NCBI GenBank assembly: GCA_958296135.1
Contig: CATQHZ010000001.1
Location: forward strand, 3,348,001-3,412,000
Direction: 5' to 3'
DNA from: an uncultured Poribacteria bacterium
GTDB taxonomy: Bacteria; Poribacteria; WGA-4E; WGA-3G
Length of the DNA: 64,000 bases
Positions 1 to 64,000 of this stretch are shown here, piece by piece. The notes under the pieces were generated by a model. That model worked only from the letters and a program-made list of their open reading frames with translations, searched no databases and was not told where the DNA came from. Position 1 is the stretch's first letter. Every line of letters starts with the position of its first letter. Both the position numbers and the translations under genes were made by a program.

Positions 1-103
1 CCTCGTGAAAACTCGGCGGGAAATCAGCTTTCACCTTGACGTAGCCATTCATGATGAAATCCCGCATTGCCTGATCGGTAAGCTGCACTGCATTCGTATT
101 CAT
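1..103 (-). CDS. Phytanoyl-CoA dioxygenase family protein, N-terminal fragment
   Basis: Only the first 34 codons are in the window; the gene runs off the left edge. The start is ATG at 103, with a strong ribosome site (GGAGGAGAA) about 10 bases upstream. The peptide reads as a leading LTDQAMRDFIMNGYVKVK segment, which resembles the N-terminus of PhyH-family Fe(II)/2-oxoglutarate oxygenases (a short helix followed by 'F..NGYV.V'). The metal ligands would lie outside the window, so the family call rests on this short stretch only. A near-consensus promoter lies directly upstream at 136-164. Confidence 0.5.
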   Translation of the reverse strand, partial: MNTNAVQLTDQAMRDFIMNGYVKVKADFPPSFHE

Positions 104-135
104 TTGACGCGTTCTCCTCCTATTTTCTTGTGGAA

Positions 136-164
136 ATTATAGCAAACATTGCACGGAAAGTCAA
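136..164 (-). promoter_or_regulatory. Sigma70-type promoter for the partial PhyH gene
   Basis: On the minus strand TTGACT (164-159), a 17-base spacer and TATAAT (141-136) lie upstream of the ATG at 103. Confidence 0.7.
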
Positions 165-335
165 GTTTTTGTATTGGCGCAAAGCGTTTGATAACGTCTT
201 CCTCGTAATCACATCTCTCCGTAACTCCGCAGGGTTACGCCGCTTGAAAACGTGCCTGCGTCGCCTCGCGTAAGCGGGCCACCTTGTTGTTGCATGCTGT
301 GCTCCTGCGGCTCAGTTTTTATCGGCTCAAAAAAT
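165..335. other. Intergenic region between divergent promoters
   Basis: No gene is visible here. It lies between the leftward PhyH promoter and the rightward SMP-30 promoter. It holds fragments resembling the dispersed GC-rich repeats (for example CGCCTCGCGTAAGCG near 259), but no clean palindrome. Confidence 0.5.
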
Positions 336-364
336 TTGCGTTAAATTTCCGATGCTGCTATACT
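336..364 (+). promoter_or_regulatory. Sigma70-type promoter for the SMP-30 gene
   Basis: TTGCGT (336-341), a 17-base spacer and TATACT (359-364) precede the SMP-30 gene. Between the promoter and the start codon (about 370-450) is a GC-rich inverted repeat (GGCGAGGGAAAACC ... GGTTCCCCTCGCC) of the dispersed repeat family, which would form a hairpin in the leader. Confidence 0.6.
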
Positions 365-474
365 ATTTCATAACGAGAATCAACGCAACCCGCGTAGGGC
401 GAGGGAAAACCCGGCGAGCGCGAATCGCCGAGGGTTCCCCTCGCCATCGTTCAATAAAAAAAGAGGAACATTGC

Positions 475-1446
475 ATGAACGCACCCGAAAGAAAGTGGGA
501 CGGAACCATCGTCCGCTATCCCGATCCGGCGATTGAGGTAATTGATGCCCGGTTTGCGACATACAAAATCGGCAATTCCGTTGTGGAAAGGCTGTGGACA
601 GGCGCGCGCTGGTCTGAAGGCCCCGTCTGGTTCGGTGATGGAGGCTACCTGCTCTGGAGTGATATTCCCAACAATCGCATTCTGAAATGGGAAGAATCCA
701 CCGGTGAAGTGAGCGTCTATCGCCAGCCGTCTAACTATAGCAACGGCCACACCCGCGACCGGCAGGGCAGACTTATCAGTTGCGAGCACGGCGCGCGGCG
801 CGTCACGCGGACCGAATACGACGGCACCCTCACCGTGCTGATGGATAGTTTCAACGGAAAACCGCTGAATGCCCCGAACGACGTTGCTGTTCATACCGAT
901 GGGCATATCTGGTTCACCGACCCGGGCTACGGCATTATGCTCAACTACGAGGGGCACAAGGCGGCGTTTGAACTGCCAACCTGCGTCTATCGCCTCAACC
1001 CTGATACCGGCGAGGTTACCGTCGTCACGGATGAACTGGAGAAACCCAACGGGCTCTGCTTCTCACCCGACTACACGAAACTCTACCTCGTTGACACAGG
1101 TGTCACGCACAAAGAGGGAACACCGCGGCACCTCTTTGTCTATGATGTCGTCGACAACGCGCTGTTGGAAAATAAACGGGTTTTTTGCGATATGACACCC
1201 GGGCTCGCCGATGGCATCCGGTGTGATATTGACGGAAACCTGTGGGCGAGTGCCGGCTGGGTAGGCGATGGATATGACGGTGTGCATATCTTCGCGTCGG
1301 ATGGAACGCTCATCGGCAAGATTCATCTGCCGGAAATCTGCGCCAACCTCTGCTTCGGCGGCGTGAAACGGAACCGCCTGTTTATGACAGGCAGCCAGTC
1401 CCTCTACTCAGTCTACGTTGAAGCCCAAGGCGTGCCGCTTTTCTAA
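475..1446 (+). CDS. SMP-30/gluconolactonase/LRE family protein
   Basis: This 323-residue protein has the six-bladed beta-propeller signature of SMP-30/gluconolactonases, which hydrolyse sugar lactones or related esters using a bound divalent metal. The likely metal ligands are visible: the Glu of SEGPVWF (about residue 48), the Asn of NAPNDVAV and the Asp of GLADGIRCDIDG. The start is ATG at 475 because AAGAGGAA lies just upstream. The reading frame stays open further upstream, but that stretch is encoded by a dispersed repeat and is unlikely to be translated. No signal peptide is seen, so it is probably cytoplasmic. The substrate cannot be told from sequence. Confidence 0.9.
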   Translation: MNAPERKWDGTIVRYPDPAIEVIDARFATYKIGNSVVERLWTGARWSEGPVWFGDGGYLLWSDIPNNRILKWEESTGEVSVYRQPSNYSNGHTRDRQGRLISCEHGARRVTRTEYDGTLTVLMDSFNGKPLNAPNDVAVHTDGHIWFTDPGYGIMLNYEGHKAAFELPTCVYRLNPDTGEVTVVTDELEKPNGLCFSPDYTKLYLVDTGVTHKEGTPRHLFVYDVVDNALLENKRVFCDMTPGLADGIRCDIDGNLWASAGWVGDGYDGVHIFASDGTLIGKIHLPEICANLCFGGVKRNRLFMTGSQSLYSVYVEAQGVPLF

Positions 1447-1579
1447 GACAGAAAAACAGAACCGCAAGAAACGTAGGCATCAACGATAGGCACGCCTATC
1501 AAGACAGGCGAGATGCCAAATTTAGCATCGAAAACGTCGTCTTCGCCAACAACGAAGAGGGCTTACGCCGAGACACGTT

Positions 1580-2428
1580 ATGGCACCAACCCACACCTCC
1601 GAACGCCTTGCGAACAACGAAAAACTAGAATCCATTGATTGTCCGACGTGCGAGCGCGATGACTCCGAACTACTCTTCCGGAAAGACTCGCTGTCAATCG
1701 TCGCATGCAAGGGGTGCGGTTTGCGGTATGTAAATCCTCGCGTCCGCAGCCAGACCTTGGAGGAGAACTACGTTGAGGCCTACTATCCGCCTGAAAAAAT
1801 TAACCGCATCCAGACTGACACGATGGAGTGGTTGCAAATGGCGGAACGGTTGGAGGAGTTGGAAAAACATCTCCCGACGCAGGGACGACTGCTGGATGTC
1901 GGGTGCGGGATTGGGACGTTCTTGCATCTTGCAGACGAACGGGGATGGCAGCCGCACGGAATCGAGCCCTCAAAAAGCGGTGCCGCCTGCGCAAAGGAAA
2001 CCTATCAACTAGACGTGCAGCGCGGAGAACTTTTCGATGCAAACTTTCCGACAGCGCATTTTGACGCAATCACTGCCTATCACGTGCTAGAGCATATCTC
2101 GGAATTGAACCCGTTCCTCGGCGAGCTGCGCCGAGTTTTGAAGCCGCAGACCGGGAAATTGGTTATCGAGGTGCCGAACGGGGGGAGTCTGCAGAGTCGT
2201 CTTCAGAACGCGGATTGGCCCTATGTTCACCCCCGCGACCATCTCTACTACTTCTCTGCACGCACCTTGCCGAAACTGCTGCGGAAACACGGCTTCCGAG
2301 ACATCACCTTGGGTAGGCCGAAGCGTGTGAGCCCCAAAGAAGGCGCGAGGTTCGCACTCCGCGGCGCGACGACAGCAGTGCTCGTCCGCCTCCATTTAGG
2401 CACCGTCATCCGGGTGTATGCCAACTAA
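1580..2428 (+). CDS. Class I SAM-dependent methyltransferase with zinc-ribbon-like N-terminus
   Basis: The protein has 282 residues. The N-terminus has two CxxC pairs (CPTCERDD near residue 20 and CKGCGLRYVNPR near residue 44), as in methyltransferases that carry a small zinc-binding leader. A class I SAM domain follows, with motif I LLDVGCGIGTF and a later AYHVLEHI segment typical of the Methyltransf_23 type. Proteins of this build often modify sugars or lipids of cell-surface polymers, but nothing here fixes the acceptor. It stands alone, with repeat-rich gaps on both sides. The C-terminus is slightly short for the family. Confidence 0.85.
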   Translation: MAPTHTSERLANNEKLESIDCPTCERDDSELLFRKDSLSIVACKGCGLRYVNPRVRSQTLEENYVEAYYPPEKINRIQTDTMEWLQMAERLEELEKHLPTQGRLLDVGCGIGTFLHLADERGWQPHGIEPSKSGAACAKETYQLDVQRGELFDANFPTAHFDAITAYHVLEHISELNPFLGELRRVLKPQTGKLVIEVPNGGSLQSRLQNADWPYVHPRDHLYYFSARTLPKLLRKHGFRDITLGRPKRVSPKEGARFALRGATTAVLVRLHLGTVIRVYAN

Positions 2429-2492
2429 TGCTGCTGGAGGACTACAGAACAAACCCCGTGGGCGCGGCTCACCACCGCGCATCAACGCGCGC

Positions 2493-3008
2493 CTACGGAG
2501 AAATTGAAAACGTTTGAATGACATCGTTCATGAGGCACCTGTTGGCGATGGTTTCAAGCAACGCCACGTTCAGCGCGCCGGTGAACCTATATTTCGAGCC
2601 CGTGCAGACCGCGTTGACACCCGTGATGCCCAAATCTTTGACGCCTTTGACAGTGCTATCGCCGACAGCGTCAGTAACACCGGGTTTGAATTGCACCTCA
2701 ATAGTCCAGTCCTCAGTTGAGGTAGTCCTTGAGTGCTCACTTCTACCAGAAGAATTCGGGACAGGAAGGGCTTTCCTACTAGAAAGACGCGCTGCAGTAT
2801 ATGTCTGCGTTATCGGATCGGCGAGCAGTTCTGTACTAATTCTATCAACAGTTTGTGCGTCAAGCGCGCCATCAAGCCAGAAGAGCGTCGCCGTTCGCAC
2901 CGAATCAACGCCGCGAATCCCGAGGTCTGCGATATCCTCAAGGATGCCCTGTCCAACGGTGTCAGGGACTTCCGGTTTATAGTAAACTTCAATTTTCCAA
3001 GTTGTCAT
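2493..3008 (-). CDS. purS: Tandem PurS-like protein (two PurS domains in one chain)
   Basis: This 171-residue protein contains two copies of a PurS-like ferredoxin-fold domain, at residues 1-70 (IEVYYKPEVPDTVGQGIL...) and about 99-171 (IEVQFKPGVTDAVGDSTV...). They are joined by a Ser/Arg-rich linker. Both copies keep the family pattern: first strand, 'D..G..i...dLGi.gV..v', and a late 'e.ia..ll.d.itq.y' helix. PurS bridges PurL and PurQ in the FGAM synthetase complex of purine synthesis and normally acts as a dimer of about 80-residue chains; a tandem chain could mimic that dimer. No purL or purQ is adjacent. A regulatory relative is also possible. The gene is divergent from the PIG-L gene, 29 bases away. 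Confidence 0.65.
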   Translation of the reverse strand: MTTWKIEVYYKPEVPDTVGQGILEDIADLGIRGVDSVRTATLFWLDGALDAQTVDRISTELLADPITQTYTAARLSSRKALPVPNSSGRSEHSRTTSTEDWTIEVQFKPGVTDAVGDSTVKGVKDLGITGVNAVCTGSKYRFTGALNVALLETIANRCLMNDVIQTFSISP

Positions 3009-3037
3009 ATTTTCTCCATAACCAAGGTGAAATCACC

Positions 3038-3883
3038 ATGTCCGTTAACCGAACACATTACGCCAGACAAAAAATTTTAGTTTTCGGCGCGCATCCCGAT
3101 GATTGCGACATGCAAGCGGGAGGTGTCGCCGCCCTATATACCCAACAGGGACATTGCGTGAAATTTGTCTCTGTGACTAACGGCGATGCCGGCCATCATG
3201 AAATGGGTGGCGGCACCTTGGCGCGCCGCAGGGCCGCCGAAGCACAAGCCGCCGCCGCAACCATCGGCATTGAATATGAACTGTTTGATAACCACGATGG
3301 CGAACTCTTGCCGACGTTAGAGAACCGCTATCAAATCATTCGCACCATTCGCGAGTTTCAGCCAGCGCTAATTATGACACACCGACCGAACGATTACCAT
3401 CCAGACCATCGGTATACGTCGATGTTGGTGCAGGACGCGGCGTATATGGTAACGGTGCCGAACATTTGCGCGCTCACGCCGCACCTACAGAAGAATCCAG
3501 TCATTGTTTACCTGAACGACAGGTTCTTGAAACCCTATCCGTTCACGCCGGATGTCGCTGTCGGCATTGATGCCGTGGTAGAGCAGAAAATCGACATGCT
3601 ACATTGCCATACCTCGCAACTCTACGAATGGCTGCCCTACAATAGCGGGACTTTAGCCGATGTCCCCGCGGGGGAAACAGCACGACGCGCATGGCTAGCG
3701 CAGCGGTTACTGACTCGATTCCACAGCATCGCTGAAAAGCACCGCGCGCTATTAGTCTCCCTCTACGGAGAAAAAGTTGGAAATGAAATCCAATACGCCG
3801 AAGTGTTTGAGGGGTGCGAATACGGGTCTCCGCTCACAGCAGAGAATATCCCAACGCTCTTCCCCTTTTTTTCTAACTCCTAA
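3038..3883 (+). CDS. PIG-L family (LmbE-like) deacetylase
   Basis: A 281-residue zinc-dependent deacetylase of the PIG-L/LmbE/BshB family, which removes N-acetyl groups from GlcNAc-containing substrates. The catalytic zinc motif GAHPDDCDM lies near residue 18 and the second ligand motif THRPNDYHPDHR near 115. The ATG at 3038 was chosen because AAGGTGA lies 8 bases upstream and the zinc motif then sits at the usual distance from the N-terminus. The open frame extends further upstream but only antisense to the PurS-like gene. The substrate (a bacillithiol-type thiol precursor or a glycolipid) is not determinable. Confidence 0.9.
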   Translation: MSVNRTHYARQKILVFGAHPDDCDMQAGGVAALYTQQGHCVKFVSVTNGDAGHHEMGGGTLARRRAAEAQAAAATIGIEYELFDNHDGELLPTLENRYQIIRTIREFQPALIMTHRPNDYHPDHRYTSMLVQDAAYMVTVPNICALTPHLQKNPVIVYLNDRFLKPYPFTPDVAVGIDAVVEQKIDMLHCHTSQLYEWLPYNSGTLADVPAGETARRAWLAQRLLTRFHSIAEKHRALLVSLYGEKVGNEIQYAEVFEGCEYGSPLTAENIPTLFPFFSNS

Positions 3884-3988
3884 CCCGGTAGGCCGGGCGG
3901 CGCGATTGCTTTTGCGACGCAACGCAATCGCGCAGACTGAAGGCGTAACGGTTTGAAACCGCGCTCGCTACAGCAAGAAAGACAAAAA

Positions 3989-4249
3989 ATGCCAACAGAA
4001 GAAGCCAGTCCACGAACATTGATGGTCATCGTCTGCGTCATCGGTCTGATTTTTGCGATTGTGATGGTAATCCTCTTTTTCAACGCCGCCCCGGCGCGCT
4101 CAAACATAGAGGTGCACCAACAATCGACAGAGGATGCCGCGTGTCTCAAATGCCATTTGAAAGGTGACGAAAAGTCCCCGACGATGCCGCACCTAGACCT
4201 CGGCAACTGCAACCTGTGCCACGGGCTATCAAAAGAGCCGCCGCGCTAA
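3989..4249 (+). CDS. Small membrane-anchored protein with two c-type haem motifs
   Basis: This 86-residue protein has one N-terminal membrane helix (about residues 10-30) and two CxxCH motifs (CLKCH and CNLCH) in the C-terminal part, predicted outside the cytoplasm. Two haem-attachment sites in fewer than 40 residues suggest a miniature di-haem cytochrome of the NapC/NrfH or cytochrome c-554 sort. Only two additional His residues (after VH and MPH) are available as distal ligands. The start ATG follows a purine-rich stretch. Its 3' end overlaps the end of the convergent prmA by 21 bases. No redox partner gene is adjacent, so its role is unknown. Confidence 0.65.
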   Translation: MPTEEASPRTLMVIVCVIGLIFAIVMVILFFNAAPARSNIEVHQQSTEDAACLKCHLKGDEKSPTMPHLDLGNCNLCHGLSKEPPR

Positions 4250-5131
4250 AACTGCTACCCACGTGATGTCATCTTCTGGCTCGCGCGCGACTTGCAGACA
4301 CTCGAAACGGTGCGCCTCCAAAACGGATTTGACTTGGGCGAGCTCTGTCTCCAAAATGCCTGAGAAAATGACGTGCCCTTCGGGATGCAGGCGCGGCACG
4401 CAGTCCGGGATAATAGGGAGAATCACCTTCGTTAGGATATTTCCGACGATGAGATGATAGGTGCCTCGCTGCCCTTTGAGCCCATCACCTTGCAACAATT
4501 GCACCTGCGAATGGACACCGTTATTGCGAAAATTCGATTCAGCCACAGGTATCGCTGCCGCATCTAGTTCAATCGCATCGACATGTTTTGCCCCTAACTT
4601 CACGGCGGCGATGGTTAAGATGCCGGATCCGGTGCCAATATCGGCGACGCTGTAGGCGCGGTTTGCAACCGCGCATCCTTTTACCGCTCCCTCCAACAAT
4701 TCAAGGGAGAGCCGCGTGGTTGGGTGGTAACCCGTGCCGAATGCCATTCCCGGGTCCAGTCGGATGAGGATGTCTGTCTCGGCAGGCGCGATGTCCTCCC
4801 ACGTCGGTGCGATGAGCAACCGTTTTCCAACGCGCTGGGGCGGAAAGGCTGCCTTCCACGCTTCCTCCCAAGCCTCGGATGCCACCTGTTTTAAGGTAAC
4901 CTGCGCTGGATGCGGTTCAATCCCCCACGTCGGCAGTTGTGCAAGAAAATCTCGCAACTTCTGAACCTTCGCGCCGACCCTGTCATCCAATGGATAGTAG
5001 GCGATGAGGCGGGTTGTCGCCGCAGCGTCATCCTTGAATTCAACGCCGAGCGCATTCAATTGAAATAGATAGTTAGCAACCGCTTCGGATGCCTCGTGGG
5101 AGGTAGTTACCGTCATTTGTGCCCAGTGCAT
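4229..5131 (-). CDS. prmA: Ribosomal protein L11 methyltransferase
   Basis: A 300-residue PrmA, which trimethylates ribosomal protein L11 in the cytoplasm. The N-terminal L11-binding domain (MTVTTSHEASEAVANYLF...) is followed by a linker and a class I methyltransferase domain with motif I DIGTGSGILTIAA and a later VGNILTKVI. The ATG at 5131 gives the usual PrmA length; the upstream open frame is not needed. Between VKG and YSVADIG the chain carries an extra CAVANRA, encoded by a palindromic repeat at 4652-4678 (see that entry), just before motif I. Homologues normally join these parts directly. Confidence 0.92.
   Translation of the reverse strand: MHWAQMTVTTSHEASEAVANYLFQLNALGVEFKDDAAATTRLIAYYPLDDRVGAKVQKLRDFLAQLPTWGIEPHPAQVTLKQVASEAWEEAWKAAFPPQRVGKRLLIAPTWEDIAPAETDILIRLDPGMAFGTGYHPTTRLSLELLEGAVKGCAVANRAYSVADIGTGSGILTIAAVKLGAKHVDAIELDAAAIPVAESNFRNNGVHSQVQLLQGDGLKGQRGTYHLIVGNILTKVILPIIPDCVPRLHPEGHVIFSGILETELAQVKSVLEAHRFECLQVAREPEDDITWVAVLARRLF
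4652..4678. repeat. Dispersed palindromic repeat inside prmA
   Basis: GCGCGGTT-TGC-AACCGCGC (4656-4674) is a perfect 8-bp stem with a 3-base loop, preceded by GTAG. It is the same type as intergenic 'GGTAGGCGCG...CGCGCCTACC' copies in this window. In prmA it is read in frame as GCAVANRAYS. Confidence 0.8.
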
Positions 5132-5267
5132 ATTTTTCGGAGTAGCGCAAAGCGTTCGGCGAACATCTCTGGTGTAAGAACAGTGAACTTCCCAGGCCGA
5201 CTTGACGTTGTCAAGTCTTGCATTTCTTTCTAACATCGTGAAAATCTGTATCGCGCAGCCGCTGATA

Positions 5268-5870
5268 TTACCTTTTCTTTACGATGAGGAGTTCGTGAGC
5301 GTGCTTGACGTGCCCGGTGCCATTCTCAATCCGATTCTTGCCAATGCGGGTTTCGCCCTGCCCTAAGGTATACTGCCATTCAACCTCAATGATTCGGAAA
5401 TCGGCATACCAGCCTCGGATAGTCTTGCAATCGTTGTAGGAAAGGACGAAGCCGCCATTATGCGCGTGGAGCAAGTCGCGTAGCAGTTCATGCTTGAAGC
5501 CGTTATGGTGCACTGGGAAATTCCGTTGTGGATAAATCCCCTTGAACATTTTCCCTTCATCAAGGTAGTAAGGCGGATCGCAGTAGAGGAATTCACCCGG
5601 ATGCAGAGGAAGAGTTTCCTCAAAACTTCCGTGCCGCACAGATAAAAAAGGACACTGGAAATGACGTACCGTTTCCACCGCACGGGCATATTTCCCCGGC
5701 GACTCGTAAATCTTCGACATCCAGCCGAGGAAGCCGGGACCGTAGGAGAGATTGTGATTGAACCAATAATGCGCCCCCAATTCTAACGCATCCTCAATGC
5801 GGTTTTCGTCCTTCCAATGCGCTTTGAGTCTACGCTTAATCTCAGCGTATTGCGTCTTCGTGGGGGCCAC
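5268..5870 (-). CDS. D12-class DNA adenine methylase, C-terminal part (frameshifted gene)
   Basis: These 200 residues hold the C-terminal half of an adenine-N6 methyltransferase of the Dam/D12 class, with catalytic motif IV as DPPYYLDEGKMFKG and a downstream GGFVLSYND segment. The frame opens at a GTG (5870) with no clear ribosome site. It continues, in the minus-one frame, the protein started at 6241. The shift lies at a C-run (GGTGGCCCCCACG on the minus strand), where a one-base deletion or an assembly error would separate the halves. Alone this part lacks the SAM-binding motif. Translational recoding is possible but not shown. Confidence 0.75.
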   Translation of the reverse strand: MAPTKTQYAEIKRRLKAHWKDENRIEDALELGAHYWFNHNLSYGPGFLGWMSKIYESPGKYARAVETVRHFQCPFLSVRHGSFEETLPLHPGEFLYCDPPYYLDEGKMFKGIYPQRNFPVHHNGFKHELLRDLLHAHNGGFVLSYNDCKTIRGWYADFRIIEVEWQYTLGQGETRIGKNRIENGTGHVKHAHELLIVKKR

Positions 5871-6241
5871 CGTTCAAGTCTCTCCGCAAGTTGTTTACCT
5901 GACGTAAGTTGCACATGCCAATAGTTGACGAGGATATCAAAGATGTCGTAGGCTTGCACCCGTATACCGAGTTCTGCAGCGCAGGCAATCTCAACCGCGC
6001 CACCGCCCATAAACGGTGAAACTAGTGTCTCTAAGCCATCGGGCATTTGCTCCACGACATGCCCAACGCCAAGACTTTTCCCACCAGCATAACGCAGCGG
6101 CAGCCCTTTGTAACGCGCGTATTTATACCTTCCCCGGCTTCTCAGCGACTCTAAAAATAGCACTCTCAAAGAAGTGCCAAAAAAGTCCGGATAGATATCC
6201 TTTATCTGAGCAGGACTTGCGGAATAACGTATCACGTGCAA
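5783..6241 (-). CDS. D12-class DNA adenine methylase, N-terminal part (frameshifted gene)
   Basis: This is the N-terminal half of the same adenine methylase. It contains PLRYAGGKS (the family's N-terminal motif) and SPFMGGGAVEIA (motif I, SAM binding), then YDIFDILVNYWH. After LAERLERW it runs into out-of-frame sequence (PPRRRNTLR...) and stops at 5783, while the genuine continuation is in the frame of the 5268-5870 reading. Translation starts at a TTG (6241) behind a strong AAAGGAG site 7 bases upstream. About 50 residues precede the conserved domain, longer than usual. With the shift the enzyme is probably inactive unless the shift is an error or is bypassed. Confidence 0.75.
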   Translation of the reverse strand: MHVIRYSASPAQIKDIYPDFFGTSLRVLFLESLRSRGRYKYARYKGLPLRYAGGKSLGVGHVVEQMPDGLETLVSPFMGGGAVEIACAAELGIRVQAYDIFDILVNYWHVQLTSGKQLAERLERWPPRRRNTLRLSVDSKRIGRTKTALRMR

Positions 6242-6344
6242 TCTAATGCTCCTTTTTTTCTTCGCGCGTAGCGGACAGATGTAACGCTATAGACTCGGAT
6301 TTGGTGCATCAAGACCGGGGGCTCTCCTACCTCATCAGGCCTGT

Positions 6345-7472
6345 CTACGCAGTGCCTTCATCGGCTGAATCGTTGTGGCGAAAGAGTTTATCCCAAAAAC
6401 CGCCATGCTCCGTTTGAGAAGCTTCACCGAGAGACTCCGCAAACTCTTCTAACTTCTTGCGCTGCGTCTGGGTGAGGTGCCGGGGGGTTTCAATCTCGAT
6501 GCTGACAACCAGGTCACCGGCAGCCGAGCGTTTGTAGTGCGGAACCCCTTTGCCGGGAATGCGCAACTGCGCGCCATACTGCGTGCCAGCCGGAATCCGC
6601 AACTCCTCGGTGCCATCAATCCCCTCCACCTTAATCTTCCCACCGAGCGTCGCTTGGACGAAGGAAATGCGTGCGGAGGTAACCAGATCGTTTCGCTCGC
6701 GGCGGAAGCGTTCATGCGGGACGACATTGACAACCACAAAAAGATCGCCCGGCGGCGCGCCGTTCGTGCCAGCCTCGCCTTCGCCCCGCAACTGATATTT
6801 GAAACCGGTCTCAACACCTTTGTCAATAGTCAACGGGATGTCACGCTTGACGCGGATGAGGCCCTGCCCATCACAAGCCTGACAAGGTTCCGTAATGATT
6901 TCGCCTTCGCCGCGGCAGCGGGGACAAGTGCGGGACATGGTGAAAAACCCCTGCGATTGGGTTACCTGCCCTCTGCCGTAACATTCAGGACAGCTCTGAA
7001 CGCGCGACCCTTTTTTTGCACCGCTCCCCTCACACGTCGGGCAAGATTCAATTCGCGGCACCTCCAGAGTTACCTCTTTGCCATGGATGACATCTTCAAG
7101 CGTGACATCAAGGTTGTATTGCAAGCTGCGCCCGCGCTTCGGCGAACGATGCGACTCCCTGAAACCACCGAGCAGATCCCCGAAGACATCCCCGAAAATA
7201 TCGTCAAGGTTGACACCAAAGCCCCCGTAATTGCCAACACTTCCTTCCATCCCGGCATGGCCGAACTGGTTGTAACGGCTCCGTTTTTCAGGATGGCTTA
7301 GCACCTCGTACGCCTCGGTGGCCTCCTTGAATTTCTCTTCAGCCTCTTTGTTCCCCGGATTCTTATCCGGGTGATATTTAATCGCGAGCTTCCGGTAAGC
7401 CTTTTTAACCTCGTTTCCATCAGCACTACGGCTGACATCCAGAACCTCGTAATAGTCGCGTTTTTGCGTCAT
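6345..7472 (-). CDS. dnaJ: Chaperone protein DnaJ
   Basis: A 375-residue type I DnaJ, the Hsp40 co-chaperone that delivers substrates to DnaK and stimulates its ATPase. Domains in order are: J domain with YHPDKNPGN (HPD near residue 34), a glycine-rich linker (about 75-125), four CxxCxGxG zinc repeats ([32 protein letters not shown], residues about 138-210) and the C-terminal substrate-binding domains. Length and order match the family. It follows grpE on the same strand with a 326-base gap; no dnaK or hrcA is in the window. Confidence 0.98.
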
Positions 7473-7798
7473 TAAAGTTCACCTTTTCTAAACATAGGTG
7501 AGGGACAGTGTCCTGCGCTGCAGGGGCACGTCTCTGGGGCAGACACCGAGTCGCGGTTTTCCTGAATCGATGCCCACTGTCCCGCAGAGATGCACGCGAA
7601 ACAGCGGAACTACCCTCGTCCTAGTTTCGTGGGAATTTCTCTCCTTTTTCACTTCAGGCGAAGGACAGGCCCTCGTCCTACGTCAAACCAGAACTGCAAG
7701 GATTTGACAACGTCAATGCGGCCTGATAAGACAACCTCTCAGGATACTGGTAACTAAACAGTGCCCCGCGAACAACAAATTACGCTGCAGCGTCACTG
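7473..7798. other. Repeat-rich gap between grpE and dnaJ
   Basis: No credible gene is seen. The stretch contains several fragments of the dispersed repeat family, including AGGACAGGCCCTCGTCCTACG at about 7662-7682. A plus-strand frame at 7498-7707 is made of this repeat material. Confidence 0.6.
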
Positions 7799-8485
7799 CT
7801 AATCCGTTTCCGGAGCCTGCTCTGCATTCTCCGCTGGGCCCTGGGAGACGACGACTTGGGAAGCGCGAAGGACGCGAGTGTGCAACTGATACCCGCGCCG
7901 ATATTCCTCAACCACTTTGCCTTCAGGAACCTCATTCGATGGCACTGCAAGGATTGCTTGATGTTGGAGCGGGTCGAACGGTTGCCCAAGTGCCTCAATC
8001 GGCGTGAGCCCGTGGGCGTTGAGAGCATCCAGCAGCTGCTTTTGGACGAGCTGCACGCCTTCGCTGAAGTTAGCAAACTCCGTGTCGGTGTCGTTGGCAC
8101 CGGTCTTTTCAGCGACGCTTTTTATCGCCGCCTCAAGGCTATCCAACACGGGGATAACCCCTTCCAACAGGGCTTCATTGGCGTACTGAAGTTTCCGAAC
8201 CGTTTCGGCTTCCAACCGCTTTTTGGCGTTTTCTGCCTCGGCAGCGGTACGGAGGAGACGCTCGCGCTCTGCTTCATATTGTTCGCGCGCCGATGCTTCA
8301 ACCGCCTCCAACTGCTCCCTATACTCCGATTGGAGAGCCTCAAGTTCTGCTACCACAGCTTCAAGCGTGCGTTCTTGCGGTGCTGCACAAGTCTCTTCTT
8401 GCGTTGTCTCCAGTTCGTCCTCACACGCCGGAGCCGCTGGTGTATCAACTACAATTTCTATGGGAACCTCTTTAACGTCAGACAT
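7799..8485 (-). CDS. grpE: Nucleotide exchange factor GrpE
   Basis: A 228-residue GrpE, which releases ADP from DnaK. It has an acidic, low-complexity N-terminus (to about residue 45), a long coiled-coil helix (about 45-120, rich in EQYEAERERLL-type heptads) and the C-terminal beta domain with VQLVQKQLLDALNAHGL, EALGQPFDPLQHQAI and VVEEYRRGYQLHTRVLR, all family hallmarks. It is upstream of dnaJ on the same strand and probably co-transcribed with it. Confidence 0.96.
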   Translation of the reverse strand: MSDVKEVPIEIVVDTPAAPACEDELETTQEETCAAPQERTLEAVVAELEALQSEYREQLEAVEASAREQYEAERERLLRTAAEAENAKKRLEAETVRKLQYANEALLEGVIPVLDSLEAAIKSVAEKTGANDTDTEFANFSEGVQLVQKQLLDALNAHGLTPIEALGQPFDPLQHQAILAVPSNEVPEGKVVEEYRRGYQLHTRVLRASQVVVSQGPAENAEQAPETD

Positions 8486-8570
8486 TATTCTTCCTTTGTT
8501 GGGTTAGGTATCGGGCATGCGCGTGTTGAAAGCGCGCCGGTTGCCCCGTGACTACTGAGTTTGGTTCGCG

Positions 8571-9317
8571 TTAGCCATGAACAGCATCGGCGAACTGTTT
8601 CATCAGTTCAAACGAGCCATTTTCTTCAAGCACATTGCCTGTGACGATGAAATCCGCCCCGGCGTTGACTTTTTTCTCGGCGAGCACTGGCGTGCGGATG
8701 CCGCCGCCGACAATCAATGGAATGTTGATGTACGCTTTCACTGCGGCAATCATCGCATCCGAGACAGCGTGCTTCGCGCCACTGCCAGCCTCCAAGTAGA
8801 CGAGCTTCATACCGAGGTATTGGGCGGCTAACGCGTGCGGGCCCGCGATATCCGGCTTATTGCGCGGAATCGGCATCGTGCCACTCACGAATTCAACAGC
8901 AGTTCGGTTGCCGCCTTCAATCAACAAGTAGCCGGTGGGGATGGGTTCTAGCGCGTAGCGTTGAATCCACGGCGCGGCTTTCACCTGTTCCCCGATGAGA
9001 TAGTTCGGGTTTCTGCCACTGATGAGGCTCATGTAGAGAATCGCATCGGCGTGTGCAGTGAGGTGCATTGAGTCCCCCGGGAAAAGCACGATAGGGAGGC
9101 GTGTCGCGTTTTTCAACGTTTCCGCAATCGGATGCAAGGCGGTTGTTAAAAAACTGCCGCCGAGCAGAATCGCATCTGCACCTGCCTGTTCAACGTCGCA
9201 TGCAAGCCGGGCGCACGTCGCAACCTCACACTGCTCCGGATCGAGCAGGACAAGATAGCCAGCACGATGTCTATTCAGGACCTCGTGGAAGTGGTTCAGA
9301 ACCCAATGTGAAGCCAA
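8571..9317 (-). CDS. Geranylgeranylglyceryl phosphate synthase family protein
   Basis: This 248-residue TIM-barrel protein matches the GGGP synthase/PcrB family. Members join a polyprenyl diphosphate to sn-glycerol-1-phosphate by an ether bond, the first committed step of archaeal membrane lipids. Visible motifs are LVLLDPEQ (residues 21-28), ADAILLGGSF, YLEAGSGA and the phosphate-binding VGGGIRTP near the end. The length matches group II enzymes found in archaea and some Bacteroidetes-type bacteria. The start is a TTG (9317) with AAGGA upstream; a nearby alternative cannot be excluded. A UbiA prenyltransferase that could do the second step lies 1.3 kb upstream. The product chain length and stereochemistry are unproven. 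Confidence 0.88.
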   Translation of the reverse strand: MASHWVLNHFHEVLNRHRAGYLVLLDPEQCEVATCARLACDVEQAGADAILLGGSFLTTALHPIAETLKNATRLPIVLFPGDSMHLTAHADAILYMSLISGRNPNYLIGEQVKAAPWIQRYALEPIPTGYLLIEGGNRTAVEFVSGTMPIPRNKPDIAGPHALAAQYLGMKLVYLEAGSGAKHAVSDAMIAAVKAYINIPLIVGGGIRTPVLAEKKVNAGADFIVTGNVLEENGSFELMKQFADAVHG

Positions 9318-9383
9318 ATGGAAACGTTCCTTCTCAATAAAGCGTTTACGGATTTGCGCGTGTTTCCCGCGCGTGTCCTAATT

Positions 9384-9412
9384 ATTTTACCACATTTATG
9401 CCCATTTGTCAA
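9384..9412 (-). promoter_or_regulatory. Sigma70-type promoter for the GGGP synthase gene
   Basis: On the minus strand TTGACA (9412-9407), a 17-base spacer and TAAAAT (9389-9384) lie across and just past the end of the rRNA methyltransferase gene. The GGGP synthase gene can therefore be transcribed independently. Confidence 0.75.
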
Positions 9413-10662
9413 ATTATTCGCCGCGCCAATTCGTAGAGCAAAACGCCTGCAGCGACACCGACATTGAGCGACGCTTGGCTTTGCCTTCTTCCCGCTGCTG
9501 TTAGCACGCCAGGTGCCATCGGGATACCTACCAAGTCCGTGCAACCTTCGCGTGCCTGCACAGAAATACCGGTATGTTCATTGCCCACGACAACAGCGGT
9601 AGGCGGTTCAAGTTCTAGCGTGTAGAGGGATTTCTCGGTGTGCGCAGTCGCGCCTAGCACAGTCCAACCCGCCTTTTGAAGTGCTTCAAGTGCAGGTGCG
9701 GTATCCGCCGAGAAAAAGAGGGGAAAGCGGCCCACCGCGCCGCGCGCAGCACGAATGCAGTTTTTATGAAAAGGACTTGCGCCTTCGCCACACAGCAAAA
9801 CAGCAGAAACTCCTGCCGCGTCCGCTGTCCGCAGCGTCATTCCTAAATTATCAGGATTCCCGATATTTTCGGCGATGAGCAGCGTGCAACTCGGACTAAA
9901 GTGAAAATTTAGTTCATTAGATGCTGCCAAAAACCGGCGATAGTTGAGATGCACCGAAGCCACTACCAGCGGCACAGGACGAGTTGTGGTAACCGAACCC
10001 ATGATGCCATCGCTGACTTGGTAGTAGGCGAGATTCTCCGCATGCGCCCGCGTGAGAAGGCTTTTCCCTTCTGATGTCGCAAGGAAACCGGCAGTGTAGA
10101 GAATCGTTTCCACCGGCAATCCGTCTGCCACGGCGCGCGCAACGATGCGCGCCCCTTCTATCACAAATTGCTTGTGCGCAAGTTTGCCCTTTAAGGCGGT
10201 TAATTTCCGAAACTGTGAAGCGATTGCATCCTTGCGCCTCGAAATGGTTCGCCGTTCCGCCTTGTTCTCACTGCCCCGTTTGACACCCCGATAAAAGCAC
10301 CCTGCATCGGTTTGGACAAATTCACCCACTAGCACTTCCCTCAGCGCGTTGTCCATCCATGTCTCTGGGACATGAAACATGCCGATACTTTGCCGTGGAT
10401 AAGCGAGCAGAAGTTCGCGCAACGCCCTTTCCGTTGTGGCGGTGATGGACACTTCGTAGTCAACCCTTTCATTTTCCGCGTCCGTTTCGTGTGTCGTGCC
10501 CGTTGGCCACATTAGCATCACACCATCGATTTTTTGCCATCCAGAAACACTCACCTCATAGGAGCAATCCCCTGAGCGCGATGCCTTAAAACGGGAAACT
10601 GCATCGGAAACCTCGGTGCCTTCTCTCTCCAAAAAAGCGATGATGTTTTCGTAGATGTCCAT
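9409..10662 (-). CDS. TrmH/SpoU family RNA 2'-O-methyltransferase with N-terminal extension
   Basis: The protein has 417 residues. The C-terminal two-thirds form a SpoU-type methyltransferase: a substrate-binding domain (KGKLAHKQFVIEGARIVARAV) followed by the knotted SAM domain with LIAENIGNPDNLGMTLRTADAAG, AVVVGNEHTGIS and IPMAPGV...SQASLNVGVAAG, which methylates ribose 2'-OH groups in rRNA or tRNA. The first 130 residues (IYENIIAFLEREGTEVSD...) are an extra domain I do not recognise. The ATG at 10662 is 2 bases after the UbiA stop, implying translational coupling with that gene. Confidence 0.88.
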   Translation of the reverse strand: MDIYENIIAFLEREGTEVSDAVSRFKASRSGDCSYEVSVSGWQKIDGVMLMWPTGTTHETDAENERVDYEVSITATTERALRELLLAYPRQSIGMFHVPETWMDNALREVLVGEFVQTDAGCFYRGVKRGSENKAERRTISRRKDAIASQFRKLTALKGKLAHKQFVIEGARIVARAVADGLPVETILYTAGFLATSEGKSLLTRAHAENLAYYQVSDGIMGSVTTTRPVPLVVASVHLNYRRFLAASNELNFHFSPSCTLLIAENIGNPDNLGMTLRTADAAGVSAVLLCGEGASPFHKNCIRAARGAVGRFPLFFSADTAPALEALQKAGWTVLGATAHTEKSLYTLELEPPTAVVVGNEHTGISVQAREGCTDLVGIPMAPGVLTAAGRRQSQASLNVGVAAGVLLYELARRII

Positions 10663-10664
10663 AA

Positions 10665-11540
10665 TTACCAAAACGTTCCGAGATAAATCGCCCCAAGCCC
10701 GATAAATATGTCCCACTTCATCCAGCGTTGAATGAAGGCGCAGTTTTCCTTAGCGGCATCTCTCCACAACCGAATGCCCAAGTAGAGGATAACCAGATCT
10801 ACGCCGAGCACAACAACCACTAAATAGATGCCTGAATACCACCCGAATAGGTACGGGATAGGACTCAACAAGATGACTACGGCTAAGCAGACTAACGCGA
10901 TTTTCACGGCGAGTCGCGGGTTGAGAATCGCCAGCGTCTTAACACCGTTTTTCAAGTCGCCCTCCGTGTCCTCGAGGTCTTTCACAATTTCGCGCGGCAA
11001 TGTGAACAAGAACGCGAACATTGCAGGAACAAGCGTGCCTGCCACCGATTCTATCGCTACGCCGCCGGCAATGAAGGTTAACCCTGTCAATCCGCTGACA
11101 ACTAGATTGCCAATGAACGGCGTGCGTTTCAGCCAGAGCGCGTAGGTGAAAACGGCGATGGAGACGAGCATCGCGATGCCGAGTGCGTAAACGTTGATGC
11201 ACGCGCCAAGCCCGATGCCAAGAGCGATGAGGCATATCGCAAAAATCAGCGCGGCGCGCCTGCGAATGCGCCCGGAAGGGAGCGGCCGCTGGGCCCTGTT
11301 GATGCAATCGATGTCGTAATCACAGTAATCGTTTATCGCGTTTCCAGCGGAGAGCAAGACAAGTGCCGAGACAGAGACAAGCCAGATTCGGATATCAATG
11401 AGGTTCTCCCACCTGTCTGCGCTAGCAAACATGCCACCGAGCCACGCGGAAACAAAAGCGATGACACCATTCAGTGGGCGCGCCAACTCAACATAATTTT
11501 TCGTCTGTCGCAATGCGTTCGATAAAGTAGATTGGTGCAA
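10665..11540 (-). CDS. UbiA family prenyltransferase, DGGGP synthase-like
   Basis: This 291-residue membrane protein has about eight to nine hydrophobic helices and both UbiA Asp-rich motifs: NDYCDYDIDCINRAQRPLPS (about residues 88-107) and REIVKDLEDTEGD (about 183-195). The family transfers polyprenyl groups to aromatic or glycerolipid acceptors. The NRAQRPLPSG form and the nearby GGGP synthase gene suggest digeranylgeranylglyceryl phosphate synthase, which adds the second prenyl chain in archaeal-type lipids. A menaquinone- or haem-related UbiA is the alternative. It is coupled to the downstream methyltransferase gene and lies 128 bases after lpxD. Confidence 0.88.
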   Translation of the reverse strand: MHQSTLSNALRQTKNYVELARPLNGVIAFVSAWLGGMFASADRWENLIDIRIWLVSVSALVLLSAGNAINDYCDYDIDCINRAQRPLPSGRIRRRAALIFAICLIALGIGLGACINVYALGIAMLVSIAVFTYALWLKRTPFIGNLVVSGLTGLTFIAGGVAIESVAGTLVPAMFAFLFTLPREIVKDLEDTEGDLKNGVKTLAILNPRLAVKIALVCLAVVILLSPIPYLFGWYSGIYLVVVVLGVDLVILYLGIRLWRDAAKENCAFIQRWMKWDIFIGLGAIYLGTFW

Positions 11541-11668
11541 TCACATGTTCCTGCGTAAACCGTCATTACGGTGCCGGTCAAACTGCCGATGCAGCTCGCC
11601 TCTCTTGAGAGGCGTAACGGTGTCAATGACTACGTTCTTGATGCTACGGACAGCTCCTCGCGCGCCGC

Positions 11669-12742
11669 TTAATCTTTGCCCTCCAACGCTCGGATTTTCG
11701 CCTCCAATTCCACCACTCGTTTCTGGAGTTTGGTAAATTCAGGGAGAAGTTCGGGCAATTTTCGGGTGGCGGCGTGGATGCGCAATTCTTGTTGATGAGG
11801 CCGCGCGGGAAACCCGGAGAGATGACTGCCGGGCGGCATATCCTTCGTCACCGCGGATTTCGCGTAAACGACACTGTCATCACCGAGGGTGAGATGCCCG
11901 GCCGCCCCTGCATGTCCCGCGATGTTCACCCGGTTACCGATGATAGTGCTCCCCGCGATGCCGGCTTGCGCGGCGATGCAACAATCTTCTCCGATAACCA
12001 CGTTATGCGCAATTTGCACGAGGTTGTCCAATTTCGTCCCGCGCTTGATGTGCGTCACCGCGAGCGTTGCCCTGTCAATGGTAGTATTCGCGCCGATCTC
12101 AACGTCGTCCTCAATGATAACCGTGCCGATCTGCGGGATTTTGTGGTGCAGCGGCGTGCTTTTCTCACGGCGTGTGCCGACCGGCGCGAAGCCGAACCCA
12201 TCACTCCCTATGACCGCGCCGCAGTGAATAATCACCCGGTCGCCGATAGTTACCTCCTCGCGGATGTTGACGTGAGGGTAAATTAACCCATCGGCTCCGA
12301 TTTTGCTGCCTTCGCCGATATAGACGAACGGCTGGATGACGGTACCCTCGCCGATTTCAACGTTGTCGCCGATGACAGCGAACGCTTGGATGGCGACGCG
12401 CTCTCCAAGTTTCACATTCTTCCCGATAATCGCTGTCTCATCAACACCGGGGAGGGCCCGATGGTTTTTGTCCCACGCGAACATCTCCAAGACCTGGACA
12501 AATGCCCAGTAGGGGTTCTCCACGCGGATAGTCGGCATTCCGTTGCTGGCGACATCGCGGCCGATGATAATCGCTGCCGCCTTCGTTGTCGCTATAGCGG
12601 CGAGATACTTCGGGTTCGCGACGAAGGTAATCTGCGTCGGACAGGCCTCTTTAATCCCCGAAACGCCGCTAATCTCAATCTCACCGTCTCCGGATAACTC
12701 GCCGCCCAACTCTTTACAAATTTGCTTGAGTTTGATACGCAT
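11669..12742 (-). CDS. lpxD: UDP-3-O-(3-hydroxyacyl)glucosamine N-acyltransferase
   Basis: A 357-residue LpxD, which adds the second hydroxyacyl chain to UDP-GlcN in lipid A synthesis. It has the N-terminal uridine-binding domain (ISGVSGIKEACPTQITF...), a long left-handed beta-helix of hexapeptide repeats (about residues 105-305), the catalytic His in LVQIAHNVVIGEDC, and a C-terminal coiled-coil tail (LQKRVVELEAKIRALEG). It implies a lipid A-bearing outer membrane. It lies downstream of bamA and ompH, the order found in many diderm bacteria. Confidence 0.96.
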   Translation of the reverse strand: MRIKLKQICKELGGELSGDGEIEISGVSGIKEACPTQITFVANPKYLAAIATTKAAAIIIGRDVASNGMPTIRVENPYWAFVQVLEMFAWDKNHRALPGVDETAIIGKNVKLGERVAIQAFAVIGDNVEIGEGTVIQPFVYIGEGSKIGADGLIYPHVNIREEVTIGDRVIIHCGAVIGSDGFGFAPVGTRREKSTPLHHKIPQIGTVIIEDDVEIGANTTIDRATLAVTHIKRGTKLDNLVQIAHNVVIGEDCCIAAQAGIAGSTIIGNRVNIAGHAGAAGHLTLGDDSVVYAKSAVTKDMPPGSHLSGFPARPHQQELRIHAATRKLPELLPEFTKLQKRVVELEAKIRALEGKD

Positions 12743-12858
12743 TTTTTTGAATCGCTTCTTCTGTTGTTGCAGGAATCCACAGCAATGAGTGGAAAAACGT
12801 CACTCGAAAAAGGGACGTTATTTTCTCCAACCATACGAAAAATTCACCACGCACCGGG

Positions 12859-13404
12859 CTACTCGGTGTTTTCGTTTAACGAGCCTATCAACCGCTGTGT
12901 GAGATCGTGTTTTTCGTCCACATAAAGCACAACGAGCCCCTTTTCAAGGATAATGTCGTAGTCGTCCGCTTCACCGACTTCAATAATCCGGTCGCGGATC
13001 TCCTTGTAAATGGGTTCCATTAGTTCCTTCTCTTTGTTCAGCAGGCCCTGTTGGCTTTCCTGAGCCTTCCGCTGGTATTCCTGCTGTTTTCGGAGAATTT
13101 CCGCCTCCAGATCCGCTGTCTGCGCCTCCTCAACGAAGAGCTGCGTTTTCGCCTTTTTGTCTCGAAGGCTCCGGATTTCGTCCTCTAGCGCATTCAGGCT
13201 CTCCTCTAGGCGGCCCCCATACACTTGGAGGGTTCCAATAGCCGCCTTCGCTTTCTCATACCCCTCCAGCACCTTTTGCGTATTGACTACGCCGAGTTTA
13301 AAGGCCTCCTGGCCGATACTGCCAGAAATGAGGCAGAAAGAGGCGATTAAAACAATTAACATTGATAGGCGTGCTTTGGCAGCACGCGACCCAAGTGATT
13401 TCAT
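12859..13404 (-). CDS. OmpH/Skp family periplasmic chaperone
   Basis: This 181-residue protein has a signal peptide (MKSLGSRAAKARLSMLIVLI... ending near ISGSIGQ), then FKLGVVNTQKVLEGYEKAK, the typical OmpH/Skp opening. A long coiled coil follows (about residues 60-130, RSLRDKKAKTQLFVEEAQ...), and a short C-terminal return strand (YDIILEKGLVVLYVDEKHDLT). Skp binds unfolded outer-membrane proteins on the way to BamA. The ATG at 13404 was chosen because AAAGGAAA lies upstream and it directly starts the signal peptide. It is between bamA and lpxD in one likely operon. Confidence 0.92.
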   Translation of the reverse strand: MKSLGSRAAKARLSMLIVLIASFCLISGSIGQEAFKLGVVNTQKVLEGYEKAKAAIGTLQVYGGRLEESLNALEDEIRSLRDKKAKTQLFVEEAQTADLEAEILRKQQEYQRKAQESQQGLLNKEKELMEPIYKEIRDRIIEVGEADDYDIILEKGLVVLYVDEKHDLTQRLIGSLNENTE

Positions 13405-13593
13405 TTTTTGTATTTCCTTTCGGTGACTCAGCTCCCTCCTGGGAGGGAACAGTTGTCGGGTTGAATCCTTCATCGTCGTTGACGATGACTACATTTTCGG
13501 TGCCAAAACTTAGCGAAGGCATCCCCCACGTCAGCGGATGCGCATGGCAAGTTTCCCCGCCAAGGCATCTCTATCAAACGCTCGGGGTCAAGC

Positions 13594-16071
13594 CTAAAAG
13601 CCGGGGCCCACTGTGAAATGGAATTTGCCGGCCGGTTCTCCCGTAATCCGATCCAAGCCGTAGCCCCAGCCGAGTCGCACGAGCATGCCGAGCATCGTAA
13701 AACGGGCCTCAGCACCGACTGAGCGTTTCAGGTTGATTTCACGAAAGACGTTTGTCGTGCTCTCATCCCACACCTGTCCGATGTCAAAGAATAGTGCCGC
13801 CGTAAGTTGCGGGGAAACGGGAACGCGATATTCAAAGTTGGCGAAGAATACTTTATCTCCACCGTACGGGTTTAAACTATCGGGGTAAATCTCCCAATCC
13901 TCGTAGCCGCGAAGCGTATCCACACCACCGAGGAAGAAGCGTTCATAGAAGAGGAAATACGCGTCATTGCTTTTACTGCGCATGTAACCGGCACGGGCGT
14001 GCGCCGCAAAGACGTGATTCCACCACGGGCTGTAGAACCAACTAGTGTCCGCCGAGTATTTCTGGAACTGGTTGTCCGCACCCAAAATGCCGCCTGAATA
14101 TTCATAAGAGAGCGTATTCAGAGAGCCGGCTGTCGGGTCAAACACCGAAGTGCGGTAATCGCGGGTGTCCCTGCCCACAGCGAACAGAATACTTCGCGTC
14201 GACCGGTCAACGATTTGTTCGTCCGGATTGTGTGCTTCAACCGCTTCGTTACGGAAGCGGACGGACAGGTCGATGTCTTGCGTAATCGGGTGCCCAAGCG
14301 TCACAGAAGCCCCTCTTCTGCCCCAAACATACCGGTCGTACGAGTATAAGCTCCCTGCGCGACGCAGTGCAGAACCGACTGTGCCGTAGTAGCGGCGGAA
14401 GCGGCGGTTATCGTAAAGCCGTGCGTTCAGCCGCGTCGGGGTACCTAAAATCCACGGCGTTCCGAAACTGAGCTCGGCAGTGTGATGGTCGCGGGTGCCG
14501 AGCTCGCCTTTGACATGCAAGCGGTAGGCGCGCCCTCGGAAATTATTTTGTCCAACTTCGGCCACGCCGAAGATGCCGCCTTCGCTACCGTAACCGCCCC
14601 CGAGGCTCAGCATGCCAGTGCGCGGTGTCTCCGCGATGTTCACCCTGAGGTCCTTCCGATTTTCGTCGGCAGTATCGCTTGGGACAAAGTCAACGGCACG
14701 AATGAAGGAGCCCATTTGAAACAACCGTTGCCGCGCTTTCCGCAAGGATTTGACATCCAGCAACTCTTCGGATTTAATCTTCAACCAATCTAACTCGCGT
14801 TTGACGACGTGCTCCTTCGTTTTTTCCAACCCAGTAATCACGACTTTATTGATGATGATGATGTCCCCCTCGTTGATGTTCAGGGTGATGTTCACGACAC
14901 CGTTCACTTCATCAAACACGGGAATTGGCACGACTTCCGAGAGTAGGTAGCCTTTGTCAAGATAAGCCTGCTGCAGTTTTCCGATGGATTCATCGAAAGT
15001 GCCGCGGTTGAAAATTTCGCCTTCCGCCGGGTCAAGCATCCGGCGAATCTTTTTTTCTGAGAAGACTGCCTTTGCACCGGACTCCACTTCAAGGGTATAC
15101 GCGCCGATCACAAACTCGGGGCCTTCATCCACGGTGATGTCCAAAATCAGCCCGGTCTTGTCCTCCGTGAACCGCTTTTCATGTCCCAGGACTTTCACCT
15201 GTGCAAATCCCCGGTCTTGATAGTAGTTTCGGAGGTTGAGCGCTAAGTCTTCCTCTTCAAACAGCATCTGATCGAAGGGTTTGCCGGTGCGTGTCTTGAG
15301 CTGCTTTCGCAACTTGTTGACAGAAACGCGTTTATTCCCAATGAAGTTAATCTCCTCAATCCTGACGCGAGGGCCCTCATTGATCTCAAAGGTGACCTGG
15401 ATTGTTTTGGCTGCGCGGGTTTCTCCATCCGTAGGTTCCGCCTTGCTCTTTTCGTCCGGTTCAGTGTCGGTAACCTCCTCGGTGTTGAGGGGGCGGATGT
15501 GGGTTTGGATGCTCACCAAGTAGTAGCCCTTTTCGTGGTAGAGCTGCTTGAGCACGCGCTCGCTCTCCCACTGCCGCCGTTCGCTATAAATTTCGGCAGT
15601 CCGGAACGTCAACTTATCCTTGAGTTTGCCGGCACTCAACTCTTCATTGCCGATAAAGTTGATGTCGCCAATCTTCGGGCTTTCAACCACGTTGTAGATA
15701 ACCTCTAGCCCGCCATCCTTAATGGATTCCACCGCCACCGAGATGTCGGAGAAAAAGCCGGTATCCTTGTAGAGGCTCTCAATGTCCTTCGTGAGCAGTT
15801 CCTGAGAAATTTCCTGCCCGACGTGCGTCTGAATGAGCGTCCGCAACATCTCCTCAGACGTGGTGTGAACCCCCTTAAAGGAGACCTTTCTAACGACAAG
15901 CCTCTCGTCAACTGCGGATGGGGCGGGCTCTTCCGATGCGACGGTAGGTTCCGGAGCGGCTTGCACTGCCTGTTCTTCGGCATACACCGTGCCAACGCTT
16001 AGCCCGGCGATGACGAAAAAGGATAGGCAAAGCGCAGTGATTTGGGTTAACATGTCTCTTCTTTCATCCAT
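13594..16071 (-). CDS. bamA: Outer membrane protein assembly factor BamA
   Basis: An 825-residue Omp85 protein, the core of the BAM machine that inserts outer-membrane barrels. A signal peptide (cleavage near VYA/EEQ) is followed by five POTRA domains, recognisable by VRKVSFKGVHTTSEEML, IGDINFIGNEELSAGKL, IEEINFIGNKRVSVNKL, IGAYTLEVES and INKVVITGLEKTKEHVV. The C-terminal 16-strand D15 barrel includes LSLGGGYGSEGG and GGVDTLRGYED and ends in a terminal Phe. The ATG at 16071 has a GGAGG site 9 bases upstream. A charged linker (TDTEPDEKSKAEPTDGETR) interrupts POTRA 2. Confidence 0.97.
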   Translation of the reverse strand: MDERRDMLTQITALCLSFFVIAGLSVGTVYAEEQAVQAAPEPTVASEEPAPSAVDERLVVRKVSFKGVHTTSEEMLRTLIQTHVGQEISQELLTKDIESLYKDTGFFSDISVAVESIKDGGLEVIYNVVESPKIGDINFIGNEELSAGKLKDKLTFRTAEIYSERRQWESERVLKQLYHEKGYYLVSIQTHIRPLNTEEVTDTEPDEKSKAEPTDGETRAAKTIQVTFEINEGPRVRIEEINFIGNKRVSVNKLRKQLKTRTGKPFDQMLFEEEDLALNLRNYYQDRGFAQVKVLGHEKRFTEDKTGLILDITVDEGPEFVIGAYTLEVESGAKAVFSEKKIRRMLDPAEGEIFNRGTFDESIGKLQQAYLDKGYLLSEVVPIPVFDEVNGVVNITLNINEGDIIIINKVVITGLEKTKEHVVKRELDWLKIKSEELLDVKSLRKARQRLFQMGSFIRAVDFVPSDTADENRKDLRVNIAETPRTGMLSLGGGYGSEGGIFGVAEVGQNNFRGRAYRLHVKGELGTRDHHTAELSFGTPWILGTPTRLNARLYDNRRFRRYYGTVGSALRRAGSLYSYDRYVWGRRGASVTLGHPITQDIDLSVRFRNEAVEAHNPDEQIVDRSTRSILFAVGRDTRDYRTSVFDPTAGSLNTLSYEYSGGILGADNQFQKYSADTSWFYSPWWNHVFAAHARAGYMRSKSNDAYFLFYERFFLGGVDTLRGYEDWEIYPDSLNPYGGDKVFFANFEYRVPVSPQLTAALFFDIGQVWDESTTNVFREINLKRSVGAEARFTMLGMLVRLGWGYGLDRITGEPAGKFHFTVGPGF

Positions 16072-16120
16072 TTTCTTTCCTCCTATGCAGCGGTTTTCAG
16101 CGGCGGCGTTTTTGCATGGC

Positions 16121-16152
16121 GAGAGACAGTCAGAGACAGTCAGAGACAGTCA
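16121..16152. repeat. 10-bp tandem repeat between ilvE and bamA
   Basis: The unit CAGAGACAGT (first copy GAGAGACAGT) is repeated three times without gaps. It lies just downstream of the ilvE stop and upstream of bamA. Confidence 0.8.
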
Positions 16153-16180
16153 CTCGCCGTGTGGTATAGTGGCAGCGCGC

Positions 16181-17053
16181 CTACACGTAAATCGGCGTTC
16201 CGGTGCTGTTCGCCAACTGCCGGAATGCAGCCATAAGTTTCTGTGTCACGGCTCCGGGCTGCCCATCTCCGATGACACGTCTGTCGATGTTGACAACAGG
16301 GATAACCTCGGCTGCCGTGCCGGTTAGGAAGCACTCGTCTGCAATGTAGAGCGCGTGCCGTGTAAAGATGCGTTCTTCTACCTGCATGCCCGCGTCGCGC
16401 GCCAATTCGATGACGCTGTTCCGCGTAACGCCTTCTAAAATGCCGATGTGGACAGGCGGCGTGACAAGCACCCCGTTTTTCACCCAAAAGATATTATCGC
16501 CGCTGCACTCCACGACATAGCCATCGGCGTTGAGCATTAGCACCTCAACCGCCCCGGCTTGCTTCCCCTCAATTTTCGCCAAGATGTTATTGAGGTAGTT
16601 CAGCGACTTGATTCGGGGATTGATAGCTTCCGGATAATTCCGTCGGATTGAGGTGGTTACGATATCCAACCCCTCTTCATAAAAATTTTGTGGATAGAGG
16701 GTGATCTTATCTGCAATAATAATGATAGTGGGGTTCGGGCACTTGTCCGGGTCTAACCCCAGATCGCCGACACCGCGGGTGACGATCAAACGAATATAAG
16801 CCTCATGGAGGTTATTTCGACGGAGTGTCTCCAGTACCGTCTCCTTCATGGTTTCAATAGGAGTCGGAATCTGTAGCATAATGGATTTGGCAGAGTCGTA
16901 GAGTCGTTCGAGGTGTTCATCGAGTTTAAAGACGCGTCCGTTGTAGGAGCGGATGCCCTCAAAAACGCCGTCGCCGTAGAGCAACCCGTGGTCGAACACG
17001 GAAACTTTGGCTTCAGCCTGCGGTAAAAATTCTCCATCGATATAAATCAACAT
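16181..17053 (-). CDS. ilvE: Branched-chain amino acid aminotransferase
   Basis: A 290-residue class IV PLP aminotransferase that interconverts branched-chain amino acids and 2-oxo acids. Family marks include HGLLYGDGVFEGIRSYNGRVF, the PLP-lysine region RIKSLNYLNNILAKIEGK, VVECSGDNIFWVKNGVLVTPP and ADECFLTGTAAEVIPVV. The ATG at 17053 (MLIYIDGEFLP) was chosen over a TTG five codons upstream because GAAGGAAGGA forms its ribosome site. It lies downstream of lolD on the same strand; ilvD is about 30 kb away on the other strand. Confidence 0.93.
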   Translation of the reverse strand: MLIYIDGEFLPQAEAKVSVFDHGLLYGDGVFEGIRSYNGRVFKLDEHLERLYDSAKSIMLQIPTPIETMKETVLETLRRNNLHEAYIRLIVTRGVGDLGLDPDKCPNPTIIIIADKITLYPQNFYEEGLDIVTTSIRRNYPEAINPRIKSLNYLNNILAKIEGKQAGAVEVLMLNADGYVVECSGDNIFWVKNGVLVTPPVHIGILEGVTRNSVIELARDAGMQVEERIFTRHALYIADECFLTGTAAEVIPVVNIDRRVIGDGQPGAVTQKLMAAFRQLANSTGTPIYV

Positions 17054-17169
17054 AAATCCTTCCTTCAAACCGGTAGGCGCGAGCTCGCGAACACGCCGTC
17101 TACCTTCCTATTTATTCTGATGTTGAGCCTGATTGCAGAAAATAACGTCTCCTTTCCAGTGACGTTTTT

Positions 17170-17928
17170 CTACCACTTGCCAGCAGTACTGATTTTTCCA
17201 TCGACGAGGTGAACAGTTCTGTCAGCCCGCTCGGCGAGTTCCTTATTGTGTGTGACGATAACGAACGTCTGCCCGGCTTGCGCGTTCATAAGCCATAAAA
17301 GTTCTAACACCGCCTCGCTACTGCGCGAGTCCAGATTGCCTGTCGGTTCATCAGCGAGGACAACTTGGGGTTGATTCATCAGCGCGCGTGCGATTGCGAC
17401 ACGCTGCCGTTCGCCGCCGGAGAGTTGGCTCGGGTAGTGTTCCTGCCGTTCGGAGAGTCCGACGTAGGCGAGCAACTCTTGCGCCCTCGTATAAACGCTG
17501 CGCGTATCGTAACATGAGGCAATCTCCTTCGCCTTGTCCGTATGTGGGTGTACCGAACTTTGTTGGGTAACTCCCCCGAGAATCGCGCTCATTGCAACGT
17601 TTTCAAGCGCGGTAAATTCCGGCAGCAGATGATGAAACTGAAAGACAAAGCCGATGTGCTCGTTCCGGAACCGGGCGAGTGCCTTATCGGGAAAAGTGAA
17701 GATGTCCTGTTCTTCGTAAAAGACAGTTCCTGCTGTCGGCCGGTCCAGCGCGCCGAGGATATGGAGGAGTGTGCTTTTGCCCACGCCGGATGCGCCGACG
17801 ATGGCAAGCATCTCCGAAGGACGTACCATGAAATCCACGCCTTGCAGCACTGGAAGTTCTGCTTCGCCATCATAGTAGGATTTGTGTAAATCCTTAATGC
17901 GGATGAGTGCTTCTCGCGAGTGTGTCAC
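17170..17928 (-). CDS. lolD: Lipoprotein-releasing ABC transporter ATP-binding protein LolD
   Basis: A 252-residue ABC ATPase with Walker A GASGVGKST, Q-loop FQFHHLLPEFTALENV, signature LSGGERQRVAIARAL, Walker B VVLADEPTGNLD and the H-loop IVTHN. The HLLPEFTALENV stretch is characteristic of LolD, which powers release of lipoproteins from the inner membrane towards the outer membrane. It directly follows the lolC-type permease gene with a 63-base gap that holds a palindromic repeat. A MacB-type ATPase is the alternative but less likely given the partner. Confidence 0.94.
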   Translation of the reverse strand: MTHSREALIRIKDLHKSYYDGEAELPVLQGVDFMVRPSEMLAIVGASGVGKSTLLHILGALDRPTAGTVFYEEQDIFTFPDKALARFRNEHIGFVFQFHHLLPEFTALENVAMSAILGGVTQQSSVHPHTDKAKEIASCYDTRSVYTRAQELLAYVGLSERQEHYPSQLSGGERQRVAIARALMNQPQVVLADEPTGNLDSRSSEAVLELLWLMNAQAGQTFVIVTHNKELAERADRTVHLVDGKISTAGKW

Positions 17929-17958
17929 ACTGTCTCCCTATTTACGACTGACACGGAC

Positions 17959-17977
17959 AGGGACAGGCCCTGTCCCT
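17959..17977. repeat. Palindromic repeat between lolC and lolD
   Basis: AGGGACAG-GCC-CTGTCCCT is a perfect 8-bp stem with a 3-base loop, followed by ACC. It is the clearest copy of the 'GGGACAGGCCCTGTCC' repeat type in the window. Confidence 0.85.
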
Positions 17978-17991
17978 ACCAGAAGAGCAAA

Positions 17992-19452
17992 TTATTCGTG
18001 TTGCAACGCCTCAACCGGATTCAGATTCGCCGCCTGCCATGCCGGGTAGAGCGTTGCCAGCCAGCAAATCAGGAACGATAGCGCGTTGATGAAACCGACA
18101 AAGAACCAATTCACCTTTATCGGCAACTGATTCATCTGATAAATTTGGCTGAGCCCTAACTCCACCAGTGAAATCGGCTTGACGAAACAATAAAGCCCAA
18201 ACCCTATTGAAACGAGCCAGAAGAGCCATAACGCCATTTTAAAACCGCCCGGTCTCGGTGTAATCCGCCGCAACGCAATCAGCACTTGTAACAAAACAGG
18301 CATAGCGACGATGAGGGCCCACCACGGGGACGGCCGAAGACTGTTGGAACTGAGGAGCCAACAGAGCGTGAGTCCCAATCCTGTGCCGAGCAGTGTGCCA
18401 AGTATTCCGATAACGCTTCCCTGAATCATGAAGATGCCCATAATGCTCCCACGTGAGGCACCGAGCGTGCGGAACGTGCCAACGTCCCTCGTCTTCTCCA
18501 TGACAGTCATAATGAGCGTGCTTGCGATGTTAAAAGCCGCCACTAAAATAATGAGTGCTTCAATGACGACTGTGAGCGTCTTCTCTAACCGCAGTGCGGC
18601 GAAGAGGGGCGCGTGCACCTCCATCCACGTTCGCGCTATCGGGAGTCCCTCTAAAACAGAAAATTGCACCGTGTCCGTAATCCGTGGTGCCGCCTGAGGT
18701 GCCACTTCCGCGTCACGTAGCCGGACAAAGATGGCGTTGACACGATTGGCTCTGTTATACAATTTCTGCGCCGCCGCGATGTGAATAAACCCAAAGCTGT
18801 TGTCGTAAACCGCCAATTCCGATTCATACAACCCGATGACGACGAAGTTGGAGAGATCTGGGATGAACGTATCTGGGTTTATCGGATGTTCCTGAAGTTC
18901 CACGACGAGCCGCAAGATATCGCCTTTGACGATACCGAGCCGGTCTGCCAGGCGCGCGCCGAGCACGATGCCGCCGGTTACCGTATTATCGCTCAAGCGT
19001 TCTGCCTTTGCAATGAGAGGCGAATTCTGGAAGTCAACGGAGCCTGCCACAAATCGTGAGAAGCCTGTCACTATGTCTTCTTTCGCCGGTTCAATGCCTT
19101 TGATGTGAATCACGTCCTGAATTCTTTTGCTATGTTCAGGAAAAACGGCGACTTGTGAGTAAACCACCGGGGATGCGGCGACGACTTCGTCAAGTGCCTC
19201 AATTTGTGCAATGCGTTGTGTGTACCCTCCAAAAAAATCGCTACCGTGTAGCATCAACACGACGTGTGCCTCATTCGCGAGGAAGCGTTCCTTGAGGCCG
19301 TGCTCAACGCCGTTTAGAACGGCAATCGCCAGAATCACGGTTGCCACACCGAGCGCGACACCGCCGATCGAGATGATACTGATGAGCGAGATAAAGGACT
19401 GCTTTCGCCGCGAACGAAGGTATCGCGAGGCGACAAACCATTCAAATTTCAT
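17992..19452 (-). CDS. lolC: Lipoprotein-releasing ABC transporter permease (LolC/LolE type)
   Basis: A 486-residue FtsX-type permease. The N-terminus FVASRYLRSRRKQSFISLISIISIGGVALGV is the LolC/E hallmark, followed by a helix, a large periplasmic domain (about residues 50-285), and the core helices IIVAAFNIASTLIMTVMEK and MIQGSVIGILGTLLGTGLGL. The C-terminal helix ends in the canonical LYPAWQAANLNPVEALQ. It is about 70 residues longer than E. coli LolC, because two extra hydrophobic segments (about 370-430, WALIVAMPVLLQV and MALWLFWLVSIGFGLYC) are inserted before the last helix. Only one permease gene is present, so it may act as a homodimer with LolD. Confidence 0.92.
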   Translation of the reverse strand: MKFEWFVASRYLRSRRKQSFISLISIISIGGVALGVATVILAIAVLNGVEHGLKERFLANEAHVVLMLHGSDFFGGYTQRIAQIEALDEVVAASPVVYSQVAVFPEHSKRIQDVIHIKGIEPAKEDIVTGFSRFVAGSVDFQNSPLIAKAERLSDNTVTGGIVLGARLADRLGIVKGDILRLVVELQEHPINPDTFIPDLSNFVVIGLYESELAVYDNSFGFIHIAAAQKLYNRANRVNAIFVRLRDAEVAPQAAPRITDTVQFSVLEGLPIARTWMEVHAPLFAALRLEKTLTVVIEALIILVAAFNIASTLIMTVMEKTRDVGTFRTLGASRGSIMGIFMIQGSVIGILGTLLGTGLGLTLCWLLSSNSLRPSPWWALIVAMPVLLQVLIALRRITPRPGGFKMALWLFWLVSIGFGLYCFVKPISLVELGLSQIYQMNQLPIKVNWFFVGFINALSFLICWLATLYPAWQAANLNPVEALQHE

Positions 19453-19463
19453 ATTTTTTGGCG

Positions 19464-20261
19464 TTATCCCTCGATTTCCGCCCGGAGTCGCTCGAGTTCT
19501 GCTAAAGCCTGTTCAAGTTGGGCTTCGGCATCTTTGCGTGCGCGTGCCTCTTGCTGGGCTTGTGCCTCGGCATCTTTGCGTGCGCGTGCCTCTTGCTGGG
19601 CTTGTGCCTCGGCATCTTTGGCGCGCCCAAGGGCATCTTCGGCGAGATTCACGGCTTCTACCGCACGCGCCTCTGCTTCTAGCGCGCGTTCACTTGGCGG
19701 CTGCAACCACCGCCGCGCCCGAGCATCGTAAAAGCGCAAACCTTCGGGACGCTCACCCAATTCCAACCCCAGAACCGCGGACTTCAACCGGCCATCCACA
19801 AACGGTATCTCTTCATACGTATCGCCGACGAGCCGATACCCGATGAGCGGATGCTCAACGACACCATACGGAATGTAGAGATAATATTCTTGCACGCCGA
19901 GAAGAGACGCGTAAATCGCCTTCTTCCTACCCTGGTCCTGCCGATAGGTGCCGAGGCTGCCTACCTCCAACACAAAAGCCGGTGCGCGCCGTTCTTGCTC
20001 AATAACATAGAATCGCCGCTGTTTTTTCGAGACACCGTGAACGACGAAGACATCCGGCGCGACCATCTTCATTTTGACACCATCTCGGTAGTAGACGAAA
20101 AGATTGCCCGAGACATAGACATTCGGCGCGGCCGAGAAGTGCTCTTTAAGCGTCTCAATGCAATCCACCATTAAGTCGCGATGCAAGTCAGTTTCAGCCA
20201 TAGGCTTCCCATCCGATTCCGGATAGTCAAGGGTGGGTGCAGACTGGATTTTTCGCTGCAT
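19464..20261 (-). CDS. Uma2 family endonuclease with repetitive coiled-coil tail
   Basis: This 265-residue protein has an N-terminal Uma2/DUF820 domain, a PD-(D/E)XK-like nuclease fold. VAPDVFVVHG supplies the Asp, FVLEVGSLGTYRQDQGRKKAIYASLLGVQEYYLY supplies the acidic and Lys residues, split here for clarity as FVLEVGS, then RQDQGRKKAIYASLLG. After about residue 180 comes a charged Ala/Glu/Gln/Arg helix made of 14-residue repeats (AEAQAQQEARARKD). The start ATG 20261 has an AGGAGGGG site. Uma2 genes are numerous in cyanobacteria and Poribacteria; their function is not established. Confidence 0.85.
   Translation of the reverse strand: MQRKIQSAPTLDYPESDGKPMAETDLHRDLMVDCIETLKEHFSAAPNVYVSGNLFVYYRDGVKMKMVAPDVFVVHGVSKKQRRFYVIEQERRAPAFVLEVGSLGTYRQDQGRKKAIYASLLGVQEYYLYIPYGVVEHPLIGYRLVGDTYEEIPFVDGRLKSAVLGLELGERPEGLRFYDARARRWLQPPSERALEAEARAVEAVNLAEDALGRAKDAEAQAQQEARARKDAEAQAQQEARARKDAEAQLEQALAELERLRAEIEG
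19524..19623. repeat. 42-bp tandem repeat inside the Uma2 gene
   Basis: A 42-base unit containing GCATCTTTGCGTGCGCGTGC is repeated about 2.4 times with near identity. It encodes the 14-residue AEAQAQQEARARKD repeat of the coiled-coil tail. Confidence 0.9.
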
Positions 20262-20300
20262 TATTTCCCCTCCTAGCATTGTTCTACGCGCTTCCGACGC

Positions 20301-20855
20301 TCACGGGCGCGCACAAACAAAATCACGTTTGAGTATACCATAGAGGATAGACGCTTCAAAAACGCCGCACCGTTTGACCTCTCTCGGAGAGTCCCTCTCA
20401 TAACGCATCCCTATCTTCTGCATCACGCGTCCAGAAGCAGGATTCCGTTTGAAGTGGTAAGCGTAAATCCGATTGAGACAGAGCTCTTGAAACCCGTATG
20501 CGAGTATAGCACGCGCCGCTTCGGTGCAATAACCACGGTTCCAATAAGGTTTTCCTACCCAATAGCCGAGTTCGCCGGTTCCGGGAGCGTCCTTAATCCC
20601 AAGTCCAATCGCGCCAATTAGAGTTCCCTCCTGTCGGCGTGTTATCGCGAAAGTTGCGCCTGCGCCCTTTTCAAACTGCTCGTGGCAGGAACTAATCCAC
20701 TCTTCTGCCACACCATCTTCGTAAGGGTGCGGCATGCTACACGTCATATCGGCGATGTCACGTTCCCCGGCGAGGCGTTGCACATCCGCCGCGTCCGCAA
20801 GCGTCAACGGACGTAGTGTGAGTCTATCGGTGTGGCGTGTCGGTTGCGTTTTCAT
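20301..20855 (-). CDS. GNAT family N-acetyltransferase (RimJ/RimL type)
   Basis: A 184-residue acetyltransferase with the RimJ/RimL layout: TDRLTLRPLTLADAADVQRL at the N-terminus, GELGYWVGKPYWNRGYCTEAA (the acetyl-CoA-binding P-loop region, quoted in part) and NRIYAYHFKRNPASGRVMQKIGM near residue 150. Such enzymes acetylate protein N-termini or small amines. It starts directly at the base after the lysS stop, so it is very likely co-translated with lysS. The substrate is unknown. Confidence 0.88.
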   Translation of the reverse strand: MKTQPTRHTDRLTLRPLTLADAADVQRLAGERDIADMTCSMPHPYEDGVAEEWISSCHEQFEKGAGATFAITRRQEGTLIGAIGLGIKDAPGTGELGYWVGKPYWNRGYCTEAARAILAYGFQELCLNRIYAYHFKRNPASGRVMQKIGMRYERDSPREVKRCGVFEASILYGILKRDFVCARP

Positions 20856-22331
20856 TTAACTCTCCGGTCGCATCTGTGGAAACAGAATGACATCCCGAAT
20901 GGAGTATTGGTTTGTGAGCAACATCGTGAGCCGGTCAATCCCGATGCCGAGGCCGCCGGTGGGTGGCATACCGTATTCCAAAGCGCGGAGGTAATCTTCG
21001 TCCAACATGAACGCCTCTTCGTCGCCATTCTCTAACCGATTTGCCTGCTCAATGAAGCGTTGACGCTGATCGACCGGGTCATTTAGTTCGCTAAAGGCGT
21101 TGCCAACTTCCATGCCACTGATGAAAAATTCAAAGCGTTCCACGAATGCGGGATTATCGGGCTTTTTCTTCGCGAACGGAGATACCTCAATCGGGTAATC
21201 GGTGATGAACGTCGGCTGAATCAGTTTCGGTTCGACGAACGCGTCGAAGAGCTCGGCAATGATTTCCCCCTTGGATTCATCACCGGCCAAAGCAACCCCG
21301 GCGTTGACAGCCTCCGAGTAAAGTGCATCGGCGGACAGCGCCCCCGGGTCGAGGTTTTCGCTATGCTCCCGAATAGACTCTATCATAGTGAGTCTGCGCC
21401 AGGGCGGCGTGAAATCGATTTCATGCTCCTGATAGGGAATTTTGGTTGTGCCGTGGATGCGCGCCACCGTATTCGCGATGAGTGTCTCTGTCAACGCCAT
21501 TATCTGGCGATAGTCGGCGTAAGCCTGATAGAGTTCCAGCATTGTAAATTCAGGGTTGTGGTCCCTGTCCATGCCTTCATTTCGGAAGTCGCGCGAGAAT
21601 TCGTAAACCCTGTCAAACCCGCCGACGATGAGCCTTTTGAGATAGAGCTCGTTTGCGATGCGCAAATAGAGGGACTGCGCCAGCGTATGGTGATACGTCG
21701 TGAAAGGGCGCGCGCTTGCGCCACCGTAGATAGGTTGGAGCACCGGTGTCTCCACTTCAATAAAATTTTGCGCGTTGAGCATGTCCCGAATCGCTTGGAC
21801 AATTTGTGTCCGCTTGATAAAGACGTTCTTTACCTCCGGGTTCATGATGAGATCGGCGTAACGTTGCCGATAGCGCGTCTGTTTGTCTTGCAAACCGTGC
21901 CATTTTTCGGGTAGGGGCCGGAGCGATTTGGAGAGCAGCTGCACCGCGTCAACGAGGACGGTGAGTTCCCCGGTGCGCGTCCGGAAAACCACGCCCTCAA
22001 CCCCGATGATGTCGCCGACATCAAAGCGTCGATAAATCAGATAAGGTTCCGCGCCGACTTTGTCGCGGCGGACGTAAATCTGGATGCGCCCCTCGCTGTC
22101 TTGTAGGTGCGCGAAGCTGCTTTTGCCGTGGTCGCGCTTCGTCATGATGCGGCCGGCGAGTCGGATGCGTTGCGTTTCGTCAGGTGTCTCTTGCGTCTCG
22201 GCGAAGTCTCGGTGAACCACCGATGTGGTGTGCGTCGGTTCGTATTTATGCGGATACGGCTCCACGCCGAATTCGCGAATCTCGTGCAATTTGTCGCGCC
22301 GCTGCTGAATTAGAGCCTTTGTTTCTTCCAA
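20856..22331 (-). CDS. lysS: Lysine--tRNA ligase, class II
   Basis: A 491-residue class II lysyl-tRNA synthetase. It has the N-terminal OB-fold anticodon-binding domain (residues about 55-150, RLAGRIMTKRDHGKSSFAHL), motif 2 FRNEGMDRDHNPEFTMLELY and motif 3 GIGIDRLTMLLTNQYSIRDV near the C-terminus. Translation appears to start at a TTG (22331) preceded by AAAGGAGG at about 10 bases. A consensus promoter lies at 22364-22392. The GNAT gene follows without a gap. Confidence 0.96.
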   Translation of the reverse strand: MEETKALIQQRRDKLHEIREFGVEPYPHKYEPTHTTSVVHRDFAETQETPDETQRIRLAGRIMTKRDHGKSSFAHLQDSEGRIQIYVRRDKVGAEPYLIYRRFDVGDIIGVEGVVFRTRTGELTVLVDAVQLLSKSLRPLPEKWHGLQDKQTRYRQRYADLIMNPEVKNVFIKRTQIVQAIRDMLNAQNFIEVETPVLQPIYGGASARPFTTYHHTLAQSLYLRIANELYLKRLIVGGFDRVYEFSRDFRNEGMDRDHNPEFTMLELYQAYADYRQIMALTETLIANTVARIHGTTKIPYQEHEIDFTPPWRRLTMIESIREHSENLDPGALSADALYSEAVNAGVALAGDESKGEIIAELFDAFVEPKLIQPTFITDYPIEVSPFAKKKPDNPAFVERFEFFISGMEVGNAFSELNDPVDQRQRFIEQANRLENGDEEAFMLDEDYLRALEYGMPPTGGLGIGIDRLTMLLTNQYSIRDVILFPQMRPES

Positions 22332-22363
22332 CGGTTCTTCCTCCTTTCCTTTTGGCTGTTTTA

Positions 22364-22392
22364 ATTATACCTTAATTTTCGTGATAAGTCAA
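22364..22392 (-). promoter_or_regulatory. Sigma70-type promoter for lysS
   Basis: On the minus strand TTGACT (22392-22387), a 17-base spacer and a perfect TATAAT (22369-22364) lie 33 bases upstream of the lysS start codon. Confidence 0.8.
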
Positions 22393-22501
22393 CCGAAAAA
22401 TTTGCGATGTCTGTTTTCACGGGCTGCGAGCGGTTTTTGGTTCTTCACGGCACGGCGAGGAACAGGTTTCCCTCGCCCTACGGTTCATCAAGGTTTTTCG
22501 G

Positions 22502-23606
22502 CTATTTCCGCTGTGCCTTCAACTTTAGGTACCCCTCAATGAAGGCATCTAATGCGCCATCCAACACCGCGTCAACATTGCCAGTCTCGATGTTTGTGCG
22601 CACATCCTTGACCCGCTGGTAGGGATGCAGGACATAGGAGCGGATCTGGCTGCCGAAGTTAATATCGGGACGTTCGCTGCGCTGTTTGGCGAGTTCTGCA
22701 TCGCGTTCTTCGCGATACCGTTCATAGAGCCGCGAACGTAACAACTTCATCGCAATCTCCCGGTTCTTATGCTGTGAACGTTCATTTTGGCACTGCACGA
22801 TAATCCCGGTAGGCTTGTGCATAATCCGAACGGCGGAATCGGTGACGTTGACGTGCTGTCCGCCTGCGCCGCTCGCGCGGTAGCAATCGATGCGAAGCTC
22901 TTCGGCTTGGATGTCCACCGCCACCGTGTCATCAATCTCGGGCGTAACGTCAATCGCGGCGAAGGAGGTATGCCGGCGGTTGTTAAAATCAAACGGTGAT
23001 AGCCGCACGAGCCGGTGGACTCCCGCTTCGGCTTGTAGATATCCGTAGGCGGCTGCGCCCGCAACGAGAATAGTCGCGCCTTTAATGCCCGCCTCATCGT
23101 CCGTCGTCACATCGACGATTTCGGTTTTATAGCCACGCCTGTCGCACCACCGGAGATACATCCGCATAAGCATCTCAGCCCAATCTTGCGCGTCAATCCC
23201 GCCGGCCCCGGAGTGGATACTGAGAATGGCGTTATTTTCGTCAAACTCGCCGGTGAGCAGTAAACGGAGTTCCATTTTCTCCAAACGGTTCGTCGCCGCC
23301 GCCAAGCCGCTGGAGAGTTCGGCGTGTAAGGTGGTATCGTCTTCCTCAATGGCGAGTTCCAGCCAGGACGCTAATTCCTCAATCTCGCTGTTCAGTTTTT
23401 CATAGTCGGCGATTTCCTCTCGGAGGAAGGCGATGCGCTTGTTCACCTTTTGGACGCGTTGCGGGTTCTTCCAAAAATCAGGCGCGAGCGCGTCGTCTTC
23501 TAACCCCGCCAATTCATTCTGTTTTTCAGCCAGGTCAAAGATACCCTCGGAGTTCAAGCAACCGGGTGCGCATTTCTTCGACCTGGGTTTTAAGTTCTAC
23601 AAGCAT
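22502..23606 (-). CDS. prfB: Peptide chain release factor 2 (programmed +1 frameshift)
   Basis: RF2 recognises UAA and UGA stop codons and triggers peptide release. The gene is read as 23 codons from ATG 23606 (MLVELKTQVEEMRTRLLELRGYL), here split as MLVELKTQVEEM plus RTRLLELRGYL. It then shifts +1 at CTT-TGA (23540-23535) into the long frame ending at 22502, giving about 367 residues. The SPF codon-recognition motif (RLSPFDFNN) and the catalytic GGQ (GAGGQHVNV) are intact. The gene begins one base after the lnt stop, so the two are co-translated. The frameshift gives the usual self-regulation by RF2 level. Confidence 0.96.
23535..23546 (-). promoter_or_regulatory. prfB: prfB programmed +1 frameshift site
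   Basis: On the minus strand the sequence GAGGGTATCTTTGAC contains a Shine-Dalgarno-like GAGGG, the slippery CTT and an in-frame TGA followed by C, a poor termination context. The spacing matches the well-known E. coli prfB site. Confidence 0.95.
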
Positions 23607-25286
23607 CTATTCTTTTCTCCCTTCGTAAATTTTCCATGCGAGCCATCCGATGCAGAGCATCGCGCAAAGGATCGGAAACCAATCGCCGTAGCGCGTATAA
23701 AGCGTCTGCCCGCCTGCTGCCGTATCCCCATGGGCGAGAGGCACACGCGCAACGAGAACCTCTTGCGTAGCGTTCGGCGTAATCAGCGGCGTTAGCGTCC
23801 TGCCGAATTTATCAACGACACCTGACACTCCGCCGTTCGCGCAGCGGAACACAGCAATGCGATTCTCCACCGCGCGGAAAGGTGCCATAGCGAAATGCTG
23901 TTCCGGGAACGCTGTCCCGACAAACCAAGCGTCATTCGTGAGGATGCCCATCACGCTCGCACCTTCCTTGACGAACTTGCGAAAGTGGTCTGGAAAAACA
24001 GACTCGAAGCAAATCGCAACGCCAATGTCAATTCCCTCGGTGCCGTTTCTTTTAACGTTTGACAGCGATAAAAGGTTTACTTTTTTTCCCGGCTCAAACG
24101 GTTCAAAGAGGATAAAGTTCGGGACAAAGTCAGGAATAAACCTTGCTAAAGGCACATATTCCCCGAAAGGAACGAGGTGCATTTTGTCATATTGCCCGAG
24201 TGCTTCCGCTTGCGGTGATAGCAAAAAGACGCTGTTGTAAAGTTTCTTTGATTCATCACGATGGGTTGTCCCGATAAGGAACGGAACCCCGGTCTCTCGC
24301 AGCAGCCGCCTAAACCTGCCGTGGGAGGCTGGCCACGCCCCTGTCACTACTTTCTCTCGCACCGCGGTTTCAGGCCACACAATGAGCTCGGGTGACACCG
24401 CGCTTGCTTGCTCTGTCAGCGTTATATAGCGGCGCAATATGGCCGGCACTTCATTACGGTTCCATTTCCGAAGTTGCGGAATGTTGCCGGGGACGAGCGC
24501 GACGTTTAAATCGTTTTGGCCTGGGGACGCGCTTTGTAAGCGCGCCTCCCCCAATTGCAGTTGCAAAATCCCGTAACCAAAGCAAGCGAAGGACAAGATG
24601 AGCGGCACTACCACTGCCGGTGCACGAAGTAACTTGAATAAATTGGCACGCTGAGGAACAGGCCCGCGCCCTACGTCATGAGATGCGTTGAAGATTAAAG
24701 TTGCGATACCGGCATTGAAAAGCACGATGACAAAACTCACGCCGTGCACACCGAATATGGAGACTATCTGTATCCCCGGCAGATTGTTCCACTGCGAATA
24801 GCCGATGCTTCCCCACGGAAACCCGGTTAACATCCAACTCCGCACCCACTCCAGTGCTGTCCAGATGCAGGCGGCCGCGATAGGAAATAGCACACTAGCG
24901 CTCCACGGCAACATGTGGACTAACGCGGCGCATACCCCGAAATAGAGCGCGGTATAGCCAACGAGGAGCAGGTACCCGAGCAAGGTCGCGTAGATGCTCG
25001 CATACGGATAGAGGAGCAAGATGGCAAGCAGCATCCCTGCGAAAAAGAGGAAACCCGTTAAGTAGCCGATACCGAAAGCGGACTTCCAACTCTTGGCATG
25101 CCTCAGCGCGACGAAGAGCGGCACCAGTGCAACCCAAGCAAGCGGAAAAAGGTTCGCATGTGGGAAGCTGCAAAACAGCAAAATCGCCGACAGTGTCGCG
25201 AGTATCCAGTGTTGGTAGCGTTTGACGAAATCTTTCGTAGGGTTACCCTCCACGAGAATTTTGGTATCCAACAGTGCGTGAATCAT
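23607..25286 (-). CDS. lnt: Apolipoprotein N-acyltransferase
   Basis: This 559-residue inner-membrane enzyme adds the third acyl chain to lipoproteins. It has about seven N-terminal helices (to residue ~230) and a C-terminal nitrilase-like domain with the Glu-Lys-Cys triad in VWPETAVREK, YDKMHLVPFGEYVP and VAICFESVFPDHF. Two segments are encoded by dispersed palindromic repeats: GRGPVPQRANLF near residue 208 and GEARLQSASPGQ near 250. The first 14 residues (MIHALLDTKILVEG) look foreign and resemble the start of a PIN-domain toxin. The ATG overlaps the upstream gene's stop (ATGA). Downstream prfB begins one base after the stop. Confidence 0.95.
   Translation of the reverse strand: MIHALLDTKILVEGNPTKDFVKRYQHWILATLSAILLFCSFPHANLFPLAWVALVPLFVALRHAKSWKSAFGIGYLTGFLFFAGMLLAILLLYPYASIYATLLGYLLLVGYTALYFGVCAALVHMLPWSASVLFPIAAACIWTALEWVRSWMLTGFPWGSIGYSQWNNLPGIQIVSIFGVHGVSFVIVLFNAGIATLIFNASHDVGRGPVPQRANLFKLLRAPAVVVPLILSFACFGYGILQLQLGEARLQSASPGQNDLNVALVPGNIPQLRKWNRNEVPAILRRYITLTEQASAVSPELIVWPETAVREKVVTGAWPASHGRFRRLLRETGVPFLIGTTHRDESKKLYNSVFLLSPQAEALGQYDKMHLVPFGEYVPLARFIPDFVPNFILFEPFEPGKKVNLLSLSNVKRNGTEGIDIGVAICFESVFPDHFRKFVKEGASVMGILTNDAWFVGTAFPEQHFAMAPFRAVENRIAVFRCANGGVSGVVDKFGRTLTPLITPNATQEVLVARVPLAHGDTAAGGQTLYTRYGDWFPILCAMLCIGWLAWKIYEGRKE
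24528..24545. repeat. Palindromic repeat inside lnt (ARLQSA type)
   Basis: On the coding strand GCGCGCTTACAAAGCGCG (7-bp stem CGCGCTT/AAGCGCG) encodes ARLQSA in frame. The identical 18 bases occur in frame in folC at 42406-42423. Confidence 0.9.
24653..24677. repeat. Second repeat inside lnt (GRGPVPQR type)
   Basis: GAGGAACAGGCCCGCGCCC followed by TACGTC is a diverged copy of the 'GGGACAGGCCCTCGTCCTACG' repeat. It is read in frame as VGRGPVPQ. Confidence 0.75.
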
Positions 25287-25519
25287 CCGTATTTTTTCAA
25301 CCGCTCCTCTTCAATAATTTTCTTGCATTCCTCGTCAGTCGGTGGCGGGGTATCCGTTCTCACAATCGCGCGTATCTCCTCCAGTGTCATCGTCTGCGGC
25401 GGTCTGGGAATCTGCGGCGGCACCACCGTTTCCAAAATTTGACGGGCAAGATCAATCCGCACGGCCGCATCCCATTGCCGCACGCGCTCAAGCACCTCGA
25501 AAATCTGCTCGGAATCCAT
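25283..25519 (-). CDS. Small antitoxin-like protein, copy 1
   Basis: A 78-residue protein starting MDSEQIFEVLERVRQWDAA and ending DEECKKIIEEERLKKYG. It is 75-80% identical to copy 2 at 25681-25917, so the two arose by a recent duplication. A Pro-rich centre (VVPPQIPRPPQTM) precedes 'LEEIRAIVRTDTPPPTDEE', and the C-terminal '..II.EERL.KYG' resembles small antitoxins that precede PIN-domain toxins. Its stop overlaps the lnt start by ATGA, a coupling typical of antitoxin-toxin pairs. I infer, but cannot prove, that lnt now occupies the former toxin position. Confidence 0.6.
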   Translation of the reverse strand: MDSEQIFEVLERVRQWDAAVRIDLARQILETVVPPQIPRPPQTMTLEEIRAIVRTDTPPPTDEECKKIIEEERLKKYG

Positions 25520-25538
25520 ACTCTGAAACTCCTTATCG

Positions 25539-25631
25539 TTATCGGGTTAATAGAAGGGACCTCATCAACAGGAAATCGTTCCTATCAGCAGTGATGAGAT
25601 AGGTTTTAACAACCTCCGCCTTGACGATACA
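25539..25631 (-). pseudogene. Possible PIN-domain toxin remnant
   Basis: Between the two antitoxin-like copies one minus-strand frame reads CIVKAEVVKTYLITADRNDF, then LLMRSLLLTR and a stop. The TYLITADRND segment resembles the C-terminal acidic motif of PIN nucleases (…YLvT.D.D). It has no start codon and lies just after copy 2, where a toxin would be expected. The fragment is short and could be chance. Confidence 0.35.
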
Positions 25632-25680
25632 TCATCGGAAACAACGGTTTCAAATAGGGTACCACGATGTGACAAAAAAG

Positions 25681-25917
25681 TCAACCGTATTTTTTCAACC
25701 GCTCCTCTTCAATGATTTTGTTGCATGCCTCATCGGTGGGCGGCGGAGTATCCGTTCTTAGCATCGCGTGAATCTCTTCCAGCGTCATAGTCTTCCGCGG
25801 TCTGGGAATCTGTGGCGGCACCACCGTCTCCAAGATTTGACAGGCGAGGTAAATTCTCACGTCCGCATCCCATTTCTGCACGCGCTCAAACCCCTCGACA
25901 ATTTGCTCGGAATCCAT
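25681..25917 (-). CDS. Small antitoxin-like protein, copy 2
   Basis: A 78-residue paralogue of copy 1 (MDSEQIVEGFERVQKWDAD ... DEACNKIIEEERLKKYG) with the same Pro-rich centre. It sits downstream of the DUF5916 gene on the same strand, 14 bases after its stop, so it may be read from that transcript. Downstream lies the putative PIN remnant rather than an intact toxin. The function is inferred only from this arrangement. Confidence 0.6.
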   Translation of the reverse strand: MDSEQIVEGFERVQKWDADVRIYLACQILETVVPPQIPRPRKTMTLEEIHAMLRTDTPPPTDEACNKIIEEERLKKYG

Positions 25918-25931
25918 GTTTTGAAACGCCT

Positions 25932-28040
25932 TTAAAAAATATCCGCCTTCAACAAATACGCCATCTTGATAAACACAATCCGCTCTGTCTCACCATCGGC
26001 ATCGCGGTTGTCGTTGTAGACGATGAAGAAGTTGCTCTCCGGACGATACTCATAAGCAAAAAGCCCGAAGACGCGGCGTTCCTTTTCCAAGGTAAACTCC
26101 GCACTGGCTCTCGCATACATCCGCTGCGCAAACTGATAATTCACGATGAAACGGCGCGTCCATTCCGATAGCCGCCACCGCGTAGCATCCGGTTCCCGTT
26201 CATGGAGACGCTGGAGGATGAACTCAAAACTGAGCTTTGGTGTAGGACGAATCGTAATCTCCGGTCGGATGAAGAACGTATCCCGATTATCGCGCACGCC
26301 GAATGTGCCGGTGTTCCGAATTTGGATATACTTCGGTGGAAACCAGCCCGCGAAAAAGCGCACCGTCCTGTCCGTAAAGGGCTCATTCTCATCGTTGACG
26401 TGATAATACCATTCAGGCCCGAGGAGAAAAAAGAAGTCTTTCACGCCGAGCAATCCGCTGAAATTCGCGCGGTGGTTCGTCAGTTCGCCTGCATGGTTTT
26501 CAAGCCGTTCATAAGTGACTTCCCCGCGGAGTCGTTCCAGCGCGCCTTTATACTGCTTGTTATAGCGACTTCTCAAGACGAAGCCCCGTCTATCAATGCG
26601 CGGGATAAAGCCGGTTTCGGGGTTAAAGTTTTCACCGATATCCGCGTAAATCGCATCAAATGAAAACACGTTCGTCCGCCGGTCTAATTGGATAAAAACC
26701 AGACCATCCGCTGTGTTTTCTGTCATGTTGAAGCCGCCTGCCTTCCATTCTCTGGCGTACTCCAAATTGAGATTCATCTCCGCGGGGAGCCGAATCCGCG
26801 CATCCATCCCGCCTGCCCTATCGTAGACACCACCGCGCTGCTTGTTTACACCTAAAACGCCGACAGATGAGGTTTTCCCCAACTCCCGTTGCAACCGAAA
26901 AACAGTATAGTTATAGTCATTAAGCGGTAAGTCTCCCGCCTCCATTTCCTGCTCTTCGTTTTCAGGGCCGGCGATGGCTCCCATCAAGGCGATGTTGTAA
27001 TCGCTGACCTTGCCGATGACTTTCCCGCCGCCAACCAGGGCTTCGACGCGGCGGCTATAGAACAAATCGAGCGGCATTTGGAACAGTTCGTTTCCCTCAA
27101 GGAAAAAGGGACGTTTTTCGGGAAAACGGAGGGGGATGTCGGTTAAATTGACGAGGTCCGGGTCTGCCTCGATCTGGGCGAAATCCGGATTGAGCGTCAC
27201 GTCCACCGTGAAATCGGCGATGGGATACCGCACGTCAATGCCCGCATCTGCCCTCACGCCAACTGGTTCATCGCCGATTTGTTGCGGCTTCAAGGTGCTG
27301 TAAGGCTTGAGTTTCAGCGGCCGCTTCGTCACCAATTCGGTAATCGGAATCCCGGTCAACCGTCCGAATCGAGACACCGCGTATTGGCGTTCACCCAAAT
27401 CTACCCAGGTCTGCTCTTCGCCGAGAGCTTCATCGTTTCGCCAGAAGTTGATACCCCACGTTGTGGCTGTCGGCTCCTTTGGAAAACGGAGTGAGGCAAA
27501 CGGAATGGCGAACTCGGCTATCCACTTGTCTGTATCCTTGCTGGCTTGTCCTGTCCATTCGCAGTCCCACGAAATGGCGGTGCCGATTTGAGACGAGCCG
27601 GTGCGGCGGTTCGCGCCTTCATTCGTGAGCCGCCGGTCTGTCTGCGTGCCGAGTGGATTCAAGGCGAACGCGTAGCAGTTACGGTTATCCAGAAAGGTAT
27701 CAATAAGGATTTCGACGTGATCATCGGAGAAGAAGAACGAGTCGCGCCGCGTCTGATTCGCCGCGAGTTTGTGCATATCGCTCTTGAACGATTCAAAAGC
27801 GACGTAGAGGTTATTTGCATCGTGCGTCAGGTAAACGGTGGTTGCCTGCGATGCTGGGGCACCGCGCTGCGGCTCAAATTGGACGAATTGTCCGGTTTGG
27901 GCGGCGTTCTGCCAACATGCGTCGTCTAGTTTTCCATCGATTTTCGGGGGTGTTTCGGTTGAGACAGCGTTAATTTCTCGGCTAGCGGCGGCGATACCGC
28001 AGAGACAAACGATGCCGAGAATGCTTAGTACGATTTTCAT
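25932..28040 (-). CDS. Secreted CBM9-like/DUF5916 outer membrane protein
   Basis: A 702-residue protein with a signal peptide (MKIVLSILGIVCLCGIAAA). A carbohydrate-binding-module-9-like domain follows (about residues 28-215), with PKIDGKLDDACWQNAA, the acidic SDDHVEILIDTF and WIAEFAIPFASLRF. The DUF5916 part runs from residue ~220 to the end and has an FPEKRPFFLEGNELF motif and many amphipathic strands, consistent with an outer-membrane beta barrel. The family is common in Bacteroidetes and related phyla; the ligand is not known. A 17-bp-spaced promoter lies at 28082-28110. Confidence 0.88.
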   Translation of the reverse strand: MKIVLSILGIVCLCGIAAASREINAVSTETPPKIDGKLDDACWQNAAQTGQFVQFEPQRGAPASQATTVYLTHDANNLYVAFESFKSDMHKLAANQTRRDSFFFSDDHVEILIDTFLDNRNCYAFALNPLGTQTDRRLTNEGANRRTGSSQIGTAISWDCEWTGQASKDTDKWIAEFAIPFASLRFPKEPTATTWGINFWRNDEALGEEQTWVDLGERQYAVSRFGRLTGIPITELVTKRPLKLKPYSTLKPQQIGDEPVGVRADAGIDVRYPIADFTVDVTLNPDFAQIEADPDLVNLTDIPLRFPEKRPFFLEGNELFQMPLDLFYSRRVEALVGGGKVIGKVSDYNIALMGAIAGPENEEQEMEAGDLPLNDYNYTVFRLQRELGKTSSVGVLGVNKQRGGVYDRAGGMDARIRLPAEMNLNLEYAREWKAGGFNMTENTADGLVFIQLDRRTNVFSFDAIYADIGENFNPETGFIPRIDRRGFVLRSRYNKQYKGALERLRGEVTYERLENHAGELTNHRANFSGLLGVKDFFFLLGPEWYYHVNDENEPFTDRTVRFFAGWFPPKYIQIRNTGTFGVRDNRDTFFIRPEITIRPTPKLSFEFILQRLHEREPDATRWRLSEWTRRFIVNYQFAQRMYARASAEFTLEKERRVFGLFAYEYRPESNFFIVYNDNRDADGETERIVFIKMAYLLKADIF

Positions 28041-28081
28041 AGGTTTTCTGATTTGGGAGCCTCCTTTTTTCGGTTGGGGGT

Positions 28082-28110
28082 ATGTTATCGTATTTTGGGT
28101 TTTGTGTCAA
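28082..28110 (-). promoter_or_regulatory. Sigma70-type promoter for the DUF5916 gene
   Basis: On the minus strand TTGACA (28110-28105), a 17-base spacer and TAACAT (28087-28082). A strong AAGGAGG-like site follows before the ATG at 28040. Confidence 0.7.
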
Positions 28111-28403
28111 CTGCGAAAATTCAGGGCGATTTGGTTGTCTCAATAGAGGCGCGATGAAATCGCTTGGACTAGACAAAATCCTGCCCGCCTTGCGCGGGGC
28201 TCTCGCTTTTCTGAACCTGTTGCTTCAAAGCGGCACGCTCATGACAATTTGACAAGACGAGAACTGCTGCCTAGTTCGTAGCACGAGATGTCAAACCTTG
28301 CTTGCGAGGTAGCGAGGTTTATTTTTCTTCTAGGCGTAACGGGCCTGTCCCTAGCGCACCCGCGGTCGACGCGAAGATGTCCGATAGCCGAGAAAAAACA
28401 GAT
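28111..28403. other. Intergenic region upstream of the restriction-modification gene
   Basis: No gene is supported. It contains dispersed-repeat fragments, such as AACGGGCCTGTCCCTAGCGC near 28337-28356 and CTTGCTTGCGAGGTAGCGAGG near 28297. Confidence 0.5.
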
Positions 28404-28432
28404 TTGATTTTTGGCGTTTTGTGTGGTATACT
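28404..28432 (+). promoter_or_regulatory. Sigma70-type promoter for the restriction-modification gene
   Basis: TTGATT (28404-28409), a 17-base spacer and TATACT (28427-28432) precede the GTG start at 28509. Confidence 0.7.
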
Positions 28433-28508
28433 CTATTATGTCATCGGATTTGCAATTTCGACGAACCCACTTTTACGCGTTTCTATAACTAGACACAGAG
28501 GTAGGCAC

Positions 28509-31500
28509 GTGAGCACGCAACCTGAAAATGTTATCACAGCCGAATTAGTCCGCATTCTGAATCGGATGAGTCCGAGATGGAAACTGGAACAACACCAACG
28601 TCCCTTCCGCGGCAGCCAGAAAAACCCCGACATTTTTATCACCCGACCAGGGTATGAACCCGTCGCCATTGAGGCAAAATACGTCGACTCGCCGGACGAT
28701 GTAGTGGCGCAAGCACAGAAACATGTCGGCCGTGTGCTGGAAACCGAGTACGCCACGCGCACCGAAACCCTGCACACCGTCATGGCGATTCGGTACCCGG
28801 CGTGGTTCAAGGATGTCGCGGGCAGAAACATTGAGGAGAAACTCTGCCGTGCTACCGATCTTCAATATCTGCTCAAAGGCAAGAGCGGCGGCGAAACCTA
28901 CCAATTTCCGCGCAACGGATGGGCGAACGGTACCGTTGCAGATATCGCGAACGCGGTGCATGTCGGGACAGTGCCGAGCGAACGGATTGACGATGCCGCA
29001 GCGGAAATGGAACGTGCTGTCAATATCGCCGCCCAGCAGCTGGACGATGCAGTCAAAGCACGTACCGCTATCGGGGACAGACTAGAGCACATCTTGCATC
29101 AAGAACGAGGCACACAGACCGCCCGCATGGCATGCCTTATCATCACGGACGCGTTTGTCTTCCAATCGTCACTAGCGGGCAAAGACTTGAAAGAACTCGC
29201 CGGCGACAACCTGTCGGCATTGAAGGCACTCGAAAATCGGAAACCGGTCCGCTCCCTCGGCCAGCATCTCCGCCAAATGGATTTCGCAGACGTGCTGACA
29301 GACTGGGAAACCCTCCTGAAAGTCAACTACCAGCCGATCTTCGCCGATGCCATGCAGATGGTAACGGCAATCGCTACCGACGACGCGTTGGTAAATGAGC
29401 TGCTCAGCATCCTGTGCAAGGCGGCGAATGACCTGGTGAAGACGAGGCTCGCGCAGATTCATGAGTTGGCAGGTGAAGTATTCCAAAAACTCATCGTCGA
29501 CCGGAAATACGTTAAGGCAAACTATACGCTGCCCACTTCAGCAGCACTGCTCTCAACGTTGGTATGTCCCGAACTTCCCGATGGGCGGCTGCCGAAAGTT
29601 GCCGACTTCGCCTGCGGGACCGGGTCACTGCTCAACGGCGTTTACAAGCGGGTGCAGCGGCTTTATGAACAGCAAGGCGACAAGGATAGCGCGGACATCC
29701 ATAAAGAGATGCTTGAGAACAACCTCGCCGGTAGCGACATTATGCCGAACGCGACGCACATCACTTTTGCCAGTCTCGCGAGCGCGCAGCCAGAGATGCC
29801 CCTCGGCGCGACGCGGATTGTCACGGCACCCTACGGCAAGCAACCCAATGAGACATTCGCCGTAGGCGCGCTGGAACTCCTTGACGAGGAATTGCTACTG
29901 CCGATGATGGATACCGAGGCGGTCCAACTCGGCGGCGAGGAAAGTGCCACCGTTGAGATAAAGCGGATGTTCCGAAACGGCGAGATGGACATCGTCATCC
30001 AAAACCCGCCGTTTGTGAAACACAGTGCCGATGGAAACACGGAGGTGCCGAAAGTCGTCTTTCAAGGCACCGAGCGTCCATCGGCAGAAAAGAAAGAACT
30101 CCAAGCAGCCCTCCGGCGTAAAGGGACGCGAGTGGCTCACGGCGTGGCGGGACACAGTTCCTACTTCGTTGAACTCGCTGACCGGAAACTCAAGGAAGGC
30201 GGCACGATGGGTGTCATTCTCCCCGCGACAATCCTAGCCTCGGCATCGATGCAGAAAGTGCGGGATATGTGGGCGACAGAATACCACAACGTCTATGTCA
30301 TCACCATCGCCGGCGCGAAGGGACATGATAGTGCTTTTTCGGCGGCCACCAAAATAGCAGAGTGCATTGTCGTGGCGACGAAGGGTATCGGAGACAACAC
30401 CGGTGCTGCAACATTTGTCTCCTTGACCCACCGTCCGAATAGCCTGCTAGAGGCAACAGAGGTTGCGAACTGCATTCTCCGCAGCCATGGTGGTGAAGAG
30501 ACGCTCAGTATCGGCGAGGATGCCGTGGGCAAGCGTGTAGAATGCCCGGTGGTTATTGGACAGACCTGGGGTGCCTCACGCGTCAAATCCGTTTCCGTGC
30601 TACAGACAGCGGAGAAACTTGCAAATTCGGTATTGTCTCTCCCACGACTCACGACATCGCTGTCCATTCCGATGGCGCGCGTGGAAGACATCGCTGTCGT
30701 TGGATTCACTGAACCTACTATTAAAGGGAAGAACGGTGCATTCACAGTGGTGAAAGGGTATGAGAAGAGTGACGACGGTTATCCGGCGCTTTGGCAGGCA
30801 AATTGTAAACAACAGCGTGCGATGATGGTCATACCGGATTCGCAGGCGAAAATCCGCACCGGCGCGGAAGCGAAAGCCGAACGCGTCTTGGCACGCATCA
30901 GCCAAGCCCACTACTACCTGTCACCGACGTTCAGCGCAACCTCGGCTATCGCGATGTTTACCGAAGAACCGAGCATCGGTGCATGCATCATTACAAACGT
31001 AGCGTTTCAGGACTCGCGCCACGGAATCGCATGGACGCTGTGGTGCAATTCAACGTTGGGGTTAGTCTGTCATTGGATGTACAGCCAGAAGCAACAAGCA
31101 GGGCGGGGACGGTTGACAAGCACAACCTTCAAAACCTTGCCGACGTTAGATGTCCGTCAACTCTCCGATAACGCGTTATCAAACGCAGCGGCGATTTTCG
31201 AGCGGTTAAAATACGAACGGATGCTGCCGCTCAACGAATGCGCCAAAGACGAGATTCGGCATGAATTAGATGCGGAACTGCTGACGCGAGTGCTCGGTAT
31301 TGAGGACATCGGGGTGCTCGCTTCGATGCAAACGTTGCGGGAGATGCTCTGCGCAGAGCCGAGCATTCACGGTGGAAAGCAGTCCACGTGCAATCTGGAT
31401 AAGGAATTGGAGAAGTTGTCCGCGCAGGGCATCGTGCTGCCGGGGAGGACAGCGGAAGCGACGGTGCTGCAGCAGGCGGTTATGGATTTCACGTTAGCTC

Positions 31501-31517
31501 CGCCACCGAATGCGTAA
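28509..31517 (+). CDS. Large fused nuclease-adenine methyltransferase (type IIG/I-like R-M protein)
   Basis: A 1002-residue protein. The N-terminal ~110 residues look like a PD-(D/E)XK nuclease (NPDIFITRPGYEPVAIEAKYV, with Asp and Glu-x-Lys). A helical region is followed by an N6-adenine methyltransferase domain with motif I VADFACGTGSLLNGVYK (about residue 370) and motif IV IVIQNPPFVKHS (about 500). A C-terminal specificity-like region follows from about 700. This order fits single-chain type IIG restriction-modification enzymes, though no separate nuclease or specificity gene is adjacent. The GTG start at 28509 has GAGG upstream; the frame also stays open before it across the promoter, so an earlier start is unlikely. 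Confidence 0.85.
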   Translation: MSTQPENVITAELVRILNRMSPRWKLEQHQRPFRGSQKNPDIFITRPGYEPVAIEAKYVDSPDDVVAQAQKHVGRVLETEYATRTETLHTVMAIRYPAWFKDVAGRNIEEKLCRATDLQYLLKGKSGGETYQFPRNGWANGTVADIANAVHVGTVPSERIDDAAAEMERAVNIAAQQLDDAVKARTAIGDRLEHILHQERGTQTARMACLIITDAFVFQSSLAGKDLKELAGDNLSALKALENRKPVRSLGQHLRQMDFADVLTDWETLLKVNYQPIFADAMQMVTAIATDDALVNELLSILCKAANDLVKTRLAQIHELAGEVFQKLIVDRKYVKANYTLPTSAALLSTLVCPELPDGRLPKVADFACGTGSLLNGVYKRVQRLYEQQGDKDSADIHKEMLENNLAGSDIMPNATHITFASLASAQPEMPLGATRIVTAPYGKQPNETFAVGALELLDEELLLPMMDTEAVQLGGEESATVEIKRMFRNGEMDIVIQNPPFVKHSADGNTEVPKVVFQGTERPSAEKKELQAALRRKGTRVAHGVAGHSSYFVELADRKLKEGGTMGVILPATILASASMQKVRDMWATEYHNVYVITIAGAKGHDSAFSAATKIAECIVVATKGIGDNTGAATFVSLTHRPNSLLEATEVANCILRSHGGEETLSIGEDAVGKRVECPVVIGQTWGASRVKSVSVLQTAEKLANSVLSLPRLTTSLSIPMARVEDIAVVGFTEPTIKGKNGAFTVVKGYEKSDDGYPALWQANCKQQRAMMVIPDSQAKIRTGAEAKAERVLARISQAHYYLSPTFSATSAIAMFTEEPSIGACIITNVAFQDSRHGIAWTLWCNSTLGLVCHWMYSQKQQAGRGRLTSTTFKTLPTLDVRQLSDNALSNAAAIFERLKYERMLPLNECAKDEIRHELDAELLTRVLGIEDIGVLASMQTLREMLCAEPSIHGGKQSTCNLDKELEKLSAQGIVLPGRTAEATVLQQAVMDFTLAPPPNA

Positions 31518-31623
31518 GGCTGCGGATAGTAAAATTGATTGCAGGAAACCGGATTTCACCGGTTTCCGCGAGGCGCAAGGGCAAGAGGTTAAGCAACTGA
31601 ATAACATAGGGAACCACCTTTCG

Positions 31624-31895
31624 GGGGCCAAGTCGGGGGCCAAGTCTTTGGTAACACCGATAGAGAGAAAGCCCTAACCTAAGCGGTACTCTACTGACTT
31701 TGGGGCCAAGTGCACCTGAAATCTGAGTACTGTTGGGGAAATACGAATTAAGGATAAAAGAGAGAGTGTAGTGAGTGTATTCTCCTTTAAATGGGGTTTT
31801 TGAGCGCACTTGGCCCCCGAAACGCAACCGACTCGACAACCACAGGGCTCCGTGTCCGGGGCCAAGTCTAAAAGCAAATGACCGGACTTGGCCCC
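31624..31895. repeat. Cluster of six GGGGCCAAGT 10-mers
   Basis: Exact copies lie on the plus strand at 31624, 31636, 31702 and 31858, and on the minus strand (ACTTGGCCCC) at 31808 and 31886. Most are flanked by an extra G and a C. Six exact 10-mers in 272 bases is far above chance. Confidence 0.85.
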
Positions 31896-32015
31896 CATCA
31901 TTTTGAAGAAAGAGGTACATTCGGGATTTTCCACTGGCTTGTTCGGTTCAACTACGGGCAAGCGGACATATTTTCGGGTGCCCAGTTTAATATGCTTTTC
32001 TTGCTGTTTGGTCAT
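31674..32015 (-). CDS. Possible small hypothetical protein (doubtful)
   Basis: A frame starting at MTKQQEKHIKLGTRKYVRLP can be read for 113 residues. The first ~55 residues have ordinary composition (KYVRLPVVEPNKPVENPECT), and the rest crosses the 10-mer cluster and looks non-coding. There is no good ribosome site and I recognise no family. It could be a decayed gene whose coding repeats created the GGGGCCAAGT copies (one reads as GAKSG). Confidence 0.25.
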   Translation of the reverse strand: MTKQQEKHIKLGTRKYVRLPVVEPNKPVENPECTSFFKMMGAKSGHLLLDLAPDTEPCGCRVGCVSGAKCAQKPHLKENTLTTLSLLSLIRISPTVLRFQVHLAPKSVEYRLG

Positions 32016-32244
32016 GAATTCCATATTAGCAGAGGATATCGAGCCGTTGCAGTTAGAGACGCGGGCACTTTTGTTTGGAATTGGATAGATAAACATGACA
32101 AATACATGAAGCGAATTCAATAACCGAACAGCCCTCGGGAAAACCGTCCCCGAATCTGTGTAAACCGATCCACACAATTCACGTTAAAATTAACGTTAAA
32201 AAAATGAATTCAAAAAGGAGGGCGCGTTTTGAGCGCGCTTTTTC

Positions 32245-33405
32245 ATGAGACAACACTGGATTTTTGACAAGGCGAGGGACAGGCCCTCGCGCTACGGTTA
32301 CCCTTTACTCATACTTTTCACAGTTGCACTGCTTTTTCCTGCGAGGCTCTGGGCAGGGCCGGGCCGGACCGGGGCGCAAATCCTGAATCTCGGCGGGGGC
32401 GCGCGGGCGAGAGCCCTCGGGGATGCTTTCTCCGCTGTCTCCGGCGATGTCACGACATCGCTGTGGAACCCGAGCGGCATCGCACAGATGCCGGAGAGCA
32501 AACTTCGCTCCGGCCAGAGCGCGGCGCAAGCGTCTATGTTTTACACCGACTACAGCGCGCCGTTCGGTGAGGCAGGCGAAGGTTTATACTACACCTTTCT
32601 CTCCGGCGCAATGCCCCTCGGCGATGTCGGCACCCTCGGTGCGACGCTCCAACTGCAAGGACAAGGCACGATTGCCGTGACTACCGATTCGCCCGATGTC
32701 GTCCGTGAGGAGAGCCTCGGCACGAACTGGGCATTGACGTTCTCTTACGCCGACAGGATTACCGAAAGCCTGGCAGCCGGAATTAGCGGCAAAATGATTC
32801 GGATGGTACTCGGCAGAGAAAGCGGGAGCTCTTACGCTGTCGACCTGGGGATGCAGTACCTACTGCCGCTTGATATCATGCCGATAACCGTCGGCGCAGC
32901 GATTCAGAACATCGGCCCCGGCATCTCGTTCATCGATGAGAATCAGGCGGATCCGTTGCCCCGCCTGCTCCGCCTCGGCACCTCTATTAGTCTTTTCCGC
33001 GCGAAGTACCACCACATCCGTTTCGTGAGCGGTATCACGGCGTACATTGATAAACTGGCAGAGAATGAAGATGAACTCGCCGCAGATTTAGAACGGTTGA
33101 ACGCAGAGCGCGCGGACAAACTGACCCGAGAGCAACTGCTCTCCGACCGGGGTGTCGGTATCCGCGCGTTTGAGTGGCGGCACCTTCAAAAGAACCTCGG
33201 CTTAGAATACTGGCTCGGCAACCTGTTGGCACTCCGCGTCGGTTACAAGGCGGAACCCGGCATTAACGTGCCAGATTTGGCGGACTATTTTACCTACGGC
33301 ATCGGTGTCCAGGTCTACCTTTTTAATCTGGATTTAACTTATGGCCCACGCTTCGGTCCGAGTCGCGAACGGCTCATTGAGGCAACAGGAATAGTGGTTT
33401 TTTAG
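32245..33405 (+). CDS. PorV/PorQ-like (UPF0164-type) outer membrane protein
   Basis: A 386-residue protein with a hydrophobic signal (LLILFTVALLFPARLWA) and then the typical opening GARARALGDAFSAVSGDVTTS, WNPSGIAQMP. This is the pattern of PorV/PorQ/FadL-like barrels, some of which serve type IX secretion. The rest has alternating strand patterns ending near the C-terminus. The segment before the signal, DKARDRPSRYGYP, is encoded by a dispersed repeat at 32271-32297, so the N-terminus has been remodelled. The ribosome site AAAGGAGG is 25 bases from the ATG, separated by a GC-rich hairpin. No type IX core genes are in the window. Confidence 0.8.
   Translation: MRQHWIFDKARDRPSRYGYPLLILFTVALLFPARLWAGPGRTGAQILNLGGGARARALGDAFSAVSGDVTTSLWNPSGIAQMPESKLRSGQSAAQASMFYTDYSAPFGEAGEGLYYTFLSGAMPLGDVGTLGATLQLQGQGTIAVTTDSPDVVREESLGTNWALTFSYADRITESLAAGISGKMIRMVLGRESGSSYAVDLGMQYLLPLDIMPITVGAAIQNIGPGISFIDENQADPLPRLLRLGTSISLFRAKYHHIRFVSGITAYIDKLAENEDELAADLERLNAERADKLTREQLLSDRGVGIRAFEWRHLQKNLGLEYWLGNLLALRVGYKAEPGINVPDLADYFTYGIGVQVYLFNLDLTYGPRFGPSRERLIEATGIVVF
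32271..32297. repeat. Dispersed repeat inside the PorV-like gene's signal region
   Basis: GGCGAGGGACAGGCCCTCGC followed by GCTACGG is a palindromic copy (GCGAGGG ... CCCTCGC). It is translated in frame as ARDRPSRYG. Confidence 0.85.
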
Positions 33406-33467
33406 TACCTGAAAAGGATCGCATCCGATAAAGGAACGTTAGGTCCTTAATGTCTATAGAGGTGAAT

Positions 33468-34280
33468 ATGAAAATCCACACGCAAATTGTGGTTCTTGCG
33501 ATAGCGTTCTGTTTTTTGTCGGGTATCTGCTTCGCAGAAGCATGGCGAAAGACGGGCCCCCACTCTACGGTGAAAGAAGTCGGAGAAGCAAGGAAAGGGG
33601 AGGTAAATCCTCTCAACGGTTTCTACCTTGAGTCTGCGCTTGGAAATCGGACGTTGGAAGCTGAGGACGCGGCGACACCGCTGAAATCGCCGAACGAGGC
33701 GTTTCTGTATTCGTTCGTTTTACCGGGCGCGGGGCAATTTTATACCGGCGCGAAACGCGGGTATCTCTACGCCGCCGCGGAGGTGGGATTGCTCGCAACC
33801 TATTTTATTCTGCGCAACACTGCCGCAAATACGCGCGATGAGTATCGCGATGTCGTGAGGCAACACGTTATTTTTGACGGACCCGGGTCTTTTGATAACT
33901 GGGATCTGGTTGAGGATTTTGAGCACGCGACGCAATACGAAAATTGGAACCACGTCTACGATTCTGAAGAGACACGTGTGCGGACAGGCAAGTGGTATTG
34001 GGAAGACGCGCGCCCTTTTAAAGACGAGGAAGACATCGCCATCGATTTTGACTCGCGATACCGATTGGACGCATTCGATCTGCGGCAACGGGCGAACGAT
34101 ACGTTTGAACTCGCACGCACCTTCCTCGGTTTAGCGATTTTGAACCACGTTGTCAGCGCAATTGATGCACGCATCACGGCGAAAAATTGGAACCGAAAGC
34201 AGGCGCGCACGAACGCGGTGGAGATAGACGTGCAGGCGAGCGCAATGAAAAGCGCGGTGTTGGTGCGGAAATGGTTCTAG
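33468..34280 (+). CDS. DUF5683-like envelope protein
   Basis: A 270-residue protein with a signal peptide (MKIHTQIVVLAIAFCFLSG, cleavage near CFA/EAW). The central segment FLYSFVLPGAGQFYTGAKRG matches the 'PG.GQ.Y.g....G' signature of DUF5683, with a hydrophobic helix after it (YLYAAAEVGLLATYFIL). A hydrophilic region follows, then a second hydrophobic stretch (FLGLAILNHVVSAIDA). The ATG at 33468 has GAGGTGA just upstream. It follows the PorV-like gene by 62 bases, so the two may work together at the envelope. The function is unknown. Confidence 0.65.
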   Translation: MKIHTQIVVLAIAFCFLSGICFAEAWRKTGPHSTVKEVGEARKGEVNPLNGFYLESALGNRTLEAEDAATPLKSPNEAFLYSFVLPGAGQFYTGAKRGYLYAAAEVGLLATYFILRNTAANTRDEYRDVVRQHVIFDGPGSFDNWDLVEDFEHATQYENWNHVYDSEETRVRTGKWYWEDARPFKDEEDIAIDFDSRYRLDAFDLRQRANDTFELARTFLGLAILNHVVSAIDARITAKNWNRKQARTNAVEIDVQASAMKSAVLVRKWF

Positions 34281-34347
34281 TTAGGTTCGTAGGTTGAGGG
34301 CCTGTCCCTCAACAAGTTACCCATGAAAAACAAGGACGGATACAAAA

Positions 34348-35286
34348 ATGTCCATCAAGCCCTCAAAACTTTCAGACGCTTTAAATTCGGTTACGGCGAT
34401 TCCTATCATCCCTTTCAGTGGGGACAAGATCGACTACGCAGGGCACGCGAAAAACGTTGACTATTTAATGCGTAACAACTATCTTGACGAAGGGCGGCCC
34501 CGCGTCATCGCCCTCGCGGGCACAAGCCTGATTCATCACATCAGTGAAACCGAGCAGCTCCGCCTCATTGAAAAGACAGGGCGGCAGATAGGAAGTGAGG
34601 GGCTCCTCATCTCCGGCATTGTGCCAAACCCGATTTACCAAGCGGGGCAGCTTATTGAGGCGCAGGCAGAACTCCCTCGGCCGCCGGATGCGTATCTGCT
34701 GATGCCTTTAACAGGGATATCCAGTCCCGAAGGTATCTATGAGCAGTATATGAAATTCGGTGAGCGGTATGGGAATTCGTGTGGGGCGCGGTTCCTCTAC
34801 TATTTCCGGCAGCAGCGCGACATGTCCGCCGTTATCCGATTGCTGAAGGATTCGCCGCATTTTATCGGTGTGAAAATCGGCACGGGTGAAGAGGATGTAA
34901 CACCTCTCGTTGAGGGTATCGGTGATAACGGCATCGTGATGTGGGGCATCGGCGACAGATGCACGCGCCCGGCGCAGCTCGGGACGAAAGGACACACCTC
35001 CGGCATTGCAGTCGCGTTTGCGCGTGCATCGGATGAAATCAACAACGCGCAACGCCGCGGGGATTACGCGACCTCGGCGCGCATCGAGGCAGACCTCGAG
35101 CCGCTTGAGGAAATTCGTTTCATCAACGAACGCATCTACAACTATTCGGCAGTGGTGGAGGCGATGATTTTAAGCGAGTTTAGCGATATTGCGGGTGGCA
35201 CCGGCGGCCCGTTTAATCCGCGGGTGCCATCGGATATTCAGGAGCAGGTTCGCGCGGCGACGCGAATTTTGAAGAAGTATCATTAG
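34348..35286 (+). CDS. Dihydrodipicolinate synthase family protein
   Basis: A 312-residue TIM-barrel class I aldolase of the DHDPS/N-acetylneuraminate lyase family. It forms a Schiff base on the Lys of FIGVKIGTGEED (about residue 172), with the activating Tyr in ARFLYYFRQQ (about 150). The usual GTTGE motif near residue 50 is replaced by LAGTSLIHHISETEQ, so the substrate is probably not that of lysine synthesis; a sugar-acid aldolase is likely. It stands alone with a repeat-containing gap before it. Confidence 0.85.
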   Translation: MSIKPSKLSDALNSVTAIPIIPFSGDKIDYAGHAKNVDYLMRNNYLDEGRPRVIALAGTSLIHHISETEQLRLIEKTGRQIGSEGLLISGIVPNPIYQAGQLIEAQAELPRPPDAYLLMPLTGISSPEGIYEQYMKFGERYGNSCGARFLYYFRQQRDMSAVIRLLKDSPHFIGVKIGTGEEDVTPLVEGIGDNGIVMWGIGDRCTRPAQLGTKGHTSGIAVAFARASDEINNAQRRGDYATSARIEADLEPLEEIRFINERIYNYSAVVEAMILSEFSDIAGGTGGPFNPRVPSDIQEQVRAATRILKKYH

Positions 35287-35313
35287 GAGGCGTTGACAGA
35301 TTCGGCATTTGCC

Positions 35314-35342
35314 TTGCACCTCGCTGAGAAATCGTGTACACT
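35314..35342 (+). promoter_or_regulatory. Promoter for the 35384 gene
   Basis: TTGCAC (35314-35319), a 17-base spacer and TACACT (35337-35342). Confidence 0.5.
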
Positions 35343-35383
35343 CAATGCAGCGGTTAAAACCAATGCATCGGAGGGATTTCATC

Positions 35384-35989
35384 ATGCCGTATAGCCATTT
35401 TACGCTAGATACAGTGCGGGACGCATTTCAATTAGAAAGGGTTAACGCCCGGGGTATCTTTGCTGATGTTGAACCTATGAAGCCCAGTGAACTTCTCACC
35501 GCCGTGTTGGAGCGAAGTGTGCCTTTAGCCACCGCTATCGGTACCGAGAAGGCAAAATCCGAAATGATTGTCGCCCAGGTGCTCATTGAACTCGGCGAAC
35601 TTTTAGAAAACCGCGTCAGCCTTTTTTCAGGGATTGACTTCAACGTTGATAAAGATGTCGGCTTGACAGGTGTGGCTGATTTTTTGATTAGTCTATCTCC
35701 GTGGCAATTTTCTTTGGAAGCCCCCGTCATTATCCTTGTTGAGGCGAAGGACGATGACTTGGAAATTGGCCTCGGACAATGTGTCGCAGAGATGGTGGCT
35801 GCCCAACGTTTTAACGCCACGAAAGGGAATAACATCCCCCGAGTTTATGGGGCCACCACGACAGGCGTAATGTGGCGGTTCCTCAAATTGGAGGGCCGGA
35901 CATTCCACGTTGACATGGTGCCTTATCCGCTCGTGCCGTGTGATAAAATCCTCGGCATCCTCGCGAGTATGGTGGCACAAAAGGTGTGA
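35384..35989 (+). CDS. Hypothetical protein with PD-(D/E)XK-like core
   Basis: A 201-residue protein I cannot assign to a named family with confidence. It has GIDFNVDKDVGLTGVADFLI followed by APVIILVEAKDDDLEIGLGQ; the 'Asp ... Glu-Ala-Lys' spacing fits a PD-(D/E)XK nuclease-like core. The later QCVAEMVAAQRFN helix and GATTTGVMWRFLKLEG strand complete a pattern seen in many cyanobacterial hypothetical proteins. The ATG at 35384 has CGGAGGG upstream. It ends 25 bases before rqcH and could be co-transcribed. Confidence 0.7.
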   Translation: MPYSHFTLDTVRDAFQLERVNARGIFADVEPMKPSELLTAVLERSVPLATAIGTEKAKSEMIVAQVLIELGELLENRVSLFSGIDFNVDKDVGLTGVADFLISLSPWQFSLEAPVIILVEAKDDDLEIGLGQCVAEMVAAQRFNATKGNNIPRVYGATTTGVMWRFLKLEGRTFHVDMVPYPLVPCDKILGILASMVAQKV

Positions 35990-36014
35990 GACGACGAACT
36001 AGGAGGAAATTTTC

Positions 36015-37754
36015 ATGTCCTACGATAGCTTAACCTTACGTCTTGTTGCAGAAGAACTGCGCGAAACGCTTTTGGGCGGCACCTTCAGGCATATTGAACA
36101 AGCAAACCCGACAACCTTTTCGTTCAAGGTTGTTCGCGGGGTTGATACGCGCTGGCTGACAATCTCCGCGCATTCGGTGCACGCGCGCGCGCATCTCATC
36201 AACCGGCCACCGCCCGGACAGAAGCAGTCCTATCTCGCCGATTTTCTCACAACGCACCTCAGGCGTGGCATTATCACCGCAATCGAACAACTCGGCTGGG
36301 ATCGGATTCTGAAAATCACTGTCCAACCCGTATCCGATGAACCCATTCAGCCATCGCCGAAGGCGCTCATCGCGGAATTTATGGGGAAGCATAGCAACAT
36401 TATCCTCATAGATGCAATGGACGACAGAATCTTGGAGAGCCTCAAGCATATTGACGAAACGCAAAGCCGGCACCGGGAAGTCTTGCCAGGGGAAACCTAC
36501 TGTTTGCCGCCGCAACAAGAGAAGGCAAATCCATTGGCACTCGATAATGCAGGGTTTACTGCCATCGTTGAAAGTCTCCCACAGGTAACTTGGCGCGGGC
36601 TGTTTAACAACATCGATGGACTCAGTCCGACACTCGCCAAGGAGATTGTCGCGCGGGCAGAAAAGATGCCGCCCTGGGAAGCGTATCAGCAGGTCATCGC
36701 CTATCTTGACGCGGCGCGCGTTGCCCCGCAACTGCTCCTTGATGAAACCACACCGATTGCCGTCTCTCCACTGCCGCTGCACCAATGGCCCAATGCTATC
36801 TGCCAAACGTTTGACACGATGAGCGCGGCACTCTGTGCCTATTACGAAGCGATTACTTTGAAAGAGACAATGGCATCGGAGCGGCGCACGCTCACGCAAG
36901 CGTTGGATAAACAGCAAAACCAGCTGCAACGAAAAACGAAAGGGCTGCAGACAGATTTAGCCCGCGCCGAAAAATCGGAGGATTACCGCATTCAAGGCGA
37001 ACTCCTCCTCGCGAATTTGCACAACATCACCCGAGGACAAACGGAAGCAACGTTGCAAAACTACTACAGTCCGGCATTGGAGACACTCTCGATTCCGCTG
37101 AATCCGGAGCAGAGCCCCTCCGACAATGCACAGGCGTACTTCAAGAAATATACGAAAGCGAAACGCGGACGGACGCGCATCCTCCAACTCATCGCAGAAC
37201 TGGAGGCAGAAGAGAAAGTGCTGCAGCTGTACGCCGCCCAACTGGAAGCGGCGGCGACGCTAGACGCACTGCAGCAAATTCGCACGGCGTTCATCGCGAA
37301 CGGGTATCTCAAGGCGCATCAGCGGAAAAAGCAGAAACAGCCGGTAAGCGAAGGACCCTTCCGAAAATACACCTCCGCGAACGGGTTTCAGATGTATGTC
37401 GGCAGGAACAGCCAGTCAAACGATTTGCTTCTGCGCCAGATTGCGAAACCGCGTGATATGTGGCTGCACGCGAAGCAAATCCACGGCTCGCATGTCATCA
37501 TCCGAAACCCGGAAAACCGCCCGGATATTCCGATGCCGACGTTGTTGCAAGCGGCGCAACTCGCCGCCTATTACAGCAAAGCGCACCACGCGAGTTATGT
37601 CCCAGTGGACTACACATGGGCGCGGTATGTGGTGAAGCGGAAGGGGAACGTCGCGGGGTATGTCCATTATACACATGAGAAGACGTTGTATGTGGAACCG
37701 GCACTGCCATCGTCAAAAGAAGATGAGACGAAACGCAATAATAGGACCCGGTAG
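36015..37754 (+). CDS. rqcH: NFACT family protein RqcH (ribosome quality control)
   Basis: A 579-residue NFACT protein, the bacterial relative of eukaryotic Rqc2. It binds stalled 50S-peptidyl-tRNA complexes and directs C-terminal alanine tailing. It has an N-terminal NFACT-N domain (LIAEFMGKHSNIILIDAMDDRILESLKHI, quoted in part), a long coiled coil (about residues 285-430) and an NFACT-R domain with FRKYTSANGFQMYVGRNSQS, DMWLHAKQIHGSHVIIR and YVPVDYTWARYVVKRKG. ATG 36015 has AGGAGG upstream. The family was earlier annotated as fibronectin-binding protein. Confidence 0.93.
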   Translation: MSYDSLTLRLVAEELRETLLGGTFRHIEQANPTTFSFKVVRGVDTRWLTISAHSVHARAHLINRPPPGQKQSYLADFLTTHLRRGIITAIEQLGWDRILKITVQPVSDEPIQPSPKALIAEFMGKHSNIILIDAMDDRILESLKHIDETQSRHREVLPGETYCLPPQQEKANPLALDNAGFTAIVESLPQVTWRGLFNNIDGLSPTLAKEIVARAEKMPPWEAYQQVIAYLDAARVAPQLLLDETTPIAVSPLPLHQWPNAICQTFDTMSAALCAYYEAITLKETMASERRTLTQALDKQQNQLQRKTKGLQTDLARAEKSEDYRIQGELLLANLHNITRGQTEATLQNYYSPALETLSIPLNPEQSPSDNAQAYFKKYTKAKRGRTRILQLIAELEAEEKVLQLYAAQLEAAATLDALQQIRTAFIANGYLKAHQRKKQKQPVSEGPFRKYTSANGFQMYVGRNSQSNDLLLRQIAKPRDMWLHAKQIHGSHVIIRNPENRPDIPMPTLLQAAQLAAYYSKAHHASYVPVDYTWARYVVKRKGNVAGYVHYTHEKTLYVEPALPSSKEDETKRNNRTR

Positions 37755-37812
37755 ACGCAAAAACGTATAATAGAGCCCGGTAGGCGCGGTTGCAAACTGC
37801 GCTAAATTTTTG

Positions 37813-37840
37813 TTGACATCATTTGTGATTGTGTTATATT
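37813..37840 (+). promoter_or_regulatory. Sigma70-type promoter for the interrupted secreted-protein gene
   Basis: A perfect TTGACA (37813-37818), a 16-base spacer and TATATT (37835-37840) lie before the ATG at 37923, which has AGGAGG upstream. Confidence 0.8.
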
Positions 37841-37922
37841 ATTCTCCAATTAACATAGGACAGACGCTGCAAGAACCCCGTGCTGGAACCTAACGCTGGC
37901 GCGGTCCTAGTAGGAGGCATCC

Positions 37923-38390
37923 ATGATGAAACGATTTATTACAGCATCCCTGCTCTGCGTCCTCACGCTTTTTGGGACAGGCGCGACGCAGGCCTTAGAC
38001 GAATGGGTATTCGTTGACATTGAACCCTACGCAAACACGAAACTGGTCGACCACGAATGGTGGACGCTCGCCAAGGGGGACAGCACTTTCTCCCGCCTGC
38101 CAATCGGCGAGGTAGAGGATTTTGACGGCCCCGATAAAAAGGTCCAATTCCAGATTATTGACGGGGCCATCGTCATTTTCGGCACTAACGCGGCGAAGTG
38201 GCCGAAGGCAGTCGAAGACATCGTCGTCGATGGCAAGGCGAAGTTTATCTATTTCCTCCATGCAACCGGATGGGAACAGAACGGCGTGCCGAGTTACAAA
38301 TTCGTCATGAACTATCAGGATGGCAAAAAGGAGGACGTTCCTAGCTTCCGAAAATCGAGACACATCGTGATAAAAGCGGATTTATCGTGA
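37923..38390 (+). pseudogene. Secreted protein, 5' half, interrupted by a TnpB element
   Basis: A 155-residue reading starts with a signal peptide (MMKRFITASLLCVLTLFG, cleavage near TQA/LDE). It continues as a beta-rich domain (EWVFVDIEPYANTKLVDHEW..., KFIYFLHATGWEQNGVPSYKFVMNYQDGKKEDV), quoted in part only. After GKKEDV (base 38340) the sequence changes to mobile-element DNA and ends in SFRKSRHIVIKADLS. The missing C-terminal part is at 39924-40234 in a frame that rejoins exactly if the element is removed. The intact protein would be about 245 residues, function unknown. The truncated product may still be made from its strong promoter. Confidence 0.75.
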
Positions 38391-38431
38391 TAAACGCCAA
38401 CATAAGTGCTATACGAAGTGTTACCGTGTTG

Positions 38432-38533
38432 GGCTCGGTCGAGCGTGCAGTGTTATTCGGGAGACCGAATAACACCTCTTCGGCTCAGCAGATCGTGCAG
38501 TGTTTTTTGTAATAACAAAAAACACATCTTCGG
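38432..38533. repeat. Two tandem 50-bp units with compensatory hairpins
   Basis: Units start with GGCTC at 38432 and 38482 and share CGTGCAGTGTT, then AACAC and TCTTCGG. The hairpins are GTGTTATTCGG-GAGA-CCGAATAACAC (38450-38475) and GTGTTTTTTGT-AATA-ACAAAAAACAC (38500-38525). Each is a perfect 11-bp stem. The outer five pairs are conserved, while the inner six differ completely yet remain paired, which indicates selection on structure or a mechanism that copies one arm from the other. Confidence 0.9.
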
Positions 38534-38684
38534 AAACCGGTTTGGAAACCTTTGCAAACCTGCCTACACGAGCTGCAGCAGCGTGTATTCACGCTCGCCT
38601 ACACGCCCGCCCGCCAATGATATCACCGCCAGCGCATTGCCCATCCTAGTGATATAGGCGAAACACGGCAGACGGGAACACCTC

Positions 38685-39767
38685 ATGAAAACGCATAATA
38701 TTGCACTGCGCCCGACAACGGCACAGGTTCAACAATTTCATCAGCACGCGGGATACCGCCGATTTGTCTATAACTATGCTTTGTCCGATTTCAAAGCAGG
38801 GTTAGCTGAAGGCGAATGGCGGAATGGGCGCACGCTACGCACTCGGTTTAATGCCGTAAAAGATACGCAGTTTGACTGGCAGAAACCGCTCATCGCCCGC
38901 GTGGCATCACATGCCTTTGATGATTTTAACACGGCGTGTCAACGGTGGAAAAACAAGCTGTCCAAGTTTCCAAAGTATAAGCGGAAGTCGGGTAAGCAGT
39001 CGTTTCGCGTTGACAATAAACGCAATGCGATAAAATGTGAAGGTAAACGGCTTTACCTACCGAAGATAGGTTGGGTGCGGACGTTTGAAGCGTTGCGGTT
39101 TAAAGGTGACGTGATGCGCGTAGTGATTAAGAAGCGAGGGCATCGTTGGTTTGCATCGGTGCTCGTCGAAACCCTGTCAATGGTTTCCAAGCCCGATTTA
39201 CGTGGTTTGCCTACCGTGGGCATCGATGTCGGTATCAACACCCTCGCCACTTGCTCCGATGGACGCACTTTTGAAAACCCGCGCGCCTTGGCCCGTTTTC
39301 AACGTCAACTCCGCCGTGCGCAACGCGCCCTAAGTCGTTCAGTCTATCGCAGTCAGAATTGGTGGAAGAAGAAGGAACGTGTTGTCCGTATCCACTATCG
39401 TATCGCTTGCATCCGCGAAGACGCGCATCACAAGGCCAGCACGGCGATTGTGAAAGGTGTCTCAGCAATCGGTATAGAATCTCTGAACGTGAAAGGCATG
39501 ATGAAAAACCGCCGGCTTGCGAAGGCATTATCAGACGCGGCACTCGGTGGATTTCTCTCCAAGTTGAAGACGAAAGCACAGGCACTTGGCGTGCATATTG
39601 AGGAAGCCTCTCAGTGGTTCGCTTCATCGAAGACGTGCAGTGCTTGTGGACATAAGAAGGATACCCTCACGTTATCGGAACGTGACTATCACTGCAGCGG
39701 GTGTGGATTGCGGATAGACCGCGATTTGAACGCTGCAAGGAATTTGGAACCCTCGCCGCTGGTTTGA
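38685..39767 (+). CDS. tnpB: TnpB, RNA-guided endonuclease of IS200/IS605-type element
   Basis: A 360-residue TnpB. The N-terminal helical region has ALRPTTAQVQQFHQHAGYRRFVYN and the RuvC-like nuclease residues are all present: Asp in GIDVGIN (about residue 185), Glu in IGIESLNVKGM (about 263) and Asp in RIDRDLNAARNL (about 347). The zinc finger CSACG ... CSGCG lies near 320-340. TnpB nucleases use an RNA made from the element's 3' end to cut DNA, helping the element persist. The enzyme therefore looks active. It has no tnpA beside it and no obvious strong ribosome site. Confidence 0.95.
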   Translation: MKTHNIALRPTTAQVQQFHQHAGYRRFVYNYALSDFKAGLAEGEWRNGRTLRTRFNAVKDTQFDWQKPLIARVASHAFDDFNTACQRWKNKLSKFPKYKRKSGKQSFRVDNKRNAIKCEGKRLYLPKIGWVRTFEALRFKGDVMRVVIKKRGHRWFASVLVETLSMVSKPDLRGLPTVGIDVGINTLATCSDGRTFENPRALARFQRQLRRAQRALSRSVYRSQNWWKKKERVVRIHYRIACIREDAHHKASTAIVKGVSAIGIESLNVKGMMKNRRLAKALSDAALGGFLSKLKTKAQALGVHIEEASQWFASSKTCSACGHKKDTLTLSERDYHCSGCGLRIDRDLNAARNLEPSPLV

Positions 39768-39923
39768 CGGAGAGGTAAAACGCCTGTGGAGCTCGTGTCA
39801 GACCTCAATGTAAACGCATTTCAGTGTGTTTCGGAGGCAGTGAGTGTTGAAGCAGGAACTTTAGAAATCGGACAAACTCATACGGACTTGTCCAGATATG
39901 TCTCGATTTCAGGGAACAGGAAC
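39768..39923 (+). ncRNA. Candidate omega-RNA (reRNA) of the TnpB element
   Basis: The 156 bases between the tnpB stop and the element's right end have no frame but strong folding potential. AAACGCA (39812-39818) pairs with TGTGTTT (39825-39831). GAAATCG (39864-39870) pairs with CGATTTC (39904-39910) around GGACAA (39870-39875)/TTGTCC (39888-39893). A GTTGAAGCAGGAAC segment at 39846 resembles right-end sequences of TnpB elements. In known TnpB systems the scaffold is at this place and the guide is the DNA just beyond, here beginning TAGAGATGATCTCC. This is inference by position and structure. Confidence 0.5.
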
Positions 39924-40234
39924 TAGAGATGATCTCCGGTTTTAACTCCGATGATTGGTGCCACGAAGGAACTGAGCTCAAGGACGATAATTCTGTCTGG
40001 GGCTGGATTAAAAAGGAAGGCCCGCCCTGTGGGCACGCCGGGCTCATTACCACGAAGTGGGAAAACCCGCGACCCGATGTCAAAATCGCGACGATAGACG
40101 CTATCTCTCTTGAATTAGGCTCCGTGCCTGTCATTCCGGCGATTACGTTAGGCGAGGCGACGCTCGCCGTAGAACCAGCGGAGAAATTGGCTATCACGTG
40201 GGGCAGTCTGAAACGCGTTCGTGATGAACTCTAG
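39924..40234 (+). pseudogene. Secreted protein, 3' half, downstream of the TnpB element
   Basis: About 101 residues, from EMISGFNSDDWCHEG to the C-terminus LKRVRDEL, continue the protein begun at 37923. It carries GHAGLITTKWENPRPD and TIDAISLELGSVPVIPAIT, which read as the C-terminal beta-strands of the same fold. It has no promoter or ribosome site of its own and begins right at the element's right end. The gene ends in a classic terminator at 40254-40293. Confidence 0.75.
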
Positions 40235-40253
40235 GAGTCTGTTTAACGCAAGG

Positions 40254-40293
40254 AAGCGCGAGACTGGATTTCGTTCCACGGCTCGCGCTTTTT
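40254..40293 (+). terminator. Rho-independent terminator of the interrupted gene
   Basis: AAGCGCGAG (40254-40262) and CTCGCGCTT (40282-40290) form a perfect 9-bp stem with a loop of about 19 bases, followed by a T-run (TTTTTG). Confidence 0.85.
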
Positions 40294-40354
40294 GTTTGCA
40301 TCCTTAACATGAACGGCGGGAAACCATAGAAATCTGCGCAAAACGAAAAATTTA

Positions 40355-40383
40355 TTTGCAATTGTGCCGTTTTTGTGTTAAAA
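40355..40383 (+). promoter_or_regulatory. Sigma70-type promoter for glyA-folC
   Basis: TTGCAA (40355-40360), a 17-base spacer and TAAAAT (40378-40383) precede the glyA ATG at 40421. Confidence 0.75.
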
Positions 40384-40420
40384 TTCTGTTTTCACGAATG
40401 CACGCACGGAGAAAAATGAA

Positions 40421-41692
40421 ATGAATAAATTGTTATCCGAAGTCGACCCGCAAATCGTTAAGATTGCCCAGAAGGATCTCGCACGACAACAAAACGCGCT
40501 CATGCTCATCCCATCCGAAAACTACGCGAGCCGCGCCGTGATGGAAATACAAGGAAGCATCCTCGCAAACAAATACGCCGAAGGCTACCCCGGCGAACGC
40601 TACTATAACGGATGCGAGTTCATGGACGAAGTTGAATCCCTCGCAATTGAACGAGCGAAGGCACTCTTCGATGTTGAATGCGTCAACGTCCAACCGCACG
40701 CAGGCACGCAGGCGAACATGGCGGTTTACTACGCCTTGCTTGAACCCGGCGACACGATACTCTCCATGTCCCTCAGCCACGGCGGACATCTGAGCCACGG
40801 CGATGCCGTCAATTTTTCCGGACGCTACTATAACGTCGTAACGTATGGCGTGAATGCAGAAACCGAACGGATTGACATGGACGAAGTCTCGCGACTCGCT
40901 CAGCAGCATCGGCCCAAACTCATCGTTGTCGGCGCGACAGCGTACCCGCGCCAGTTTGATTTCGCCGAGTGGCGGCGTGTTGCAGATTCCATCGGTGCCT
41001 ATCTGCTCGCGGATATTGCCCACATCGCGGGGCTCGTCGCCGGCGGCGCTCATCCGAGTCCTGTGCCTTATAGCGATGTCGTCACGACGACAACCCATAA
41101 GACACTGCGCGGGCCTCGTGGTGCCATCGTGATGTGCAAGGCAGAACATGCCGCAAAAATCGACAGGGCGGTGTTCCCAGGCTTGCAAGGCGGGCCCTTC
41201 CTGCACACCATCGCTGCGAAAGCGGTAGCGTTTAAGGAAGCAAGTGAACCGGCGTTCAAAGCGTATCAGGCGCAAATTGTCAAAAATGCGGCCGCACTCG
41301 CAGCACGGTTAACACAAAACGGTTTCAGACTCGTGAGCGGCGGAACGGAAAATCACCTCATGCTCGTCGATTTGACTTCCAAATACGAGAAATTAAGCGG
41401 GAGACAAGCCGCCGACCATTTGGAAGATGCCGGCATTATTGTGAATAAAAACAGCATTCCTTTCGATAAAAGGAAGCCGCGCACGACAAGCGGCATCCGC
41501 CTCGGCACACCGATGATAACAACACGCGGGATGAAAGAGGAACAGATGCACCTGATCGCCGACTTCATCGCGGAAACCTTGGAGAACCGGCAGAAGACAG
41601 CCATCAAACGGCGCATCCGCGAGAAAGTGGCGGAATTGTGCACGCAATTCCCGATATACGGATACCTGTCCGCCCCAAAATTGCCAGAATAG
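40421..41692 (+). CDS. glyA: Serine hydroxymethyltransferase
   Basis: A 423-residue PLP enzyme that converts serine and tetrahydrofolate to glycine and 5,10-methylene-THF. It shows [58 protein letters not shown] and the PLP-lysine motif [16 protein letters not shown] (about residue 225). Length and motifs are complete. The stop (TAG) overlaps the folC start GTG by one base, placing two folate genes in one operon. Confidence 0.98.
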
Positions 41693-43053
41693 TGGACTAC
41701 AACGCAGCGATAGCCTACATCACCGAATTTATTGATTATGAACGGAGTCCTGACTTCTCACGGCAGGCGCGCCTTTATAACCTCAACCGCATCTCGCACC
41801 TATTAGGATTACTTGGAAACCCGCAGGAACGGCTGCGCGTTGTCCACATCGCGGGAAGCAAAGGAAAGGGCTCAACGGCGGCACTCATCGCGTCAATTCT
41901 CAGCTCCGCCGGCTATAAAACAGGATTGTTTACCTCGCCGCATCTGAGGACACCGAGGGAACGGTGCCGAATCAATGGTGAACTCATTTCCAAAACGGAC
42001 ATCGCGCTAGCCATTGAGAAGATGAAACCGGCGATTGATGAAGTGTCGCGTTCGGAATTTGGGCGCGTCTCCTTCTTTGAAATCTATACGGCACTCGCCT
42101 TCTGCTACTTTGCCGATAAAGCGACAGACTTCGCTGTCGTTGAGGTAGGATTAGGCGGACGCCTCGATGCAACAAACGTGGTGAACCCAGTAGCAACCGT
42201 CATCACGCCGATTGGTTTAGAACACACGGCGATCCTCGGCGAAACCTACACCGCTATTGCAGCGGAAAAGGCGGAGATTATTAAACACGGCTGTCCACTT
42301 GCCTTGGCCCCCCAAGTTCCGGCGGCACAAGCAGTTTTTGAGAAAATTGCGTCTGAACGGGCGGCACCAATCATTTCCGCGGCGGCCAACAACAAGTTGC
42401 GCCGCGCGCGCTTACAAAGCGCGACTACCGAGACTCGTGCATCTGTACCGGTAGGGCAGCACTTTGACGTGGAAAACTACCCAGGGCTTTTTATCCCGCT
42501 CTTGGGAGAGCATCAATGCATCAATGCCGCAACCGCTATCGCGGGAATTGAGTGCCTCAAACAGCGCGGATATACTATGCCACGTGAAAGCGTCTATCGC
42601 GGCATCGCGCAGGTGGAGTGGCCCGGGCGGATGCAGGTAATTCAGGATTCGCCGATTGTCCTGCTTGACGGTGCACATTCGCCAGAATCCATGCGGCTTT
42701 TATGCCGAGAGATACGCCGAAACTTCCGTTACAACCGGCTGATCTTCGTTGTAAGTCTCATGCGGGATAAGGCAGTGAAGGAAGTCGGCAAGATAGTCTG
42801 TCAAGATGCGGATGCCGTGATTGTCACGGAGGTATCCGATAACCCGCGGGTAATGCCTGCTCATGACATTCATCGCGCATGGCAAACGATGTGTCAAGAG
42901 GTCACCGTCTGTCCAACACCGAAGGAGGCACTGAGGACAGCCTTGGCATGGGCATCGTCAGAGGAGCTCGTCTGTGTGACAGGTTCGCTCTACCTCGTCG
43001 GTGAGGTTCTGCATCTGAAACTTGACACCCAGTCCGAAGATATGATAACGTAA
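41692..43053 (+). CDS. folC: Folylpolyglutamate/dihydrofolate synthase
   Basis: A 453-residue FolC, which adds glutamates to folates. It has the P-loop HIAGSKGKGSTAALIAS (about residue 50), FTSPHLRTPRER, EVGLGGRLDATNVV and C-terminal LLDGAHSPES. The GTG at 41692 was chosen because it overlaps the glyA stop and gives normal family length; the frame is open a little further upstream inside glyA. A palindromic repeat (42406-42423) adds RRARLQSATTE in a variable loop near residue 240 without breaking the frame. Confidence 0.93.
   Translation: MDYNAAIAYITEFIDYERSPDFSRQARLYNLNRISHLLGLLGNPQERLRVVHIAGSKGKGSTAALIASILSSAGYKTGLFTSPHLRTPRERCRINGELISKTDIALAIEKMKPAIDEVSRSEFGRVSFFEIYTALAFCYFADKATDFAVVEVGLGGRLDATNVVNPVATVITPIGLEHTAILGETYTAIAAEKAEIIKHGCPLALAPQVPAAQAVFEKIASERAAPIISAAANNKLRRARLQSATTETRASVPVGQHFDVENYPGLFIPLLGEHQCINAATAIAGIECLKQRGYTMPRESVYRGIAQVEWPGRMQVIQDSPIVLLDGAHSPESMRLLCREIRRNFRYNRLIFVVSLMRDKAVKEVGKIVCQDADAVIVTEVSDNPRVMPAHDIHRAWQTMCQEVTVCPTPKEALRTALAWASSEELVCVTGSLYLVGEVLHLKLDTQSEDMIT
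42406..42423. repeat. Palindromic repeat inside folC (ARLQSA type)
   Basis: GCGCGCTTACAAAGCGCG is read in frame as ARLQSA and is identical over 18 bases to the copy in lnt (24528-24545). Confidence 0.9.
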
Positions 43054-43136
43054 CCGGAAGCGTTATGGAAACGTGCCTACCAGAAATGAGAGATTTGCGC
43101 AAGTCCTATTCACAAAAAAATCCATAGGAGGAAATA

Positions 43137-45494
43137 ATGCTTGAAATCAGTTCTCAAAGCGTAAAGCGTGGGAGTCGACTCCTGCAAATGTTGATAGTTC
43201 CGCTACTCGGGCTCGGTGTAGTCGAGAAGGCTTTTGCCCAAACCGCTGCCCTCCCCGCCGTGCCAACTGCATGGTGGATTGCCCCGGTCGGCTCCCTTAT
43301 CGCTTTAGGATTCGCATTCTATTTTTACCGTGCTCTCATGAAACAGGATGAGGGCAACGCCACCATGCGCGATATTGCGCAATCCGTGCGAGAAGGCGCG
43401 ATGGCCTACCTCAGACAGCAATATAAAGTCGTCGGCATCGTTTTCGTTGTGCTGTGCCTCATCTTTCTGTTTATGGCTTTTGTCCTGAACGCGCAAAACC
43501 AAGTCGTCCCGTTCGCCTTCCTCACCGGCGGATTTTTCTCCGGGCTCTGCGGGTTCCTCGGCATGAAAACCGCGACCAACGCCTCTGCGCGCACAACAAG
43601 TGCAGCAATGCAAGGCCTGAACGCCGGGTTGAAGGTCGCCTTCCGTGCAGGCGCGGTAATGGGGCTCGTCGTCGTCGGCTTCGCGCTCCTTGATATCACC
43701 GGGTGGTTTCTCATCCTCTACTATGTCTTCCCGAAGGTATTCCCCGGATTTTTGGCGGAGAACCCACTGCCAGAAATTACAGTGATTATGCTGAGCTTCG
43801 GGATGGGCGCGTCAACGCAAGCACTCTTCGCACGCGTCGGCGGCGGCATCTATACGAAAGCGGCCGATGTCGGCGCAGACCTGGTTGGAAAGGTAGAGGC
43901 AGGAATCCCAGAGGATGACCCGAGGAACCCTGCCGTTATCGCAGACAACGTGGGTGATAACGTTGGCGATGTCGCAGGGATGGGGGCAGACCTCTACGAA
44001 TCTTACGCAGGTTCTATCCTCGCGACAGCAGCCCTCGGTGTCGCCGCTGTTGCCGCAAAGGAGCACGATAACCTCGCGCTCCAACTCAAATACCTCTCAG
44101 CACCGATGATTATCGCGGGGATTGGCGTGCTCCTCTCAATCCTGGGCATCTACATGGTGCGGACGAAAGAAGGCGCATCAATGAAGCAGTTGATGAGTTC
44201 GCTGAACCTCGGCATTAACGGGAGCGCGCTCGGCATCGCGCTTTTGTCCATTCCTGTGTTGCTCTACCTCGATTTGCCCAACAAATGGCAGATTTGGGGC
44301 GCGATTGTCACCGGGCTCGCCGCCGGCCTGATTATCGGCAAAGTCACGGAAGTGTTCACTTCTCACGATTATGCGCCGACGCGCGCCATCGCGAAGCAGG
44401 CGAAAACCGGACCCGCCACCGTAATCATTGAAGGCATCGCGGTGGGAATGGAATCTACCGCCATTCCGGTTCTGACGATTATCGCCGCGGTGGCCATCAG
44501 TTATTATCTCCCCGGCGGTACAAGCGCGCCATTGATGGGACTCTACGGTGTCGGCATCGCCGCAGTCGGCATGCTCGCAACGCTCGGTATCACGTTGGCA
44601 ACCGATGCCTACGGCCCCATCGCGGACAATGCGGGTGGAAACGCCGAAATGTCTGAATTGGAAAAGAGCGTTCGAGAACGCACTGACCAGCTCGATGCAC
44701 TCGGAAACACGACAGCTGCAACAGGAAAAGGGTTTGCCATCGGCTCGGCGGCACTCACCGCACTCGCGCTTTTGGCTGCTTACCTCGAAGAGATACGATA
44801 CGGCCTGAAACACCTCGCGGGCATGGATACACTGACTATCCCCGGTGAAGGCAGCATTGATACACTGAAGGTGACAATCAACCAATTCATGGTATACTAC
44901 AACGTCACGCTGATGAATCCCCAAGTACTGATCGGGCTGTTTATCGGCGCGGTGATGGCGTTCTATTTCTGCGCGCTCACGATGAAGGCAGTCGGCCGAG
45001 CAGCAGGAGCCATGGTAGAAGAAGTTCGCCGCCAACTCCGAGAGAAACCAGGCATCATGAAGCGCGAAGAGAAGCCGGATTACGCGCGATGCGTTGAAAT
45101 CTCAACCGCCGGGGCGCAACGGGAAATGATTTTTCCCTCGCTCCTCGCGATTATTGTTCCTGTTGCTGTCGGCTTAATTTTTAATGTCGCCGGGGTGCTA
45201 GGACTCCTCGCAGGCGGGTTAGCCAGCGGATTCGTGTTGGCTGTCATGATGGCGAATGCAGGCGGCGCATGGGACAACGCCAAAAAGTTCATCGAACAAG
45301 GCGCACACGGCGGCAAAAACTCCGAGGAACACAAAGCCACCGTTGTAGGCGATACCGTCGGCGATCCGTTCAAAGACACCGCCGGGCCCTCGCTGAATAT
45401 CTTGATTAAGTTGATGTCAATGGTTTCCGTGGTGTTTGCAGGCCTCATCGCCAAATATGGCGGCGCAGTCAGCGGATGGTTGGGCATGCAATAA
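43137..45494 (+). CDS. hppA: Membrane-bound ion-pumping pyrophosphatase
   Basis: A 785-residue, ~16-helix protein that uses PPi hydrolysis to pump H+ or Na+. The substrate motif NVGDNVGDVAGMGADLYESY (about residue 275) and the C-terminal DTVGDPFKDTAGPSLNILIK are intact. The segment GNTTAATGKGFAIGSAALTA has Ala and Gly at the positions that mark K+-dependent enzymes. The N-terminus includes a signal-like segment (MLIVPLLGLGVVEKAFAQ) before the usual first helix. ATG 43137 has AGGAGG 6 bases upstream. Whether it pumps H+ or Na+ is not clear from sequence. Confidence 0.96.
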   Translation: MLEISSQSVKRGSRLLQMLIVPLLGLGVVEKAFAQTAALPAVPTAWWIAPVGSLIALGFAFYFYRALMKQDEGNATMRDIAQSVREGAMAYLRQQYKVVGIVFVVLCLIFLFMAFVLNAQNQVVPFAFLTGGFFSGLCGFLGMKTATNASARTTSAAMQGLNAGLKVAFRAGAVMGLVVVGFALLDITGWFLILYYVFPKVFPGFLAENPLPEITVIMLSFGMGASTQALFARVGGGIYTKAADVGADLVGKVEAGIPEDDPRNPAVIADNVGDNVGDVAGMGADLYESYAGSILATAALGVAAVAAKEHDNLALQLKYLSAPMIIAGIGVLLSILGIYMVRTKEGASMKQLMSSLNLGINGSALGIALLSIPVLLYLDLPNKWQIWGAIVTGLAAGLIIGKVTEVFTSHDYAPTRAIAKQAKTGPATVIIEGIAVGMESTAIPVLTIIAAVAISYYLPGGTSAPLMGLYGVGIAAVGMLATLGITLATDAYGPIADNAGGNAEMSELEKSVRERTDQLDALGNTTAATGKGFAIGSAALTALALLAAYLEEIRYGLKHLAGMDTLTIPGEGSIDTLKVTINQFMVYYNVTLMNPQVLIGLFIGAVMAFYFCALTMKAVGRAAGAMVEEVRRQLREKPGIMKREEKPDYARCVEISTAGAQREMIFPSLLAIIVPVAVGLIFNVAGVLGLLAGGLASGFVLAVMMANAGGAWDNAKKFIEQGAHGGKNSEEHKATVVGDTVGDPFKDTAGPSLNILIKLMSMVSVVFAGLIAKYGGAVSGWLGMQ

Positions 45495-45506
45495 AGGAAG
45501 GCAAAC

Positions 45507-46001
45507 GTGAAATTCACAAACCTCATCGTCTATGCACTAGGCTCGCTTGTCATCTGCATCGTCGGGTGCCAACGGGGCAGCGGAGATCTTGTCGCCATCT
45601 CTTCGGATGCAGTGCCGGTTGAAGTTGAAAACTGGGGAACCGTCGTTGTTGCCGATAAAGCCGATAAATGGGGAACTGATGACTATGTCCTGAACGCCGC
45701 TACGATAACCGGCGATACGCTGACGCTCAATGTATCCTACAGCGGTGGATGTAAACGCCATGACTTCACACTCGTCGTCGCAGCGGCATTCATGGAGTCA
45801 CTTCCGGTGCAACTCAGCGTCACGCTTGCTCACGACGCGAACGACGACACGTGCGAGGCATTCCCAACCGAAGACTATCACTTTGCCCTCGGTGCAATCA
45901 AAACGCTGTATCAGAAGGCTTACGGGCAGGGAGCAGGCACCATCGTCTTACGCCTTGAAGACGCGCCGGATGGACACATTATCTATGAATGGACGATGTA
46001 A
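45507..46001 (+). CDS. Predicted lipoprotein, function unknown
   Basis: A 164-residue protein with a lipoprotein signal: MKFTNLIVYALGSLVICIVGC, quoted in two parts as LGSLVICI and VGC, with Cys at residue 21. The mature part is beta-rich (NAATITGDTLTLNVSYSGGC, HDFTLVVAAAF) and has three further Cys that could pair. I recognise no named family. It follows hppA by 12 bases and has AAGGAAGG before the ATG, so it is likely in the hppA transcript. Processing by lnt and transport by LolCD, both in this window, would be expected. Confidence 0.75.
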   Translation: MKFTNLIVYALGSLVICIVGCQRGSGDLVAISSDAVPVEVENWGTVVVADKADKWGTDDYVLNAATITGDTLTLNVSYSGGCKRHDFTLVVAAAFMESLPVQLSVTLAHDANDDTCEAFPTEDYHFALGAIKTLYQKAYGQGAGTIVLRLEDAPDGHIIYEWTM

Positions 46002-46044
46002 ATTGTGGTTCATTCTCCGGTAGGTGCGCATCGTTCGTCCCCGG

Positions 46045-46069
46045 TAGGCGCGCTTTCAAAGCGCGCCTA
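46045..46069. repeat. Long palindromic repeat upstream of ilvD
   Basis: TAGGCGCGCTTT-C-AAAGCGCGCCTA has perfect 12-base arms; it is preceded by CCGG. It lies in the leader before ilvD and is the longest perfect copy of the dispersed repeat. Confidence 0.9.
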
Positions 46070-46104
46070 TCAACTACTGATGCAAATTTGTAGGAGAACA
46101 AAAA

Positions 46105-47784
46105 ATGTCAAATCAACTCAAACCCCGAAGTTATGCAATTACCGATGGTCCAGACCGCGCCGCCGCCCGAACCATGCTTATGTTCGGTGACGGCGGCTTG
46201 TCCCCGGCAGACCTGGATAAACCTATCATCGGGGTTGCGAATACGTGGATCGAAATCGGGCCGTGCAATTTTCATCTGCGGCGACTCGCGGCGAAAGTCA
46301 AGGAAGGCATTCGCGCCGCGGGCGGCACCCCGCTTGAATTCAACACCGTCAGTATCTCCGATGGAATTACGATGGGCACGGAGGGAATGAAAACCTCGCT
46401 CATTAGCCGCGAGATTATCGCCGATTCCATCGAACTCGTCTCCATCGGAAACATGTTCGATGCTGTCGTCGCGCTCTGTGGGTGCGACAAAACGGTGCCG
46501 GGCACCGTCATGGCACTCGCGCGGTTGGATATCCCCTCGCTCACACTCTACGGCGGTTCCATCATGCCTGGCCATTTCCACGGACGCGATGTCACTATCC
46601 AAGATGTATTTGAGGCAGTAGGACAGCACGCTGAAGGCACGATAACCGTCGAGGAACTCGATGACTTGATTAGCAAAGGCTGCCCGGGGCCCGGGGCCTG
46701 CGGCGGACAATTCACTGCCAATACGATGGCTACAGCGGTGGAAATGCTAGGCATCGCGCCGATGGGAAGCGGCAGCGTACCAGCTGTCGCCGAGGAAAAA
46801 GACAGCGTGGCATACGAAGCCGGGCAATTGGTAATGGACATGTTAGCCGCCGATCGCCGGCCCAGCCAGATTATCACCCGCAACTCCCTGGAAAATGCGA
46901 TTACCTCCATCGCCGCGACAGGCGGTTCTACTAACGGCGTTTTGCATCTGCTCGCCATTGCACACGAGGCACAGATTCCAATAACGCTTGAGGATTTCCA
47001 CGCTATCAGTCAAAGAACGCCTGTGCTCGCAGATCTGAAACCGGGGGGACAGTTCGTCGCCACGGATCTCTATCGCGCCGGCGGAATTCCGCTGCTCGCA
47101 AAACGTCTCGCAGAAGCCGACTTACTCCACACTGACGAACTCACCGTTACCGGAAAGACTCTCGGTGATGAAACACGGCGAGCCGTTGAAACCGAGAACC
47201 AGAAAGTCGTGATGCCGGTAGACAAACCGCTCAAACCGACCGGGGGGTTTGCCATCCTCAGAGGCAACTTGGCACCCGATGGCTGTGTTATCAAATTAGC
47301 GGGACAAGACAAGACGCTGCACCGCGGGCCCGTGCGTGTCTTTGAACGCGAGGAAGATACCTTTGCTGCAATTAAAGGCGGAAAAATCAGACCCGGCGAT
47401 GTGGTGGCCATCCGTTATGAAGGACCCACCGGCGGACCCGGCATGCGCGAGATGCTTGGGGTGACAGCAGCAATCGTCGGCGCAGGGTTGAGCGAAGACG
47501 TCGCGCTTTTAACCGATGGCAGATTCTCCGGGGCAACGCACGGCTTCATGATTTGCCACGTTGCACCTGAAGCAGCGAAGGGCGGCCCCCTCGCTATCCT
47601 CGAAGAGGGAGATACCGTCGTGATTGACGCGGTGAACCGTCGGCTGGATGTTGAACTCTCCGATACCGAAATGCAGGCACGTCTGAAGAAGTGGACCCCG
47701 CCGCAGCCGCGCTATGCCCGCGGTGTCATGGCAAAATACGCGAATGCTGTCTCTTCTGCATCTGAAGGCGCAGTAACAGCGTAA
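46105..47784 (+). CDS. ilvD: Dihydroxy-acid dehydratase
   Basis: A 559-residue iron-sulfur dehydratase making the 2-oxo acid precursors of valine and isoleucine. Cluster cysteines are visible in [24 protein letters not shown] and [20 protein letters not shown]-terminal [18 protein letters not shown] and the final [11 protein letters not shown] are typical. ATG 46105 has GTAGGAG upstream. It supplies substrate for the ilvE product encoded about 30 kb away. Confidence 0.97.
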
Positions 47785-47895
47785 AGCAGCGAGGAAACTA
47801 CGCGAGACTTGGAACGCAGCGCGGGGGCTGTCCGCCGCAATCTCTCAACAGAGAAGGCGCACAACCTACCCTATACATGCACAAATTAGCATGCA

Positions 47896-47918
47896 AGGCG
47901 CGCTCCCAAAGCGCGCCT
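47896..47918. repeat. Palindromic repeat downstream of ilvD
   Basis: AGGCGCGCT-CCCAA-AGCGCGCCT, then ACCGG, is a perfect 9-bp stem of the dispersed family. It lies 111 bases after the ilvD stop. Confidence 0.85.
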
Positions 47919-47948
47919 ACCGGTTCGTCTCGCGTCAATAAAAAAACG

Positions 47949-47977
47949 TTGACAGGAAATGCATTTTATGCTAAAAT
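47949..47977 (+). promoter_or_regulatory. Sigma70-type promoter for the WD40 gene
   Basis: A perfect TTGACA (47949-47954), a 17-base spacer and TAAAAT (47972-47977) precede the ATG at 48054. Confidence 0.8.
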
Positions 47978-48053
47978 CCCGCGCGTAGGACTAAATTGAG
48001 CAGCCAAACGATTTTTTGACAAGGGAAGTCGCGACATCAAGGAGATAAACCTT

Positions 48054-49835
48054 ATGAAAAAGATGCTACTGTTATCAGTATCCATTGTGATGACTGCTGT
48101 TTTGAGTCTATCACGCGCATTTGCCGCAGATTACACCAAGTGGCATTTGCCGGAAGGGGCCGAAGCGCGGCTCGGCAAAGGGTGGATAAACGAATTGGAG
48201 TTTTCTCCGGACGGAGCGCAGCTTGCTGTGGGCACCACCATTGGTATCTGGATATACGATGTCCACACCGGTAAAGAACTTAAACTGCTCACCGGCGATA
48301 TGGGCAGTGTGAAGGCTGTAGCCTATTCCCCGCTTGGATTTTACCTTGTCAGTGGTTATTCAGACCGGACGGTGCGCGTTTGGGACATCAGCACCGGCGA
48401 GGTTATGATAACTCTCACAGGACATACGGGAGCCATCCACACGGTGGACTTTTCGCCCGATGGCAGCATAATTGCCAGCGGCAGCGCAGATAAGACTATC
48501 CGCTTGTGGCACGCGAGCACCGGCGAACTTATGTCGATTCTACCAGGGTATGAGGGCACCGTTTATACCGTTAAGTTCTCACCCGATGGAAGAATGCTCG
48601 CCGGGGGCAGTGAGGATGCCACGCTCCGAGTCTGGCGGACTGGAACAGGGGAGCAGATGTATGAATTTACAGAACATACCGAGGCAATTCAGAGTTTAGC
48701 GTTCTCACCAGGAGGGCTCATCCTTGCCAGTGCAAGTACCGATGGAACAGTTCAGTTTTGGAGCTTAAAGGAACCCGCACATCGACTTTTCCCTCCAACG
48801 CAACACGATACCCCTGTTTACGCCGTTTCCTTCTCACCTGATGGCAATACGTTCGCGACCGGCAGTGCAAACAAGGCCATTCAGTTGGGCGACGCAACTA
48901 CCGGCCGCCTTGTATCCACGCTTGAGGGACATAAAGATTCTGTACCTAAAATTGCCTTCTCACCCGATGGCAGCACTTTTGCGAGTGGGAGTTTGGACGG
49001 CACCGTCCGGGTGTGGGATACTCGCCTTCACCGCGAAATATCCCAGATGGCGGGGCACGTAGGCCGTGTCAAAGCGTTGGTATACGTTGAGGACAATCGC
49101 ATCCGTGCCAGCGGTGAAGCGTTTGATGGCAAACTGCGTTTGTGGGATGCAGGTAGCAGCCGAGAATTGTCCATCCTTCCAGAACACACCGGTTTAACCC
49201 ACGTCGCCGCCTTCTCATGGGACAGCAAAATCCTTGCAAGTGCAGGAAATTCAGATGGAACAACCCTCTTATCCGATATCGCAGGCGGAGTCTGGGATGA
49301 CTTGTTGGATGTGAACCGTCACCAGCGAGTCTCTACGCTTAAAGGGAATGAACACGGCATCACTGCCTTGGCGTTTTCTCCGGAGGGAACCACCCTTGCG
49401 AGCGGCGGACTAGATGGAAAAATTCATCTATTGGATATCAACACGGGCCGTTCACTGAAAACCCTCAAGGGACCCGAGAGCAGTGTCACCGCGCTGGCCT
49501 TCTCAGCAACGGGCAGTCTGCTGGTAAGCGGTGAATCGAACGGCACAGTGCGAGTCTGGAATGCCCTGACAGGACAAGAAACATTAGATTTCAAAATCCT
49601 CGCCGGTGCGATTGGCGCATTGGCATTTTCACGAGATAACCGACTCCTCGCTCTCGGAGACTCGGAAGGCACAATTCGGTTATTCGGTTTTGAGAGAGAA
49701 CTTGACGAAACAATCGTTACCCGACACACTCGCAAGATTACAGCGTTGATGTTTTCCAAGAATGGGAACATCCTAGCCAGTGGCAGCGAAGACGGAACGA
49801 TTCTCCTCTGGGATACACAAATTGGTAAACGCTAA
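48054..49835 (+). CDS. Secreted WD40-repeat protein
   Basis: A 593-residue protein with a signal peptide (MKKMLLLSVSIVMTAVLSLS, cleavage near AFA/ADY) and about 12-13 WD40 repeats. The repeated pattern is 'FSPDG..lASGS.D.tirlWd', for example FSPDGSIIASGSADKTIRLW near residue 135. This predicts one or two beta-propellers in the periplasm or on the cell surface, used for protein binding. One repeat (around residues 395-425, ASAGNSDGTTLLSDIAGGV) is irregular. Two TPR protein genes follow on the same strand, but the 102-base gap holds repeat sequence. Confidence 0.92.
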   Translation: MKKMLLLSVSIVMTAVLSLSRAFAADYTKWHLPEGAEARLGKGWINELEFSPDGAQLAVGTTIGIWIYDVHTGKELKLLTGDMGSVKAVAYSPLGFYLVSGYSDRTVRVWDISTGEVMITLTGHTGAIHTVDFSPDGSIIASGSADKTIRLWHASTGELMSILPGYEGTVYTVKFSPDGRMLAGGSEDATLRVWRTGTGEQMYEFTEHTEAIQSLAFSPGGLILASASTDGTVQFWSLKEPAHRLFPPTQHDTPVYAVSFSPDGNTFATGSANKAIQLGDATTGRLVSTLEGHKDSVPKIAFSPDGSTFASGSLDGTVRVWDTRLHREISQMAGHVGRVKALVYVEDNRIRASGEAFDGKLRLWDAGSSRELSILPEHTGLTHVAAFSWDSKILASAGNSDGTTLLSDIAGGVWDDLLDVNRHQRVSTLKGNEHGITALAFSPEGTTLASGGLDGKIHLLDINTGRSLKTLKGPESSVTALAFSATGSLLVSGESNGTVRVWNALTGQETLDFKILAGAIGALAFSRDNRLLALGDSEGTIRLFGFERELDETIVTRHTRKITALMFSKNGNILASGSEDGTILLWDTQIGKR

Positions 49836-49937
49836 CCGATATCCCGCCACCTTTCGTAGGCGCAATCTCTCATCGCGACATCTTTTCTCGGTAGGAGCGA
49901 TTTCCAATCGCGAAACCACTTTTTGACGAGTTGAAAA

Positions 49938-51314
49938 ATGGATGCGATAACACAAGCCCACTACAACCTCGGCACCGCTTACCTGAACGAGAAGCAGTAT
50001 ACTGAAGCGATTGCCGCGTTTCAAAAGGCGATAGAGACAGATACCGATTTTGCGGAAGCACATGGACAACTCGGAATCGCCTATTTTGAATTGGACAGGT
50101 TTGACGAAGCAGGAACAGCAGCGAAGGAGGCCATCAGGCTGAATCCGAACTATCAGCCCGCGCTCAAACTTTTAGACGCTCTCAAACAAGAACATTACGA
50201 CAATGGGCTCGCTCTCCTCACCGAAGAAGGATACGATGGCGCAATCGCAGAATTCAAAGCGGCGATAGAAATCGACCCGGGGCTCATCGAAGCACACCAC
50301 GCACTAGGACTCGCTTATCTCGCAATAGGCAAACTGGAAATGGCGAAAGAGAGGGCCGAAGAAGCGTTAAGGCTCGACGCGGAATATGAACCTGCCCAGG
50401 CTCTTTTGGATGCCATCAAGCCAGCACCAATACCTCCGGTGGAAGCAAAACTGCAAGCACCGCCCCCGGAAGCAAACGAGGAAGAGGAAGAGCAAACGTC
50501 CCCAACGGAGGTAACTCAGGAAGCAGCGCCGCAAGCACCGTCGTCACTGAAAACCACGCAGGGCTCGCCGGAAAAAGAGAAGCATTATGAGCAGGGAATT
50601 GCTTTTCTAAACAACGGACAATCTGAACACGCGATTGCCGCGTTCAAAAGCGCGAAAAACCTTGATGCGAATTATCGGGATGCACACTACGGGCTTGGCC
50701 TCGCCTATCTGAGAGTTGGTGCCTTGGACATCGCGGAAGAAGCGGCCGAGGAAGCACTCCGAATCGATTCCAACTTTTTGCCCGCGCATCAACTTTTGGA
50801 TTCAATTGATTTCCAAAATACGCAGGCGAGAAAGCGGAGACGTTGGCGGAAAGTCGCGGTGGCTGTCGGTATCGTCGGGATAGCACTCATCGCTTTCGGC
50901 GCATTTCAACTGGGCTTCTTAAATGCATGGCTGAAACCCGCGCCACCGCCGAAGTTGGCCATCACTAAAGTCGCCTTAAATGAACACTCGGGGAACGGCT
51001 TCCTTGATGCAAACGAAAGTGGACGCATTCTGATAACCATCCAGAATAACGGCGGTGATGTCAGAAACGTCCAGGTGAAACTGGACCCGAGTCATCGCGC
51101 TGGCTTACGCTACAAACCCGTCTTAACACTCCAACAACTGGGTGGAAACAGCGAGCAGACTCTCACAATCCCGATTTCCGCCGAGGGGAGTATTCAGGGG
51201 CAAACCGTGAAATTGAACATCAACGTGATGGACAAGAATGGCATGCCGCTCGTATCTGAAGCCTTTTCTTTCAAAACGCAACCTTTGCCGCTTTCACCGC
51301 TGCCGGTTCGATAA
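49938..51314 (+). CDS. TPR protein with one membrane helix and CARDB-like C-terminal domain
   Basis: A 458-residue protein. The N-terminal 150 residues are TPR repeats (AHYNLGTAYLNEKQYTEAIA; AHHALGLAYLAIGKLEMAKE), followed by a Pro/Glu-rich linker, two more TPRs (about 210-280), a basic stretch ARKRRRWRK and a membrane helix (VAVAVGIVGIALIAFGAF). The C-terminal domain (GFLDANESGRILITIQNNGG) resembles CARDB adhesion-type folds. The TPR part would be cytoplasmic and the last domain outside. It is followed 18 bases later by another TPR gene. Confidence 0.85.
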   Translation: MDAITQAHYNLGTAYLNEKQYTEAIAAFQKAIETDTDFAEAHGQLGIAYFELDRFDEAGTAAKEAIRLNPNYQPALKLLDALKQEHYDNGLALLTEEGYDGAIAEFKAAIEIDPGLIEAHHALGLAYLAIGKLEMAKERAEEALRLDAEYEPAQALLDAIKPAPIPPVEAKLQAPPPEANEEEEEQTSPTEVTQEAAPQAPSSLKTTQGSPEKEKHYEQGIAFLNNGQSEHAIAAFKSAKNLDANYRDAHYGLGLAYLRVGALDIAEEAAEEALRIDSNFLPAHQLLDSIDFQNTQARKRRRWRKVAVAVGIVGIALIAFGAFQLGFLNAWLKPAPPPKLAITKVALNEHSGNGFLDANESGRILITIQNNGGDVRNVQVKLDPSHRAGLRYKPVLTLQQLGGNSEQTLTIPISAEGSIQGQTVKLNINVMDKNGMPLVSEAFSFKTQPLPLSPLPVR

Positions 51315-51332
51315 ACTGATAAGGAGGACGCG

Positions 51333-53504
51333 ATGAATTCAAGAATATGGGGAATTATTGGGGGCGTGGCTTTGGTGCTCGCGCTCCTCTCACCCCTCGT
51401 GTTAGGCAGCTCCAAAAAGGTCGAGCGGCTCTTTGAGGATGCTGAAAAGTTGTATCAGCGCGCGAATTACAAAGACGCAATCGGCAAATATCGCGACGCA
51501 CTCAGCGCATCGAAAAAGTTCGGCGTGAACACCGAACGGATTGACGGGGATTTCACCACACTTGTCAACTATAAAATCGCGCGCTGTTATTATGAGCTCG
51601 CGCAACAATCGGGCAACATCAATCACTACGCGACCGCGCTCAGCCACGTGAAAGCGGTTTTTCCAAACGCAGATGTTGTCAAGCATCGAGAAGAACTAAC
51701 CTACCTCTGGGCACAGATTCTCCGCGCGACAGAACAGGTTGAGTCAGCAAAAGCGAAGTTCGCCTCACTGATCGAAAACTTTCCAAATAGCCGCTATATT
51801 GGGAATGCACGGCAAGCACTTGAGGATATGAACGCTGATAATCCAAATCCACCCCCTGTGCCGCCTGAATGGCTCGAGGACGCGCAAGATTTACTGGATG
51901 CGGAAGACTATGAGGCAGCATATCAGGCATTTGATAAGGCTGTTAACGACGAAAATCTTCAGAACCGACCCGAAATTCGGGCGGAGGCGATGTTCAAAGC
52001 CGCCTACTGTTTGGCTCAACTCAGCCGAAACAGCGAGGCACTTGACTACTATTCAGAACTTATCAAGAAATTTCCCGAAAACAGTAGTTACGTCACCAAG
52101 GCTTATGTCAACAAAGGGCAGATTTACGCTGCCCAAAGGGACTACGTCAACGCGCGCGAAAACTATGAAGCCGCCATGTCTGCCACGGAAGACCAGGGCC
52201 GGAAGGCAGAAATTTATGAGATTTATCATCAGACTTATCTCGTTCCAATGCGAGTGCGCACGCTCGCCAACATTGAAGAAAGGGAGTGGGAACAGAAACG
52301 TTCTGAGAAAGCGGCCGAAAAATACGCACGCCTCATCAACGCGAATAGGTTATGGGGAGAAAGACAATTCCTTGAAGCAGCCAAGGAATACGAAGCATTC
52401 GCAGCCGAACGACCGGCTGACACAGAAGTGCCTTACGCCATTTATCAAAGCGGCAGATGCTATTACCTCGCCGCTTTTGAAAAGGCGGAGCCATTTGGAA
52501 AGGCTGTCACTGTCTTCCAAAAACTCATCGATGCCTATCGGGACAGCGAATATGCTATTAAAGCTTACCACGGCATAGCATTAGTTTACCGCAATTGGGC
52601 GCAGAAACACGGCGATGACTCCAAATGGTGGCTCGCCATCAAAACGGTAGAGACAGCAAACGAAAAATACGCGGGCACTGAGAATGAGATAGTCAGGGAA
52701 ATCCTCGGCCGTATGAAGCCAATCAAAGATAGCGCGCTCGCCTATTTAGGCACGATGGCGAAATCCAAGGCACAAGTCGCAATTGAGAAAGCAGAGAAGG
52801 ACATCCAACGCGCGAACAAACGCAATACACAGAAGCATGCCGCTGCTTTAATGCAGGAATCGGTAAAGCTGCTTACGCATGCGAAGACAGCACTCGGAAC
52901 TGCGAATTACGATTACGCTTTTAACTTAGCTGAAGAGGCATCGAAAAAAGCGCGCGAGGCAGTCAATAAGGCACGCATCGCGGAAAACCGGCAGAGTACC
53001 TACGCCCTCAAAGAGAATTACGTCTATGAAGGACACGAGGCTCTGGAAAAAGGCGCGCTTGTCACAGCGGAAAAGAAGGCGCGGCAGGCGTTGAAAATCG
53101 ATCGGAACTCTCGCGCCGCCCACCGACTTTTGAACGCGATAAAGCAGACATACTACGGTGAAGGACTGGCGTTCCTTGACGACAACCGGTATCCCCAAGC
53201 CATAACCGCGTTTGAGAACGCTGCAAGAATTGACAGGAGTTTCGCAAAAGCGCACTGCAATCTCGGAGTTGTCTACATTGAGCAGAACCAAGCGGCCAAG
53301 GCGATTGCTCCGCTTAAAAAGGCTATAGAAGCGGACGCGAATTTTAAGGAAGCGCACTTTAACCTCAGCATCGCTTACATGCGCCTTGGCCGATTTGAAT
53401 TGGCGCGCAACACGGCAGAAATTGTCGTGGCTCTTTGCGGAACCTCTCGGAAAGAACCGGTCTGCGAAGCCGCCAAAATGCTTTTGAAGTCTATTGCCGA
53501 TTAA
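51333..53504 (+). CDS. TPR protein with N-terminal membrane anchor
   Basis: A 723-residue protein with one N-terminal hydrophobic segment (GIIGGVALVLALLSPLVLG). Many TPR or BamD/YbgF-like helical repeats follow (for example ALDYYSELIKKFPENSSYVT and AAKEYEAFAAERPADTEVPY). It has a Lys/Ala-rich coiled region around residues 480-560 and closing TPRs (AHCNLGVVYIEQNQAAKAIA). It probably scaffolds a complex outside the cytoplasm. ATG 51333 has AAGGAGG upstream; it forms an operon with the preceding TPR gene. Confidence 0.85.
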   Translation: MNSRIWGIIGGVALVLALLSPLVLGSSKKVERLFEDAEKLYQRANYKDAIGKYRDALSASKKFGVNTERIDGDFTTLVNYKIARCYYELAQQSGNINHYATALSHVKAVFPNADVVKHREELTYLWAQILRATEQVESAKAKFASLIENFPNSRYIGNARQALEDMNADNPNPPPVPPEWLEDAQDLLDAEDYEAAYQAFDKAVNDENLQNRPEIRAEAMFKAAYCLAQLSRNSEALDYYSELIKKFPENSSYVTKAYVNKGQIYAAQRDYVNARENYEAAMSATEDQGRKAEIYEIYHQTYLVPMRVRTLANIEEREWEQKRSEKAAEKYARLINANRLWGERQFLEAAKEYEAFAAERPADTEVPYAIYQSGRCYYLAAFEKAEPFGKAVTVFQKLIDAYRDSEYAIKAYHGIALVYRNWAQKHGDDSKWWLAIKTVETANEKYAGTENEIVREILGRMKPIKDSALAYLGTMAKSKAQVAIEKAEKDIQRANKRNTQKHAAALMQESVKLLTHAKTALGTANYDYAFNLAEEASKKAREAVNKARIAENRQSTYALKENYVYEGHEALEKGALVTAEKKARQALKIDRNSRAAHRLLNAIKQTYYGEGLAFLDDNRYPQAITAFENAARIDRSFAKAHCNLGVVYIEQNQAAKAIAPLKKAIEADANFKEAHFNLSIAYMRLGRFELARNTAEIVVALCGTSRKEPVCEAAKMLLKSIAD

Positions 53505-53579
53505 TACCAAATGTCGCAATGCGTCAGGAAGGATATAGAAATCAGCCCTGACAGCGGTTCAATACCCTCTAAAACGGCA

Positions 53580-54542
53580 CTATCGATAAGGCACCAAATC
53601 AATACCCGGATACGCCTGCGCGAGGCGTTCCAACGCCGCCGCTGTATAGTAGGCATCGCCGAGAGCAGGCCACCCAAGCACACGGCGCACCGCAGGAGTC
53701 GTCTGCGCGACAAATTTCATATAGTGCGGACTCGTCCACCCCGGCACCGAGCGCGTCGTTTTGCACCAATCCGCGTTATCGGCGCGATGGAAATGATACC
53801 CCATCCACGCGCGCTGTTTGCGCCGATTCGCAAACGGCTGCGCCGCATGGACTAAATAACTGGAACGGAAGGCGACACTCCCCGCTCTCGCCGTAACAGG
53901 AACAGGCTCCCCCAATTCCTCAAATTCACGCAAGTCGCGAATGCTGAGGCCGCCCGCTCTCCCCGGATGCTTTGCCCACACCGAACCCAATTGGTCCTGC
54001 GAACCGGGACAGACGAGCATCGGCGCACCATCCAACTCAATGTCATGCAGGATAATGCCGGACAGGATATAACCATACCGTTGCCAATCCGGATGCGGTG
54101 GTAACGGCGAATTGGTGGCGTTGTCGATGTGATACCCTTGCCACGGATGCTCACTATAACGCGTATCCGTAAGCCCCTCCCGCACGAAAATCTGCCCATA
54201 GCCGAGCCGGATCTCATCCGTATCTAGCAGCTGCCGCGCAATCGCTAAATACGCACCATTTTCCAGAAGCGCGTCCACCGCCGCCAACCCAGTCGGAAAA
54301 TGCAGTGCCTTTCCAAACGGACCGGCGAGTCGTTGCATCGGTTCTGTCTGCTCATAAGCGTCTTGAAGTGCCGCCGGCTGTTCGTCCCATTTAGCACGAT
54401 ATTCGGTATAAGTCAACCCATCATAAGCGTTTCGTTCAATCGCCTCTAGCGCGGGGGCAACTCGTTCAGCAGGAAAAACGTCCGGCACCACGAGAGTCCC
54501 ATCCCGTCTCCATGCCGCGAGTTGTTCGTGTGTCAGTTTCAT
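53580..54542 (-). CDS. Phytanoyl-CoA dioxygenase family protein
   Basis: A 320-residue PhyH-family oxygenase using Fe(II) and 2-oxoglutarate. The iron ligands appear as HID in WQGYHIDNATNSP (about residue 138) and the distal His in SYLVHAAQPFANRRKQR (about 240), with Arg nearby to bind 2-oxoglutarate. The ATG at 54542 overlaps the rfbB stop (ATGA) and has GGGAGAAG upstream, so it was preferred over the start 15 bases earlier. Coupling with rfbB suggests, weakly, a role in sugar or surface-polymer modification. Confidence 0.9.
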   Translation of the reverse strand: MKLTHEQLAAWRRDGTLVVPDVFPAERVAPALEAIERNAYDGLTYTEYRAKWDEQPAALQDAYEQTEPMQRLAGPFGKALHFPTGLAAVDALLENGAYLAIARQLLDTDEIRLGYGQIFVREGLTDTRYSEHPWQGYHIDNATNSPLPPHPDWQRYGYILSGIILHDIELDGAPMLVCPGSQDQLGSVWAKHPGRAGGLSIRDLREFEELGEPVPVTARAGSVAFRSSYLVHAAQPFANRRKQRAWMGYHFHRADNADWCKTTRSVPGWTSPHYMKFVAQTTPAVRRVLGWPALGDAYYTAAALERLAQAYPGIDLVPYR

Positions 54543-55552
54543 GAGAACTTCTCCCATTTATCCTCTTCGACCGAGGCGTGAATGTTCTCCCACCACGCTC
54601 GGTTTTCAATATACCACTCGAGCGTCTCGCGCAACCCTTGCTCAAACCCTATTGTCGGTTCCCACCCAACCTCGCCGCGAATTTTCGATGAATCCAAGAG
54701 ATACCGGCAATCGTGCCCGGGCCGGTCGGGGACATACGTTTTCAAGGACTGCGGTTTATCGACAACCTCCAAGATAAAATCGCTGATCTCCTCAATGCTC
54801 TTCTCAACGCCGCTGCCGACGTTGTAAGTCTCGCCAACTTTGCCATTCTGAATAACTAAGGCAATCGCGCGACAGTGGTCCCGGACATGCAGCCACTCTC
54901 GGCGGTTATGACTGCTCCGATAGAGCGTCAGCGGCTTATCTTGGAGAGCGTTCGTCGTAAAAAGCGGAATTAATTTCTCCGGATGTTGATAGGGACCGTA
55001 GTTATTGGAGCAGTTAGAAATTGTTATCGGCATCCCGAAACTGTGGAAATAGGCGTTCACGAGATGGTCAGCCGCCGCTTTTGACGCGTTATAGGGTGTC
55101 TGGGGCCGATACGCGGTCTTCTCCGTAAACGCGTCCTGAGAGTCCAGAGGCAGTTCACCGTAAACCTCGCAGGTAGAGATATGATGAAACCGCTGCACAT
55201 CATACTTACGGGCGGCATCCAGCACTATCTGCGTGCCGATGACGTTCGTCTCAAAGAACCGTCGCGGCTCCAAGATTGCCCGGCTATTGTGCGACTCGGC
55301 AGCGAAATTGACGATGACATCCGGCCGGCGCGTTCTCAACACCTCTTCAACGAAAGCCGCATCTAGAATATCGCCGTGGGTAAACTCGTAACGCTGCGGA
55401 TAACGTTCTATGACATCCGTGAGATTAGCGAGATTCCCCGCATAGGTGAGCCGGTCGAGGTTCACGATGGCATCGCCCGGGTAGTGCTGCAGCCAGTATC
55501 GGATGAAGTTTGTGCCGATGAACCCGGCTCCCCCGGTAACCAATAATTTCAT
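54539..55552 (-). CDS. rfbB: dTDP-glucose 4,6-dehydratase
   Basis: A 337-residue short-chain dehydrogenase-type enzyme that makes dTDP-4-keto-6-deoxyglucose for surface sugars. It has the NAD motif GGAGFIGTNFIRYWL, the active site HISTCEVYGELP and the YxxxK pair in QTPYNASKAAADHLV (about residue 160). C-terminal ETYNVGSGVEKSIEEIS is typical. Other rhamnose-pathway genes are not adjacent. Confidence 0.94.
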   Translation of the reverse strand: MKLLVTGGAGFIGTNFIRYWLQHYPGDAIVNLDRLTYAGNLANLTDVIERYPQRYEFTHGDILDAAFVEEVLRTRRPDVIVNFAAESHNSRAILEPRRFFETNVIGTQIVLDAARKYDVQRFHHISTCEVYGELPLDSQDAFTEKTAYRPQTPYNASKAAADHLVNAYFHSFGMPITISNCSNNYGPYQHPEKLIPLFTTNALQDKPLTLYRSSHNRREWLHVRDHCRAIALVIQNGKVGETYNVGSGVEKSIEEISDFILEVVDKPQSLKTYVPDRPGHDCRYLLDSSKIRGEVGWEPTIGFEQGLRETLEWYIENRAWWENIHASVEEDKWEKFS

Positions 55553-55559
55553 GTGCGGT

Positions 55560-56360
55560 TTACCCCTCCAATTGCTCCAACAAATTCAGTTGCGCTGGAT
55601 GCATCGGTTCCGCGCGCGTTTCAGGTTCAGGCACGCGCGGCAAAGGCTGCTGTTTTTCCGCGTCGCGCGCAGCGCGCTCAGCGTCAACTCTCTCCCCTTC
55701 TCGCGTCGCGCCTCTTCTTTGAGAACGTCGCCGCCCCTTTCTCGTCCGCTGCCCAGGTTGAAGGAGTTCCCACTCCGGCTTGCCGTTTGCTGCCTCAAAC
55801 GCCTTTTGCACCTGCCTGAGTTCATAGCAGATATAAATAAAATAAGCATCTTCGCCGGTTGGCATCTCCGCGAGCGATTCAATGAGCGTTTGGAAGGCAT
55901 CCGGTTCGTTTTCCTCAAGCCATTTCATAGATTCGGCGAAAGCCTCGCGCGTTCGCGCTTGATATAGGTTGTGGTTACCCTCCAGCAACACAGACCAGAG
56001 GCGGTTCACTCTATCGGTATGCTGCTCGCACGGTGTGCCTGCGCCGTTGAGCGACAGCCTGCGCCGGCGGCGTTCAGCCGCCACCGCACCAGTCCGCGGT
56101 TCCGGAGCGACGCGCACCGCCTCTCGGCGAGCCCGTTTTTTCTCTTCAAACCCTTCATAGAGTGTTAAAATCACCGAATCTGCCATCAGCGTGTTGAATC
56201 TCCCCGGAGCACGCTGTTTGAGAATAGATAACGACTCATACGCGTGTATTTTCGCTTGTGGCGCATCCATTTTCGCAAGCCGGACAACTCGTTCAGCATG
56301 CTGTTCAACTCGCGTCCCGACACCGCTCAGCTTATAAGTTCCTCGTCGTTTTTTACTCAC
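55560..56360 (-). CDS. Hypothetical protein with internally duplicated domain
   Basis: A 266-residue protein that I do not recognise. It has two related ~70-residue segments: residues 10-75 (YKLSGVGTRVEQHAERVVRL... RFNTLMADSVILTLYEGF) and 103-170 (LSLNGAGTPCEQHTDRVNRL... AFQTLIESLAEMPTGED). They share 'L.G.GT..EQH..RV.RL'. A basic low-complexity tail (RTRKGRRRSQRRGATREGER) and a final MHPAQLNLLEQLEG follow. The Arg-rich tail could bind nucleic acid. It starts 7 bases upstream of rfbB and may be co-transcribed. Confidence 0.65.
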   Translation of the reverse strand: MSKKRRGTYKLSGVGTRVEQHAERVVRLAKMDAPQAKIHAYESLSILKQRAPGRFNTLMADSVILTLYEGFEEKKRARREAVRVAPEPRTGAVAAERRRRRLSLNGAGTPCEQHTDRVNRLWSVLLEGNHNLYQARTREAFAESMKWLEENEPDAFQTLIESLAEMPTGEDAYFIYICYELRQVQKAFEAANGKPEWELLQPGQRTRKGRRRSQRRGATREGERVDAERAARDAEKQQPLPRVPEPETRAEPMHPAQLNLLEQLEG

Positions 56361-56766
56361 CTATTCACTCCTTCTCTGTCTCTCAAAATTGGATACGTAT
56401 ATCTTATCATAAATGCGCGTGTGATGTCAAGGTTGTTTTTTTTATGTCGCGTCTCTTGAGACGTAGCGCGGGGGCCGTCACGGTCACGTCTACAGAAAAT
56501 GTGCGTGTGTCGCCCCGCGTAAACACGGTCACGTCTACAGAAAATGTGCGTGTGTCGCCCCGCCAAAGCACGCTACCTTTCCCCGCGATAGAAACATCGC
56601 GAGGGACAGGCGGGGAGTCGAGACCAGGAGGTCTCTCCTACCGGGGCGGCCCGCGATCGAAACATGGCGAGGGACAGGCCCTCGTCCTACGGGCCGAGGG
56701 AGCGGACAGATATAGAAATCTGTCCTTACAGAATCGATCTGCGAACTGAATCTCTCTGAAATTTCC
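56361..56766. other. Repeat-dense intergenic region
   Basis: No gene is supported. It contains the 45-bp direct repeat at 56479-56563, at least two copies of the 'GGGACAGGC..' repeat (56598-56613 and 56669-56690, GCGAGGGACAGGCCCTCGTC) and an inverted repeat GACAGATATAGAAATCTGTC near 56706. Minus-strand frames here contain GRGPVPRHV, a repeat-derived peptide like that in lnt. Confidence 0.7.
56479..56563. repeat. 45-bp tandem direct repeat, two copies
   Basis: Forty bases starting CACGGTCACGTCTACAGAAA are identical at 56479-56518 and 56524-56563, with a 5-base spacer. Confidence 0.9.
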
Positions 56767-56795
56767 TTGACATAGAAAACCGAAAATAGTAAAAT
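56767..56795 (+). promoter_or_regulatory. Sigma70-type promoter of the decayed methylase gene
   Basis: A perfect TTGACA (56767-56772), a 17-base spacer and TAAAAT (56790-56795), upstream of the ATG at 56844. Confidence 0.8.
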
Positions 56796-56843
56796 ATCCC
56801 GAAAACCTGAATTGAACCCAACACCGAAGGAAAACCGCACCCA

Positions 56844-57104
56844 ATGCCAACGCTCAATTGGATCGGAAAAGAGGCAGTTGTCAACCATCACAACGAAGTG
56901 CCTGTCCATACCCTCACGCATACCCCCGAACGTTCCAGCGAAACAAATGTGCTGCCATCGCCCGCGACAGGGAATCTGCTCATTGAAGGCGATAACCTCC
57001 TCGCGCTCAAGGCACTCCTCGCGCACTACGCCGGCAAAATTATCTGGTGTAGGGGAGGCGTGCGCTTCGACATTCTTGCAGGAAATATGTTAAACTCACT
57101 ATAA
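56844..57104 (+). pseudogene. Type III R-M methylase (Mod), N-terminal remnant
   Basis: The 86-residue reading begins MPTLNWIGKEAVVNHHNEV and contains NLLIEGDNLLALKALLAHYAGKI. This is the SAM-binding opening of type III Mod adenine methylases (family form 'L.i.GDNL.aLk.L...yagkik.iyiDPPyN'). It breaks off at YAGKI, just before the DPPY catalytic motif, and continues as unrelated IWCRGGVRFDILAGN. It keeps an intact promoter. It is the left edge of a locus whose right edge is at 57986-58138. Confidence 0.7.
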
Positions 57105-57117
57105 AAAGGAGCATCCA

Positions 57118-57855
57118 ATGACACAAAATCCGATGACATTCACCGCAGCGGCGTTGCACGACTGGGTCCAGCCCTTTGTTGAACGCCTGCTCTTCACCTC
57201 TCGTGAACGGCTCGTCGCACTGCTCGCACAGCACGCGGACAGAGCGGCACTCGAAACGGAGTTCCGCGAGTTTTTTGAAGGCTACATCGGACTCGGCTTT
57301 TCTCTCGAGGACGACGAGGCATCGCTCCTCGCCATGCTCGCCGCGGAGGAGACGTTTGCGCCGATGCACCACCGCGTCAAGAGGGTTGAAGCACAGCGAA
57401 AATCGTCACAGGACGGACGCATTGCGCGGCGAATGGGAGTAGGACCGCTTATCACGGACCCGCAGCCGGAGATAAAAGTCATTGAACTTTCAGACGCGGA
57501 CTTCCGCGCGTTGCTAGACACGCTCGTCAGTTGGCCGCTTTTCACCGCCCGCGAACGCGTCGCCAAATGCCTCAAGGAAGCCAGAGCGAACGCATATCGC
57601 ACCCCACGCCTACAAGAAAGCGAACAGGCAGCAGGCATAACCGACACGCACCTCAAAACCGCATTCTTGGAATTTTTCGTCTGTTATTTGGAGCTCGAAC
57701 AGTTCCTTGAAAACTACGAATACGACCAGGATGAAGGCCTGGAAATGCGCCCCGAGGTCCTTGAAGAATGGGAGCGCAGCATTGCCGAGGGCGAAGCCGG
57801 GGGGAAAACCTATTCGCTAGATGAAGTCGCGAAAGAATTGGGATTAGAACCGTAA
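57118..57855 (+). CDS. Hypothetical protein with RelB-like C-terminus (probable antitoxin)
   Basis: A 245-residue protein. The body is helical with two similar halves: FVERLLFTSRERLVALLAQH ... FREFFEGYIGLGFSLEDDE, and LVSWPLFTARERVAKCLKEA ... FLEFFVCYLELEQFLENYE. The end, GGKTYSLDEVAKELGLEP, matches the terminus of many RelB/Phd-type antitoxins ('..SLEEVA.ELGL.'). The stop overlaps the start of a RelE-like fragment (TAATG), the usual antitoxin-toxin coupling. A strong AAAAGGAG site precedes the ATG. It is much longer than ordinary antitoxins, so a fusion is possible. Confidence 0.65.
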   Translation: MTQNPMTFTAAALHDWVQPFVERLLFTSRERLVALLAQHADRAALETEFREFFEGYIGLGFSLEDDEASLLAMLAAEETFAPMHHRVKRVEAQRKSSQDGRIARRMGVGPLITDPQPEIKVIELSDADFRALLDTLVSWPLFTARERVAKCLKEARANAYRTPRLQESEQAAGITDTHLKTAFLEFFVCYLELEQFLENYEYDQDEGLEMRPEVLEEWERSIAEGEAGGKTYSLDEVAKELGLEP

Positions 57856-57968
57856 TGTATACCTTAGAATTATCCGCACGTGCACAAGCGAATCGGCGGC
57901 GTTTGGATGCCACCATCCAAGCACGGGTTTGGACGAAACTGAACCGGTTATGTCAACATTGCGACTAG
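57855..57968 (+). pseudogene. RelE/ParE-like toxin, N-terminal remnant
   Basis: The 37-residue reading MYTLELSARAQANRRRLDAT ... VWTKLNRLCQHCD matches the first helix pair of RelE/ParE toxins and then stops at a TAG. The catalytic C-terminal strands are missing, so no active toxin is expected. Its ATG overlaps the stop of the antitoxin-like gene. The sequence after the stop belongs to a different gene remnant. Confidence 0.65.
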
Positions 57969-57985
57969 ATCTCCCATAGGGCATC

Positions 57986-58138
57986 GTTGAGTATAAAGGC
58001 GAACATCTCTGGAGTGCCGACGATGCTGCTGAGAAACGCGAAATCGGCACCCTATGGGAGGCGCGGAGTAACGGGCAGTGTCTCTTCGTCATGCCGAGAG
58101 GCACCGATTTTGAGGCTATCCGCGCAAAATTGGGATAA
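57986..58138 (+). pseudogene. Type III restriction enzyme (Res) C-terminal remnant
   Basis: One frame reads VEYKGEHLWSADDAAEKREI, then GTLWEARSNGQCLFVMPRGTDFEAIRAKLG and a stop, split here for length. 'EYKG.HLW..DD..EKR..G.LW', 'LFVMP.G.DFEAI' is the characteristic C-terminal end of type III Res helicase-nucleases. No start codon or upstream part remains. Together with the Mod remnant it marks the two ends of a lost mod-res operon. Confidence 0.75.
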
Positions 58139-58211
58139 AACCGTTCAGTGCCCCAGCGCGGTAGGTAGAAATGGGATAACTAAATGCCCCCGGGGAATGC
58201 CTCTGATTTGA

Positions 58212-58240
58212 TTGACAAACCAATGCAAAACTGATAAAAT
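58212..58240 (+). promoter_or_regulatory. Sigma70-type promoter for the aldo/keto reductase operon
   Basis: A perfect TTGACA (58212-58217), a 17-base spacer and TAAAAT (58235-58240). Confidence 0.8.
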
Positions 58241-58270
58241 ACCCCACAAATCCACGAGAAAGGAAAAACA

Positions 58271-59212
58271 ATGCAACGACGAAAATTAGGGAACACCGGA
58301 CTCACCGTCTCCGAAATCGGGATGGGCACGTGGGAACTCGGCGGACGCGAATGGGGAGACATCGCCGAAACCGATGCCATCAATCTGCTCCGATACGCCT
58401 TTGACAACGGCGTTACCTATTACGATACAGCAGACCAGTACGGCGGCGGCCGCGCCGAACGGCTACTCGGAGAAGCATTCGCCGCACACAGCAATCAGGT
58501 GATTATCGCAACGAAACTCGGCTTTGAGTTAGACTCCGATGGCTGGATTAGCCACGGCTGGGAGCATCCGGACTTCAATGTCTCGCGCGCTTATATCCGC
58601 AAGGCCGTTGAAGGAAGCCTCACCCGCCTGCGCCGGGACATCATTGACATCTATCAATTCCACGCGCCGCCTCCCGCTGCAGCATGGGACGAGGCGTTCG
58701 GCGCGATGGAAGAACTCAAATCCGAGGGGAAAATCCGTTTTTACGGGTTGTGCCTCGGCAGTGAGGCGGACGCGTTGAAGGCGATAGCGGAAACCGGTAT
58801 CTCGTCCTTGATGCTAACCTACAACATTCTCACACAAGGCATGGCGGAACCGGTGATGAAAACGGCGCATGAGAACGGCATCGCCGTTGTCGTTCGGCAG
58901 CCGCTGTCATCGGGATTGCTCTCTGGCAATCTCACCCCGGATACCGTATTTGCCGAAAACGATTATCGCAAAACGTGGGCGCGTGAAAAGTTACTCGCTG
59001 AGCTCGCAAAGGTAGAGGAGATCAAAGCGATTGTCGGCGATGAAGCGCGGACGTTACCGCAAGCCGCGCTGCAGTTCATCTTAGCACACACCGCAGTCTC
59101 TAGCGTTGTCCCAGGGATGATGACATCGGCGCAAGTTGACGACGGTGTTGCCGCATCGGGTACCACGCCACTCTCGGATGCTCTCTTGCAACAATTGAGG
59201 AGGAGCGCATGA
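58271..59212 (+). CDS. Aldo/keto reductase
   Basis: A 313-residue NAD(P)H-dependent AKR. The catalytic set is visible: Asp and Tyr in TYYDTADQYGGGRAE (about residues 57-62), Lys in VIIATKLGFEL (about 88) and His in IIDIYQFHAPPP (about 135). MQRRKLGNTGLTVSEIGMGTWELGG (quoted in part) and late QAALQFILAHTAVSSVVPG are typical of the YajO/IolS-like group. ATG 58271 has AAAGGAAA upstream. It overlaps the next gene by four bases (ATGA). Confidence 0.94.
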   Translation: MQRRKLGNTGLTVSEIGMGTWELGGREWGDIAETDAINLLRYAFDNGVTYYDTADQYGGGRAERLLGEAFAAHSNQVIIATKLGFELDSDGWISHGWEHPDFNVSRAYIRKAVEGSLTRLRRDIIDIYQFHAPPPAAAWDEAFGAMEELKSEGKIRFYGLCLGSEADALKAIAETGISSLMLTYNILTQGMAEPVMKTAHENGIAVVVRQPLSSGLLSGNLTPDTVFAENDYRKTWAREKLLAELAKVEEIKAIVGDEARTLPQAALQFILAHTAVSSVVPGMMTSAQVDDGVAASGTTPLSDALLQQLRRSA

Positions 59213-59514
59213 AAGTCATCGCAGATTTATGCGTCGTCCCCATCGGGGTAGGCGTATCCGTATCAAAATACGTCACCGCGTGCGAAGAAGTGCTGAAAGA
59301 AGCAGGATTGAAAACGAAACTGCACGCCTACGGCACTAACATTGAAGGCGAATGGGATGCAGTCTTCGTCGCAATCCGGCGATGCCATGAGGTGGTGCAT
59401 GAGATGGGCGCACCGCGCATCACAACAACCCTCAAGTTCGGTACCCGCACCGACCGGCACCAAACGATGGAGGATAAGGTGAACAGCGTCCAAAAACAAG
59501 CGGCGAAAGGGTAA
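59209..59514 (+). CDS. MTH1187 family thiamine-binding protein
   Basis: A 101-residue protein of the UPF0045/MTH1187 family, small ferredoxin-like proteins that bind thiamine. It shows MKVIADLCVVPIGVGVSVSKYV, with the family PxG segment, LKTKLHAYGTNIEGEWDAVF and a late ITTTLKFGTRTDRHQTMEDKV. The start overlaps the reductase stop (ATGA), so the two are translated together. A role in thiamine homeostasis or transport is suggested by the family only. Confidence 0.88.
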   Translation: MKVIADLCVVPIGVGVSVSKYVTACEEVLKEAGLKTKLHAYGTNIEGEWDAVFVAIRRCHEVVHEMGAPRITTTLKFGTRTDRHQTMEDKVNSVQKQAAKG

Positions 59515-59548
59515 GGACAGATTTTTATAGTCGTCCTTACAAAAAAAC

Positions 59549-59577
59549 TTGATTTTTTTCTTTTTTTCTGTTAAAAT
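59549..59577 (+). promoter_or_regulatory. Promoter for the 59622 gene
   Basis: TTGATT (59549-59554), a 17-base T-rich spacer and TAAAAT (59572-59577). Confidence 0.65.
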
Positions 59578-59621
59578 AGTTTGTAACTTTACAATTTTGA
59601 CAAAAAAGGAGAAACATTTTC

Positions 59622-60314
59622 ATGCAAAGGAGATTCTGGGTTTACGCCTGCTGCGCACTGGTATTTTTTGTAGCGGTGCAATTCGCAAGCGCACTAGATA
59701 AAATCGAGGGACCCTGGATGTGGATAGTCACCGAAAGCGAAGCCAATCAAGGCGGCGCAGGCGCAACCGACATTGACGGCATCGACGAAGCCACAAAAGG
59801 GAAACTCACCGAAGAAGATGTCGCGAAAGAGGGAATTACCGATAACATCCTGAAGGTCAAGTTCCCAGATAAACTCGAGTGGACCGAGGGCGAAATTGCC
59901 CCGGTCGGCGGGAACAACATCCAGGATATGCTCAACAAAATTAAGTTGGGCCCCGGCGGCGACATGAATGACTATTGTTCCTACGCCGTTATCAACGTCG
60001 TATCCAAGCAGAAACGCGGCGGCGTGGAAGCCCGCGTCGGAAGCGACGATTCCGTTAAGGTCTGGATGAACGGCAAAGAGGTACACAACAACCCTGTCAA
60101 CCGCGGTGCCGCCGACTTTCAGGACACGTTTGACGTTGACATTAACAAAGGCGATAATGTGCTGATGGTCAAAGTGTGTGAGCGCGGCGGGGGTTGGAGC
60201 ATGTTCGTCGGTATCGATGCCGATCTGGAATACAACCTGAAATTCAAAGGGTTGCCGGTTGAACCCGCTGGGAAACTAGCGACAACCTGGGCGAAAATCA
60301 GAAGCGCGTATTAA
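59622..60314 (+). CDS. Secreted protein with one 'GSDDSVKVWLNG' domain
   Basis: A 230-residue protein with a signal peptide (MQRRFWVYACCALVFFVAVQ, cleavage near ASA/LDK) and one ~180-residue domain. The domain starts DKIEGPWMWIVTESEANQGG and includes ARVGSDDSVKVWMNGKEVHN and VLMVKVCERGGGWSMFVGID. 'DDSVKVW.NG' is the ligand-facing loop of jelly-roll sugar-binding domains in glycoside hydrolases. It is paralogous to both halves of the 60590-61825 protein. AAAAAGGAG precedes the ATG. The function is unknown; surface carbohydrate binding is plausible. Confidence 0.85.
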   Translation: MQRRFWVYACCALVFFVAVQFASALDKIEGPWMWIVTESEANQGGAGATDIDGIDEATKGKLTEEDVAKEGITDNILKVKFPDKLEWTEGEIAPVGGNNIQDMLNKIKLGPGGDMNDYCSYAVINVVSKQKRGGVEARVGSDDSVKVWMNGKEVHNNPVNRGAADFQDTFDVDINKGDNVLMVKVCERGGGWSMFVGIDADLEYNLKFKGLPVEPAGKLATTWAKIRSAY

Positions 60315-60325
60315 ACGTTCAGACT

Positions 60326-60389
60326 GTAAGGGCGGATGTCTCTATCCACCCATTCGGTTGCGTGTAAGGGCGGATGTCCATATCCGCCC
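60326..60389. repeat. Direct and inverted repeat 'GTAAGGGCGGATGTC'
   Basis: GTAAGGGCGGATGTC occurs at 60326 and 60364. The second copy is part of a stem, GGGCGGAT (60368-60375)/ATCCGCCC (60382-60389). It is another type of dispersed repeat; related pieces are at 56702-56725 and 59515-59540. Confidence 0.8.
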
Positions 60390-60461
60390 ACCACATCCGG
60401 TCTTACCGTTCATCACAGTTCATCCGAGAACTGAATCGTCCAGAGCGTTCTGTATTTTTGC

Positions 60462-60491
60462 TTGATTTAATTCCACGTCATTTGTTATACT
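60462..60491 (+). promoter_or_regulatory. Promoter for the 60590 gene
   Basis: TTGATT (60462-60467), an 18-base spacer and TATACT (60486-60491). Confidence 0.6.
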
Positions 60492-60589
60492 AATTGACGA
60501 ATGACAAAGAAGGTTGTCCCATCCTTTCGTCAAGGGGTAGGACAACGCTGAATTTCACTTTAATTTTAAACCTAATTGGAGGTTTTTTA

Positions 60590-61825
60590 ATGTTGAGAAA
60601 AACACTTACGATAGGGCTCGCATGTGTGATGGCACTTTTCGTCATGACGCAGATAGCACAAGCCCAAGATAAAATTACCGGTCCTTGGCTGTGGGTTATT
60701 GCTCCGACCGAGGCGAACGAAGGCGGCGCGAATTCTACCGATCTCGATCAGCTCGAAGCCGCCAGCGGCGGCGATGTGACAGAAGCCGATGTCGCCGCAA
60801 ACGGCGCGAAGGAAGGCGATGCAGTCGGCGACTTGGCATGGACACTCGGTGAAATCACCGATACTGGCGGCGATAACGTCAACGATCTTGTCAATGAAAT
60901 CGGCCTCGGCGAAGGCGATGTCAACGACCATTCGTCCTACGCGCTCATCACGCTGGAATCCGCCACGGATCAGGCCGATGTAACGATGAAAGTCGGTAGC
61001 GATGACTCTGTCAAAGTCTGGCTCAACGGCGAAGTCGTGCATACCAATGCTGTCAACCGCGGCGCAGGCGACTTCCAAGATGAGTTCCCAGTCAACCTCG
61101 TCGCAGGCGATAATCTGCTGCTGGTGAAAGTCAGCGAGCGGGGCGGGGGCTGGAGCATGTTCGCCGGCATCGATGCCGATGTAACCGCTGTCTATAAAGA
61201 GCCTGTGGCCCCCGTGACAGGCAAAATCACAGGGCCCTGGCTCTGGATTATTGCCCCAACCGAGGCAAACGAAGGCGGCGCGAATTCCACCGATCTCGAT
61301 CAGCTCGAAGCCGCCAGCGATGGGGATGTAACAGAAGGGATGGTGGCAAGTGACGGCGCAGCCGAAGGCGATGTCATCGGCGACTTGGCGTGGACAGCCG
61401 GTGAAATCGCTGACACCGGCGGCGATAACGTCAACGAGCTCGTCAATGAACTCGGCCTCGGCGAAGGCGATGTCAATGATCACTCCGTTTACGGGCTCAT
61501 CATTCTGAATTCGCCGGCAGACCAGGGCGGCGTGCCGATGAAAGTCGGTAGCGATGACTCCGTCAAAGTCTGGCTCAACGGTGAAGTCGTGCATACCAAC
61601 GCCGTCAACCGCGGCGCAGGCGACTTCCAAGACGACTTCAAAGTCAACTTGAACGCTGGTGCCAACATCTTGCTGGTGAAAGTCAGTGAGCGGGGCGGGG
61701 GTTGGAGCCTGTTCGCCGGTGTCGGCGGCGAAGGCGTTACGACTGAACTGCCCATGGGGGCCGTGGCAGTTGAAGCGGCTGGTAAAATTATCACGACTTG
61801 GGGCAAATTGAAATCCGCCAAGTAG
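60590..61825 (+). CDS. Secreted protein with two tandem 'GSDDSVKVWLNG' domains
   Basis: A 411-residue protein with a signal peptide (MLRKTLTIGLACVMALFVMT, cleavage near AQA/QDK) and two copies of a 184-residue domain. Copy 1 starts DKITGPWLWVIAPTEANEGG and copy 2 GKITGPWLWIIAPTEANEGG. Each has KVGSDDSVKVWLNGEVVHTN and LLVKVSERGGGWS. The copies are also very similar as DNA, indicating a recent duplication. It is strongly acidic (DGDVTEG, GLGEGDVNDH), like exported proteins that bind Ca2+ or sugars. ATG 60590 has TTGGAGG upstream. Confidence 0.88.
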   Translation: MLRKTLTIGLACVMALFVMTQIAQAQDKITGPWLWVIAPTEANEGGANSTDLDQLEAASGGDVTEADVAANGAKEGDAVGDLAWTLGEITDTGGDNVNDLVNEIGLGEGDVNDHSSYALITLESATDQADVTMKVGSDDSVKVWLNGEVVHTNAVNRGAGDFQDEFPVNLVAGDNLLLVKVSERGGGWSMFAGIDADVTAVYKEPVAPVTGKITGPWLWIIAPTEANEGGANSTDLDQLEAASDGDVTEGMVASDGAAEGDVIGDLAWTAGEIADTGGDNVNELVNELGLGEGDVNDHSVYGLIILNSPADQGGVPMKVGSDDSVKVWLNGEVVHTNAVNRGAGDFQDDFKVNLNAGANILLVKVSERGGGWSLFAGVGGEGVTTELPMGAVAVEAAGKIITTWGKLKSAK

Positions 61826-61850
61826 TGCCAACGCATAGTTAACAAAATTT

Positions 61851-61890
61851 CCGGTAGGCGCGATTGCAAACCGTGCCTACCGGATTTTTT
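61851..61890 (+). terminator. Terminator formed by a dispersed repeat
   Basis: CCGGTAGGCGCG (61851-61862) pairs with CGTGCCTACCGG (61872-61883) with one mismatch, followed by ATTTTTT. It is the dispersed 'GGTAGGCGCG' repeat placed 25 bases after the stop codon. Confidence 0.85.
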
Positions 61891-61943
61891 CTTCTCGGTT
61901 CTCGGAAGGTAGGAAGCTGAAAACGAAATGGTGCTGCCTTCAC

Positions 61944-62801
61944 CTAACCTGCTGCCATGATTTCCTTAAAAACCGGCAGCGATTCCCGAAACCCATCTTC
62001 TCGCGTGCCATTCTCTGGCTCGTAGACACTCTCCAGCGAAATCGCCCCTTGGTAGTTATCCCGCTTTAACGCAGCGACGATGTCGATGTAATAGGGGGCC
62101 ATCTGCCCGCGGTTCATCGCACAGAAATCGAATCGCGCCGCAGGGACGTTCACAACCCCGTCCTTGAGATGCACGTGCGCGATGTGCTCGCGGATAATCT
62201 CGTAGGCATCCGGATACGGCACCTCGGTACAATAAAGCGAACTGCACGGATCCCAGAGCACCTTCAGGTGTGGCGGATTGCCTAAATCCTCAATCAGTTT
62301 TTTAGCGAGCACTGCCGATGTGACGTTGCAGGAGATAGCCGTCTCAACAACCAACGTGAGCCCCGCCGCTTCCGCAAGTTTCAACGGCTCATCTAATAAC
62401 GTCAGGAGATTGTCCCACGCGCCCTCCGCTGCGTTCGGTTTGGAGCCGAAAAGCACCATCTCCTTCCGGAAACTAAAAATCCGCACCAGCGGTGAGCCGA
62501 GCTCCGCCGCAATGCCGATGCACCGCTGCAGCGTATCAATCTGCGCGCGATACGGCGGCGCGCTGGGTTCCGTATCGACAGGAATCCCTGTCAGGTTGTG
62601 ATGCGAGATACACGAAACCTTCAAATCCCGCGCGGCGATGAGCCCGCTGACCTTTTTGATATCTTCAGGAGTCAGTTCGCCAACCTCTTTCTCCCAAAGA
62701 TATTGCAATTCGACGAACTGCAGCCCGGTCTCTACCATGGTGTCCAGCGCATATTCAAAATCGCGGCTGATTCCGTCCGTGATGATTCCTAGTTTTCGCA
62801 T
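61944..62801 (-). CDS. Sugar phosphate isomerase/epimerase family protein
   Basis: A 285-residue TIM-barrel protein of the AP endonuclease 2-like/IolE group, which interconverts sugars or inositol derivatives using a divalent metal. Likely metal ligands are in LVVETAIS (Glu), VLWDPCSSLY (Asp) and AHVHLKDGV (His/Lys/Asp), with ISLESVYEP (Glu) near the end. Its start lies inside the end of the upstream dehydrogenase gene (13-base overlap), so the two form a catabolic pair for an unknown sugar acid. Confidence 0.88.
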   Translation of the reverse strand: MRKLGIITDGISRDFEYALDTMVETGLQFVELQYLWEKEVGELTPEDIKKVSGLIAARDLKVSCISHHNLTGIPVDTEPSAPPYRAQIDTLQRCIGIAAELGSPLVRIFSFRKEMVLFGSKPNAAEGAWDNLLTLLDEPLKLAEAAGLTLVVETAISCNVTSAVLAKKLIEDLGNPPHLKVLWDPCSSLYCTEVPYPDAYEIIREHIAHVHLKDGVVNVPAARFDFCAMNRGQMAPYYIDIVAALKRDNYQGAISLESVYEPENGTREDGFRESLPVFKEIMAAG

Positions 62802-63712
62802 GCGCCTCCCTCGCTCTTCTGTTCGGTTCTTTTCACTTCAACCCCCGCGATATTTTCGAGGATTTTGATAATCGTCCAGTTATCCTCATCGGGATTTACC
62901 GCTTTCCCGGCTTGGAAGAGTTCAAACGCCGCACTCGCCGCGAACAGCGGCACACCGCAGTCGTTTGCCATATTTTTCGCGAGCCCGAGGTCTTTGTGCA
63001 TCGTCCCGATATTGCTTTGGCCCTTGAAGTTACGGGACAAGATATTTTCGGTCGTGTCCCGAAAGAGGAAGTTGCCGACAACGCTGGTGCTGACGACATC
63101 GCGCAAGGTTTCCGGGGCTACCCCCGCCTTCACCGCCAAGGTCAGTGCCTCAAAGATACCGGCATAAGTTGTGCCGATGAGGACAGCGAGCGCGGATTTC
63201 ACAGTTTGCCCCATGCCTACCTCTTCGCCGACGTGATAGATGTCCCTCCCGACGGCTTCCAGCACCGGTTTTGTTGCCGCGAACGTCTCTGCCTCTGCTG
63301 CCACCATCATCGTCAGGGTACCGGCGGCTGCGCCCGGTGCGCCGCCACTGACAGGCGCATCGACGATATGCATCCCGCTGCTCGTCACGAGTTCTCCTAC
63401 CTCCATCACTTGGGAGCGGCCAATCGTCGCGGTGCAAATGACGGTGCTTCCCGGCTTGAGGCCTGCTAACAAGCCGTTTTCTGTCAGCAGTGTTGCTTTC
63501 ACCTGCTCCAGGTTAAGCACCATGAGAAAGACTGCGTCTGCGCATAACCCTACCTCTCTCGGGGATGTAGCGGGACGCGCGCCTTCTTGTCTGAGCGTCT
63601 CCAACGGTTCTGGCCTTACGTCATACGCCGTGAGTTCGTGTCCCGCTTTCAAGATGTTTCGGGCCATGCCCATCCCCATGTTGCCGACACCAATGAGTCC
63701 TACTTTTGCCAT
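62789..63712 (-). CDS. NAD(P)-dependent 3-hydroxyisobutyrate/tartronate-semialdehyde-type dehydrogenase
   Basis: A 307-residue beta-hydroxyacid dehydrogenase. It has the Rossmann motif VGLIGVGNMGMGMARNIL, the substrate-binding DAPVSGGAPGAAAGTLTMMV (about residue 120) and the catalytic Lys in GMGQTVKSALAVLIG (about 172). ATG 63712 has GGAGGAGG upstream, and the conserved N-terminus begins there. It is upstream of and overlaps the sugar isomerase gene. Which of the HIBADH family's substrates it uses is not clear. Confidence 0.92.
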   Translation of the reverse strand: MAKVGLIGVGNMGMGMARNILKAGHELTAYDVRPEPLETLRQEGARPATSPREVGLCADAVFLMVLNLEQVKATLLTENGLLAGLKPGSTVICTATIGRSQVMEVGELVTSSGMHIVDAPVSGGAPGAAAGTLTMMVAAEAETFAATKPVLEAVGRDIYHVGEEVGMGQTVKSALAVLIGTTYAGIFEALTLAVKAGVAPETLRDVVSTSVVGNFLFRDTTENILSRNFKGQSNIGTMHKDLGLAKNMANDCGVPLFAASAAFELFQAGKAVNPDEDNWTIIKILENIAGVEVKRTEQKSEGGACEN

Positions 63713-63961
63713 CAATTTCCTCCTCCAATTCGGTTTTGATATTTTTCTAGAGCCATCTAGTTCTCCCTTAGGTTTGTCAGATTTTGTGCATATTCCAGTC
63801 CAGCGAGGCTTCTTAAGCGAACTTTGTCCTAAATTCTCCCCAGGTAGATGCAGTTCAGTTAACCGGCGCATATCCTTTACGGTGATTGACGGGTTGTTAC
63901 GTGTCGGGGCATGATAGAGTTTAGCCGATTTTCGCAAAAAAAAAATTTGCTATCAGTGTGA

Positions 63962-63990
63962 AATGTAGCATCTTTTGCGTTTTTTGTCAA
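63962..63990 (-). promoter_or_regulatory. Sigma70-type promoter for the dehydrogenase-isomerase operon
   Basis: On the minus strand TTGACA (63990-63985), a 17-base spacer and TACATT (63967-63962). The leader to the ATG at 63712 is about 250 bases, with no clear structure seen in it. Confidence 0.6.
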
Positions 63991-64000
63991 CACTATTTTG

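What the first reader, a model, noticed from the sequence alone, without database searches (positions are those of the whole stretch)
38341..39923. TnpB element with terminal inverted repeats has cut a secreted-protein gene, and its excision would restore the frame
The frame before 38340 (…GKKEDV) and after 39924 (…EMISGFNSDD) rejoin as D-V-L-E-M-I-S with no duplicated target bases. The element has 15-bp inverted repeats at its ends (one mismatch) and only tnpB. IS200/IS605 elements move without target duplication, but they usually lack true terminal inverted repeats, so this may be a distinct tnpB family mobilised in trans.
Basis: partly seen in the sequence, partly recalled or inferred. Interest (0 to 1): 0.72.

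Follow-up and report, generated by a model that had tools for sequence, protein, structure and literature searches.

The report
Jumping gene targeting ribosome-binding sites
The window holds a small mobile DNA element with an RNA-guided cutting enzyme whose family inserts just behind the ribosome-binding sequence AAGGAG, so most copies examined sit between that sequence and a gene's start codon, while the copy reported here landed in a look-alike site inside a gene.

Summary
A tnpB-only element does interrupt a secreted-protein gene, but its ends are 38334 and 39919 (1586 bp), not 38341/39923. Eight copies in the genome share these ends. All 14 homologues aligned read E-E-L-E at the break, so the empty site is AAGGAG|GAACTAGAG: no duplication, frame kept.

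The unexpected part is the target. In three subfamilies with mapped left ends, the flank ends in GAG at 19 of 19 sites and AAGGAG, the Shine-Dalgarno core, at 12 of 19. At 28 of 33 distinct sites a start codon follows 4-12 nt past the right end, against 5 of 32 for sister subfamilies. Empty sites in relatives show insertion exactly between AAGGAG and the spacer (right side only). Downstream genes include mutS, rplA and rpmI. The right end is a covarying, omegaRNA-like RNA.

Best reading: IS200/IS605-like TnpB elements whose target, and by analogy TAM, is the Shine-Dalgarno sequence. The transposase was not found: the genome (94.7% complete) shows two Y1 proteins, both resembling RAYTs more than IS200 TnpA.

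The parts
37923..38333 (+). First part of the interrupted gene (secreted-protein-like, no Pfam or NCBIfam match)
   Evidence: ORF; homologues in 30 of 59 genomes, own included
38328..38333 (+). Target motif AAGGAG left of the element
   Evidence: Last six flank bases AAGGAG at 12 of 19 mapped sites, GAG at 19 of 19
38334..39919 (+). The element, 1586 bp
   Evidence: Shared ends of 8 copies, homologues, empty site of a related element
38334..38415 (+). Left end, conserved in the 8 copies (one or two bases differ)
38450..38475 (+). Perfect 10-bp hairpin in a 50-bp repeat unit, present in 4 of 8 copies
38500..38525 (+). Second perfect 10-bp hairpin with a different stem, present in 4 of 8 copies
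38685..39767 (+). tnpB, 360 aa
   Evidence: full-length frame in 8 of 8 copies
39761..39919 (+). omegaRNA-like scaffold and right end (model R1)
39864..39910 (+). Right-end hairpin, 9 nt from the end
   Evidence: Predicted in 15 of 15 copies folded
39911..39919 (+). Right tip AGGGAACAG
39920..39935 (+). Expected guide region, 16 nt of flank
   Evidence: Inference by analogy with ISDra2 (PMC8612924, passages)
39920..40234 (+). Second part of the interrupted gene; has an internal ATG at 39929, 9 nt after the element

Best explanation
It is a tnpB-only element of IS200/IS605 type. Its family inserts immediately 3' of AAGGAG, the Shine-Dalgarno core, without target duplication or loss, so most copies examined lie between the ribosome-binding sequence and the start codon of a host gene, in the gene's direction. 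In the window the motif lay inside a coding sequence (AAGGAG-GAACTAGAG-ATG), so the gene was broken. Shown here: ends, target motif, empty sites, start-codon association, full-length TnpB frames, a structured right-end RNA. Inferred from known relatives: a Y1 transposase acting in trans cuts single strands 3' of the motif; TnpB with its omegaRNA uses the motif as TAM and the first bases of the host gene as guide, recutting emptied sites so that the element is restored. Further inference, weaker: the element's purine-rich tip can serve as a substitute Shine-Dalgarno sequence.
For: Ends shared by 8 copies. Flank motif at 19 sites of three subfamilies: AAGGAG 12, GGAG 16, GAG 19; no conservation further left or in the right flank. 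28 of 33 distinct sites have a start codon 4-12 nt past the right end, against 2 of 22 and 3 of 10 in two other end types (Fisher p 1.6e-8). Downstream proteins match profiles from near their first residues. Empty sites: L237 against L169 on both sides, and 29 of 29 element-free orthologues read AGGAG before the spacer; 26 element-free loci against 4 filled for L142, right junction only. TnpB matches ISDra2 TnpB over nearly full length. Right-end RNA: 20 of 35 pairs with changes on both sides, no shuffle of 500 as high.
Against: No IS200-type TnpA found. No Rfam match. Left-end folds differ between copies, so a left hairpin is not established. 5 of 33 sites have no start codon (L009, L014, L019, L145, L158) and two G029 starts are GTG only. 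Flanks CGAGAG, AAAGAG and AATGAG are poor Shine-Dalgarno matches. In the window 7 of 11 intergenic AAGGAG sites precede a start anyway, so the excess over motif plus survival is modest (p 0.007). Pairing of the tips with a canonical (recalled) 16S tail is middling: -4.9 to -6.1 for three subfamilies against a random median of -3.2 and a 5% level of -7.6, and a control family with no start-codon link scores -7.5.
Confidence: 0.85

Rival explanations
1. The motif is only a short purine target. The ribosome-site pattern is what survives once insertions inside genes are lost, with no adaptation to translation. This rival concerns the meaning of the pattern, not the target itself.
For: In the window 7 of 11 intergenic AAGGAG and 15 of 49 intergenic RRGAG sites precede an open start. 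The window copy, and by eye L014, lie inside genes. Tip energies are not exceptional.
Against: 28 of 33 exceeds 7 of 11 modestly (p 0.007) and 15 of 49 strongly (p 1.7e-10). Insertions in front of rplA and rpmI suggest that translation continues; that these genes are single and needed is recalled, not tested.
Confidence: 0.45
2. A serine recombinase (IS607-like), not a Y1 transposase, moves the element in trans, with the AG shared by both junctions as crossover core.
For: Both junctions read AG (left flank GAG, right end ACAG); three resolvase-domain genes in the genome; no IS200-type TnpA found.
Against: Conserved motif reaches 4-6 bases and only on the left; right-end hairpin in 15 of 15 copies; IS607 elements are recalled to use GG; TnpB scores higher with the IS200 than the IS607 model (274.5 against 211.9 bits, both below their cut-offs).
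Confidence: 0.1
3. AAGGAG is the first part of the element rather than its target.
For: It is present beside 12 of 19 mapped copies.
Against: Element-free loci carry it: 29 of 29 read AGGAG, 23 of 26 CAGGAG, 2 CAGGGG and 1 GAGGAG. It varies between copies while the next bases of each subfamily's left end vary little.
Confidence: 0.02
4. One reading: an element 38341-39923 with true terminal inverted repeats, of a distinct tnpB family.
For: A 15-bp inverted repeat with one mismatch exists; the flanks at those ends are also in frame.
Against: Ends contradicted by 8 copies and 14 homologues; repeats are subterminal.
Confidence: 0.02

Closest known systems
ISDra2 (IS200/IS605 family), Deinococcus radiodurans; PMC8612924, passages seen
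   Same: TnpB homologue; insertion 3' of a fixed motif without duplication; right-end structured RNA; tnpB-only relatives are known
   Different: Target and TAM TTGAT there, AAGGAG flank here; tnpA present there, none in these elements; copies here mostly sit before start codons
IS608 (IS200/IS605 family), Helicobacter pylori; PMC5934647, passages seen
   Same: Short motif kept in the left flank, subterminal right hairpin, right cleavage site at the tip
   Different: Target TTAC there; guide sequences 5' of the hairpins are shown there and were not established here
IS607 family (recalled)
   Same: Carries tnpB; no target duplication
   Different: Serine recombinase and GG target there; here a left motif GGAG and a right hairpin
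Non-autonomous tnpB relatives with right-end RNA only (general notion, recalled)
   Same: The M subfamily (L018-L023, L025) keeps the right-end RNA and ends but showed no tnpB-sized frame
   Different: M copies also lie next to AAGGAG, 6 of 6 with a left end

Membership tests
IS200/IS605 family | Insertion 3' of a specific tetra- or pentanucleotide kept in the left flank | tested here: met
   GGAG at 16 of 19, GAG at 19 of 19; empty site with both flanks
IS200/IS605 family | No target duplication | tested here: met
IS200/IS605 family | No terminal inverted repeats | tested here: met
   The 15-bp repeat lies 18 and 10 bp inside the ends
IS200/IS605 family | Subterminal hairpin at the right end | tested here: met
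   15 of 15 copies, 9 nt from the end
IS200/IS605 family | Subterminal hairpin at the left end | tested here: inconclusive
   Predicted folds differ between copies
IS200/IS605 family | Moved by a Y1 (HUH) TnpA | tested here: inconclusive
   No tnpA in the element; two Y1 proteins in the genome, RAYT-like; genome 94.7% complete
TnpB / OMEGA RNA-guided nucleases | TnpB domains | tested here: met
   Pfam OrfB_IS605, TNB domain, HTH; NF040570 above its cut-off; aligned with ISDra2 TnpB including the RuvC motif regions (catalytic role of residues recalled)
TnpB / OMEGA RNA-guided nucleases | Structured RNA from the right end | tested here: met
   Covariation; no Rfam match; expression not tested
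TnpB / OMEGA RNA-guided nucleases | RNA-guided cleavage next to a TAM equal to the target | not testable with these tools
   Needs a bench assay
IS607 family | Insertion between GG by a serine recombinase (recalled) | tested here: not met
   Junctions are GAG|element and ACAG|flank with a variable first flank base; no recombinase gene seen in the window element

The most novel reading that the evidence does not exclude
A lineage of RNA-guided TnpB transposons has taken the Shine-Dalgarno sequence as target and TAM and carries a substitute Shine-Dalgarno in its right tip. It can lodge in front of needed genes at little translational cost, with a guide that reads the host gene's translation start, so TnpB or the non-autonomous copies could also act on expression of that gene.
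Probability: 0.45. Interest if true: 0.8.

Novelty: new variant of a known kind. Interest (0 to 1): 0.64.

Why it matters
The two well-studied relatives use TTGAT and TTAC. A family whose motif is the ribosome-binding core gives a simple route to tolerable insertion in gene-dense genomes, offers a predicted TAM (AAGGAG) that can be tested directly, and raises the question whether an omegaRNA guide that spans a start codon has a regulatory side effect.

Tried and rejected
A CTAG or AGGA target duplication: chance overlaps in the window copy; other copies and the empty sites show none. Element starting at GAGGACGTTC, considered: rejected because the GAG is target. Rfam: no match in 37700-40300. 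A scan of genome contigs with the TnpB alignment gave one remote relative, 31% identity. The left junction at the L142 locus could not be read: the four filled copies have another left side. G029/G080 tnpB copies L090-L097 turned out to have other ends. That the right tip is a strong anti-Shine-Dalgarno match was not supported by energy. A guide sequence 5' of a left hairpin was looked for by eye only and not established.

Papers: ten searches ran; nine bear on novelty (76 was on IS608). From their listings I recognised no paper on Shine-Dalgarno targeting by TnpB elements. Listings were capped (15 of 76, 15 of 16), only open-licence papers are held, and I read passages of three papers only.

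Rows left out of the count: of 76 model-matched loci, 23 with neither right-end motif (listed), duplicates of the same or an orthologous site, and one partial T-family copy (L089). L138 was left out as the same place as L170. Loci L160 and L161 were barred from the first class by name in the script; their printed ends do not hold its motif. The null comes from one window with genes approximated by long ORFs.

Full report
Observation. The window (G000:C2:3348001-3412000) carries a 360-aa TnpB at 38685-39767. Pfam finds OrfB_IS605, the Cas12f1-like TNB domain and the OrfB helix-turn-helix. NCBIfam gives guided_TnpB (252.2 bits, cut-off 100). Apart from an AI-designed nuclease, the closest solved structures are ISDra2 TnpB chains (8bf8, 8h1j; E 1.9e-46). 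The element occurs eight times in the genome at 87-100% identity, with a TnpB frame of 359-382 aa in all eight.

Ends. In the eight copies the sequence from GACGTTCCTAGC to TTTCAGGGAACAG is shared, with differing flanks beyond it except for a left motif (four copies have a different or shorter stretch after the left end). In window coordinates the element is 38334-39919. The interrupted gene has matches in 30 of 59 genomes, own genome included. I aligned the 14 homologues for which loci were returned; 14 of 14 read E-E-L-E at the junction, as expected if AAGGAG (38328-38333) is followed by GAACTAG (39920 onward). So the insertion neither duplicated nor removed bases. The 15-bp inverted repeat is subterminal and its right arm belongs to the right-end hairpin.

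A second, non-autonomous subfamily. Seven loci (L018-L023, L025; 452-803 bp in the six with a left end) share the right-end RNA and, in six, the left box CTAG...CCGAAAATC. Their longest inner ORF is 207 aa and shorter elsewhere, unlike TnpB by eye; they were not run against Pfam. All six left flanks are AAGGAG. The joint left pattern has 14 hits in the own genome and none in the 57 other genomes of the family.

Start codons. Right flanks of these two subfamilies carry a start codon 4-12 nt after the element at 12 of 15 sites, counting the internal Met of the window gene. Nine downstream proteins and one short ORF were scanned; six match profiles from near their first residues: MutS, S-methyl-5-thioribose-1-phosphate isomerase, an indolepyruvate-decarboxylase-like enzyme, a macrodomain protein, a PepQ-like peptidase and a LolD-like ATPase; the others match weakly or not at all. 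The insertion thus separates the Shine-Dalgarno sequence from the start codon.

Other genomes. Of 76 matched loci that I took, 30 end in AAGGAACAG or AAGGAGCAG, 23 in ACAACGG and 23 in neither. After merging orthologous sites and adding the 15 sites of the own genome, 28 of 33 sites of the first kind have a start codon 4-12 nt on (25 ATG), against 2 of 22 for ACAACGG and 3 of 10 for the T family of the own genome (Fisher p 1.6e-8). Downstream genes include rplA (L182), rpmI (L189), a heptose-kinase-like gene (L142) and a LarA-like gene (L168), matched from near their first residues, and secD (L146), whose profile match starts only at residue 149. That ribosomal protein genes, usually single and needed (recalled), tolerate the insertion suggests that translation continues.

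Target. In genome G029 five copies of a related element (L166-L170; 364-aa TnpB frame in four, one deleted) have left flanks AAGGAG three times, TAGGAG and AATGAG, and start codons 8-10 nt downstream in five of five, two of them GTG. Over the three subfamilies the last flank bases are AAGGAG at 12 of 19 sites, GGAG at 16 and GAG at 19, with little conservation further out and none on the right side.

Empty sites. For L142, 30 orthologous loci were read: 4 are filled (...GAAGGAACAG|AC[GT]CGTCATG) and 26 have no element, with CAGGAG (23), CAGGGG (2) or GAGGAG (1) before the spacer; the left side of the filled loci is different, so only the right junction counts. For L169, 30 loci were read: one filled, 29 without the element, all 29 with AGGAG before the spacer. 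L237 has nearly the same left sequence and reads ...gctacataacaaaggag|GAAACATAATG where L169 reads ...gctacacgaaaaaggag|TAGTTCC...GAAGGAACAG|GGAACATAATG; L256, L257, L263 and L264 also have a similar left side. This fixes target, ends and lack of duplication on both sides. The 30 loci are the best of 56 and 53 matching genomes.

RNA. On 37 aligned right ends (11 of them the model's own sequences), 20 of 35 pairs change on both sides and 90% of cells pair; no shuffle of 500 reaches these values and slid structures fall to 33-51% (the alignment is fitted to the model, which favours it). The right hairpin stands 9 nt from the end in 15 of 15 copies. Rfam has no match.

Mechanism. In IS200/IS605 elements TnpA inserts a single strand 3' of a fixed motif without duplication, and TnpB uses that motif as TAM with an RNA made of the right end plus 16 nt of flank (PMC8612924, passages; IS608: PMC5934647, passages; PMC7290912, passages). 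The mapped features fit, with AAGGAG in place of TTGAT or TTAC. Not shown: the transposase, a left hairpin, RNA expression, cleavage.

How special is the start-codon pattern? In the window 7 of 11 intergenic AAGGAG, 15 of 49 intergenic RRGAG and 66 of 439 RRGAG sites overall precede an open start. Target motif plus loss of insertions in genes explains much of the pattern; the excess over 7 of 11 is modest (p 0.007). The substitute Shine-Dalgarno idea rests on the tips and on the genes involved; pairing energies do not single the tips out, and a control family scores as well.

Verdict. By anatomy a tnpB-only element of IS200/IS605 kind with a target that nine capped literature searches did not turn up. 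The window copy itself is an off-site hit inside a gene.

Noticed in passing
38450-38475 and 38500-38525; also inside the right-end RNA of L018-L023: Palindromic hairpin modules with differing stems, usually followed by CATCTTCGG or CTCTTCGG, some nested in one another (L021, L022). They look like small repeats inserted into hairpin loops.
   Followed up: partly
L016, L017, L025, L026, L011, L082-L086: A second tnpB family (T) in the own genome, about 1.46 kb, ends AGGGCTCGG...GGGAGCGG; its left flanks are not conserved and 3 of 10 sites have a nearby start codon.
   Followed up: partly
L080, L081 (G000:C2:3734478 and 4791155): Two RAYT-like Y1 proteins; no link to the element was tested.
   Followed up: no
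L109 (G000:C2:3644484): A CRISPR-like array of about 30-bp repeats (GTTTCAATCTCGTTATCGAGAGGCTTTTCA) with spacers; one spacer happens to begin with bases like the element's right tip.
   Followed up: no
L152, L165, L172-L177 and other loci: Elements with the same right-end RNA model but ending in TACACAACGG; their target was not worked out. 23 of 76 examined loci.
   Followed up: no
L142, L143, L183, L206-L209: Filled sites whose left side differs from the empty orthologues; in L142 an HU-like gene lies upstream, suggesting a rearrangement between copies.
   Followed up: partly
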